NCBI GenBank assembly: GCA_022703255.1
Contig: JAKLDZ010000004.1
Location: forward strand, 1 to 39,120
From: Myxococcota bacterium
GTDB lineage: Bacteria; Myxococcota_A; Polyangia; Polyangiales; Polyangiaceae
Direction: 5' to 3'
DNA: 39,120 nucleotides
Both the position numbers and the translations under genes were made by a program. Under the pieces are notes generated by a model. The model made no database searches. It saw only the letters and a program-made list of their open reading frames with translations, and was not told where the DNA came from. Positions 1 through 39,120 of this stretch are shown piece after piece; positions within the stretch are counted from its first letter, which is position 1, and every line of letters begins with the position of its first letter.

Positions 1-816
1 GGCGAGCTGTTCGGCCACGAGAAGGGCTCCTTCACCGGCGCGCAGTCGCGCAAGCGCGGGCTCTTCGCGCAGTCCCACGGCGGCACGCTCTTCCTCGACG
101 AGATCGGCGACATGGACCTCACCGCCCAGGCCAAGGTGCTCCGCGCCCTGCAGTCCGGGGAAATCTCCCGCGTCGGCAGCGAGCACCTCATCCATGTCGA
201 CGTCCGCGTGCTCGCTGCGACCAACAAGGACCTCGGCAAGGAGGTCGCCGCTGGTCGCTTCCGCGAGGACCTGTACTTCCGCCTCAACGTCTTCCCGATC
301 CGTTGCCCGTCCCTGCGCGAGCGTCTCGACGACGTCCGTCCCATGAGCGACGCGTTCGTGGAGGCGTTCTGCAGCGAGAACGGCCTGCGCACCAAGAAGA
401 TCGACCCCGTCGTGTACTCCGCCCTGCAGTCACGCAAGTGGCCCGGCAACGTCCGCGAGCTCAAGAACGTCATCGAGCGCGCCGCGATCCTCTCGTCGGA
501 CATCATCACCATCGCGGACCTGCCCGAGGATCCCCACGCCAACCCGTTCGAGGACGACGTCGCCGACTCCGAGCTCGACACCGGGACCGATCCGCACCTC
601 TCCGCCCACGAGACGACTGCGTCGGAGCCTCCGCGCATGGACGGCCCCCCGCGGCTCACGCTGCGCGACTTCCGGGAGCAGGCGGAGCGCAAGTACATCG
701 TGGAGACGCTGCGAGCGTTCGACTGGAACATCTCGAGGACGGCGATCGCGTTGGGAGTCGAGCGGACGAATCTGCACAAGAAGATCCGGGGCTACGGCAT
801 CGCACGCGGGGAGTAG
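1..816 (+). CDS. Sigma-54-dependent transcriptional activator, NtrC family (5' partial)
   Basis: The reading frame is open from base 1, so the N-terminus (probably a receiver or other sensor domain) lies outside the window. What remains is most of the AAA+ sigma-54 interaction domain and the DNA-binding domain. Visible are the sigma-54 contact loop as GSFTGA (usual form GAFTGA), Walker B in GGTLFLDEIGD, the sensor/arginine-finger region VRVLAATNKDL...FREDLYFRLNVFPI, and WPGNVREL of the lid. An acidic linker is followed by a Fis-type helix-turn-helix at the C-terminus (ISRTAIALGVERTNLHKKI). Such proteins use ATP hydrolysis to open promoters bound by RNA polymerase with sigma-54. coaE begins 28 bases downstream on the same strand and may be cotranscribed. 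The target genes and the input signal cannot be told from this fragment. Confidence 0.95.
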   Translation, partial: GELFGHEKGSFTGAQSRKRGLFAQSHGGTLFLDEIGDMDLTAQAKVLRALQSGEISRVGSEHLIHVDVRVLAATNKDLGKEVAAGRFREDLYFRLNVFPIRCPSLRERLDDVRPMSDAFVEAFCSENGLRTKKIDPVVYSALQSRKWPGNVRELKNVIERAAILSSDIITIADLPEDPHANPFEDDVADSELDTGTDPHLSAHETTASEPPRMDGPPRLTLRDFREQAERKYIVETLRAFDWNISRTAIALGVERTNLHKKIRGYGIARGE

Positions 817-844
817 TCGGCTTGCTCGTGAGCAGGCGGGGGAC

Positions 845-1486
845 ATGGCGCAGGCGGTGCACATCTTCGGACTGACGGGAGGCATTGCCTGCGGCAAGAG
901 CACGGTGGCCGCGTGCTTCCGGGCGCGCGGCGTGGGTGTGGTGGACGCCGACCGCGAGGCGCGCCGCGTGGTCGAGCCGGGGAGCGAAGGGCTCGCGGAG
1001 ATCGTGCGGGTCTTCGGGGAGGGCGTGCTGTCGCCCGACGGGACGCTCGATCGCAGGAAGCTCGGAGCGAGGGTATTCTCCGACGCGGCGGAGCGCCGCA
1101 AGCTCGAGGGGATCACGCACCCGCGAATCCGCGCCGCGTCGATGGAGCGCGCGAGGCAGCTCTCGGAGCTGGGGCACCGGCTCGTGGCCTATGAGGCGGC
1201 GCTGCTCGTGGAGGTGGGGCAGGCAGACGACTTCCGTCCGCTCGTGGTCGTGGTGGCAACGGAGGCGGAGCAGCTTGCCCGGCTGATGGCTCGCGACGGG
1301 ATCGACGAAGCCCAGGCCCGTGCGCGCCTCGCGGCGCAGATGCCGGTTCGAGACAAGGTCGCCGTCGCCGACCACGTGATCGACACCTCGTGCGAGCTTG
1401 CGCAGGTCCGCGAAAGAGCCGAAGCCGTGCTCGAGCGGCTATGCGACGGCTTCGGCCTGGGGCGGGGCGACCTGGGACCGCGCTAG
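845..1486 (+). CDS. coaE: Dephospho-CoA kinase
   Basis: This 213-residue protein catalyses the last step of coenzyme A synthesis, ATP-dependent phosphorylation of the 3'-hydroxyl of dephospho-CoA. The P-loop GLTGGIACGKST is near residues 9-20. The DADREAR motif that follows corresponds to the conserved DAD of CoaE, and the lid/CoA region shows ITHPRIR. The segment EAALLVE stands where most family members have a PLLFE-like motif. The length matches the family. A G-rich stretch before the ATG can serve as ribosome binding site. The gene ends three bases before the stop codon of recN on the other strand, so the two genes converge with almost no space for a terminator. Confidence 0.95.
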   Translation: MAQAVHIFGLTGGIACGKSTVAACFRARGVGVVDADREARRVVEPGSEGLAEIVRVFGEGVLSPDGTLDRRKLGARVFSDAAERRKLEGITHPRIRAASMERARQLSELGHRLVAYEAALLVEVGQADDFRPLVVVVATEAEQLARLMARDGIDEAQARARLAAQMPVRDKVAVADHVIDTSCELAQVRERAEAVLERLCDGFGLGRGDLGPR

Positions 1487-1489
1487 GGG

Positions 1490-3193
1490 TCAGTCGCGCG
1501 CAGGCCGCGCCCTCAGCAGCTCCTCGGCAGTCTGCAGGGAGGCCTGCGTGATGCGGGCTCCCGACAGCATGCGCGCCACCTCTCGCGTGCGCGCCTTGGC
1601 CGTGAGCCGTCGCACTTGCGAGGTCGCCACCTCGCCGTCCTGTGCCTTCTCCACCACGAAGTGAGCGTCGGCCAGAGCCGCAATCGGCGCCAGATGCGTG
1701 ATGCAGAAGACCTGCCGGTGGCGTGCGATGTCCGCCAGCGCGCGACCGATGCACTCCGCGATCGCCCCCCCCACCCCGGTGTCCACCTCGTCGAATACGT
1801 GCAGCCCCGCGGGCCCGTTCGACGCGAGCACGCGCTTGAGGGCGAGCAGCGCGCGAGACAGTTCGCCACCCGATGCAATCTTCCGGAGCGGACGCGGCGG
1901 GATCCCCTTGTTCGGGGCGATCAGGAACTCCACTCGATCGATCCCGTCGCGAGAGAGCCGCGCCCCGTCCACTGCAAGCGGGTCCCGGGCACCGTCGAGC
2001 GGCGCCACGTCCACCACGACCTTGGCGCTCCCCATGCCGAGTGACGACAGCTCCGCGCCGATCGCCGCGCCGAGACGCCCCGCGGCGTTCTTGCGCTGAT
2101 CGGACAACCGCCGGGCAGCCTCGGCCGCGGACGCCAGCCTGGCGCCGAGCTCTTCGCGCAGCCGCTGCAAATCGTCGTCGGCTCCCTGCAGCTCCTCGAG
2201 CTCCCGGGCGAGTCGCGCGCGCGCTTCGACGGCATCGGATTCGGTCGGGCCGTGCGTGCGCAGAAGTCGCTCGATGCGAAACAGGCGCTCCTCGACCTCG
2301 TCGAGCCGCTGGGGATCGTTCTGGATGTGCTCCACGTGCCGCGTCAGATCGCGCCCGGCCTCCTCGAGCGCGCCGAGCGCGGACTCCACCAGGGCCAGGG
2401 GCTGCCCGAACCAGGGGTCGAGCGAGGCCGAGCTGCCGAGGTCCGCCGCGATGCGACGCAGCTCGTCGCACAGGCTCGGATCGGACTCGGTGAGACGGCC
2501 AGCGGCCGACCGGGCGGCGTCGCCCAGACGAGCCGCGCTGCGCAGGCGGAGTCGCTCGGCCTTGAGCTCCTCCATCTCGCCGGCGCGCGGGGCGACGTCG
2601 TCGAGGTCCGCGAGCTGGAACCGCAGGAACGCATCCCGCTCCGAGCGCGTGCGGAGCCGCTGCTCCAGGGAAGCGACACGGGCGGCGGTCTCGTGGAGCG
2701 AGTCGTAGCAGCTCGCAACCTCGTGCTTGGGGGCGTCGAGACTCCCGAAGGCATCGAGGTAGGCGAGGTGGGTGGCCGGATCGGTGAGGGACACGCTCTC
2801 GTGTTGGGAGGCGATGTCGGCGAGATCGGGCGCGAGGGCGACGAGCTCGGCGGCCGTGCAGAGGCGGCCGTTGAGGTAGGTGCGGGAGCGTCCGGAAGCC
2901 TGGATGACGCGGCGGACGATCAGCTCGGAGCCTGACAGGACGCCGGAAGCTTCGAGGCGGTGCAGGACGGCGGGGGAATCGGAGATGTCGAACAGGGCCT
3001 CGACCTCGGCCTCGTCGGAGCCTGGCCGGATCTGGTCCGGGCTCGCGCGGCCGCCGAGCACGAGGTTCAGGGCTCCGACGATCACGGACTTGCCCGCGCC
3101 GGTTTCTCCGGTGAGGGCATTGAAGCCGGGCTCGAGGGTGATTTCGAGGCGGGACAGCAGCAGCAGGTCGCGAACGCGCAGCTCACAAAGCAT
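1490..3193 (-). CDS. recN: DNA repair protein RecN
   Basis: RecN is an SMC-like ATPase acting in double-strand break repair. The 567-residue protein starting MLCELRVRDL has Walker A (GETGAGKS, about residues 29-36), a long central coiled-coil region, the ABC signature SGGELSR (about 441-447), Walker B in HVFDEVDTGVGG and the H-loop ITH. The reading frame stays open far upstream on this strand, but that extension is low-complexity antisense to the basic-tail gene. The family-typical N-terminus fixes the start at 3193. No Shine-Dalgarno sequence precedes it, and a candidate promoter lies so close that the transcript would have almost no leader. The gene diverges from the pseudo-Fic gene. Confidence 0.96.
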   Translation of the reverse strand: MLCELRVRDLLLLSRLEITLEPGFNALTGETGAGKSVIVGALNLVLGGRASPDQIRPGSDEAEVEALFDISDSPAVLHRLEASGVLSGSELIVRRVIQASGRSRTYLNGRLCTAAELVALAPDLADIASQHESVSLTDPATHLAYLDAFGSLDAPKHEVASCYDSLHETAARVASLEQRLRTRSERDAFLRFQLADLDDVAPRAGEMEELKAERLRLRSAARLGDAARSAAGRLTESDPSLCDELRRIAADLGSSASLDPWFGQPLALVESALGALEEAGRDLTRHVEHIQNDPQRLDEVEERLFRIERLLRTHGPTESDAVEARARLARELEELQGADDDLQRLREELGARLASAAEAARRLSDQRKNAAGRLGAAIGAELSSLGMGSAKVVVDVAPLDGARDPLAVDGARLSRDGIDRVEFLIAPNKGIPPRPLRKIASGGELSRALLALKRVLASNGPAGLHVFDEVDTGVGGAIAECIGRALADIARHRQVFCITHLAPIAALADAHFVVEKAQDGEVATSQVRRLTAKARTREVARMLSGARITQASLQTAEELLRARPARD

Positions 3194-3203
3194 GGGGCGC
3201 GCC

Positions 3204-3232
3204 AGAATTCGGGGGGACCGCGGCCAAGTCAA
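3204..3232 (-). promoter_or_regulatory. Candidate recN promoter, near-leaderless
   Basis: On the minus strand TTGACT (3232-3227) and AATTCT (3209-3204) are separated by 17 bases. The -10 ends 10 bases before the recN ATG, so transcription would begin only a few bases upstream of the start codon. This rests on motif reading alone. Confidence 0.4.
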
Positions 3233-3256
3233 GGGGCAGCTTTGTTCGTGAAGCGG

Positions 3257-3275
3257 CGTCACGGATACGTCACGG
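3257..3275. promoter_or_regulatory. Direct repeat CGTCACGG, possible operator
   Basis: Two exact copies of CGTCACGG (3257-3264 and 3268-3275) are separated by ATA, giving an 11-bp period of about one helical turn. The pair ends four bases before a candidate -35 element for the pseudo-Fic gene and lies in its divergent intergenic region with recN. This is a typical arrangement for a dimeric regulator binding one face of the helix; the regulator is unknown. Confidence 0.4.
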
Positions 3276-3279
3276 CTTC

Positions 3280-3309
3280 TTGACGCGCGAGGTGCCGGGG
3301 AACTAGTGT
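3280..3309 (+). promoter_or_regulatory. Candidate promoter of the pseudo-Fic gene
   Basis: TTGACG (3280-3285) is followed after 18 bases by TAGTGT (3304-3309). Transcription would begin near 3316, downstream of the GTG codon at 3306. That supports the ATG at 3396 as the real start of the gene. Confidence 0.4.
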
Positions 3310-3395
3310 CGCCTCGCGGCGGCGTTGTATCGGCTGATCCGGTCGCCGTCGGAAATACACCGAAGAACACTGGCCTTCCAACCCCGGCATCGTCC

Positions 3396-5168
3396 ATGGC
3401 GGTTCGCAAAGCTCGCAAATCCCCCCCGAAACGACCCACGGCCAAAAAAGCGGCCCGGACCGCAACCAGGTCGAGCAAGCGCCCGAAGCCGGCGCGCGCG
3501 AAGGCCGAGAAGCCGCGCAAGAAGAAGCCCGCGGCGCCTGCGCGCAAGAAGCCCGCGGCGAAGCCGGCCAAGGCCAAGAAGAGCGCTCGCCCGAAGGCCA
3601 AGGCTCCGGTGCGCAAGGCCAAGGCTCCGGTGCGCAAGGCCAAGGCTCCGGTGCGCAAGGCCAAGGCTCCGGTGCGCAAGGCCAAGGCTCCGACGCGCGT
3701 CACGCGGAAGCCGACCCGAGCTCCCGCTCGCGGGAAGAAGCCGCTGGCTGCGCGCAAGCCGCAGCGCCTCGCGGACCTGCGGGAAGAGCGCCGCAAGCGA
3801 CGTCTCGCGGAGAAGGAGTCGCGCCGCGCGCAGAAGCTCAAGGCCGAGAAGCTCAAGGCCGAGAAGAGACTGAAGGCCGAGAGGCTCAAGGCCGAGCAGA
3901 GGCTCAAGGCCGAGAAGAAGCTCAAGGCCGAGAGGATCCTGGCCGAGAAGAGGGTCAGGGCCGAGCGGATCAAGGCCGAGAAGAAAGCCCGGATCGACAG
4001 GATCAAGGCCGAGAAGAAGGCCAAGGTCGAGAAGCTCAAGGCAGACAAGCAGGCCAAGGTCGAGAAGCTCAAGGCCGACAAGCAGCGCGAGGCCGAGAAG
4101 CGCGAGGCCGAACGGCAGCAGGCCACTGCCTCCAAGAAGGCCGAGCAGGCTTCGCGCGAGAAGGACAAGGCCGGACCGTCGTCCCTGCAGCGCCCCTCCC
4201 GTCCGGGCGCCCTGTTGGACCGCAAGTCAACCCCCGGCGCCGCCAAGACACCGTCCGGGAAAACCGCGCCGCCGCCGAAGGGCGGATCGGGTGCACCGCC
4301 GCGCCGCGAGTCGGAACGTCCGACGACGGGCAAGTCGCAGCCCCCCGGTCGGATGCGTGCACCGTTGATGCGCGCGCCCGCGGTCGTGATTCCGAAGGAG
4401 CCGCCGCGACCGCCGATCGAGGAGCGGGCGACCACGGTGGAGAAGCGCCTGCAGGAGCAGCCACCGGAGGTTCTCCGGGAGTACGAGGAGCGGCTGTTCA
4501 TGTCGTGGATCCACCACGACAGCGCGCTGGAAGGTGTGGTGTACACGTTCCAGGAGCTGCAGATGGCCGTGGACCCGGCGATCACGGTGGTGCCGGACTC
4601 CAGCATCCAGCCGATCTGCGACGAGATCCGGCGTCACAAGCAGGCGATCGACTTCGTGCGAGAGCAGGCGAAGCTCAAGGAGCCGGTGAGCGCCGATCTG
4701 GTCAAGCGGATCTACCTGTTGCTGCACCCGGAAGAGGGGGATCTGAAGACGGTCAAGTACCGCAAGGACATCCCGCAGCACCGTCTGTACTTCCACGAGT
4801 ACGCGGCGCCCGACAAGATCGCGTACGGGGTGCGGCAGGTGGTGGAGTGGATCAACGATCCGGAGACGGCGCGGACGCGCGGTGCGCTGCGGATCGCGGC
4901 GCGAGCGCACTACGACTTCATCCGCATCTTCCCCTTCCAGAGCGACAGCGGGAAGGTGGCGCGGCTGCTGATGAACTACGTGCTGATGCTCGCGGGGTTC
5001 CCGCCGGCGATCATCCATTCGACGGAGCGGCAGCGCTACTACGAGGCGTTGAAGGGCTCTCCGTTGGCGATCCTCCACATGGTGACCGAAGCGCTCGAGA
5101 ACTCGGTGGCGAGCATCGAGAAGTTCCTCAACGAGCGCGCGACCCGCGTCCGCTCATTCGTCTCCTGA
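3396..5168 (+). CDS. Histone-H1-like basic tail fused to a degenerate Fic domain
   Basis: The protein has about 590 residues from the ATG at 3396 (MAVRKARKSPPKRP). An in-frame GTG at 3306 would add 30 non-basic residues but lies inside the candidate promoter. Residues 1-120 are Lys/Ala/Pro/Arg-rich like eukaryotic histone H1 tails, with KAKAPVR repeats. Residues 145-245 form a charged LKAEK-type helix with mixed 5- and 6-residue spacing, suggesting a single alpha-helix or coiled coil. A Pro/Ser-rich linker follows. The C-terminal 210 residues resemble Fic proteins: the inhibitory-helix motif SALEG (about 376) and, at about 512-523, FPFQSDSGKVAR followed by LLMNYVLMLAGFPP. Active Fic enzymes have HPFxDGNGR here, so the catalytic His is Phe and the D, G and N are also changed. 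AMP transfer is therefore unlikely. DNA or RNA binding is inferred from charge only. Confidence 0.85.
   Translation: MAVRKARKSPPKRPTAKKAARTATRSSKRPKPARAKAEKPRKKKPAAPARKKPAAKPAKAKKSARPKAKAPVRKAKAPVRKAKAPVRKAKAPVRKAKAPTRVTRKPTRAPARGKKPLAARKPQRLADLREERRKRRLAEKESRRAQKLKAEKLKAEKRLKAERLKAEQRLKAEKKLKAERILAEKRVRAERIKAEKKARIDRIKAEKKAKVEKLKADKQAKVEKLKADKQREAEKREAERQQATASKKAEQASREKDKAGPSSLQRPSRPGALLDRKSTPGAAKTPSGKTAPPPKGGSGAPPRRESERPTTGKSQPPGRMRAPLMRAPAVVIPKEPPRPPIEERATTVEKRLQEQPPEVLREYEERLFMSWIHHDSALEGVVYTFQELQMAVDPAITVVPDSSIQPICDEIRRHKQAIDFVREQAKLKEPVSADLVKRIYLLLHPEEGDLKTVKYRKDIPQHRLYFHEYAAPDKIAYGVRQVVEWINDPETARTRGALRIAARAHYDFIRIFPFQSDSGKVARLLMNYVLMLAGFPPAIIHSTERQRYYEALKGSPLAILHMVTEALENSVASIEKFLNERATRVRSFVS
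3600..3683 (+). repeat. Four perfect 21-bp tandem repeats
   Basis: The unit AAGGCTCCGGTGCGCAAGGC plus C (21 bp) occurs four times without mismatch (3600-3620, 3621-3641, 3642-3662, 3663-3683), with partial copies on both sides. It encodes KAPVRKA in the basic tail. Identity even at third codon positions points to recent expansion by slippage or unequal crossing-over. Confidence 0.95.
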
Positions 5169-5223
5169 CACCTCTTCCCTGCACGTGTCCGCGTGGAAAA
5201 CAGTCACCGACCCCACGGAACGC

Positions 5224-5252
5224 TTGACAAGTAGTCCCCATTGCGTCAGGTT
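5224..5252 (+). promoter_or_regulatory. Candidate rpmB promoter
   Basis: A perfect -35 hexamer TTGACA (5224-5229) lies 17 bases before CAGGTT (5247-5252), a weak -10. It sits in the 130-base gap between the pseudo-Fic gene and rpmB, so rpmB could be transcribed independently. Confidence 0.4.
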
Positions 5253-5298
5253 CTGCCCCCTTCCCGGCGGACCCCGCCGGCAACCAGGATCACGAAAT

Positions 5299-5523
5299 AT
5301 GGCTCGCAGCGAAATCACCGGTAAGCGCCGCCTCCTGGCGAACAACGTCTCGCACTCGAACATCAAGACCAAGCGTTGGCAGATGGCCAACGTGCAGGAG
5401 CGGAGGCTCTGGGTGCCCGAGCTCAATCGCTTCGTGCGTCTCCACGTGACCACCCGTGACCTGCGCTCCATCGATCGCATGGGCCTGCTGGCGTACGTCA
5501 AGAAGTACGGCCTCCAGGACTAG
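5299..5523 (+). CDS. rpmB: 50S ribosomal protein L28
   Basis: This is a 74-residue basic protein of the large ribosomal subunit. Family features are ITGKRRLLANNVSHSNIKTKRW at the N-terminus (compare VTGKRP...NNRSHA), the central NVQERRLWVPE and RFVRLHVTTRDLRSIDRMG. There are no cysteines, so this is the zinc-free form. The ATG at 5299 follows an AGGA sequence; in-frame codons further upstream add a segment foreign to L28. A strong hairpin follows the stop codon. The gene stands alone here and not next to rpmG or other ribosomal genes. Confidence 0.93.
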   Translation: MARSEITGKRRLLANNVSHSNIKTKRWQMANVQERRLWVPELNRFVRLHVTTRDLRSIDRMGLLAYVKKYGLQD

Positions 5524-5543
5524 CTCCCCGCGCTCGCACCCAC

Positions 5544-5574
5544 GCCACGCGACGCCCCACGGCGTCGCGTTGGC
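5544..5574. terminator. Hairpin terminator between rpmB and the convergent GGT-like gene
   Basis: A perfect 10-bp stem ACGCGACGCC/GGCGTCGCGT with loop CCAC (5547-5570) extends through GCC/GGC with a one-base bulge. It begins about 20 bases after the rpmB stop and lies between two convergent genes, so it could serve both. No T-tract follows on either strand, as is frequent in GC-rich genomes. Confidence 0.65.
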
Positions 5575-5674
5575 TATTCCATCCTCCCGTTCCCGCCTCG
5601 CACGCGCCGTCGAACCGTTCGTGATCCGACACGTTCGGCCACGCTGCTTGCGCGGTCGCCGTCGCGCGCACGAC

Positions 5675-6697
5675 TCAGAGGGAGAACTGAAGGGTCCTGG
5701 GGGCGGTCGTGGAAGACGAAGGACGAATGATCGCGAGCGCAGCCCGGGCGCCGAGGGCCGACGCCTGGCGGCGCAGCCACTGATCGAACTCGAGGCTCTC
5801 GCGCAGCGCGGGGTCGGCAAGCTCGTCGGTGAAGTCCTTCGCGGAGTCGATCGCGATGGCTGCGAGCGGCAGCGTCGAGTCGAGCATCATGGCGACGGGG
5901 GCCGGTACGGGCACGGGCGTCCCGGGGGAGACGCGCGGGACGCCGCGCATGACGGGGACAGCGATTCGCGGGGCGGCGAGCTGCAGGGGCTCGACGGCGA
6001 CCGGAGAGGGGTCGAGGGCGACATGGAGCACGGCCAGCACGGCCGAGGAGTCGCAGACGCAAGCGAGCAACGAGCGCAGCTCGAAGGGCGGCTCCACGGG
6101 GGCGTCGCGAAGCAGCAGTGCCCCGCGCTGCTCGTGCGGACGTCCGACGCACGCCGAGGCGTGCTCGAGGTCCTCGAGGGTCAGGTTGCCGCCTTGCGGC
6201 CTGCCGGCGACGTCGAGCAAGGGGCGGGCAAAAGACGGCTCTCGCACCGCCACGGGCCCTACTGCACCCACGCGCTTGAGCAGGCTCGCGCGCACGGAGG
6301 CGCCGGCCGCCTGGGCCATCCGGGAAGCCATGGTGGCGATCTCGCCCAGGGAGATGCGGCCGTCCTGCGCATGCGCCGCGGCAATGGCCGCGATGGATCC
6401 GGGTGCACCCACGCGTGCAGCGTCGGGAACCGGCGTGTCACGCTGGAAGCCCCGGGGCCTGGGCACACCGCGCCCCGGCTGCAGCACCGAACCGTCATAC
6501 GCGTGAAGCCCCACCCCCGGGCCCGCGACCATCAAGTGCAACGGAGCAAGCAGCGCATCCGGAAAGACCGCAGCCGCTGCGAACCACGCGGCGATGCACG
6601 CGTCGGCAGCGGAGCCCCCCTTCTGCAGAACCGCCGTGGCCAGGTCGGCCATCCGGCCGTCGGACGCGACGGCTCCGGACGCTCCGCGGGCAGTCAT
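5675..6697 (-). CDS. Short gamma-glutamyltransferase-like protein, probably without the catalytic subunit
   Basis: The 340-residue product resembles the N-terminal part of the gamma-glutamyltransferase (GGT) family. Near the N-terminus it reads VASDGRMADLATAVLQKGG followed by SAADACIAA, matching the family pattern 'ASxxxLAxxAGxxVLxxGGNAVDAAVA'. Later come GAPGSIAAIAAAH (like GVPG...A) and GGNLTLEDLE. Full GGT proteins are about 550 residues and mature by cleavage at a Thr that becomes the nucleophile. I see no TTH-type cleavage site and no glycine-rich GGIGGGG segment, so enzyme activity is doubtful. No signal peptide is evident. Its ATG overlaps the stop of the DUF72 gene (ATGA), indicating translational coupling. 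The family call is moderate; the C-terminal third is unrecognised. Confidence 0.6.
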   Translation of the reverse strand: MTARGASGAVASDGRMADLATAVLQKGGSAADACIAAWFAAAAVFPDALLAPLHLMVAGPGVGLHAYDGSVLQPGRGVPRPRGFQRDTPVPDAARVGAPGSIAAIAAAHAQDGRISLGEIATMASRMAQAAGASVRASLLKRVGAVGPVAVREPSFARPLLDVAGRPQGGNLTLEDLEHASACVGRPHEQRGALLLRDAPVEPPFELRSLLACVCDSSAVLAVLHVALDPSPVAVEPLQLAAPRIAVPVMRGVPRVSPGTPVPVPAPVAMMLDSTLPLAAIAIDSAKDFTDELADPALRESLEFDQWLRRQASALGARAALAIIRPSSSTTAPRTLQFSL

Positions 6698-7413
6698 TCC
6701 TGCTCCTCGTCCTCTGCGGCGAGAGGCATCGCGGCCGCGCGCTGACGCGGCGCGCGCGGGCTCGACGCGTCGCCGTGGAGGAGCGCCTCGCGCACGGAAC
6801 GGGCCACCTGCACCGCGCCGTCGGTCTCGATGACCACGAACACGTCGCGTCGCCCGCGCAGGCTCTCCACGACCGCGTCGAGACGACGCGCCGACAGCCT
6901 GCGGCTGTCTCCGAGGCCGCGAAGCCGCGTGTAGGCGACGGAGCCCGGAGCGAGCGGCTCGCGAGCGGCGTCACCGACCAGCACGACCTTGCAGGCAGCG
7001 GCGACGGCGCGAGCGTCTTCGAGCTCCCACAGGCCCGAGGGTTCCCACGCGATGCGCACGACATCGTTCGGGATACGACCTATCAGCTCCTGAAGCTTCT
7101 TGCGGTTCGAGGTCGTCGGCGTGACCGACGGCGGCGTAGCCACGAGCATGACAGGAGACTGCAGGATGCGCGCGACCTCGAGGGAATGCTCGAGGGCCTG
7201 GGAGGCAGCGCGGTCGCCGCGCAGCTCGCCGACGATCGGGGGCAGCACGACGCTGAACACGAAGGCGGCGGGGACCGACTCGCGCCACTTCTTCAGCACG
7301 CTGGGACGGATGGGAGCCGCCGGGTCGGGGCGGACTTCAACGAGGTCGAAGCGCTTCGCGTACAGGTCGAGGCGCCCCAGCACCGATCTTCTGCCAATGT
7401 TCACGCGGGCCAT
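6694..7413 (-). CDS. DUF72 (YecE-like) domain protein, shortened
   Basis: The product has about 239 residues. The DUF72 fold (TIM-barrel-like, function unproven) is suggested by VLKKWRESVPAAFVFSVVLPP, by PVMLVATPPS in place of the usual LFQLPPS, by the central RIAWEPSGLW and by the C-terminal VAYTRLRGLG...DVFVVIETDGA. The usual N-terminal segment with GTSGW and W..FYP, which forms part of the presumed active site, is reduced to a short stretch (VNIGRRSVLGRLDLYAKRF). The ATG at 7413 is preferred over one at 7434, since only 7413 has an AAGG at workable distance. The gene is coupled by ATGA to the GGT-like gene and ends with an acidic tail (AAEDEEQE). Confidence 0.75.
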   Translation of the reverse strand: MARVNIGRRSVLGRLDLYAKRFDLVEVRPDPAAPIRPSVLKKWRESVPAAFVFSVVLPPIVGELRGDRAASQALEHSLEVARILQSPVMLVATPPSVTPTTSNRKKLQELIGRIPNDVVRIAWEPSGLWELEDARAVAAACKVVLVGDAAREPLAPGSVAYTRLRGLGDSRRLSARRLDAVVESLRGRRDVFVVIETDGAVQVARSVREALLHGDASSPRAPRQRAAAMPLAAEDEEQE

Positions 7414-7645
7414 GGGGGGAGAGCCTTTTGCCATCCCTTCGAGCGGAGCGAAAGGGGAAGACGACACGATCGCCGCGGGAAGGCGATCACGATATCGGAC
7501 CGGGCGGTGCGGACAGCAAGCCGCAGCGCCGGAGAGCGGCTTCGAAGGGCTTCGATGCTCGTCATTTGCGCGCGGGACGCAACACGAGGAGGGAGATCCG
7601 GGAGTCCCCGGGCACACGACCTTGGACGAACGGAGACGGGAAGGA

Positions 7646-9550
7646 TCAGAAGGTGCCGGGAGACGCCGGATTGATGTTCCAATTCCAGGCGTCGAGCAGG
7701 ACCAGCGAATCCCACGCGTTGTCAGAGGTGTCCCACAACGCGATGCGGATCGTCATGATCTGCCCGGGAGCCACGTTGCCCACCGTCGCGAGCCAGCCCG
7801 TGCTTCCGCCAAGCAGGTTGCTCGTGCCGCAGCCTCCCACACTCGTGTCGTCGAAGCCCGTCCCCTTCAAGAAGGTCGGCCCGTTGAGACACGGGGCGTA
7901 ACCGTTCACGCCGCCCGAGCAGCCGATCTCGCCCTTCTGGCAGACGCTGAACAGCCCCTGCGCGTCGGGATCCATCGCGAGGTTCACGCCGACCGGAATC
8001 GTCTTCGGAGGATTGGTCACGCGGAACACCGCGAGGTTCTTGTCCGACGGGTTCGGCCACTGCGGAGGCGGCGAGTCCACCAGCACCACGTAGAAGTCGT
8101 TGAACTGCGTGCAGACGTACTCCGGGAACTCCGCCGAGAAGAACCACGACAGCAGCGAGAACGACTTCGCGTTCGTCGGGACCCGAATCCGCAACGTGAG
8201 CATCACCGAGTCGTTGGCCGTCGTTCCGCTCGGCTCGGGACACCCAGGAGCGTTCGGCAACTGGTAGTTGTGCGCCGCGAACCAGTCCGCCGGGAAGCTG
8301 CTGCTCGTTCCAATCGTCGCGCCCGGCTGGAAGATCGAATACGACGGGTTCGTCTGGTTCACCGAAGCGGCATTGCCCGAAGACAACACCGCGAGACGCC
8401 CTCCGCGGTAGGGCGTGATCGCATCGCCGAATCCGGATCGCACCGATCGGCTCACACTCGCCGCCGCCGGCAACAGCGTCTTGCCATCCGCCAGCGTCAA
8501 CCGCCCGTCGATCACTCCCCACTTGCGCGTCGGCAGCGGCTCGTACTCCTTCGTCAGCTGACACAGCTCCATCGCCCGCGCGTAGTCGAGCGGGTCCGAC
8601 GTGTTCGAGTTGTTGATGAAGCCGTCGCAGTTCGCCGTGACGTTGTCGGTCGCGCCGTCGCAGTCGTCATCGACGCTGTTGCCGATGTGCTCGTAGGCGC
8701 CCGGGTTGACGAGCTTCGGCTCCGTCGAGCATGCCCCCGGTGAGTCGCAGCAGTCACCGGTCGTGACCGTCCACCCGTCGGCGTCGCAGTCGTCGGTGGG
8801 GCCACCGACGCAGACCGGCGAACCGCCGGCGCCGGCCATGCCTCCGGACCCGCCGACGCCACCCGTACCTCCTGCGCCCGCGCTACCGCCGTAGCCCGCG
8901 CCACCGCCGTAGCCACCCCAGCCGCCGGTGCCGCCAGCGCCCGCGCTGCCGCCGTAGCCACCCCAACCGCCGGTGCCGCCAGCGCCCGCGCTGCCGCCGT
9001 AGCCACCCCAACCGCCGGTGCCGCCCGTGCCCGCGCCGCCGCCGAAGCCGCCCCAACCGCCGGTGCCGCCAGCGCCCGCGCTGCCGCCGAAGCCGCCCCA
9101 ACCACCGGATCCGCCCGTGCCTCCTACGCAGGTCCCCGGGGAGTCCGGGATTCCGCAAATCGCGCCGCACGGACACACCCAAGCGCCCGCGCACATCTGA
9201 CCGTAGGCACACTCGTCGTCGTGCCAGCAGTAGCCGGGCACGTGGGTCTTGCAGACGTTGTTGACGCAGTGATTCGGGCCACCGCCGCACGAGGCGTCGG
9301 TCGTGCAGCACGTCGGCGCGCCACCGGTTCCACCGCCCCAGCCGCCGGTGCCGCTGTAGCCACCGGCTCCCCCCTTGCCCGAAGCACCGCCCTTGCCACC
9401 AATGCCGGAATCCGGCTTTGTGCCACCTTGGCCCAACAGCGAGGGGTCGAGGTCATCCCATTCGACTTCGGATCGTCCACAGGACGCATTGGAGAGGGCG
9501 AGTAGGGCAACGGATCCGACGAAGAAAACGAGGGCTTTGGGCTGACGCAT
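7646..9550 (-). CDS. Gly-rich surface lipoprotein with MopE-like and choice-of-anchor L domains
   Basis: The 634-residue product starts MRQPKALVFF after a strong GGAGGT ribosome site. A signal peptide ends in a lipobox-like NASC (Cys at about 24), so outer-membrane or surface anchoring is likely. A Cys-rich region (80-141) is followed by a Gly/Trp/Tyr/Ala repeat (about 143-245; 15-residue unit GGTGGWGGYGGSAGA). Next comes a segment with DCDADGW...DCCDSPG and GNSVDDDCDGATDN, the calcium/metal-binding motif seen in MopE-like proteins. The C-terminal 260 residues carry FSAEFPEYVCTQFNDFYVVLVD and GTGFDDTSVGGCG, typical of choice-of-anchor L domains of secreted proteins. The function is unknown; adhesion or matrix binding is a guess. 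Confidence 0.88.
   Translation of the reverse strand: MRQPKALVFFVGSVALLALSNASCGRSEVEWDDLDPSLLGQGGTKPDSGIGGKGGASGKGGAGGYSGTGGWGGGTGGAPTCCTTDASCGGGPNHCVNNVCKTHVPGYCWHDDECAYGQMCAGAWVCPCGAICGIPDSPGTCVGGTGGSGGWGGFGGSAGAGGTGGWGGFGGGAGTGGTGGWGGYGGSAGAGGTGGWGGYGGSAGAGGTGGWGGYGGGAGYGGSAGAGGTGGVGGSGGMAGAGGSPVCVGGPTDDCDADGWTVTTGDCCDSPGACSTEPKLVNPGAYEHIGNSVDDDCDGATDNVTANCDGFINNSNTSDPLDYARAMELCQLTKEYEPLPTRKWGVIDGRLTLADGKTLLPAAASVSRSVRSGFGDAITPYRGGRLAVLSSGNAASVNQTNPSYSIFQPGATIGTSSSFPADWFAAHNYQLPNAPGCPEPSGTTANDSVMLTLRIRVPTNAKSFSLLSWFFSAEFPEYVCTQFNDFYVVLVDSPPPQWPNPSDKNLAVFRVTNPPKTIPVGVNLAMDPDAQGLFSVCQKGEIGCSGGVNGYAPCLNGPTFLKGTGFDDTSVGGCGTSNLLGGSTGWLATVGNVAPGQIMTIRIALWDTSDNAWDSLVLLDAWNWNINPASPGTF
8911..9120 (-). 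repeat. 45-bp tandem repeat encoding GGTGGWGG[YF]GGSAGA
   Basis: About 4.7 imperfect copies begin at 8911, 8956, 9001, 9046 and 9091. The copies at 8911 and 8956 differ by a single base; later ones swap TAG/GAA at the Tyr/Phe codon and vary in the SAGA/GAGT part. Copy number is likely to vary among strains. Confidence 0.9.
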
Positions 9551-9597
9551 CGAGCGACCTCCAGGAGAAACGGGCCCCGGCAGTGGCACAGGCGCAG

Positions 9598-9626
9598 ATG
9601 ATACAGCAGATGTCGTGCCATGCCCA
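9598..9626 (-). promoter_or_regulatory. Candidate promoter of the Gly-rich lipoprotein
   Basis: On the minus strand TGGGCA (9626-9621), 17 bases and TATCAT (9603-9598) match the sigma-70 consensus at 9 of 12 positions. Transcription would start about 40 bases before the ATG at 9550. Confidence 0.45.
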
Positions 9627-9799
9627 CGTTGTGGATCATGCGCTGCGTGCGAGGCCCGGGCGTGCGAGCTTTGACGGTGGGCGTGCGGCGAGCGGATGCG
9701 AGGATCGACGCATAGGGAGGGGCCACGTCGCGAGGCGCTGAGAAGACGGGGGGCGCGCGGCGTCGCCGAACCGGGAACCGCCGCGCAACACTGTGAAGG

Positions 9800-10198
9800 T
9801 CAGCGGTCCGGGCCCTCACCCCAGAAGTTCACGTCGACCGACTCGGCGTGCTCACCGTAGGAGCGAACGTCCTCCGCGGTGATGAAGTAGGTTGCGTGAT
9901 GACCGAAGACCCGTGAGAAGGCGACGGTTCCACTGGAGCCTGCGGTGGACTGGAAGGAGATTTCGGCGAGGTTCTCGTCGCGCGCCGAGGTGAGGGGCAC
10001 ACCGCAGACGGGACAGCTGAAGAGGACTCTGTCTTTCTTGCGGAGTTGGAAGCCCTCGGGGACGATGACGTCGTAGTTGCCGGGCTGGGGGCTGAAGAGG
10101 AGGAGGGCCTTTCGGTCGTCGACTTCGGCGCGCAGCACGATTTTGGTCCCGGGGTTGAGCACAGCCTTGCAGTGCGGGCACTGATAGGAACGTTTCAT
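9800..10198 (-). CDS. Zinc-ribbon hypothetical protein
   Basis: The 132-residue soluble protein has two Cys pairs, CPHC (Cys 7 and 10) and CPVC (Cys 62 and 65), the spacing of a zinc ribbon. Between them lies a strand-rich segment (VLRAEVDDRKALLLFSPQPG, YDVIVPEGF). The C-terminus reads FSRVFGHHATYFITAEDV and then an acidic end. A good AGGGAGG ribosome site precedes the ATG. I know no function for this family. A role in sensing or in holding a protein partner would fit a lone zinc ribbon, but that is speculation. It lies 63 bases from the Tudor-knot lipoprotein gene, on the same strand and transcribed after it. Confidence 0.85.
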   Translation of the reverse strand: MKRSYQCPHCKAVLNPGTKIVLRAEVDDRKALLLFSPQPGNYDVIVPEGFQLRKKDRVLFSCPVCGVPLTSARDENLAEISFQSTAGSSGTVAFSRVFGHHATYFITAEDVRSYGEHAESVDVNFWGEGPDR

Positions 10199-10261
10199 CG
10201 CTAGCCTCCCTGATCGCGAAACGGAGCGCCATGCTAACAGAAACTGAGATGCCGAGGGCGC

Positions 10262-10780
10262 TCAACGGGGAGTGAGGATGCGGGAGGCTTCGATGGTCTC
10301 GTCCCACTCGGGACCGAAGCCGTCGTAGTGGACGCGGTAGCGTTCGCCGCCGAGCACCTGGATGATCGTGGCGGAGTAAGGTTTTCCATGCCACTGGACC
10401 CGGACCCGGGTGCCTTCGCGGAAGCGGGACGGGGCACCGACGGCAGCGGAATGGGAGGAGGCGGGGGCACCACCGCGCTTGAGCACCTTCTCGGGCGGAG
10501 GCGGAGCGAGGATGGGCCCCTTGACGCGACCCTTGATGCGGGTCTGATTGACGTTCTCGTCCCAGATGCGGTCGTAGCCGTCGTAGTGGACACGGAAGCG
10601 GGCAGGGCCCTCGATGGTGACGATGACGGCGGGGTAGTCGTTGCCCTCCCATTCGACGAGGACGTGATCGCCGACGACATAGGATTCCTTGCAGGCGGGG
10701 AGGGTGGCGACGGAGGAGAGGGAGAGGGCAAGGGCGACGGAGCGGAGGGAGCGCAGGAGGGAGGAGGGCGGACGATCCAT
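10262..10780 (-). CDS. Lipoprotein with two Tudor-knot (chromo-barrel-like) domains
   Basis: The product has 172 residues. A lipoprotein signal ends at LPAC (Cys about 30). The mature part holds two similar modules of about 50 residues. The first runs VGDHVLVEWEGNDYPAVIV...RFRVHYDGYDRIWDENVNQTRI; the second, after an Ala/Pro/Ser linker, EGTRVRVQWHGKPYSATII...RYRVHYDGFGPEWDETIEASRI. The pattern V.W.G..Y.A.I......V.YDG....WDE.....R is that of Tudor-knot/chromo-barrel domains, which in eukaryotes act in chromatin and RNA biology. Here they would sit outside the inner membrane, so the ligand must differ. The ATG at 10780 gives the only credible signal peptide in a frame that stays open further upstream. 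Confidence 0.85.
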   Translation of the reverse strand: MDRPPSSLLRSLRSVALALSLSSVATLPACKESYVVGDHVLVEWEGNDYPAVIVTIEGPARFRVHYDGYDRIWDENVNQTRIKGRVKGPILAPPPPEKVLKRGGAPASSHSAAVGAPSRFREGTRVRVQWHGKPYSATIIQVLGGERYRVHYDGFGPEWDETIEASRILTPR

Positions 10781-10815
10781 GGGCAGGGAGGGGTTGTCGC
10801 GAGGAGGCGGGCGAG

Positions 10816-11931
10816 TCAATCGCTGGCCGACGGCGGCGGGATGGAGGAGACGTTGCTGGAGCCGGCAGCGGGGCGCCAGCCGAAGGGTTCGATGTTGTCG
10901 CGACGCTGGTTGACCCACCGACGGACGCGCTCGCGCGTGGAACGGTAGGCCCACTGGAGGATCTCGCGTCGCGCGGTGAAGCTTGCCGCGTTCTGGAGGA
11001 AGCGTACCGCGTCGGAAGGGTCGGGCTCGATCAGGAGCAGCTCGAGGTCATCGCGACCGCATGCCCGCTCGACGGCATCGTGGAGACGAGCGTGGGAGCC
11101 GCTTCGGACGGCCTGATTGTAGACCCACATCATGCCTTTGTCGCGGAGGCTCGAGGCTGTTCCATGGCCGGAAGGGACAGCGGAAGCGACGGTGCGAACG
11201 GGGACGTTGGGGTTGACGATGACGACGAGTCTTGTGCCGCGCTGGACGACGGTGTCGATGGCGTCGAAGCGGCCGACGGTGCCGTCGACGTAGTAGCGGC
11301 CGCCGACACGGACGGGGGAGTAGAAGAGCGGCAGGGCCATGGAGGCAGCGCAGGCGAGGGAGACCGGGACATGGTCGAGGCCTGGCGCGCCGAAGAGAGC
11401 GAGCTCGCCGGAGTCGAGGTCGCTGGCGGAGACGAGCAGCTCGCGGTTGAGGGCGCGGAAGGAGTTGGGGATGCCGCGTCGCAGGAAGAAGTCGGACAGG
11501 AAGGTTTCGAATCGGTCGAGGGTGAAGAGTCCTGCGGGCAAGGCGTCGTAGAAGCGGTCGAGCTGCTCCCAGAGATCCGCGGGAGCGGGGGCCGGGGTGC
11601 GTGCGATCAGGGACGCGAGGCCTCGACGCAGGGCGAAGCCTGCGGAGGAGAAGGTGCGACGCCACTCGTCGAGGTCGAGGCTGAGCATGTGGCCGCGCTC
11701 GAGCGGGAAGAAGTTATCGGCGGGGTCGAGGAGCGCGCGGTACATGCGTCGTACGCCGACACCGCCGGCGAGGGTCGAGGCGACGGTGGCGCCGGAGGAT
11801 GCGCCGAAGACGATGTCGAAGGAGATGCCGTCGACGAAGTCCTCGAGGGCGGCGAGAGCACCGACCTGGTAGAGGCCTCCGGTGACGCCGCCGCCGGTGA
11901 GGCAGAGGGCGGTCTTCGGGGCTGGGTTCAT
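10816..11931 (-). CDS. Patatin-like phospholipase (first of two)
   Basis: The 371-residue protein has the patatin catalytic dyad. The oxyanion-hole motif GGGVTGG is near residue 12, the nucleophile elbow GASSG near 44, and the catalytic Asp in YVDGTVG after the SMALPLFYSPVRVGG segment. Patatins hydrolyse acyl esters of phospholipids or neutral lipids. No signal peptide is visible, so cytoplasmic or membrane-peripheral action is likely. The start at 11931 follows AGGAGG and overlaps the stop of the CPBP gene by ATGA, which indicates coupled translation. The C-terminal 60 residues are Arg-rich and then Ser/Pro-rich. Sequence similarity to the patatin at 20968-22194 is limited to the motifs. Confidence 0.92.
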   Translation of the reverse strand: MNPAPKTALCLTGGGVTGGLYQVGALAALEDFVDGISFDIVFGASSGATVASTLAGGVGVRRMYRALLDPADNFFPLERGHMLSLDLDEWRRTFSSAGFALRRGLASLIARTPAPAPADLWEQLDRFYDALPAGLFTLDRFETFLSDFFLRRGIPNSFRALNRELLVSASDLDSGELALFGAPGLDHVPVSLACAASMALPLFYSPVRVGGRYYVDGTVGRFDAIDTVVQRGTRLVVIVNPNVPVRTVASAVPSGHGTASSLRDKGMMWVYNQAVRSGSHARLHDAVERACGRDDLELLLIEPDPSDAVRFLQNAASFTARREILQWAYRSTRERVRRWVNQRRDNIEPFGWRPAAGSSNVSSIPPPSASD

Positions 11932-12809
11932 GCGAGGTCCTCCTGGCGGGCGCGAAGGGCCGTCTCGCTGCGCGCGGCGACCCAGACGAAGGCTGCGGTG
12001 AACAGGAGCGTGCCGGCGATGCCGCCGACGGCCCACGGAACGGGGAGCGGAGAGGTCTCGGGCTCCAGATTGATCGTCCCACGAACGAGTTCGAACACGA
12101 CCACGCCGTTGAAGGCCATGTGGGCGACGAGGGACGGGAGGAGGGAGCCGCTGGAGGAGCGCAGGAGACCGAGGAACATACCGATCATGAAGATGGGGAG
12201 CATGGACCTGGGATCGACGTGACCGATGGCGAAGAGCAGCGCGACGACGGGGACGACGCGGGCGTCGGTGTGGAGCTTGCGCAGGCTGCGCTGCAGGGCG
12301 CCGCGGAAGAAGAGCTCTTCGATGAGCGGTCCGAGGGCGGCGACGACGAGGGGGACGAGGATGCGTCGGGAGGTCGTGTCGATCCGGAAGGTGGCGATCT
12401 GGTCGAGGATGATGTCGGGGGGGGTTGGCCAGCGGCGCTCGATGGCGCGGCGGACGATTTCGGCGGGGATCTGGAGGCAGACGCCGACGGCGGCGCCGAG
12501 CAGGTAGAGCAGCGGGTGGGTCTTGCGGATGCTGAGCAGGTCCGCGAGGTTCTGCTGTCCGGCGTGCGTGCGTGCGATCAGGAAGATGCACAGCAGGTAG
12601 GCGGCGGCGGTGCAACCCAGGCCGTTGACGAGATCGGTTGCTGCGCCCGGACGCAGCGAGTGGGTGAAGAACAGCAGGAGGATCGTCAAGCCGGTGGCAA
12701 GCGACGCCCACAATACGGCGAACGGGAGCGTCATGGGACGCTCCTCGGGAGGGGCGTTGCTCGGTCTGCCTTCGTCTTCCGGATCTTCGAACACTGGTCC
12801 CAGGTCCAT
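11928..12809 (-). CDS. CPBP family intramembrane metalloprotease
   Basis: The 293-residue membrane protein has about eight hydrophobic segments. It shows the three motifs of the CPBP/Abi (Rce1-like) family: EELFFRG, the FAIGH motif and HMAFN, which supply the glutamate and histidine metal ligands. Family members cleave membrane substrates, as in CAAX processing, bacteriocin self-immunity or sigma-factor control. The start at 12809 (MDLGPVFEDPEDEG) is an ATG; a TTG at 12824 is in frame but less likely. Overlap with the patatin gene (ATGA) suggests that the two proteins act at the same membrane step. The substrate is unknown. Confidence 0.9.
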   Translation of the reverse strand: MDLGPVFEDPEDEGRPSNAPPEERPMTLPFAVLWASLATGLTILLLFFTHSLRPGAATDLVNGLGCTAAAYLLCIFLIARTHAGQQNLADLLSIRKTHPLLYLLGAAVGVCLQIPAEIVRRAIERRWPTPPDIILDQIATFRIDTTSRRILVPLVVAALGPLIEELFFRGALQRSLRKLHTDARVVPVVALLFAIGHVDPRSMLPIFMIGMFLGLLRSSSGSLLPSLVAHMAFNGVVVFELVRGTINLEPETSPLPVPWAVGGIAGTLLFTAAFVWVAARSETALRARQEDLA

Positions 12810-12887
12810 ATCACAGCGGCGCAAGCGGGAAAGTTCCCGGCAGGACTTTGGTACGGTTCCCTTGGGAGTGGGCCGAGGGCGGCCGGA

Positions 12888-14519
12888 TCAGCTGTTGCGC
12901 AGGTGGGGGGGCACGCCGCGTTTGACGACGGTGTCACGTGCGAAGCGGGGGTCGGGGTTGAGGTGGTCGAGGGTGAAGTGGACGCCGCGGCTCTCGGCCC
13001 TGGACGCGGCGGAGGAGACGATGAGCTCGGCGGTGGTGGCGATGTTGCGCAGCTCGAGCAGGTCGCGGGTGAGCAGGAAGCGCCAGTAGTACTCCTGAAT
13101 CTCCTCCTGGAGCAGGGCGATCCGATGGGCGGCGCGCCGGAGGCGGGAGCTGGAGCGGACGATCCCGACGTAGTTCCACATGAACCTGCGGAGCTCGTCC
13201 CAGTTCTGGGTGACGATGACCTTCTCATCGGAGGGGACGGCGTCACCGACCTCCCATTCAGGGACGGCTGGGGGCGGGCCGCCGCGGAGCTCGTCGATGA
13301 GCTCGCGGGACTTGAGCGCTGCGCGATGACCGAGGACCAGGCCCTCGAGCAGGGAGTTGGAGGCGAGCCGGTTGGCGCCGTGCAGGCCGGTGCAGCCGAC
13401 CTCGCCGATGGCCCACAGGCCCGGGATGGTGGTGCGCCCGTACAGGTCGGTGGTGATGCCGCCGCACATGTAGTGGGCGGCTGGGACGACGGGGATGGGC
13501 TGGGTGGTGATGTCGAGGCCCCACTTGAGGCACTCGGCGTGGATGCCGGGGAAGCGTTCTCGCACGAAGGACGCCGGGCGGTGAGAGATGTCGAGCAGGA
13601 CGAACTCGGAGCCGGTGCGCTTCATCTCGAAGTCGATGGAGCGCGCGACGATGTCGCGGGGGGCGAGATCGGCCCGGGGATGATGGCGCGGCATGAACTT
13701 GTCGCCGTCGGCGAGGCTGAGCGTGGCGCCTTCTCCGCGCAGCGCCTCGCTGATGAGGAAGCGCTTGGCGCGCGGGTGGTACAGGCAGGTGGGATGGAAC
13801 TGGTAGAACTCCATGTTCGCGATCTCTGCGCCCGCCCGGTAGGCCATGGCGACGCCGTCGCCGGTCGCGATATCGGGGTTCGACGTGTAGAGGTAGACCT
13901 TGCCTGCGCCCCCGGTAGCGAGGACGGTGGAGCGGGCCAGGAGCCGCAAGACGTGCTCTCCGGAGGCATCGAGGACGTAGGCTCCGACGCACGTCTCGGG
14001 GCCGCCGTACTTGCTGGCCATGATGAGGTCGATGGCGGCATGGTTGTCGAGGAGACGGACGTTGGGGCGCTCGCGGAGGGCGGTGAGCAGCGCTCGGACG
14101 ATCTCGCGTCCGGTCATGTCGGCGGCGTGAGCGACGCGACGGGCGCTGTGGCCGCCTTCGCGGCCGAGATCGAGGTCGATGCCTTCGTCGGGGCCGTGGT
14201 GTGCGGAGGCTTTGCCCGAGAAGCGCGCACCGAGATCGAGCAGCCAGCGAATGCGCCCGGGGCCTTCGCGTACGCAGACGTCGACGGCCATCTCGTGGCA
14301 CAGGCCGGCTCCGGCGACGAGCGTGTCCTTGATATGGGACTCGAAGGTGTCGTCCTCGGCGAGGACGCTGGCGACTCCCCCTTGCGCGTATTGGGTGTTG
14401 GACTCGTCGAGGGCGCGCTTGGTCACCAGGATGACGTCGCCGTGTTCCGAGGCTTCCAGGGCGAACGCGAGTCCGGCGACCCCGCTTCCGATGACGAGGT
14501 AGTCACAGGAGTAGCTCAT
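12888..14519 (-). CDS. nadB: L-aspartate oxidase
   Basis: This FAD enzyme oxidises L-aspartate to iminoaspartate in the first step of NAD synthesis. The 543-residue protein has the dinucleotide-binding GSGVAGL (residues 11-17) with TKRALDESNTQYAQGGVA after it, the substrate-site segments QFHPTCL and SEALRGEGA, and the C-terminal FAD part PVVPAAHYMCGGI, GEVGCTGLHGANRLASNSLLEGLV. A helical domain closes the protein. Length and motifs match NadB rather than succinate dehydrogenase SdhA. nadA and nadC are not in the window. The ATG has no ribosome site and lies only nine bases after a TAGGAT element. Confidence 0.96.
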   Translation of the reverse strand: MSYSCDYLVIGSGVAGLAFALEASEHGDVILVTKRALDESNTQYAQGGVASVLAEDDTFESHIKDTLVAGAGLCHEMAVDVCVREGPGRIRWLLDLGARFSGKASAHHGPDEGIDLDLGREGGHSARRVAHAADMTGREIVRALLTALRERPNVRLLDNHAAIDLIMASKYGGPETCVGAYVLDASGEHVLRLLARSTVLATGGAGKVYLYTSNPDIATGDGVAMAYRAGAEIANMEFYQFHPTCLYHPRAKRFLISEALRGEGATLSLADGDKFMPRHHPRADLAPRDIVARSIDFEMKRTGSEFVLLDISHRPASFVRERFPGIHAECLKWGLDITTQPIPVVPAAHYMCGGITTDLYGRTTIPGLWAIGEVGCTGLHGANRLASNSLLEGLVLGHRAALKSRELIDELRGGPPPAVPEWEVGDAVPSDEKVIVTQNWDELRRFMWNYVGIVRSSSRLRRAAHRIALLQEEIQEYYWRFLLTRDLLELRNIATTAELIVSSAASRAESRGVHFTLDHLNPDPRFARDTVVKRGVPPHLRNS

Positions 14520-14528
14520 GGCGGACGC

Positions 14529-14557
14529 ATCCTAGCCGAAGCGGGGCGGGAGTGCAG
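14529..14557 (-). promoter_or_regulatory. Candidate nadB promoter, near-leaderless
   Basis: TAGGAT (14534-14529 on the minus strand) ends nine bases before the nadB ATG. The -35 at 17-base spacing is weak (CTGCAC). No Shine-Dalgarno sequence fits in the remaining space. Confidence 0.3.
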
Positions 14558-14668
14558 GGAGACGGTGCGGCACGCCGCGAACGATTGTGCGCGCGGGGAG
14601 CCGGGATTGGCGGAGCCCGCGCGCGGACAGCGCAAGGGCTTTCGCACTTCGAATCCCCGACACAGTTG

Positions 14669-14697
14669 TTGACGCTCCGCGCTCCGCTCTTTATGGG
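14669..14697 (+). promoter_or_regulatory. Candidate etfBA promoter
   Basis: TTGACG (14669-14674) and TATGGG (14692-14697) are 17 bases apart in the divergent nadB-etfB gap. Transcription would begin near 14704, about 65 bases before the GTG start of etfB. Confidence 0.5.
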
Positions 14698-14767
14698 CAG
14701 AGACTCACTGAAGTTGGACGGACAATCGAGGCCGAGGGTGAGAGCCTCGTGCTCACGGAGGTCACCT

Positions 14768-15598
14768 GTGAAGATCCTGGTATCGTTGAAGCGAGTCTCC
14801 GATCCCGACAATGCGAACAAGGTCAAGGTGTCGGCCGACGGCAGCAAGGTCGACACGACGGGCCTGGAGTGGAAGCCGAATCCCTTTGACGAGTACGCGG
14901 TGGAGACCGCGTTGCGTCTGACCGAGGACGGGGCGAAGCCCAAGGAGCGCAAGGGCGAGGTGGTGGTGATGACGCTCGGTCCGAAGGAGACCGAGACGTC
15001 GCTGCGGGCGATGCTCGCGATGGGGGCAGATCGAGCGATCCGCGTGGAAGCGGAGGACTCGGCCCTCGACGGCGCGTTGGTTGCGCGCGTGATGCAGGCG
15101 ATCGTGAACGAGGAGAAGCCGGACCTCGTTGTGATGGGCAAGCAGCAGGTGGACGGCGACACGAACCAGGTCGGTCAGATCCTCGCCGAGAGGCTGGGGT
15201 GGCCGATGGCGACGTTCGCGGCGACGGTCAAGGAGCTTGCTGGCGGCGTGCTGCAGGTGGGGCGCGAGGTGGATGGCGGGGTGATCAACCTCAAGGTGAA
15301 GCTGCCTGCGGTGGTGACGGTGGATCTGCGGGCGGTGAGCCCGACGAGCGTGTACTCGTCGTTGACGAAGGCGGACCACAAGTACAACGACGGACCGCGG
15401 TTCGCGCCGTTGCCCATGATCATGCAGGCGAAGAAGAAGCCGCTCGTGGTCAAGGAGCTCGCACAGGTGGTGAGCGACACAGCGTTGCGCGTGCAGTACG
15501 CGCGGTTCGAAGCCCCCAAGGGGCGCGCAGCGGGCAAGAAGGTCAAGGACGTGGCGGAGCTGGTCGACATGCTGCGCAACGAGGCGAAGGTCATCTGA
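14768..15598 (+). CDS. etfB: Electron transfer flavoprotein, beta subunit
   Basis: The 276-residue subunit binds AMP and forms ETF with EtfA, passing electrons from acyl-CoA dehydrogenases to the respiratory chain. It begins VKILVSLKRVSDPDNANKV at a GTG preceded by GGAGG; codons upstream in the same frame do not fit the family. The family loop DGDTNQVGQILAERLGWP is present. The central part SPTSVYSSLTKADHK precedes a C-terminal arm that contacts EtfA. It ends 25 bases before etfA on the same strand. Confidence 0.96.
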   Translation: MKILVSLKRVSDPDNANKVKVSADGSKVDTTGLEWKPNPFDEYAVETALRLTEDGAKPKERKGEVVVMTLGPKETETSLRAMLAMGADRAIRVEAEDSALDGALVARVMQAIVNEEKPDLVVMGKQQVDGDTNQVGQILAERLGWPMATFAATVKELAGGVLQVGREVDGGVINLKVKLPAVVTVDLRAVSPTSVYSSLTKADHKYNDGPRFAPLPMIMQAKKKPLVVKELAQVVSDTALRVQYARFEAPKGRAAGKKVKDVAELVDMLRNEAKVI

Positions 15599-15623
15599 CG
15601 CCGCGGATGAGGAGGCAACGAAA

Positions 15624-16598
15624 ATGGGAAATGTACTGGTTGTTGCTGAGCTGTCCGAGGGCAAGGTCCGCAAGGGTTCGCTCTCGGCCATCACGTTCGC
15701 CCGCAGCGCCGCCAAGGCGCTCGGAGGCTCGTTCGACATCCTGGTGATCGGTCAGGGCGCCGCTGGCGCGGCCGCGACCGTCACCGGCTTCGGCGCCGGC
15801 AAGGTCCTCGCCTCCGAGATTACCTCGGTCGCGGGCTACGTCTGCGAGCACTACGCGCCGACCGTCGCCGAAGTCGCCAAGGGATATGCGGTCGTCGCCG
15901 CGACGGCGACCTCCTACGGCAAAGACCTGATTCCACGCGTGGCGGCGAAGCTCGATGCGGGCTACGCGGCCGACATCTCCGGCGTGGTCGACGAGGGCGG
16001 CAAGGTCGCCTATCGCCGCCCGATCTATGCCGGCAATGCCCTCGGGATCTGCCGCATCCCCACCGCGATCCAGACCGTCACCGTTCGCCAGAGCGAGTTC
16101 TCTGCCGCTGAACCCACCGGGAGCGCGTCGCCCGTCGAGACCATCGCCGCGCAGCCGCCGAGCGCCGGGGCGGACCGCATCGAGTTCCTCTCCTACGACC
16201 AGGTGAAGAGCGAGCGGCCGGAGCTGACCGACGCGCGCGTGATCGTGGCGGGAGGACGGGCTCTGAAGGAGAAGTTCGACACGACGCTCGCCCCGTTGGC
16301 GGACCTGATGGGTGCCGCGCTGGGTGCGACGCGCGCCGCATGCGACGCGGGCTTTGCGCCTGCGGACCTGCAGGTCGGGCAGACCGGCAAGATCGTCGCG
16401 CCCGACCTGTACTTCGCCTTCGGCATCTCCGGCGCCATCCAGCACCTGGCCGGCATGAAGGGATCGCGCGTGATCGTGGCAGTGAACAAGGATCCGGAGG
16501 CCCCCATCTTCCAGGTGGCGGACTACGGTCTGGTAGCCGATCTGTTCCCCGTGGTCCCCGAGCTCACGGAACGCATCAAGGCCGCAAAGGCCGGCTGA
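15624..16598 (+). CDS. etfA: Electron transfer flavoprotein, alpha subunit
   Basis: The 324-residue subunit carries the FAD of ETF. The N-terminal half ([18 protein letters not shown]) builds the shared fold. The C-terminal FAD domain is clear: [54 protein letters not shown] and [23 protein letters not shown]. An AGGAGGC ribosome site precedes the ATG. The first two thirds of the gene prefer C-ending codons, whereas etfB and the end of etfA prefer G-ending ones. No acyl-CoA dehydrogenase gene is adjacent. Confidence 0.97.
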
Positions 16599-16618
16599 GC
16601 TCCCCTCCCCCGCCGGCC
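16589..16618 (+). terminator. Possible etfBA terminator hairpin
   Basis: GGCCGGC (16589-16595) and GCCGGCC (16612-16618) are complementary with a 16-base loop and overlap the etfA stop codon. There is no T-tract; the call is weak. Confidence 0.3.
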
Positions 16619-16638
16619 GCCCCTCGGCCCATCGGCTA

Positions 16639-16668
16639 TTGAGTCAACGGTTGCCGACCGCGTATCCT
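16639..16668 (+). promoter_or_regulatory. Candidate promoter of the small Cys-rich lipoprotein
   Basis: TTGAGT (16639-16644) and TATCCT (16663-16668) are separated by 18 bases, about 75 bases before the ATG at 16745. Confidence 0.35.
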
Positions 16669-16744
16669 GGATGCGCGGTCAGCCTCCGCGCACGGCGCAC
16701 GGCTCGCTTCCCCCCTCAACCCCTCCAAGGAGACCGGTTCGATC

Positions 16745-17215
16745 ATGGCCCCCCCCGCCCTCGCACGAGTCCTGTTCGGTGGCATGGTCGTCGGGCTCGG
16801 CCTGACCTCGTGCACCAACGACTTCGACAGCTTCGTGGTGGTGACCGACGCGGGGACGGGCGGATCCGGTGGAGGCTCGGCTGGGAGCGCCGGATCGAGC
16901 TCGACCGGGGGACAAGCGGGAGCAGGAGGTCAGGCGTCGACGGGCGGGGCGTCGGGAGCACCGGGGTGCCGCGCGATCGGGGATGCTTGCCAGCACGACG
17001 ACGAGTGCTGTGACCAGCACTGCCCCGGGGGTTGGGACATCGATCCGCGCGACTGTGGTCAGGACGACCGGTGCGTGGCATGCGCTTCGGACGACGACTG
17101 CGGCACGGGGCGATGCGAGGAGTGCGTCTGCGCGGACAAGCAAGGGCCCGGGGCCGAGTGCGACGAGCGGAGCGACTGTCTCAGTGACGACTGCTCGAAG
17201 GGTCGGTGCAAGTGA
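16745..17215 (+). CDS. Small Cys-rich lipoprotein
   Basis: The 156-residue product has a signal peptide ending in GLTSC (Cys about 23), then a Gly/Ser/Ala linker (about 36-73), then a Cys-rich domain with at least 14 cysteines in CxxxxDxC-type spacing (DACQHDDECCDQHCPGG, CVACASDDDCGTGRCEECVC, CDERSDCLSDDC). This resembles Dickkopf/colipase-like disulfide modules common in myxobacterial surface proteins. AAGGAG lies 12 bases before the ATG. The protein is expected in the outer membrane or on the surface, stabilised by disulfides. The function is unknown. Confidence 0.88.
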   Translation: MAPPALARVLFGGMVVGLGLTSCTNDFDSFVVVTDAGTGGSGGGSAGSAGSSSTGGQAGAGGQASTGGASGAPGCRAIGDACQHDDECCDQHCPGGWDIDPRDCGQDDRCVACASDDDCGTGRCEECVCADKQGPGAECDERSDCLSDDCSKGRCK

Positions 17216-17266
17216 CCGGCAGCGCGCCGTAGGGTTCGGAGCGCCACGTTCCGCGATGGTCGAGAG

Positions 17267-17911
17267 CTATTCCGGTCTGGGCTTCAGGCGACGATGCGAT
17301 GCGGGGCCCGTTGCGTCGGGGGATTCCTCGAGGGACATGAGCAGCCGGCCCGTAGGGGTCTCAGCGGAGCCGAAGGTTTGAGCGGCAGCGCCGAGCATGT
17401 GCGACAAGGACGAACGAAGCCGCCGGGCATGGGCCGCAGCGACGGGATCCGTGGACGAGCACGCCGCGAGGGCTTCCCAGAGGGCCAAGGCGCAGGCGGG
17501 GTGGTCCTCCTGCTCGTACATCGCAGCCAATCCCCGAATCGCCATCGCCTCCCGAGGGGCGAGCTCGTCGCCGGACAGCAGCGGCGCGACAAAAGGCGCC
17601 ACGCATCCGTCCACGAGATGCCTCCTCGTGACGAGGTGAATGGCCTGGATGCACGCCTCCCGGTGCCACGGATGCTCCTTGGGAACCTGGAGCAACGCGA
17701 TGAGCGAAACGTGGGGATCGGCGTCGTCGAACGGCTCGAGCGGAGCATTGCGTTCGGCTTCGGAGGCTCGGAGCAGCGCCATGGGGTTCGCTTCAGCAAG
17801 CTTCGGACCAGCAGGCCGCGGGGGAGACATCCGGGGCGCCCCGGGCGGATGCGAGACCACGCAGGCAGTCGAGGACAGCGAGCATCCGCGGAGTGTGACC
17901 GAGTCTTCCAT
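17267..17911 (-). CDS. Hypothetical helical protein
   Basis: The 214-residue product is not recognised. From about residue 40 it is rich in Ala and Leu with helix-turn-helix pairs (CIQAIHLVTRRHLVD, EAMAIRGLAAMYEQEDHPACALALWEAL, AAAHARRLRSSLSHML), which suggests a TPR- or HEAT-like solenoid. The amino acid make-up is balanced, unlike the Arg-rich overlapping frames. The start is uncertain: the ATG at 17911 has AAAGGG close before it, and another ATG at 17830 is possible. It is the last gene of a minus-strand run after the two Cys-rich lipoproteins, but 210 bases separate it from them. Confidence 0.6.
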   Translation of the reverse strand: MEDSVTLRGCSLSSTACVVSHPPGAPRMSPPRPAGPKLAEANPMALLRASEAERNAPLEPFDDADPHVSLIALLQVPKEHPWHREACIQAIHLVTRRHLVDGCVAPFVAPLLSGDELAPREAMAIRGLAAMYEQEDHPACALALWEALAACSSTDPVAAAHARRLRSSLSHMLGAAAQTFGSAETPTGRLLMSLEESPDATGPASHRRLKPRPE

Positions 17912-18121
17912 CCCCTTTCACACCCCCAGACCGTCGCGCGATCCGCACACGGCACTGCACGGGCGCAGTCGAAGGCGATGACAAGAGCCCTAAGGCGGAG
18001 GCAGGAAGTGATGCATCGGGTCCGCAGTTGCCGAGGCAACGAGGGGGCTGCGACGGTGGGACCAACGGGGCAAGCTGCTCGGAGGGACGGACCGCTCTGA
18101 ATGGGGAGAGGCGGGCCGAGT

Positions 18122-19417
18122 TCAGTCCCTGCACTGAGAGAGCGACACGCTCTCGGAACGCAAGGTGTCGCCGTCGGAGGTGTACGCGACGGCCTGGATC
18201 CAGATGGTGTCTCCCACCCAGAGGCTGAGGTCCGACAGGTTGAAGGGCACCTGGACCGAGGCATGACCGTTGGCGATCGCGCACTCCACCTCGGCACCGA
18301 GCCACGAGTCGTCCTGATCGTGGAGCTCCAGGGTCCCGTCGCAGGACAACGTCTTGCCATCGACCCTGCTGACGGTCGCAGTCCCCGTGGTATTGCCGAC
18401 ACTCAGCTTGATGCAGAGCTGGGCCTCGCCGACGCCGGAGCCGCAGTGCTTGTCGGTGTCCGCGAGGGCATAGCGTGGAGCGGTGCCACTTGCGAGACAC
18501 TCGCCGCTCCACTGCCAGACGGCAGCCGAGCAGGTACCGGATTCGGAGCCCGCGGGGCAGTTGGCCGCGACGGTGCACGGCTGGCTTCCGGTCGCGCCTT
18601 CCTTGCATACGCACTTGTTGCTGACGCAGGTGTCGGACGTCGCGCAGCCGCCGCAGGTGCACCCCTGGAGGGAGCCGCAGCTTCCGTAGCAAACCTTCTC
18701 GCAATCGACCTTGCACACACTGGCGACGCAGTTGGAGTTCTCGGGGCAATCGGGGCAACTGCAGCCCTGGTAGGCGCCGCAGTGGCCCTGGCACGGTGCC
18801 ACGCACGAAGTCCCGCAGGCGCCGTTGGCGCAGCCCTGGGCGCCGCAGTCCACCCGCTCGGCTACGACCATGCATTCGCCTTGCTGGGCGCACCGGACGC
18901 GCGACGAAACATCGCAATACCAGCCCGCGGCCAGCTTGCGACTCTGACAGAAGTCGGTGCTGTTGCACCCGTCGAACCTGCAGAACTGCGAGTCCGACCT
19001 GATCTCGCACACCTCGCCGTCCTGGCACCGACCACAATCGATCACCGAGCCGCAACCGTCGCTCACGTAGCTGCACGAGGCGCTGGAGTCGGCACAAGAA
19101 CGGTTCGTACACGGATCGGTTCCGCAGACGTTGGCGCCCTTGCCGCCGCAGAACTCCCCCGCGGCGCAGGTACCGCATTCGAGCACACCGCCGCAACCGT
19201 CGGGGGCCTGGCCGCACTGGGCGCCCAGCTTCGCGCAGGTCCACGGGACACAGCCACCGGCGTCGTGGTTGGTGACGCCGCCACCCGAGCCACCCGGGCC
19301 CGCTGCGGTTCCCTCTCCGCTCGAGCAGGCTCCCCACGCGAACGCAGCGACGGTGACGACGGCGGCGAGCATGGATTGCCAACCAGGAGTATCGAAGCGG
19401 CGTCGTCTTGCAGCCAT
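18122..19417 (-). CDS. Cys-rich lipoprotein, tandem paralogue A
   Basis: The 431-residue product has an N-terminal hydrophobic segment ending in WGAC (Cys 31), a Gly-rich linker, and then the module CVPWTCAKLGAQCG, APDGCGG and ECGTC (about 56-83), shared almost exactly with the gene at 19599-20888. Many further Cys repeats follow (CGxCQDGEVC, CQGHCGAYQGC, CYGSCGSLQGC), including two similar CxGxCGxxQGCxCxxC units. The last 120 residues have few cysteines and look like a beta-sandwich (LCIKLSVGNTTGTATVSRVDG to the end). The -3 residue of the lipobox is Trp, which is unusual. A surface role is inferred; the ligand is unknown. Confidence 0.85.
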   Translation of the reverse strand: MAARRRRFDTPGWQSMLAAVVTVAAFAWGACSSGEGTAAGPGGSGGGVTNHDAGGCVPWTCAKLGAQCGQAPDGCGGVLECGTCAAGEFCGGKGANVCGTDPCTNRSCADSSASCSYVSDGCGSVIDCGRCQDGEVCEIRSDSQFCRFDGCNSTDFCQSRKLAAGWYCDVSSRVRCAQQGECMVVAERVDCGAQGCANGACGTSCVAPCQGHCGAYQGCSCPDCPENSNCVASVCKVDCEKVCYGSCGSLQGCTCGGCATSDTCVSNKCVCKEGATGSQPCTVAANCPAGSESGTCSAAVWQWSGECLASGTAPRYALADTDKHCGSGVGEAQLCIKLSVGNTTGTATVSRVDGKTLSCDGTLELHDQDDSWLGAEVECAIANGHASVQVPFNLSDLSLWVGDTIWIQAVAYTSDGDTLRSESVSLSQCRD

Positions 19418-19598
19418 TCACTTCAACCCTACGCGCAGGAGCGGGTGCCCGCAATGCTGGCAGACAAGGTGGGCCGGGAAGACGATGGCTCGAGGGATCG
19501 CGCCGTGCGGTTTTCACGACTCCAAGAGCAGGCAGAGGCGGGGAGCGCGTCATGCCGACGGAACGGAATCGCCCTCTCGGAATCGAGGGAGCGACTCG

Positions 19599-20888
19599 CT
19601 ATCTGACAGGCAGGTGAACGTCGACCACGCGTCCCACACGGGGATGTCCGGCTTCATCGACGTATCGCAGCTCGGAAGTTTCGCGACCGCAGTTGGCGCG
19701 GTCGTCGCATTCCGCGTCGAGCCGCCACTGCAACGAAACGGCCGTCACGCCCCAGGCGTCGAGGGACTCCAGCTCATCGGATTCGGATTCGCGGTTGCCA
19801 TTCCTGTCGGACCACGCCGCAAGGCGAGACCACGCAAGATCATCCACGGTCAACCACCCGTCGTGATTCGAATCCAGCTCCACGAGGGGCTCGAACCCGT
19901 GAAGCGCGTGTCTCCCGGTGGACAGCACCGTTGCGCTTCCGAAGAGCTCGGCACCGCTGGTGATCCGACCGTCGCCGTCGCGGTCAAGGACGAGCCACGG
20001 AGTCTCCGGAGAGGGCCAGTCGACAAGGTAGCATGCCTCGAGACCTCCCATGGGGAAGGCGCTCCGCGACGGGGCAAACTTGATGGATGCGCCTTGTCTG
20101 ACGAGCACGATGGGGGTGTCGCAGAAGTAGACATGGCCGTCCGAGTGCTTGCATGAGAAGGAATCGGGCTCGGGCTCGACGACAGGCCCGTCACAACGAT
20201 CATCCACCCACCTGTACATGGCGTCCCTCCAGTTCGAGGGCTCGCTGCGGCGAGTACACCACCCGAGGAACCAGTAGTCCTGGCAGCCCTTGGTGTTGTC
20301 CGAAGCATCGCAGTTGTCGCCATACCCCATGTCGGTGTTGCAGTTGCCGAACCCCTTGTCCTGCATGCAGTCATGGGAGCAGCCGTCGTCGACCTGTCCG
20401 TCACACTCGTCGTCGATGCCGTTTCCGCACTGCTCCGCCGACAGACAAGTGCATTGATGATTCACGCAGGCACCGGCCATGCTGCCGCAGACGCCGCAGT
20501 CGAGCTGCTGGCCGCAGGAGTCGGTCAGGGTGCCGCAGGTCGCGGACGCGTCGTCGCAGGACTTCGGCACGCAGTTGTTGCCGCAACGGTTGGGGCCATC
20601 GCCTCCGCACTGCTCCGGCGCGGTGCACGTGCCGCAGGAGAGTGTCCCGCCACAACCATCCGGGGCTTCACCGCAATCCGCGCCAAGCTTCGCGCACGTC
20701 GTCGGGACGCACGTGGCGCTTTCGGCCCCCGGAGCATCTGCCGGCCCCGAATCGGAGTGGGGCGGCGGCACGGCGGTCTCGCCGCCGCTGCTCGAGCACC
20801 CCGTCGCGCAGACGGCGAGCATCGCTGACACTCCGACTCCTGGCGCAAGCAGGCGCAGCATGGGGCTCCGTGCATTCTCGCACATCAC
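19599..20888 (-). CDS. Cys-rich lipoprotein with EF-hand-like loops, tandem paralogue B
   Basis: The 429-residue product has a signal peptide ending in ATGC (Cys 31) and the same Cys module as its neighbour (about 60-88). Then comes CGNGIDDECDGQVDDGC (about 154-170), the MopE-like metal-binding motif. A middle domain follows (about 195-300). The C-terminus holds DRDGDGRITSGAELFG (302-317), DSNHDGWLTVDDL (339-351) and DRNGNRESESDEL (361-373), which are EF-hand-type calcium loops like those in RTX/haemolysin-related proteins. Calcium binding is therefore likely for at least the first two. It lies 181 bases upstream of paralogue A on the same strand. The function is unknown. Confidence 0.87.
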   Translation of the reverse strand: MMCENARSPMLRLLAPGVGVSAMLAVCATGCSSSGGETAVPPPHSDSGPADAPGAESATCVPTTCAKLGADCGEAPDGCGGTLSCGTCTAPEQCGGDGPNRCGNNCVPKSCDDASATCGTLTDSCGQQLDCGVCGSMAGACVNHQCTCLSAEQCGNGIDDECDGQVDDGCSHDCMQDKGFGNCNTDMGYGDNCDASDNTKGCQDYWFLGWCTRRSEPSNWRDAMYRWVDDRCDGPVVEPEPDSFSCKHSDGHVYFCDTPIVLVRQGASIKFAPSRSAFPMGGLEACYLVDWPSPETPWLVLDRDGDGRITSGAELFGSATVLSTGRHALHGFEPLVELDSNHDGWLTVDDLAWSRLAAWSDRNGNRESESDELESLDAWGVTAVSLQWRLDAECDDRANCGRETSELRYVDEAGHPRVGRVVDVHLPVR

Positions 20889-20967
20889 CGGTGGGCAAGC
20901 GAGGATGCGACCCTCCGCAACCGATCGGCTGCCGACGGCGAGCGGTCCGCGACGGGGACCTGCTCCC

Positions 20968-22194
20968 CTACTCCGTTGCCGGCGGCTCGGGGTCGCGACG
21001 CTGCCCGTCGAGTTCCTCGAGGAACCCCGGGTTGTCGTCGCGCGCCGCGTCGAAGGCCCGGCGTCCCGCGTCCACGCAGCGACGGATCAAGTCCGGGTTG
21101 AACCGGAAGGAGCCCTGGAAGAAGAAGTCGGCATCGGAACGAACGGGCGCCACGTACAGCACGCGCATGGGCCTGTAGCTGAGCTCCGAAGCGACTCGCT
21201 CCTGCAGCACGGAGACCTCTTGCGACGACAGGCCGAAAGAGCTTCCCAGCTCGCGGATCGCTGCGAGGGAGCGATCGACCTGCTGCGCGCGCGACCGCTC
21301 GCGGGACACCTTCTGCTCGATCAGCTGGTGCAGCGCCTGCTCGGCGAGCGTCATCATGCCGAAGTCGGCCAGGGAGCCCACCTCGTCGAGGAAGCTGTAG
21401 GGACGCCACATGCACGAGGCGATGGCGAACGAGGCGCCCGCGTCGCGCGCGACGTCGAGGCTCAGCGGCTCCCGCACCTCGCCGTCGTAGTAGTGGAAGA
21501 CCTTGCCCGTCGCGGCGTTGGTGATCCCGTACGGCGCGAACAGCGGGGGGACGGAGACCGCGGCAGCGATGGCTTCCGAGATCTCGACGTTGTCGTAGTA
21601 GGCGCACTCGGGGTCGTAGCCGGTGTCGCCGATGGAGTCGCTCGGTCCGAAGACCACCTTGCGAGCACCGTTGACCTGCGTCCCCACGAGGAACAGGCTG
21701 GGGAACAGATCGGCGAAGCGGTTGGTGGGGAGCACGTGATTGCGGAAGTACCGTTCGATCCCCGCCGCAGTGATGACTCCGCCGACATCGAGCAGGTGAT
21801 GGGGCCGGAGCACGCCGAGCTTGTAGCGCCGCCACACGCGCTGGGCGTAGTGCCCGGGATGCGGTGCGATGGGCGCGAACATCACGCGATAGCCGAACCG
21901 CGGGACGACCGAAGAGGTGCCCAGGATCGCGTTCAGCATCTCGTCGATGCCTTGTCCCGCGATCAAGCCAGCGGCGATGCAGCCTCCCGCGGAGGAGCCG
22001 ACGTACGTGTCGATCTCGCGGGCGCCGGGTGGTGCGTGGACGGGGTTCCAGCGGGTGCCGGCGCGGAAGTGGAAGCCGCACTCGCGCATGCCGAAGAGGA
22101 CGCCGATATGGAAGGCATAGGCCTTGATGGCGCCGCCGCCGGCGACGAAGGCCACGCGGGGTTGGCGAGCGGAAGAGGGCTGGGGCTGCGACAT
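20968..22194 (-). CDS. Patatin-like phospholipase (second)
   Basis: The 408-residue protein begins MSQPQPSSARQPRVAFVAGGG. The motifs are GGGAIKAYAFHIG (oxyanion hole, about 19-31), YVGSSAGG with the nucleophile Ser, and the catalytic Asp in YYDGEV preceded by AAAVSVPPLFAPYGI. The segment between nucleophile and Asp is long and includes LVGTQVNGARKVVFG, as in the larger bacterial patatins. No signal peptide is present. The C-terminal region is helical and charged. The gene starts 11 bases after the stop of the fatty acyl-AMP ligase gene and is surely cotranscribed with it, which suggests that released fatty acids are re-activated. Confidence 0.92.
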   Translation of the reverse strand: MSQPQPSSARQPRVAFVAGGGAIKAYAFHIGVLFGMRECGFHFRAGTRWNPVHAPPGAREIDTYVGSSAGGCIAAGLIAGQGIDEMLNAILGTSSVVPRFGYRVMFAPIAPHPGHYAQRVWRRYKLGVLRPHHLLDVGGVITAAGIERYFRNHVLPTNRFADLFPSLFLVGTQVNGARKVVFGPSDSIGDTGYDPECAYYDNVEISEAIAAAVSVPPLFAPYGITNAATGKVFHYYDGEVREPLSLDVARDAGASFAIASCMWRPYSFLDEVGSLADFGMMTLAEQALHQLIEQKVSRERSRAQQVDRSLAAIRELGSSFGLSSQEVSVLQERVASELSYRPMRVLYVAPVRSDADFFFQGSFRFNPDLIRRCVDAGRRAFDAARDDNPGFLEELDGQRRDPEPPATE

Positions 22195-22205
22195 GGGAGC
22201 TGTGC

Positions 22206-23990
22206 CTACTGCCTCCAGTTGAGCCATTCGCGGGCCTTGCTCCAGCCGAGATCGGCGAGCGCGAGCGCCCTTCCGCGCACGAGCTCGACCAGCTGGCTGT
22301 CCATCAGACGCCCCGGCGCTTGCGTGCGGAGCTTCGCGCCGCGTTCCCACGCGGCCTTGATGCGCGCGCGTTGCAGCTTGCCGCTGGAGGTCTTGGGCAG
22401 CACTCCGGGTCCCATCACTTCCACATGGTCGGGCCGGACTCCCACGCGCTCGACCACGAGCGCGGTCAGGCGGCGTGCGAGGTCGGGGCTCCCGATCGAC
22501 TGCTTCCTGCGGGTTTCGGCCACGACGACGATGTCCTCGGTGCCGGTAGACGGGTTGGAGACGCCGAAGGCGACCACACGACCCCTTCGGATCGCGGGGT
22601 CTTCTTCGCACGCAGCTTCGATGTCCACGGGCACGTAGTTGCGACCGCCCTTGATGACCAGATCCTTGCTGCGCCCGGTGACGTGGAGCGCACCGTCGGC
22701 GAGGTAGCCGAGATCGCCGGTGCGGAGCCAACCACCGCGCAACGCATCGCGAGACGCGGCGGGATCGTTGAAGTAGCCCTGCATGAGCGAAGGGCCCCGC
22801 ACGAGGATCTCGCCGACATGGCGCGGCTCGCAGGGGTTGCCGAGAGGATCGACGACGCGCAGCTCGTGATCGGGGAGGTGGTGACCGACGCGGACGAACA
22901 GGATTGAATCGTTGCCGCACTCCGACGGGAGGGCGCGGCCCGACGAAGCGAGCGCGCTGCGACTCACGCGGTCGACGCGGACGCCGCCCGGGGGAGCGAT
23001 GGAGACGGCGAGGGTGGACTCAGCGAGGCCGTACACGGGGCGGAAGGCGGAGGCGGAGAATCCGCAGGGGGAGAAAGCCTTCGAGAAAGCGTCGAGGGTG
23101 TCGGGCAGGACCGGTTCGGCGCCGACGAGGGCCTGGCGCAAGGTGGACAGATCGAGATCTTCACGAGCTTCGACGGGGACGCGTCGCGCGCAGATGGAGT
23201 AGCCGGTGTTGGGCGCAGTGGTCTGGTTGGCGCGCAGCTTGGAGATGAGCTGGAGCCAGGAGACGGGACGCGAGAGGAACTGGTGGGTGGGCAAGAGCAC
23301 CTGGTGAGCGCCGCAGACGACGGGAGCGAAGACGTGTCCGACGAGGCCCATGTCGTGATAGGGGGGGAGCCACGAGACGGAGACGATGTCCTCGTCGAGG
23401 GCGAGGGCGTTCACGAGGCCGGAGACGTTGGCCGCGAGGGCAGCGTGGGAGATGGCCGTACCGCGAGGGTCTCGCGTGGTGCCGGAGGTGAACTGGATGA
23501 GAGCCAGATCGGAGGGCTCGACGGCGCGGAAGTCGGCCGGAGCGCCGTCGCGAAGCTGGCCGGGATCGAGGGCGAGGGTTCCTTCCCTGAGCTCCGCGAG
23601 GAGGGCCGAGACGAGGGTTCGTTGGGAGGGGAGCGCGATGGCGTATCGGACCTGGGCGACACGGGCGGCGGTGCGGATCTGCTGCTTCCAGCGCTCGAGT
23701 CCGTGGCCGGTGACGAGGGGGTAGGAAGGGACGCAGACGCCGCCTGCGAGCAAGACGCCGAAGAGGGTGGACAGGAGGTCCTGGCCGATGGGCAAGCAGA
23801 CGATGACCCGATCGCCGCGCCGGAGTCCTGCGTCGGAGAGGCAGCGGGCGGCGACGAGGCTCCTGTGGACGAGGTCACCCCAGGTCATGGACGACTGGAT
23901 CTGATCGCCCCGGGCGATGCTGAAGGCGGTCCTGGAGGACTGCCTGAGGGAGCGGGAGATCAGCGAGTCGAGGACGGTGGGGAGGGGCAT
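22206..23990 (-). CDS. Fatty acyl-AMP ligase (FAAL)
   Basis: The 594-residue ANL-superfamily enzyme activates a fatty acid to acyl-adenylate. Visible are the P-loop FTSGTTRDPRG (about 167-177), WLPPYHDMGLVG (207-218), FLSRPVSWLQLISK, APNTGYSIC, YGLAES (320-325), WLRTGD (421-426), GRSKDLVIKGGRNYVPVDIE (439-458) and the C-terminal catalytic Lys in PKTSSGKLQR (about 538). WLPPYHDMG and the FLSRP segment are typical of FAALs, which pass the acyl group to a carrier protein rather than to CoA. No carrier protein, PKS or NRPS gene is in the window. The second patatin follows 11 bases downstream. Confidence 0.92.
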   Translation of the reverse strand: MPLPTVLDSLISRSLRQSSRTAFSIARGDQIQSSMTWGDLVHRSLVAARCLSDAGLRRGDRVIVCLPIGQDLLSTLFGVLLAGGVCVPSYPLVTGHGLERWKQQIRTAARVAQVRYAIALPSQRTLVSALLAELREGTLALDPGQLRDGAPADFRAVEPSDLALIQFTSGTTRDPRGTAISHAALAANVSGLVNALALDEDIVSVSWLPPYHDMGLVGHVFAPVVCGAHQVLLPTHQFLSRPVSWLQLISKLRANQTTAPNTGYSICARRVPVEAREDLDLSTLRQALVGAEPVLPDTLDAFSKAFSPCGFSASAFRPVYGLAESTLAVSIAPPGGVRVDRVSRSALASSGRALPSECGNDSILFVRVGHHLPDHELRVVDPLGNPCEPRHVGEILVRGPSLMQGYFNDPAASRDALRGGWLRTGDLGYLADGALHVTGRSKDLVIKGGRNYVPVDIEAACEEDPAIRRGRVVAFGVSNPSTGTEDIVVVAETRRKQSIGSPDLARRLTALVVERVGVRPDHVEVMGPGVLPKTSSGKLQRARIKAAWERGAKLRTQAPGRLMDSQLVELVRGRALALADLGWSKAREWLNWRQ

Positions 23991-24027
23991 CGGGGACGTG
24001 CGCTTGTAACACAGCGACCGACGACGA

Positions 24028-24534
24028 TCAGGCTTCGGGTTCCTCGATCGTGCGAATAGCCTCGAGCGCCGTGAGCCTGCCTTGCATCACGTCGGCCAGG
24101 CCCGCGGCGTAGGTGTCGCAGGCCTCGAGCGCGGTGGCGACGATGTTCTTGATGAGGGGGGCGCCGAGCTCCACGCCCTCGTAGTCGAGACCGACGCGGA
24201 AGCGAGCGCTGAGGTCACTGTAGTCCATGTCGAAGTTGCCGACGACCATGCCGTAGTTCGCGCGGGCGATGTACTCGGCCATGGAGTGGGCGGTGTCGGG
24301 GGTGCCGGTGCCCGCGAGATCGATGGCGAAGATGAAGCGATTTTCGGGGAGGATGATGTAAGCGACGGCGCCTTCGTACAGAGCATCCTCGAAGTCGATG
24401 ACGAAGCCGCACTGGTCCTCATGGACGAAGGGCTTGACCTTGAGGGCGGCGGCGTCGAGCACCTTGCGGATGGTGGCGACCGTCTCGCGAGCGGGGTGAG
24501 CAGCGGGTTCCTTGGGGGTCTTGGTGCGTGCCAT
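24028..24534 (-). CDS. YbjN-like domain protein
   Basis: The 168-residue soluble protein starts at the ATG at 24534 (MARTKTPKEPA); an ATG 21 bases earlier is also in frame. After a basic N-terminus comes an alpha/beta domain: VRKVL-like helix, FVIDFEDALYEGAVAYIILPENRFIFAIDL, then helix AEYIARANYGMVVGNFDMDYSDLSARFRVGLDY and a final long helix. This is the pattern of YbjN/type III secretion chaperone-like folds, which often act as protein-binding modules. The assignment is by pattern only. It sits upstream of the acyl-AMP ligase gene on the same strand (37 bases), so it may belong to that operon. Confidence 0.7.
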   Translation of the reverse strand: MARTKTPKEPAAHPARETVATIRKVLDAAALKVKPFVHEDQCGFVIDFEDALYEGAVAYIILPENRFIFAIDLAGTGTPDTAHSMAEYIARANYGMVVGNFDMDYSDLSARFRVGLDYEGVELGAPLIKNIVATALEACDTYAAGLADVMQGRLTALEAIRTIEEPEA

Positions 24535-24586
24535 CGGGCAGGAGTCATAGCACACGAAGGCCCGCGCGCAGGCAGTACCATCGGAG

Positions 24587-25519
24587 CTAGTCGGTGAGCT
24601 CCATCACGCGCTGCTCGAGGCCCCTGCCCTTGGAGACTCCGGAGATCCGGATCTTCTCCGCGAGAAGGCACGACAGCACCTGCCCGATGACGTCCTCGGC
24701 ATCTCCCGCGGAGGGCTCGAAGTGGACCGCCAGGGTGCGCTCACTCTTGGTGTAGTCGGCCCGTGTGATCCCCGGGATCGCGCGAAGCTTGTCCATGGGG
24801 AGCGGCCCGCTGGCAACCACCACGCGGATCTCGCGCGATGCGGCGGTGAGATCGACCATCGACCCGGCGGCCACGATGTGGCCGTGATCGAGAATGGCCG
24901 CAGCGTCGCAAATCTCCTCGAGCTCGTGCAGGTTGTGACTCGAGATCACCAGCGTGCACTTCCCCTTCCGCTTCTTCACAAGCGAGCGGATCTCGAAAGC
25001 GATGCGCGGATCGAGACCGGCCGTGGGCTCGTCGAGCAGCACGACCTCCGGGGTTCCCAGGAAGGCCTGCGCAAGCGCCACGCGCTTCGCCATACCATGC
25101 GAAAGCTTGCCGCACCGACGCGACCACCAGTCCGCGCCGTCGACCTCCTGCAGCGACTGACGCGCACAGCCCTCGGCCTTGGACGGCTCGATCCCCTGGA
25201 GCCTCGCCATGTGCACGAGGAACTCCCCGACCTTCTCGTAGGAGGGGAGGAGCGCGTCCTGGGGCAGCACGGCGAGACGCCCCTTGAGGACGTCGATCGC
25301 GCGCGAATCGTGATCGAGCACCAGCCCGAGGCCGCTGTCGGGGTGGAGATAGCCCGCGATGATCGAGAACGCCGTCGTCTTGCCGGCGCCGTTGGGACCG
25401 ATCAGACCGAAGGCGTGACCGGCCTCGACGTCGAAGGAGACCTCTTCGAGGGCGACGGTGGAGCCGAAGCGTTTGGTGACGGACTGAACGGAGATTGCGA
25501 AGACTGGGGGACGGTCCAT
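24587..25519 (-). CDS. ABC transporter ATP-binding protein
   Basis: The 310-residue subunit couples ATP hydrolysis to export. Motifs: Walker A GPNGAGKTT (41-49), Q-loop LPQDALLPSYEKVGEFL, signature LSHGMAKR (usual LSGGQ, so divergent), Walker B VVLLDEPTAGLD and H-loop SSHNLHEL. The C-terminal 80 residues form the extra domain seen in ABC-2 type (DrrA/CcmA-like) exporters. The ATG overlaps the stop of the permease gene (TGATG), so translation is coupled. The substrate cannot be predicted. Confidence 0.95.
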   Translation of the reverse strand: MDRPPVFAISVQSVTKRFGSTVALEEVSFDVEAGHAFGLIGPNGAGKTTAFSIIAGYLHPDSGLGLVLDHDSRAIDVLKGRLAVLPQDALLPSYEKVGEFLVHMARLQGIEPSKAEGCARQSLQEVDGADWWSRRCGKLSHGMAKRVALAQAFLGTPEVVLLDEPTAGLDPRIAFEIRSLVKKRKGKCTLVISSHNLHELEEICDAAAILDHGHIVAAGSMVDLTAASREIRVVVASGPLPMDKLRAIPGITRADYTKSERTLAVHFEPSAGDAEDVIGQVLSCLLAEKIRISGVSKGRGLEQRVMELTD

Positions 25520-26394
25520 CACACATCGCTCCGGTTGACGAGCCAGCAGGCGGCGGCGGTGCTCGCGGCCCCGAAGGCCAGGAGGATCACGATGCCGCCG
25601 ATCATTTCGGGGGCCCTGGGGGTGACGACCCACAGCTGGTAGAAGCCGGGGAACGCGTATCGCGCGGGGGCGAACTTCGCGATCCACATCGACGAATCGC
25701 GTGCGGCGGCCTCGTGGATCGCCCAGGTGGACAGATCCCCGAGGGCGAGGCCCGCGAAGATGACCAGCCCGACGAACAGCGAGAGGATCGGTCGTCGAGT
25801 CAGCGAGCTGGCGAGGACGGTGAGACCGGACCAGGCGGCAGCGTACACGACGGTCAGGAGCCAGAGGCGACCGCCCCAGTTGAGCACGACGGCTAGGGAG
25901 TCATCGCCGCGCAGGACGGTGACGCTCCAGACGAAGAGGTTGAGGGCGAGCAGGAGCAGGGAGACGATGGTCCAGACGGCGAGGGACTTGCCGACGACGA
26001 GGGACCAGCGTCGGGCGCGGACGCAGTCGTATCGGATGGTGCGGTGCTGCAGGTCGGCGCAGACCTGCTCGAAGCCGATGAGCAGGGTGAGGAAGGGGAT
26101 GAGCCACCAGAGGGCCTTGAAGAGGCCGACGAAAAAGAACGGAGCATCGGCCAGGTACTTGCCGACGCCGAGGTCGCCGTAGACGTTTGCCCAGACTTTC
26201 TCGCGTTGAGCGCGGATGGCCTCGACAGGGATCGACTCGCCTTGGAGAGCGAACTCGGAGATGGCGGCGTAGATGACGCTGGCCGCCCCCCCTCCGAGCA
26301 GAAAGAGAACCGCCATGGCGATCCCCTTCGCGCTCCGCAGGTTCCTGCGAAGCTCGCGGATCCACGTCCACTTGATCTCCGAAAGCGCGCTCAT
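25519..26394 (-). CDS. ABC-2 type transporter permease
   Basis: The 291-residue membrane protein has a short N-terminal cytoplasmic helix, then six hydrophobic segments (GIAMAVLFLLGG, ALWWLIPFLTLLIGFE, SLAVWTIVSLLLLALNLFVW, LLTVVYAAAWSGLTVLASSL, ILSLFVGLVIFAGLALG and the C-terminal GGIVILLAFGAASTAAACWL). The motif FEQVCADLQHRTIRYDCVRARRW is typical of the ABC-2 family (gate helix to coupling helix). A 60-residue loop between TM1 and TM2 faces the periplasm. It is the first gene of the operon with the ATPase. Upstream lies a divergent region with a pair of GGAnCGAATT direct repeats. Confidence 0.9.
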   Translation of the reverse strand: MSALSEIKWTWIRELRRNLRSAKGIAMAVLFLLGGGAASVIYAAISEFALQGESIPVEAIRAQREKVWANVYGDLGVGKYLADAPFFFVGLFKALWWLIPFLTLLIGFEQVCADLQHRTIRYDCVRARRWSLVVGKSLAVWTIVSLLLLALNLFVWSVTVLRGDDSLAVVLNWGGRLWLLTVVYAAAWSGLTVLASSLTRRPILSLFVGLVIFAGLALGDLSTWAIHEAAARDSSMWIAKFAPARYAFPGFYQLWVVTPRAPEMIGGIVILLAFGAASTAAACWLVNRSDV

Positions 26395-26428
26395 GAGGCG
26401 CGTAGTTCAGCACATGCCGTGGACGACC

Positions 26429-26485
26429 GGAACGAATTTTCTCGTGCTTCGAGACTGGACGCCGCGGAATCGGATCGAATTCTCG
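26429..26485. promoter_or_regulatory. Pair of GGAnCGAATT direct repeats in a divergent intergenic region
   Basis: GGAACGAATTTTCTCG (26429-26444) and GGATCGAATTCTCG (26472-26485) are near-identical and 43 bp (about four helical turns) apart. They form the most AT-rich patch of the gap between the ABC operon and the pseudo-receiver gene. They may be binding sites of one regulator; no promoter hexamers could be fixed. Confidence 0.3.
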
Positions 26486-26568
26486 CTGCACGGCGACGCC
26501 GGGGGGCTGGTCATCCCGAATCGCTGATGCAGATCGGGAGGAGAGCCCAATCCAGCCGGAGGAGCAGC

Positions 26569-27009
26569 ATGAACGAGCACCAGCATGGGAGCTCCGGGGT
26601 CGTACCGGCTCATCGCGTGATCGTGGTGGAGGACGACGACCTCGAGCGGGAGCACGTGGAGCAGCTCGTGAGGAGCGCGGGATTCGAGGTGCTCGGGATC
26701 GACGGCGCGTGTCTGGAGGCGGACAGCCTGGGTCGCGAGCTGGAGGCGAGCTCGGCGGTGCTGATCAACATGTCGCCCGCGAACGACTCCGGGTTGGCTC
26801 GGGTGGAACGGCTTCGCGACCTGCACCACGCGATCCGCATCGTGGCGTACGGATTCGATGCGAAGATGTCGCTGCGTGGAATCCTCGCGGTGGTCCCGCA
26901 GCCGTTGGAGCTCCGCGCGATCTCCATTGCGCTGCACATGGTGACCGGCATGAGGGAGAGACCGCGTCCCACGGTGTCGCTGCGCCACAACGCCGTGCGC
27001 GCAGCGTGA
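26569..27009 (+). CDS. Pseudo-receiver protein (degenerate response regulator)
   Basis: The 146-residue protein has the outline of a CheY-like receiver: VIVVEDDDLEREHVEQLVRSAGF at the start, AVLINMSPANDSGL in the middle, RIVAYGFDAK and VVPQPLELRAIS at the end. The acidic cluster (residues 21-24) remains, but the phospho-acceptor Asp is Asn67, the switch Thr/Ser is Ala93 and the conserved Lys is Gln111. It therefore cannot be phosphorylated in the usual way. There is no output domain. A GGAGGAGC ribosome site precedes the ATG at 26569; the frame is open upstream, but there it is antisense to the ABC permease. It ends 9 bases before the convergent folD. Confidence 0.8.
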   Translation: MNEHQHGSSGVVPAHRVIVVEDDDLEREHVEQLVRSAGFEVLGIDGACLEADSLGRELEASSAVLINMSPANDSGLARVERLRDLHHAIRIVAYGFDAKMSLRGILAVVPQPLELRAISIALHMVTGMRERPRPTVSLRHNAVRAA

Positions 27010-27018
27010 GGGCGCTCG

Positions 27019-27873
27019 TCAGGCGAGCCGACGCTCGCCCGCCACGACGGTGTTCGAAAGCAGGAACGCGATCGTCAACGGTCCCACGCCCCCGGGGACC
27101 GGCGTGATGATCCGCGCCCGCTCCTTCGCCGCTTCGAAGTCCACATCGCCCACCAGCTTGCCGTCCTCGGTGCGATTCGTCCCGACGTCGATCACCACCG
27201 CCCCGGGCTTGACCCAGTCCCCTTGGATCAGCCTCGCCTTGCCCACGGCTGCGATGACCACGTCGGCCGAGTGACAGAGCCCCGGGAGATCGTGCGTTCG
27301 CGAGTGGGCGATCGTGACGGTTGCATGGCGCTCGAGCAGCAGCTGGGCGACCGGCTTGCCCACGAGGATGCTGCGTCCCACGACGACGGCGTGCAGGCCG
27401 CGGAGCTCGACCCCTGCCTCGTCGAGCAGACGCATGCACCCTTGCGGCGTGCACGGCACGAGCGCCGGACGCCCCGACGCGAGCAGCCCCGCGTTCCAGG
27501 GGTGCAGCCCGTCGACGTCCTTGGCCGGAGCGATCCGATCGAGGACGGCCTTCTCGTCCATCCCCTTTGGCAAGGGCATCTGCAGCAGGATCCCATCGAC
27601 CTGCGGGTCGGCCGAGAGGCGATCGACGAGCGCGAGGACTTCGGCCTGGGACGCCTCGGCGGCGAGCCGATGGGTCACGCTGTCGATGCCGACGTCGCGG
27701 GCGGCGCGCTCCTTGTTGCGGACGTAGACGTGGGAGGCGGGGTCATCGCCGACGAGCACCACGTGCAGCCCCGGGACGCGTCCGAAACGCTCACGGAACC
27801 GCAGTACGCGCTCCGCGACCTCTGCGCGAACGCGAGCCCCCACAGCCTTGCCGTCGAGAATGATCGCCGTCAT
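27019..27873 (-). CDS. folD: Methylenetetrahydrofolate dehydrogenase/cyclohydrolase
   Basis: This bifunctional cytosolic enzyme interconverts methylene-, methenyl- and 10-formyl-tetrahydrofolate using NADP. The 284-residue protein has the catalytic Tyr50 and Lys54 in [15 protein letters not shown], the segment [19 protein letters not shown], the Rossmann motif [17 protein letters not shown], and the C-terminal [17 protein letters not shown]. Length and order match the family exactly. It is probably monocistronic, with the pseudo-receiver gene converging on it. Confidence 0.97.
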
Positions 27874-27911
27874 GCCCCCCGCGTAGCACCGGGATCGCGG
27901 GAACGGAACGG

Positions 27912-28778
27912 TCAGCTCGAAGGGACGGTCACCACGGCGATCGTGGCCTGGCCGATCACCCAGGTGATGCTCGGGGACAGGTGGGAGACCGCGCCGCGCT
28001 CGTAGGAGAACGATCCGATCCCGCCAGTGACATTCGCGAAGATCGCGATCCCCGCAGGCCCGGTTCGCGTCGTCCCGTCATCGGACTGGTACGCCCCCGG
28101 CCCCACGTCGTACAGGATGCCGTCGAGGGCAAAGGGCTTGTCGGTCACCCTCACCCCCGAGATGCGCGCGCCCAGCTCATTGACGAAGACCGCAACGATC
28201 TGCGCGGCGGACTCCTTGAGGATGGGGGCGAGGGGCGTGGAGGTGTAGAGGGCGCCGAGTTGGACGCGATCGACGACGGGAACGAGCAGGACGGGATCGC
28301 TCTCGCGCACGGTGAGCAGCGAGTGGGTCGTATACAGGTCCGGCAGCGTGGTCGGACGAACCTGGAACCATGCGGTGCCGGTGAGCACGTCTTCCACGAC
28401 GACGCTGGCGCCGGCATCACCGCCGATGGAAACGTCCTTCTGACCGTTGACGGTGGGGACGCTCAGGACGGCAGCGGTCTTGAGCTCGACGGCCGTGTCG
28501 CTGGAGAAAGCGGAGTCGAGGACGCCGACGGTGATGGAGAGCGTGGTGGTTGTCGGCGGCTCGGCGTCCGCGTCGGCACCGGCGTCGGCGACGGCATCGG
28601 CGCCGCTGTCCTTGGGGGGCTGCACGCTCGTGTTCGCGCCGGTTGCGCAGCTCGGCCCGCCGTCCTCGCAGCCGATGGAGTCGATCGGCGCTGCCTTGTG
28701 GTCGTCCGAGGAGCAGGCGATCAGAGCGGCCGCGGAAGCGAGCGACGCGCACAGGAGTCGGCGCAAGGGAGAGCGCAT
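27912..28778 (-). CDS. Lipoprotein with Asp/Ala linker, function unknown
   Basis: The 288-residue product begins [12 protein letters not shown] and has a lipobox LIAC (Cys about 22). After it come [11 protein letters not shown] and an Asp/Ala-rich linker ([19 protein letters not shown]), then a beta-rich body with few cysteines. The segment [36 protein letters not shown] recalls Ig-like or carboxypeptidase-regulatory-like domains, but I cannot assign a family. The frame is open upstream, but only the ATG at 28778 gives a signal peptide. It lies 61 bases after lgt, on the same strand, so the lipoprotein-processing genes and a substrate may be cotranscribed. Confidence 0.82.
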
Positions 28779-28839
28779 GGAAGAAACGTACAACGGGGAG
28801 CGAGGCAGGGCCAACCGCCTCGCGATCGGGGGCGACGGC

Positions 28840-29820
28840 TCAGGGAGCGGTCGAGGACGCGGGACGGGGGCGAGGAGACAAGCGCTTGTGGAGGAACAGG
28901 GCGAAGGCGATGAGCACGACGCCGATCCACTGGGAGGTGGACACGTTCCAGATGCCGCCGCGGTCATCGGCGCGCCAGAACTCGAGCACGAAGCGCGCGA
29001 TGGCGTACAGGACGACGAAGGCGACGAAGACGTGGCCGTCGTAGCGCTTGCGGCCGTGGAGCCAGAGCAGGCAGAAGGCGGCGATGCCGAAGCTGAGGGC
29101 GGATTCGGCGACCTGGATGGGGAGCACGGGCAGGGAGGACTGGTGGACGGCGCCGAGCAGGTGCTGCTTGAACTGGGACTCGCTGGCCGGGCTGTTGGGA
29201 GGGAAGCTCAACCCGAGGGGGCCATCGTTTCGGGTGCCGAAACAACACCCTGCGAGCAGACAGCCCATGCGCCCGAAGCCGAGCCCCATCGGGATCGCGA
29301 AGCCTGCCATGTCGGCGGCCTTCCAGAAGGGGAAGCGATCCCGCTTGAGCAGGAACCACGCACCGATCGAGGCGCCGATGAAGCCGCCGTAGTAGGTGAG
29401 CCCGCCCGCCCAGAACTCCGCCCAGGCAAGGCAGTTGCGCTGCGCCGGGTGGCAGACCTTGCGCGCTTCGTCCCACACGGCGCGGGGGCCGCTGCTCGAG
29501 CACCCGAAGTCGAGCCACGAGCTGTCGACGGGCTTGAGGCACGCTTCCTTGGTGATGTGCCAGTCCACCAGGGAGGGGTCGGTGCACACGTGGACGTAGT
29601 CCCAGAAGTAGCCGTCGAACAGGACGTGGGCGATGCGAGCGCCGGCGACGCCGGCGATGAGCATGGCGAGGCCGAGGTCGACAATCACGTCCGGGTTGCG
29701 ACCGATCCGTCGTGCCCAGAGCACGCCGAGGGCGGTGGCGAAGAGGAAGCCCGTGATCAGCAGGACGAAGTAGCTCGGGAACGCGATCTCGCCGAAGAGT
29801 CTGTAGAGCTGCGGGCGCAT
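28840..29820 (-). CDS. lgt: Prolipoprotein diacylglyceryl transferase
   Basis: Lgt moves diacylglycerol from phosphatidylglycerol to the lipobox Cys of prolipoproteins, the first step of lipoprotein maturation. The 326-residue membrane protein shows IAFPSYFVLL at the start, AGGLTYYGGFIGA (the HGG/YGG motif), GFGRMGCLLAGCCFG (usual GRxGN; here the N is Cys), PLGLSF, PIQVAES and RFVLEFWR with the conserved C-terminal Arg. An inserted loop at about residues 78-130 carries four cysteines (79, 94, 107, 123) plus C130, which may form disulfides in the periplasm. It is the gene after lspA with a 33-base gap. Confidence 0.9.
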   Translation of the reverse strand: MRPQLYRLFGEIAFPSYFVLLITGFLFATALGVLWARRIGRNPDVIVDLGLAMLIAGVAGARIAHVLFDGYFWDYVHVCTDPSLVDWHITKEACLKPVDSSWLDFGCSSSGPRAVWDEARKVCHPAQRNCLAWAEFWAGGLTYYGGFIGASIGAWFLLKRDRFPFWKAADMAGFAIPMGLGFGRMGCLLAGCCFGTRNDGPLGLSFPPNSPASESQFKQHLLGAVHQSSLPVLPIQVAESALSFGIAAFCLLWLHGRKRYDGHVFVAFVVLYAIARFVLEFWRADDRGGIWNVSTSQWIGVVLIAFALFLHKRLSPRPRPASSTAP

Positions 29821-29853
29821 GCGTTCGGCGGCGCTCCTGGGTGCCAGAGGGAA

Positions 29854-30612
29854 TCAGGCCGCGGAGTTCGGCGGCGGCTGGGGCGGAGATTCTGCGAGGG
29901 GAGGCGTGGGGACGGCCTCCTCGGCAGCGGCGACCGGGGCCTGGGCATCGTCCCTGGCGATACGCCGGCTGGTGAACATGTCGATGGCCATGAGGCCGAC
30001 GCCGATGCAGATGGCGATGTCGGCGACGTTGTAGGTGGGCCAGTGATCGGTGACGACGTGGGAGTGCCAGATCTTGGCGATGACCTCGTTGAGGGCTTTG
30101 ACCCACGCCCCTCGCATGTCGATGAAGTCGACGACCCACGAGTAGCGGATGCGGTCCACGAGGTTGCCCAGGGCACCGCCGAGCACCAGGGGCAGCCCCC
30201 ACTTGAGGGCGTGCTGGCGCGGGTGGACCCGTCGGTACAGCGAGACGATGAACACGATCGCGAGGGCGGAGATCAGCAGGAAGAAAGGCCTGCGAACGTG
30301 TTCGTCCGCGGACTGCAGAAGGCCCCAGGCCCCGCCGCGGTTGCGCGCGAGCACGAAGCTGAACCACGAGGTGACGTCCTTGGCGGTGCCGTAGGTGTCG
30401 CCGTTGGGCAGGGTCTTCTCGAGCGCGCGCAGTGCCCAGGCCTTGGTGATCAAGTCGGCAGCGAGCGACACGCCTGCGACGGCGATCAGCAGCACGTACG
30501 ACGGCCGCTTGGGATGCGGCGGGGTCGTGGGGAGGGCCGGCGTCTCTGCCGCAGGGGCGGGGGGATCCGCTGCCTTGTCGGCGGGGAGGTCCGGCTTGAC
30601 GTCGTCGGTCAT
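29854..30612 (-). CDS. lspA: Lipoprotein signal peptidase (signal peptidase II)
   Basis: This aspartyl protease cleaves the signal peptide from diacylglyceryl-prolipoproteins. The 252-residue protein exceeds the usual 160 or so. It has a Pro/Ala-rich N-terminal extension of about 37 residues and a Pro-rich C-terminal tail of about 35. The core shows DLITKAWA, LARNRGGAWGLLQ (usual NxGAAFG), GGALGNLVDRIRYSWVVDFID with catalytic Asp153, and WPTYNVADIAI with Asp198. About 25 residues are inserted between VDFID and WPTYN. AGGAGA lies before the ATG at 30612; the open frame upstream is antisense to the helicase gene. lgt follows. Confidence 0.93.
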   Translation of the reverse strand: MTDDVKPDLPADKAADPPAPAAETPALPTTPPHPKRPSYVLLIAVAGVSLAADLITKAWALRALEKTLPNGDTYGTAKDVTSWFSFVLARNRGGAWGLLQSADEHVRRPFFLLISALAIVFIVSLYRRVHPRQHALKWGLPLVLGGALGNLVDRIRYSWVVDFIDMRGAWVKALNEVIAKIWHSHVVTDHWPTYNVADIAICIGVGLMAIDMFTSRRIARDDAQAPVAAAEEAVPTPPLAESPPQPPPNSAA

Positions 30613-30727
30613 GGGGAAGTCGATTCTCCTGGAAGGCAGTCGGCGTGGTTTACGACAGTCTGGCCGGTAGCGCCACAAACGGTGAACAGGGGATGCGCGT
30701 CGGGCTCGCCACCCAACGGAACGGATG

Positions 30728-30733
30728 TATAGT
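30728..30733 (+). promoter_or_regulatory. TATAGT -10 element of a probably leaderless mrfA transcript
   Basis: TATAGT matches the -10 consensus at five of six positions and ends eight bases before the ATG at 30742, so the transcript would begin about at the start codon. No recognisable -35 lies at 17 or 18 bases, and no Shine-Dalgarno sequence is present. Confidence 0.45.
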
Positions 30734-30741
30734 ACGGCGCG

Positions 30742-33156
30742 ATGGTCGACGCACCCTGGAAACGCCGCACCGGCCTCGAGGCCGTGATCGAAGACTGGCT
30801 CGAGTCGCGGGCCGTACGCCCGTGTCTGGCCGCGGATCGGATGTTCGAGGCGACCGACGGGGTGTACGCGGACGTGCCGCGACGTCTCGCGCCGGAGCTT
30901 CGGGAAGCCCTGCACCGTCGGGGGATCGACACGCTGTACAGCCATCAGGCGCGGGCGTGGGCGCTGGCGCGTGGGGAAGCCGATCCGGAGGGGGGGCACG
31001 ACGGGGGAGCGAAGGTGGTGGTGGTGGCGACGCCGACGGCGAGCGGCAAGAGCCTGTGCTTCCACCTGCCGGTGCTGCAGGCGATCCTGGACGATCCTGA
31101 GGCGAGAGCGATCTACGTGTACCCGACCAAGGCGCTGTCGCGCGACCAGGAGGCGGGGCTGCACGCGCTGGTGGCGGAAGCCGGGATCGAGATTCCGGCG
31201 GTGGTTTACGACGGCGACACGCCGGGAGACGCGCGACGTGCGGCGCGCGAGAAGTCGCCGATCGTGCTGACCAACCCCGACATGCTGCACGCGGGGATCC
31301 TGCCGCATCATGCGAGCTGGTCGCGCACCTTCGAGGCGTTGCGCTACGTGGTCATCGACGAGCTGCACACCTACCGCGGCGTCTTCGGATCGCACATGGC
31401 GCATGTCGTCGCGCGGCTGCGTCGCATCGCGCAGTTCCACGGCTCCGATCCGGTCTTCCTGTGCGCCACGGCGACGATCGGCAACCCCCGCGAGCACGCT
31501 GCTCGTCTCATGGGCGTGGAGCCTTCGGAGGTGGCGCTGATCGACGAGTCCGGCGCGCCGCGTGGCCGGCGACGGTTCTTCTTCTACAACCCGCCCGTCG
31601 TCAACGCCGAGCTCGGCATCCGCGCCAGCTACCTGAAGTCGGCCGTGCGTCTCACCTCCGATCTGGTCCGCGCACGCGTCCCCACGATCGTGTTCGGCCA
31701 GTCGCGCAACTCCGTCGAGATCATGCTCAAGTACCTGCGCGACAACCTCGGCGACGAGGTCCCCGAAGGCGCTCTCATGGCCTACCGCGGCGGCTACCTC
31801 CCCGAGCAGCGAAGGGCGATCGAGCGCGGGCTTCGCGAGGGCGAGATTCTCGGCGTGGTGGCCACCAACGCCCTGGAGCTCGGCATCGACATCGGCGATC
31901 TGCAGGCCGTCGTGTGCGCGGGCTACCCGGGCTCGATCGCGGCGATGTGGCAACGCTTCGGCAGGGCGGGGCGACGCGGCGAGCTTTCCGCAGCGATTCT
32001 GGTCGGCCGCAGCGCCCCCATGGATCAGTACCTGGCCCGCGACCCCGGCTTCCTGCTCGGCTCCGGCGCCGAGGAGGCACGCATCGACCCGGGCAACGTC
32101 GAGGTTCTGGTCCAACACCTCAAGTGCGCCGCCTTCGAGCTCCCCTTCGTTTGCAGTGCGGACACCGCCACGGGGCAGGACGCCGATCGCTACGCCACGC
32201 TCGACGAGGGCAACACGCGCGAAGCCCTCGGCTTCCTCGCCCAGCATGGCGTTGTGCACGAAGCCGATGGCCGGTTCCACTGGGCCGCCGATGCCTATCC
32301 CGCCAACCACGTCTCACTTCGCTCCATCGGCTGGGACAACTTCGTGATCGTCGATGTCGCCCACGGACGCGCCATCGCCGAGCTCGACTGGCGAGCGACC
32401 CACACGATGCTGCACGAGCAGGCGATCTACCAGCACGACGGCGAGCAGTACCAGGTCGAGCGTCTCGACTTCGAGAACCACAAGGCGTTCGTGCGCAAGG
32501 TCGAGCCCGACTACTACACCGACGCCCTCACCTACCGCCGCGTCTCCGTGATCGAGCAGGAAGCCTCCCGAGGCGTCGGACGCTGCCAGGCCTCCTGGGG
32601 CGAAGTCAGCGTCGTGGAGAAGGTCGTCGGCTACAAGAAGATCAAGTTCCACACCCATGAGAACGTCGGCTACGGCGACGTCCACCTGCCCGACATGCAG
32701 ATGCACACGACGTCGATGTGGCTCACGGTGCCCGAGGCGACCTACGCCGGCGCGGGGATCGGGAGAGCGGCTGCCATCGACGCCCTGCGTGGCATTGGCA
32801 AGGCCCTCGAGATGGTCTCCTCCATGGCGTTGATGTGCGAGGGCTCGGACATCGGGCAAACCCTCGGCGACAAGAGCACCGAAGGCGACATGCCTGGACG
32901 GGACTTCGGCCAGGGCCCGCGGCCGGGGTTCGACCCCACGATCTTCCTGTTCGATCACATCCCGGGTGGAGTGGGGATCGCGGAGCGCATCTACGAGCGG
33001 ATCGAGGAGCTGCTGGGGCGCACGCAGGTGATGATCGCGCAGTGCTCGTGCGAGGACGGGTGTCCGGCATGCGTGGGACCGGCGGAGGAGAGCGGGGGCA
33101 GGCGCCGCGCGATCGCCCTGCAGCTCCTGTCGATCATGCGGGAGCGGGCGGCATAG
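30742..33156 (+). CDS. mrfA: MrfA/YprA-type superfamily 2 helicase with C-terminal four-Cys site
   Basis: The 804-residue ATP-dependent helicase has LYSHQARAW (Q-motif region), Walker A ATPTASGKS, YPTKALSRDQ, TNPDMLH, the DELH box in VVIDELHTYRG, CATATIGN (motif III), TIVFGQSR, VVATNALELGIDIGDL and QRFGRAGRRG (motif VI). The C-terminal half contains a MZB/DUF1998-type region ending in CSCEDGCPAC (Cys 768, 770, 774, 777), which binds metal in MrfA. Bacillus MrfA, with the exonuclease MrfB, repairs mitomycin C damage. No MrfB-like exonuclease gene is adjacent here. Within the gene, third codon positions shift from mostly G to mostly C near 31.4 kb and back near 32.7 kb. Confidence 0.9.
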   Translation: MVDAPWKRRTGLEAVIEDWLESRAVRPCLAADRMFEATDGVYADVPRRLAPELREALHRRGIDTLYSHQARAWALARGEADPEGGHDGGAKVVVVATPTASGKSLCFHLPVLQAILDDPEARAIYVYPTKALSRDQEAGLHALVAEAGIEIPAVVYDGDTPGDARRAAREKSPIVLTNPDMLHAGILPHHASWSRTFEALRYVVIDELHTYRGVFGSHMAHVVARLRRIAQFHGSDPVFLCATATIGNPREHAARLMGVEPSEVALIDESGAPRGRRRFFFYNPPVVNAELGIRASYLKSAVRLTSDLVRARVPTIVFGQSRNSVEIMLKYLRDNLGDEVPEGALMAYRGGYLPEQRRAIERGLREGEILGVVATNALELGIDIGDLQAVVCAGYPGSIAAMWQRFGRAGRRGELSAAILVGRSAPMDQYLARDPGFLLGSGAEEARIDPGNVEVLVQHLKCAAFELPFVCSADTATGQDADRYATLDEGNTREALGFLAQHGVVHEADGRFHWAADAYPANHVSLRSIGWDNFVIVDVAHGRAIAELDWRATHTMLHEQAIYQHDGEQYQVERLDFENHKAFVRKVEPDYYTDALTYRRVSVIEQEASRGVGRCQASWGEVSVVEKVVGYKKIKFHTHENVGYGDVHLPDMQMHTTSMWLTVPEATYAGAGIGRAAAIDALRGIGKALEMVSSMALMCEGSDIGQTLGDKSTEGDMPGRDFGQGPRPGFDPTIFLFDHIPGGVGIAERIYERIEELLGRTQVMIAQCSCEDGCPACVGPAEESGGRRRAIALQLLSIMRERAA

Positions 33157-33262
33157 GGGAGCCGCAGGACCGGAGAGGTTTCGGACGCCCGGGTCGGGGA
33201 AGAATCGACACGTGGCGCACGACGAGCACGCAACCGTTGCGACGGCTGGCCGATGAGGGGGC

Positions 33263-33925
33263 ATGCAAATTCCTCCCGTGACCCGCTCCGTGTCCCCTGC
33301 CCCGTCCAACCCACCGGAGACTCCACGCACGAGGTTCGCTGAAGTCCTGCGCGCGCAGGGCCGCACCCCCATGACCGGAGAAGAAGCCGAGCGCAGCATC
33401 CGCAGCGCATGGAAGGAGGTCACCGGCGCGGAGCCGTCGCGTGAAACCGTCGCGCTGCTCTGGGCGCAGTGGGCACACGAGACGGCGCGGGGGACGCGCA
33501 TGTTCGGGTACAACTTTGCGGGGCTCAAGGGGACGGGTCCCACGGGGATGAGCCTCCGTCTGCGCACGATCGAGGGACACGACGAGACGGCTCGCGCAGT
33601 GCGGGAGGTGTTTCGGGCCTATCCGGACGCTGCTCACGGAGCGAGGGATTGGCTCCAGTTGCTGGTCCGTCGGTATCCGGATGCCGTGAAGGCGGCGGAG
33701 CACGGCGATGCGGCCGGGTTCGTGCGCGGGCTGCGCGCCAGGAGCTACTTCACGGGATCGGAGCAGGTCTATCGACGCGCCATCGAGGGACTCGCCCGGG
33801 AGGCGATCGAAGGGCCGCAGCTGCGAATGCAGGCGGCGCCGGTGCATCTTGGGATGTGGGAGCAGGGAGTGGTCGACGCGTTGCGTCGCGCGTGCGCGCG
33901 ATCCGGCAGCGATGCGGAGGACTGA
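33263..33925 (+). CDS. FlgJ/GH73-like putative peptidoglycan hydrolase domain protein
   Basis: The 220-residue product resembles the N-acetylglucosaminidase (GH73) domain of FlgJ-type autolysins. WAQWAHETARGTRMFGYNFAGLKGTGP matches the family's 'aQaalEtgwG...NlFGiKg', with the candidate catalytic Glu in HET. FRAYPDAAHGARDWLQLLVRRYPDAVKAA matches 'fraY.s..es..dy..ll..rY..a', and FVRGLRARSYFTGSEQVYRRAI matches '...L..aGYatdp.Ya..i'. There is no signal peptide (MQIPPVTRSVSPAPSNPP), so how it reaches the wall is unclear. No flagellar genes are near. It lies 106 bases after the helicase gene and converges on the acyltransferase gene. Confidence 0.7.
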   Translation: MQIPPVTRSVSPAPSNPPETPRTRFAEVLRAQGRTPMTGEEAERSIRSAWKEVTGAEPSRETVALLWAQWAHETARGTRMFGYNFAGLKGTGPTGMSLRLRTIEGHDETARAVREVFRAYPDAAHGARDWLQLLVRRYPDAVKAAEHGDAAGFVRGLRARSYFTGSEQVYRRAIEGLAREAIEGPQLRMQAAPVHLGMWEQGVVDALRRACARSGSDAED

Positions 33926-33948
33926 AAGCGAATGGGGGCCGCGACAGC

Positions 33949-35478
33949 TCAGCCCGCGGCGCGCTGCACCGGAGCGTCGGCACCAACGGCCGACTCCGCA
34001 GCATCGATGATTCGTGCCACGAACGATTCCACGGCGCGGGCAACCTGCCCCCGCGCCTCGCGGCCGAGCAGATCGGGTCCCGGGCTGTCGAACTCGGCCA
34101 GGGTCCGCTCCTTGGACGAGACCCGGGACCGCAGACGTCGCAGCGCAGACGAGGGGGGATGGCGTCGGCCCTTGGGCTCCAGCACCAGCAGCGGTGACCG
34201 GACGAACGACAGGAGCCTGGACAGGTCGAGGGCGTACTGAGCGGAAGGAGGCAGGTCGCGACGCAATCGCCCGAGCAGCTCGGAGCGCAGGGACGGCATG
34301 GGGGGCGCGACGGCTGCCACGCCAGCTACGCGCTGGCCGTGGCGCGCGGCGAGCTCGAGCGCGACCAGAGCCGAGGAGGACACGCCGACGACGACCGCTC
34401 GATCGGCGTACCGGAGCAGGTCGAGCAGCGCGCGCTCGGCCAGACGGAACGACTGCTGCGGCGTACCGGACTGCGCGTCGGACCCCGGACCGAACAGGAT
34501 GGGGGCGCGGTGAGGCACGTCGAGCCGCGTGAGCATCGCCTCGAACGTGTCGAGCGTCTCGTGGTGCGATGGTTCACCGTGAAGCAGCAGGATTCCACAT
34601 GGAGCCTTGCGCGCGGGAAGGCGCTCGTCTCGCGGGCGAGCCGAGGCCATCGCAGGCAGATCCACTGAGAGGGCGTCGTCGGACGCGGCCTTCGCCGGGA
34701 CCGCGGGCGCGTTGCGCTCGTGATCGATGAGCGCGCTGATGGCGAGCATGACGCGTTTGGTCAGCGCGGAGAGCTGGTCGCGTGTGAGGTCGCCTTCCGG
34801 GGCGGGGAAACGAATCGGCTCGCCGAAGCGGACGGTCACCGGCTCGGGACGAGGCACGGGCAGCTCCTGCATTCTGGGCCAGGCTTCGGGCGGGAAGGCA
34901 CGGCCGGTTCCGGACACGCCGCACGGAACGATTGGCGCGCCGGTTCGCAACGCGACACGCACGGCGCCGCTGCGACCGCGAAGCAGGTGGGTGTCGGGCT
35001 CGACGTCCCAACGCGGGATGTCCTCTTCGCCGGGGATGGTTCCCTCCGGAAAGATGACGACGGCCTTGCCCGCGTTGACGGCATCGCAGATTTCGTCGAG
35101 CGCGTTGGGGTCTCCCCCGCGGCGTACGTAGATGGCATCGGTGGCGCGGATGGCCTGACGCAGGAGCGGCCAGTCGCGGAACTCGGACTTCGCGACGAAG
35201 TGGACCCGCCGCCCCGCGGCCACGGCGACCATCTCGACGTCGAGCCAGGAAGCGTGGTTCGGGGTGATGATGCAGCCACCCGAGGGGATGTTGTCGCGGC
35301 CTTCGACCTGCAAACGATGCAGCACCTTGTAGACCTGCTCGAGGGCGGAGATGCTGAGCTGGTATCCGGTCTCCCGCATGGGCTGATAGGCGCCGAGCAG
35401 GTCGAGGGCGTCGAAGGTTGCGCCGATGACGCGGTCCGCAGGCATCAGCAGGTGGTTGACGACTTCGTAGGACTTCAT
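33949..35478 (-). CDS. PlsC-type acyltransferase fused to an alpha/beta-hydrolase-like domain
   Basis: The product has about 509 residues from MKSYEVVNHLL; an ATG at 35535 would add 19 residues unlike the family. Residues 50-250 are a lysophosphatidic-acid-acyltransferase domain: NHASWLD (His75, Asp80), the substrate loop FVAKSEFRDWPLLRQ, FPEGT (143-147) and PIVPCGVSGTGRAF. It should acylate a glycerophospholipid precursor at the membrane. After a linker, residues 293-480 look like an alpha/beta hydrolase (GILLLHGEPS, VVVGVSSSALVALELA, VAGVAAVAPP, SPLLVLEP). The nucleophile elbow is GVSSS, not GxSxG, and I see no acid or His in the expected later positions, so this half may be inactive or regulatory. 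Confidence 0.85.
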   Translation of the reverse strand: MKSYEVVNHLLMPADRVIGATFDALDLLGAYQPMRETGYQLSISALEQVYKVLHRLQVEGRDNIPSGGCIITPNHASWLDVEMVAVAAGRRVHFVAKSEFRDWPLLRQAIRATDAIYVRRGGDPNALDEICDAVNAGKAVVIFPEGTIPGEEDIPRWDVEPDTHLLRGRSGAVRVALRTGAPIVPCGVSGTGRAFPPEAWPRMQELPVPRPEPVTVRFGEPIRFPAPEGDLTRDQLSALTKRVMLAISALIDHERNAPAVPAKAASDDALSVDLPAMASARPRDERLPARKAPCGILLLHGEPSHHETLDTFEAMLTRLDVPHRAPILFGPGSDAQSGTPQQSFRLAERALLDLLRYADRAVVVGVSSSALVALELAARHGQRVAGVAAVAPPMPSLRSELLGRLRRDLPPSAQYALDLSRLLSFVRSPLLVLEPKGRRHPPSSALRRLRSRVSSKERTLAEFDSPGPDLLGREARGQVARAVESFVARIIDAAESAVGADAPVQRAAG

Positions 35479-35683
35479 GGTGAGGATGCTTCGTGGCGGC
35501 TGAAGAGGAGCCCGACCAACGCTGTGCCGCGTCATCGGGAAACACGCATGTCCTGAGCGTATGAAACTCGACTCAGCGCGTCAATCCTCGCGATGACGCA
35601 CCAAGTTGAAGGCCCGCAGGACCATCAGGGAGGGTTCCAACGCAGACGCCGGTCACGGAATCGCGCGATGCGCAGACAGGCCC

Positions 35684-36841
35684 TCACGCAATCGGCCGCA
35701 TGCCCTCGCGATCGATCCCCTCGATCGTGTAGTCCGGGTCGTTGATGAACGAGCCGAAGATCACGATGAAGGTCAGGACCATCTTGGCGAGCCGCTCTCG
35801 ATCCTCGAACAGCGCCGCGAGCATCTTCTTCTGCTGCCCCGTCATCGCTGCGTCGAAAGACTCGAGGAACGTGCCGTCGAGAATGCCGCCTGCCCCGGTG
35901 CTGCGCACGGCCTCGACGCCGCCCGTGGAGCAGTATTCCATGACGGACAGCAGGAGTCCTCGCTGATCGGCGACGGCTGGGAAGCTGGTGTTGAACACTT
36001 CGAGGGCGAGCCACTGGGCTTCGCGAATCCCGCCCACCGCGAGGCCGACGAAGAGCCTGCGGGTGATGGCGTCGGCGGTGTCGAGGCCGTGCTTGCGGAG
36101 CATCGCGAGGAAGATGGCGTCTTTGAAGAGCTGGCTGAGCAGCATGACGCCTTCTTTCTGGTCGGGCATGAAGTGGAACCGCCCCATCTCGATGCCCCGG
36201 AAGCGCGGCATGAACAGGATGTCGAAGACGGCGCGGTAGAAGTTGTAGTTGGTCACGCCCGGGTGCTGCAGGTGGACGTCGAAGGTGTTGTCGAGCCGGT
36301 CGCACAGCTTGACGTGAAGCAGCTCGGGGTGGGAGCGGGCGGTGTCGAGCACCTGGGCGAGATAGCGCTGGTAGGTGCCGAGCCCGCGGTTGGACAGCAG
36401 CCGCAGCTGCGCCTGCAGACGATCGCGTGTGCCCGGCTCGAGCTGGAAGATCAGGTCGAGGTACCGTCCCTGCATCGCCTCGAAGCGCTCGTGGCCGACC
36501 TCGTCTTCGATCAGATCCTCTTCCTTGTCGTGCAGCAGCGCGCCGAGCACGTCGATGAGGCTCGGGTTGCGCATGGCCCTGCAGAGGATCGCGGCGGTGC
36601 GCAGCGGGTGCAGGATGCCCGGAGTTCCGAGGCGGCGACGGTCGTCCTGGTAGCCCTCGCGCAGCACGTCGAAGGTGTCGACGAGGATCTCGCGCTCGGA
36701 GTCGGAGAACTCGGCGGGCCCCATCACCAGGGCCAGCAGGACGGGTTTGTTCAGCACGCGGGAGCTGAGCTGGTAGTTGATCTTCGCGGACAGCGAGATG
36801 AACTCCTCGATGGTGATCAGCTCGCGGGGGGCGGCTTCCAT
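35684..36841 (-). CDS. SpoT-like HD-domain phosphohydrolase
   Basis: The 385-residue product starts at MEAAPRELIT after CCAGGAG. Residues 75-190 match the (p)ppGpp-hydrolase HD domain: ILHPL (His78), VLGALLHDKEED (His104, Asp105, Glu108, Asp109) and VKLCDRLDNTFD (Asp181, Asn185), so the full set of manganese-binding and catalytic residues is present. The SpoT/RelA synthetase, TGS and ACT parts are absent. The C-terminal half (about 200-385) is helical and unrecognised. It could hydrolyse an alarmone or another nucleotide. It lies 67 bases after the spermidine-synthase-like gene, on the same strand. Confidence 0.8.
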   Translation of the reverse strand: MEAAPRELITIEEFISLSAKINYQLSSRVLNKPVLLALVMGPAEFSDSEREILVDTFDVLREGYQDDRRRLGTPGILHPLRTAAILCRAMRNPSLIDVLGALLHDKEEDLIEDEVGHERFEAMQGRYLDLIFQLEPGTRDRLQAQLRLLSNRGLGTYQRYLAQVLDTARSHPELLHVKLCDRLDNTFDVHLQHPGVTNYNFYRAVFDILFMPRFRGIEMGRFHFMPDQKEGVMLLSQLFKDAIFLAMLRKHGLDTADAITRRLFVGLAVGGIREAQWLALEVFNTSFPAVADQRGLLLSVMEYCSTGGVEAVRSTGAGGILDGTFLESFDAAMTGQQKKMLAALFEDRERLAKMVLTFIVIFGSFINDPDYTIEGIDREGMRPIA

Positions 36842-36908
36842 GCGGGACTCCTGGTAGGGGACGCGATGGTAGCGGTTGTCGGGCGGGCTGTCATGGACGA
36901 CAGCGCGC

Positions 36909-39120
36909 TCACGGAGAATGTCCGGGAGCGCAATCGTCCAGGCTCTTGCCGAGCTCCACGACGCGGGCACGCGTCTCCTTGGACGAAGGCATCAGCCGCA
37001 AGGCGAGACAGAAGGCCTGGAGCGCGTCGTCGTCCCTCCCCTGCCCCCGCAACGCCACCCCGAGGTTGTGCGCCGCAGCCGCATGACGAGGCTCGAGCTC
37101 GAGCACGTGCAGGTACTGCTCCGCCGCGTCGTCCCAACGGCCCCGTGCCGCCAGCACGATCCCGAGGTTGTTCCACGAGGCCGCATGCTCGGGCCGCAAG
37201 CGAAGGCTCGCGCGATAGGATGCCTCGGCGTCTTCGAAGCGCCCGAGGGACTGGAGCGCCACGGCAAGGTTGTAGCGGAACGGCGCATGATACGGGTGGA
37301 TCGCCACGGCGCGCGCGTGGTGGCGCGCGGCCTCGGAGGGATCGCCGGCGCGCGATGCCACCAGGCCGAGCAGATCCTCGGCACCCGCGTGCCACGGTTG
37401 CAGCTCGAGGAGTCGGGCGGCCCGGGCTCGGGCCCGGTCGAGCTGTCCGGTCTCGAGCAGCGCCTGGGCCGATGCGAGCAGCGCCCCCGCGAGGTTCGGA
37501 TCCCAGGCCAGGGCCTCGTCGAAGTGCCGCGACGCCGCCGACGCGTCGCCGCCGGTGAGAAGCACCGCCCCCAGATTGTAGACGACCACCGGCGTGTCGA
37601 GATGATTGGAGCGCAGACGCGTCAGGATGCGCGTCGCCTCGGCCGTCTTGCCCTGCTCCCCGAGCAGCAGCGCGTGATTGAGCTGCAATCTGAGATCCGT
37701 GGGGCGCAGCTCCAGCCCGCGGGCGTAGACGCGAAGCGCAGCCTCCGGCGAGCCCAGCATCCCGAGCTGCGCCGCCGCCTCGAACAACCGATCCGGATCG
37801 TCATCGTAGAGCCGCGCCAGCTCCTCGTAGTACCCCCGCGTGGTCGCTGTCTGCGCACGGAACAGCGGCAGCTTGCGCCCCCCAGGGAGCAGCGCCTGCG
37901 CACGCGCGAGGTTGCCCGCGAGCACCAGCCCCTGCGCCTCCCGATGCGCAGCGATGCGCGCGCGACCCGAAGCGTCCGGCGGACGGGAGAACAGCTCGTC
38001 GAGCTCCGACATCGCCCCCAGCAGCAGCGGAGGCTCCATCCTCCGCCCGGCGGAGTACGACGTCGTGTACGGCAGAAGCGGGTGATCGTCGGTCTGCACC
38101 GGAAGGCCCGCCGTCCACCGACGAATCGCTTCGGGTCCCGAAAGGTACAGGTCCAGCACCTCTTCGGGCTCCGCCATGCCGAAGGGCTCGAGGTCGCGGT
38201 GAACGCGGGTGGAGGCGAGACGGCGCGCGAGCTCGGGGTAGTCCACGCGCACCGGTCCGCCGCGGACGCCGACGAGCTTCGCGTACGCGACATGCCCGTA
38301 GGTCTCGAAGCCGGCATTGACCCACAAGGTCATCGCGGGGAAGGCCTCGAGGAAAGTGCGCACGACGATCTTGAACTCGCTCTCGGACATGCCGTGCAGG
38401 GGGAGCCACTGCACCACGATCCCGCCGGGGGAGAGCCGATCGCGCAGCAGCTCGAAGAACTCGCGCGTGTACAGGATCCACGAGTCCACCGACTTGGGAT
38501 GCGTGGAGTCCACGACCGCGACGTCGTAGCCGCCCGGGCTGTTGAGCAGGAACTGACGGCCATCGCCGATGTGCAGCCGCATCACCGGGTCGTCGAGCAC
38601 GCCGTTGTTCTCCTGCGCGAAGAGACGGGCGCCTCGCGGGATCGCGGAGGAGAGGTCGATCACGTCGAGACGCTCGATCGGGTGCGTGGCGACGGCTCCG
38701 GCGGACATGCCCGCGCCGAGGCAGATCATGACGACCCGCTTGGGGGCGGGGTGAAGGAGCGGACCGAGGTGGCCGAGGATCTTGAAGCTCTGGTCGTGAA
38801 CGAGCCGCGTGGTCACCTCGTTGACGGCATTCATCACGAGCTGCTTTTCGCCGTTGATGCGATTGCGGATCACGGACACCGTGCCGGTGCGCCCTTCCTC
38901 GTAGTGCACCAGGTCCCAGTGGCGCTCGCCCAGCACGCGGTGGAGCATCGAGCGAGGCAGGGCGTGGGGGAGGGACGACGCCAGGGCCGCGACGGCGATC
39001 GAAGGGACGAGCCCGAATGCGACGCGAAGGGGAGTGCGCCACGGAATCCGGGTGAGGAGCAGTCCGGAGGCGCACAGGGCGGCCAGCAACGCGCACGCGA
39101 TCAGAGCCCCTTGGATCCCT
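36909..39120 (-). CDS. Membrane-anchored spermidine-synthase-like protein with TPR domain (N-terminus beyond window)
   Basis: The frame is open through the right edge (GIQGALIACALLAAL precedes the TTG at 39089), so the N-terminus, probably with more membrane helices, is missing. The visible part begins with two hydrophobic segments and then a methyltransferase-like fold as in spermidine synthases: MICLGAGMSAGAVATHPIERLDVIDL, RLHIGDGRQFLL, YDVAVVDSTHP, YTREFFELLRDRLSPGGIVVQWLPL. The GGGDG motif for polyamine binding is changed to GAGMSAG, so the substrate may differ. The last 300 residues are TPR repeats (for example AASWNNLGIVLAARGRWDDA, AAAHNLGVALRGQGRDDDAL). Such fused proteins are usual in Myxococcota; their reaction is unproven. 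Confidence 0.85.
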   Translation of the reverse strand, partial: GIQGALIACALLAALCASGLLLTRIPWRTPLRVAFGLVPSIAVAALASSLPHALPRSMLHRVLGERHWDLVHYEEGRTGTVSVIRNRINGEKQLVMNAVNEVTTRLVHDQSFKILGHLGPLLHPAPKRVVMICLGAGMSAGAVATHPIERLDVIDLSSAIPRGARLFAQENNGVLDDPVMRLHIGDGRQFLLNSPGGYDVAVVDSTHPKSVDSWILYTREFFELLRDRLSPGGIVVQWLPLHGMSESEFKIVVRTFLEAFPAMTLWVNAGFETYGHVAYAKLVGVRGGPVRVDYPELARRLASTRVHRDLEPFGMAEPEEVLDLYLSGPEAIRRWTAGLPVQTDDHPLLPYTTSYSAGRRMEPPLLLGAMSELDELFSRPPDASGRARIAAHREAQGLVLAGNLARAQALLPGGRKLPLFRAQTATTRGYYEELARLYDDDPDRLFEAAAQLGMLGSPEAALRVYARGLELRPTDLRLQLNHALLLGEQGKTAEATRILTRLRSNHLDTPVVVYNLGAVLLTGGDASAASRHFDEALAWDPNLAGALLASAQALLETGQLDRARARAARLLELQPWHAGAEDLLGLVASRAGDPSEAARHHARAVAIHPYHAPFRYNLAVALQSLGRFEDAEASYRASLRLRPEHAASWNNLGIVLAARGRWDDAAEQYLHVLELEPRHAAAAHNLGVALRGQGRDDDALQAFCLALRLMPSSKETRARVVELGKSLDDCAPGHSP

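Follow-up and report, generated by a model that had tools for sequence, protein, structure and literature searches.

The window, i.e. the whole stretch of 39,120 nucleotides of a Myxococcota bacterium that was analysed, contains a gene for a protein with a degenerate Fic domain, hereafter called pseudo-Fic, flanked by a recN-like gene and by rpmB (Table 1). The three parts described in the initial annotation, a Lys/Ala/Pro-rich tail, a charged stretch and a Fic domain, are all present in its reading frame. Likewise, the tail has the composition stated there, residues 1-328 consisting of 21% K, 15% R, 19% A and 11% P with a net charge of +88. If begun at GTG, the same open reading frame would span positions 3306-5168. 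This start is disfavoured by the N-termini of orthologues (MAARKARK... or MAAKKTRK...), which lie at the position matching ATG 3396, and by the third-position G+C content, which amounts to 0.87-0.93 downstream of ATG 3396 vs. 0.60 in 3306-3395. For these reasons the ATG was taken as the likelier start and the protein as 590 aa long. In the residue numbering used below (for instance E51), counting starts at window position 4380; adding 328 yields the number in the whole protein. Elsewhere in the window, a Gly-rich repeat protein (GGTGGWGGYGGSAGA...) with a weak match to the MopE metal-binding motif is encoded on the minus strand at 7646-9589.

Table 1. Positions of the pseudo-Fic gene, its protein segments and its neighbours in the window
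Feature	Position	Strand	Remarks
recN-like gene, divergent neighbour	1490..3193	-	Not part of the pseudo-Fic protein
Pseudo-Fic protein gene	3396..5168	+	590 aa from ATG 3396; same-frame GTG 3306 less likely start
Tail part 1, aa 1-120	3396..3755	+	K/A/P/R-rich, histone-H1-like composition, APVRKAK repeats; net charge +49
Tail part 2, aa 121-245	3756..4130	+	Charged K/E/R/A stretch (KLKAEKLKAEK...), net charge +26; putative helix, helix-like by composition only
Pro/Gly-rich linker, aa 246 to about 338	4131..4409	+	
Conserved FICD-like domain	4410..5159	+	Orthologue profile match; AlphaFold2 model pLDDT 94.8
Inhibitory-helix motif DSALEG	4518..4535	+	Glu retained, Asp at Ser/Thr position; orthologue alignment
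PF02661 (Fic) match	4686..4985	+	Profile match
Flap-region segment PQHRLYFH	4773..4796	+	P, H, R, Y, H invariant in 113 class-level sequences; alignment and model
Degenerate Fic motif FPFQSDSGKVAR	4929..4964	+	Canonical HPFx(D/E)GNGRxxR; second Arg invariant
C-terminal RSFVS	5151..5165	+	
rpmB (ribosomal protein L28), downstream neighbour	5299..5523	+	Starts 131 bases downstream

The assignment to the Fic family made in the initial annotation held in profile searches as well as in structure prediction. PF02661 matched the window protein at 6e-10, above the curated cut-off, and was matched by all 74 aligned orthologues (E <= 0.001); the ten members tested from the class level and from other classes all exceeded the cut-off as well. 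Besides PF02661, a Pfam search of the window protein at E <= 1 returned nothing, and no histone or nucleoid-protein family, and NCBIfam gave only weak matches below cut-off (XopAC, mob_myst_B). At the sequence level, the solved structures matched were FICD and other class II Fic proteins (1e-17 to 1e-14). The AlphaFold2 model, built from the alignment of the 74 orthologues, reached a pTM of 0.91, and the top PDB matches found with Foldseek were BT_2513 (3cuc) and FICD (2e-10). Aligned to human FICD with VIA-align, the model gave Z 26.4 and 2.6 A over 241 residues (FICD 193-442). For L209, a member belonging to a different class, a second AlphaFold2 model had a pLDDT of 95.0, and again FICD was the best relative (Z 29.7). 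Since models from two lineages produced FICD-type matches, the pseudo-Fic domain is predicted to have a class II (FICD-like) Fic fold. The whole-domain fold is common to the class II AMPylases human FICD/HYPE, C. elegans FIC-1 and BT_2513 (Z 25 to 30), whereas the N-terminal part of FICD is not shared, the matches covering FICD residues 179/193-442 only. According to DSSP, the flap region has no strand of at least three residues in either of these two models, which is at most a hint that the beta-hairpin flap for target docking may be lacking.

The motif positions were compared in 134 aligned orthologues, comprising 87 sequences from the order, 26 from the remainder of the class and 21 from other classes; the order and class sequences together form the class-level set of 113. 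The AMPylase motif HxFx(D/E)GNGRxxR is absent from the window protein, which reads FPFQSDSGKVAR. At the position of the catalytic His, F, Y or W is found in 131 of the 134 orthologues, the others having one H, one S and one L. With 133 of 134 orthologues devoid of the His, the His-to-Phe exchange is not a single aberrant case, and a lone mutant or a sequencing error was ruled out. The only orthologue with a His at this position (L079 in genome G077) reads IHPFARHSGK and still lacks the acid and the Asn. The catalytic Asn occurs in one orthologue (1/134). In the order, the position of the Mg-binding acid is mostly occupied by K, T, S, R, N, H or Q, and D or E is found in a minority of class and other-class sequences. 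The first motif Arg is replaced by Lys in the order and elsewhere often by an aliphatic residue or Thr.

Other parts of the class II architecture have been kept. Like the class II AMPylases, pseudo-Fic has an N-terminal inhibitory helix with a Glu, and the second motif Arg, the partner of this Glu, is also there. The Arg (R195) was found in 134/134 orthologues, and the position of the inhibitory Glu (E51) holds Glu in 131 and Asp in three of them. In FICD, the inhibitory Glu binds the second motif Arg and blocks ATP (PMC6826200; PMC3667792). As both residues are present in pseudo-Fics, they would be expected to pair as in the FICD literature. The initial annotation had regarded the inhibitory SALEG motif as kept. 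This was half right: the Glu is retained, but class II Fic proteins have [S/T]xxxE[G/N] as their inhibitory motif, with the Ser/Thr four residues before the Glu, and the Ser taken for it lies three residues before. The actual slot is occupied by Asp in the window protein (D-S-A-L-E-G), and by Asp (128/134) or Glu (6/134) throughout the orthologues. Pseudo-Fic is thus unlike the class II AMPylases in that the catalytic His, the Mg-binding acid, the Asn and the first Arg are replaced and the inhibitory Ser/Thr is exchanged for Asp or Glu. The motif table and the predicted structure together bear out the earlier description of a Fic fold stripped of its AMPylation residues. Judged by its motif, pseudo-Fic is a member of the Fic fold family and not an AMPylase, and its domain very probably carries out no AMPylation.

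Loss of AMPylation could leave room for another reaction. Most residues of the pocket (D47, E51, H134, R135, Y137, H139, R195, R217, Y220) are invariant in the 113 class-level sequences, and the pocket might have been remodelled to catalyse a different transfer or a hydrolysis. Fic folds host other transfers, and SelO is a precedent of a presumed pseudoenzyme with another activity. Work of this kind is cited in PMC12409994. Against a new enzymatic activity, several other-class lineages have lost H134, R135 and H139 while the rest of the family pattern persists in them, and neither Pfam nor NCBIfam recognised a metal- or nucleotide-binding motif. We regard this possibility as unlikely on the whole. 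The highly conserved polar residues H134, R135, Y137, H139, E51 and R217 could equally form a new active site.

The initial annotation had also suggested that the domain senses a nucleotide, and this proposal found no support. In the phosphate nest, the Asn, the first Arg and the Mg-binding acid have been replaced, by residues that differ from lineage to lineage, and the position of the adenine-contacting Asn is not constant among orthologues either. A turnover-free sensor of a nucleotide or phosphate ligand that uses the former anion nest ([S/T]-G-K, where the helix begins) would agree with the strong conservation of S-G-K in the order (S in 83, G in 87 and K in 79 of 87 sequences) and with the binding of an ATP analogue by BepC despite its altered motif (PMC7842960). 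In the other classes, however, almost every sequence has T, V, I, A, M or L in place of the Lys, and the Ser is often replaced by Pro; moreover, the retained inhibitory Glu is a competitor of the gamma-phosphate. A sensor therefore appears improbable.

The altered gene is almost universal in its class. Among the nearest relatives, from the same family and order, 89 of 97 genomes had a match, and in the GTDB class a match was encoded in 235 of 241 genomes, mostly as a single copy; when only class genomes with a completeness of 90% or more and a contamination of 5% or less were counted, the ratio was 154/157. The gene has even been kept in a 1.6 Mb genome rated 98% complete, and the named carriers include Sorangium, Polyangium, Minicystis and Labilithrix. 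A second, more divergent tier of matches (E 1e-54 to 1e-25) was found in other classes of the phylum. With the altered gene so widespread, pseudo-Fic is a long-established and conserved pseudoenzyme and no isolated mutant. In a tree of 86 domains, pseudo-Fics were separated from eight canonical Fic domains at 100/99 support, the sampling of canonical sequences being limited, and in this sampled tree the dead Fic clade has one origin. Plasmids of Bacillota and Pseudomonadota encode canonical class II relatives with the motif IHPFxDGNGR, three of the four read also having AIEGN. Because HPFxDGNGR is retained by the canonical class II relatives in other phyla, the loss of the motif belongs to the pseudo-Fic lineage. 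An ordinary Fic gene with the motif HPYLDGNGR is encoded in the genome of the window as well (L001, G000:C494).

Seven close pairs had dN/dS ratios between about 0.02 and about 0.27, and an eighth pair had no amino-acid change; by this codon-level comparison, the pseudo-Fic gene is under purifying selection. A pseudogene was ruled out by these ratios together with the breadth of occurrence. A viral or mobile origin was rejected too, the plasmid matches having less than 60% identity and the four read being canonical in their motif. No relative of pseudo-Fic was found on viral contigs, and the viral structure matches were other Fic proteins. Many bacterial Fic proteins are toxins (PMC2701414), and pseudo-Fic might accordingly be pictured as a decaying toxin or a relic of a toxin-antitoxin pair. 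This is contradicted by near-universality, single copy number and purifying selection, and no conserved small neighbour gene was seen at the mapped loci; we consider such an origin highly implausible.

The gene neighbourhood differs between the lineages. The position next to rpmB and divergent from recN, pointed out in the initial annotation, is true for the window locus and not conserved across the group. rpmB adjoins the pseudo-Fic gene only in the four nearest genomes, and an operon link was dismissed for this reason. Similarly, recN is a neighbour at 15 of 113 mapped loci, every one of them from the part of the order to which the window belongs and within part of its family, and a recN link was rejected. 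In other orders of the class, the pseudo-Fic gene is located upstream of mraW and faces away from it, at less than 1 kb in 25 genomes and at 6-13 kb in seven more, always in the same divergent orientation, and in many of these genomes ftsI follows beyond mraW. ribA, which encodes GTP cyclohydrolase II, is located 3' of pseudo-Fic, no more than about 600 bases away and on the same strand, in 12 genomes (f18 and f31 of the class, f39 and f67 of other classes), so that this gene order is shared by two distant groups of the phylum. The mraW-side and ribA neighbours co-occur in four genomes (G102, G118, G126 and G134). The shared gene order speaks for orthology across the classes and for a long-standing site close to the division and cell-wall cluster.

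MraZ was present in 31 of 78 class genomes, and it gave no match in the tested genomes (in the range G097-G164) where pseudo-Fic directly abuts mraW; there, pseudo-Fic appears as if it occupied the MraZ slot. In one further genome (G101:C133), mraZ sits between pseudo-Fic and mraW. Judging by its position, the gene may serve in the cell envelope, in division or in other housekeeping; the neighbourhood is a functional hint and not functional evidence.

The distribution of the basic tail is far narrower than that of the domain. A K/A/P/R-rich stretch of 60 residues upstream of the domain was detected in 28 of the 87 order-level orthologues (the window protein and 27 others), all from the window's family, and its length and sequence vary freely among them. 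On the tree, several gains or losses are needed to explain its presence. The idea that the histone-like tail belongs to the core function was weakened by these results: confined to part of one family and missing in the greater part of the class, the tail is better described as an add-on which, by this pattern of occurrence, is recent in origin. One could still place the function in the tail and see in pseudo-Fic a nucleoid or ribosome protein that carries a dead Fic domain incidentally, as the high net charge and the recurrence of such tails in 27 further orthologues might suggest. Yet the rest of the order set does without the tail, whereas the Fic domain is conserved everywhere, and we find this account hard to credit.

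The likeness of the tail to histone H1 is one of composition only, and we would give roughly even odds to its serving as a nucleic-acid tether (DNA or RNA) in the tailed members. Among neighbouring open reading frames, such tails were uncommon, being seen in three non-Fic frames, including two endonuclease III genes, vs. 22 Fic genes. At three loci (L097, L099 and L101), an endonuclease III gene beside pseudo-Fic bears a similar K/A/P-rich extension. At the other end of the protein, termini of the RxF[VI]S type recur in about 20 order-level orthologues, and the RxF[VI]S-COOH end is perhaps a docking or sorting signal.

Fic or Fic-like proteins with altered motifs have been described in other systems. 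In the work of Goepfert et al. (PMC3667792), Fic proteins with degenerate motifs or without the flap were considered likely to have new functions. The Fic domain of BepC of Bartonella acts without catalysis (PMC7842960), and like pseudo-Fic, as read here, BepC has a non-canonical Fic motif and works by protein-protein interaction. However, in BepC (HxFxKGNGRxxR) a single motif position differs, while the His, the Asn and all Gly and Arg residues of the motif (two each) are retained; furthermore, BepC is a secreted effector aimed at the host, whereas pseudo-Fic belongs to the chromosomal core genes of its class. AvrB shares a Fic-like (Fido) fold without the catalytic motif (PMC4454073, PMC7842960), but it is an effector of a plant pathogen, and the likeness considered here is that of the fold. 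Doc clade D2 is also a conserved clade in which the catalytic His is replaced, here by Gln (PMC4454073); its motif Qx[FY]x[DE][GV]NKR retains the acid and the Asn, and it is of the Doc type, not class II. No account of a dead or pseudo Fic protein in myxobacteria, nor of a pseudo-Fic family, was found in the literature searched.

We propose, with a probability of roughly 0.55, that pseudo-Fic is an ancient, vertically inherited class II pseudo-AMPylase, encoded by a core gene of the class, which acts as a locked, non-catalytic protein-binding scaffold. The aromatic residue would fill the seat of the catalytic His, and a network of acidic residues and Arg would lock the domain, a state suggested by the residue identities in analogy to FICD. 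The locked domain may then offer a fixed surface for protein binding without catalysis, and in part of the family the later-added basic tail and charged stretch would tether this scaffold to DNA or RNA. A scaffold is the default reading for any pseudoenzyme.

A more far-reaching and distinctly speculative version of the scaffold reading takes the gene position into account. The myxobacterial core pseudo-AMPylase might act without catalysis on division or envelope synthesis, heading the dcw cluster in the place of mraZ in several families and being tethered to the nucleoid by the added tail in one. If true, this would be, to our knowledge, the first Fic-fold protein with a conserved housekeeping role independent of catalysis. 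Fic proteins are known almost entirely as enzymes. The clear non-catalytic case in the literature found, BepC, is a pathogen effector, whereas pseudo-Fic is a class-wide single-copy core gene. Orthologues are probably present in culturable, genetically tractable myxobacteria, in which the role of a dead AMPylase would be directly testable. The class-wide exchange of the catalytic His for an aromatic residue, with the autoinhibitory ion pair kept, would show that the Fic fold was put to use in ordinary cellular functions at an early time.
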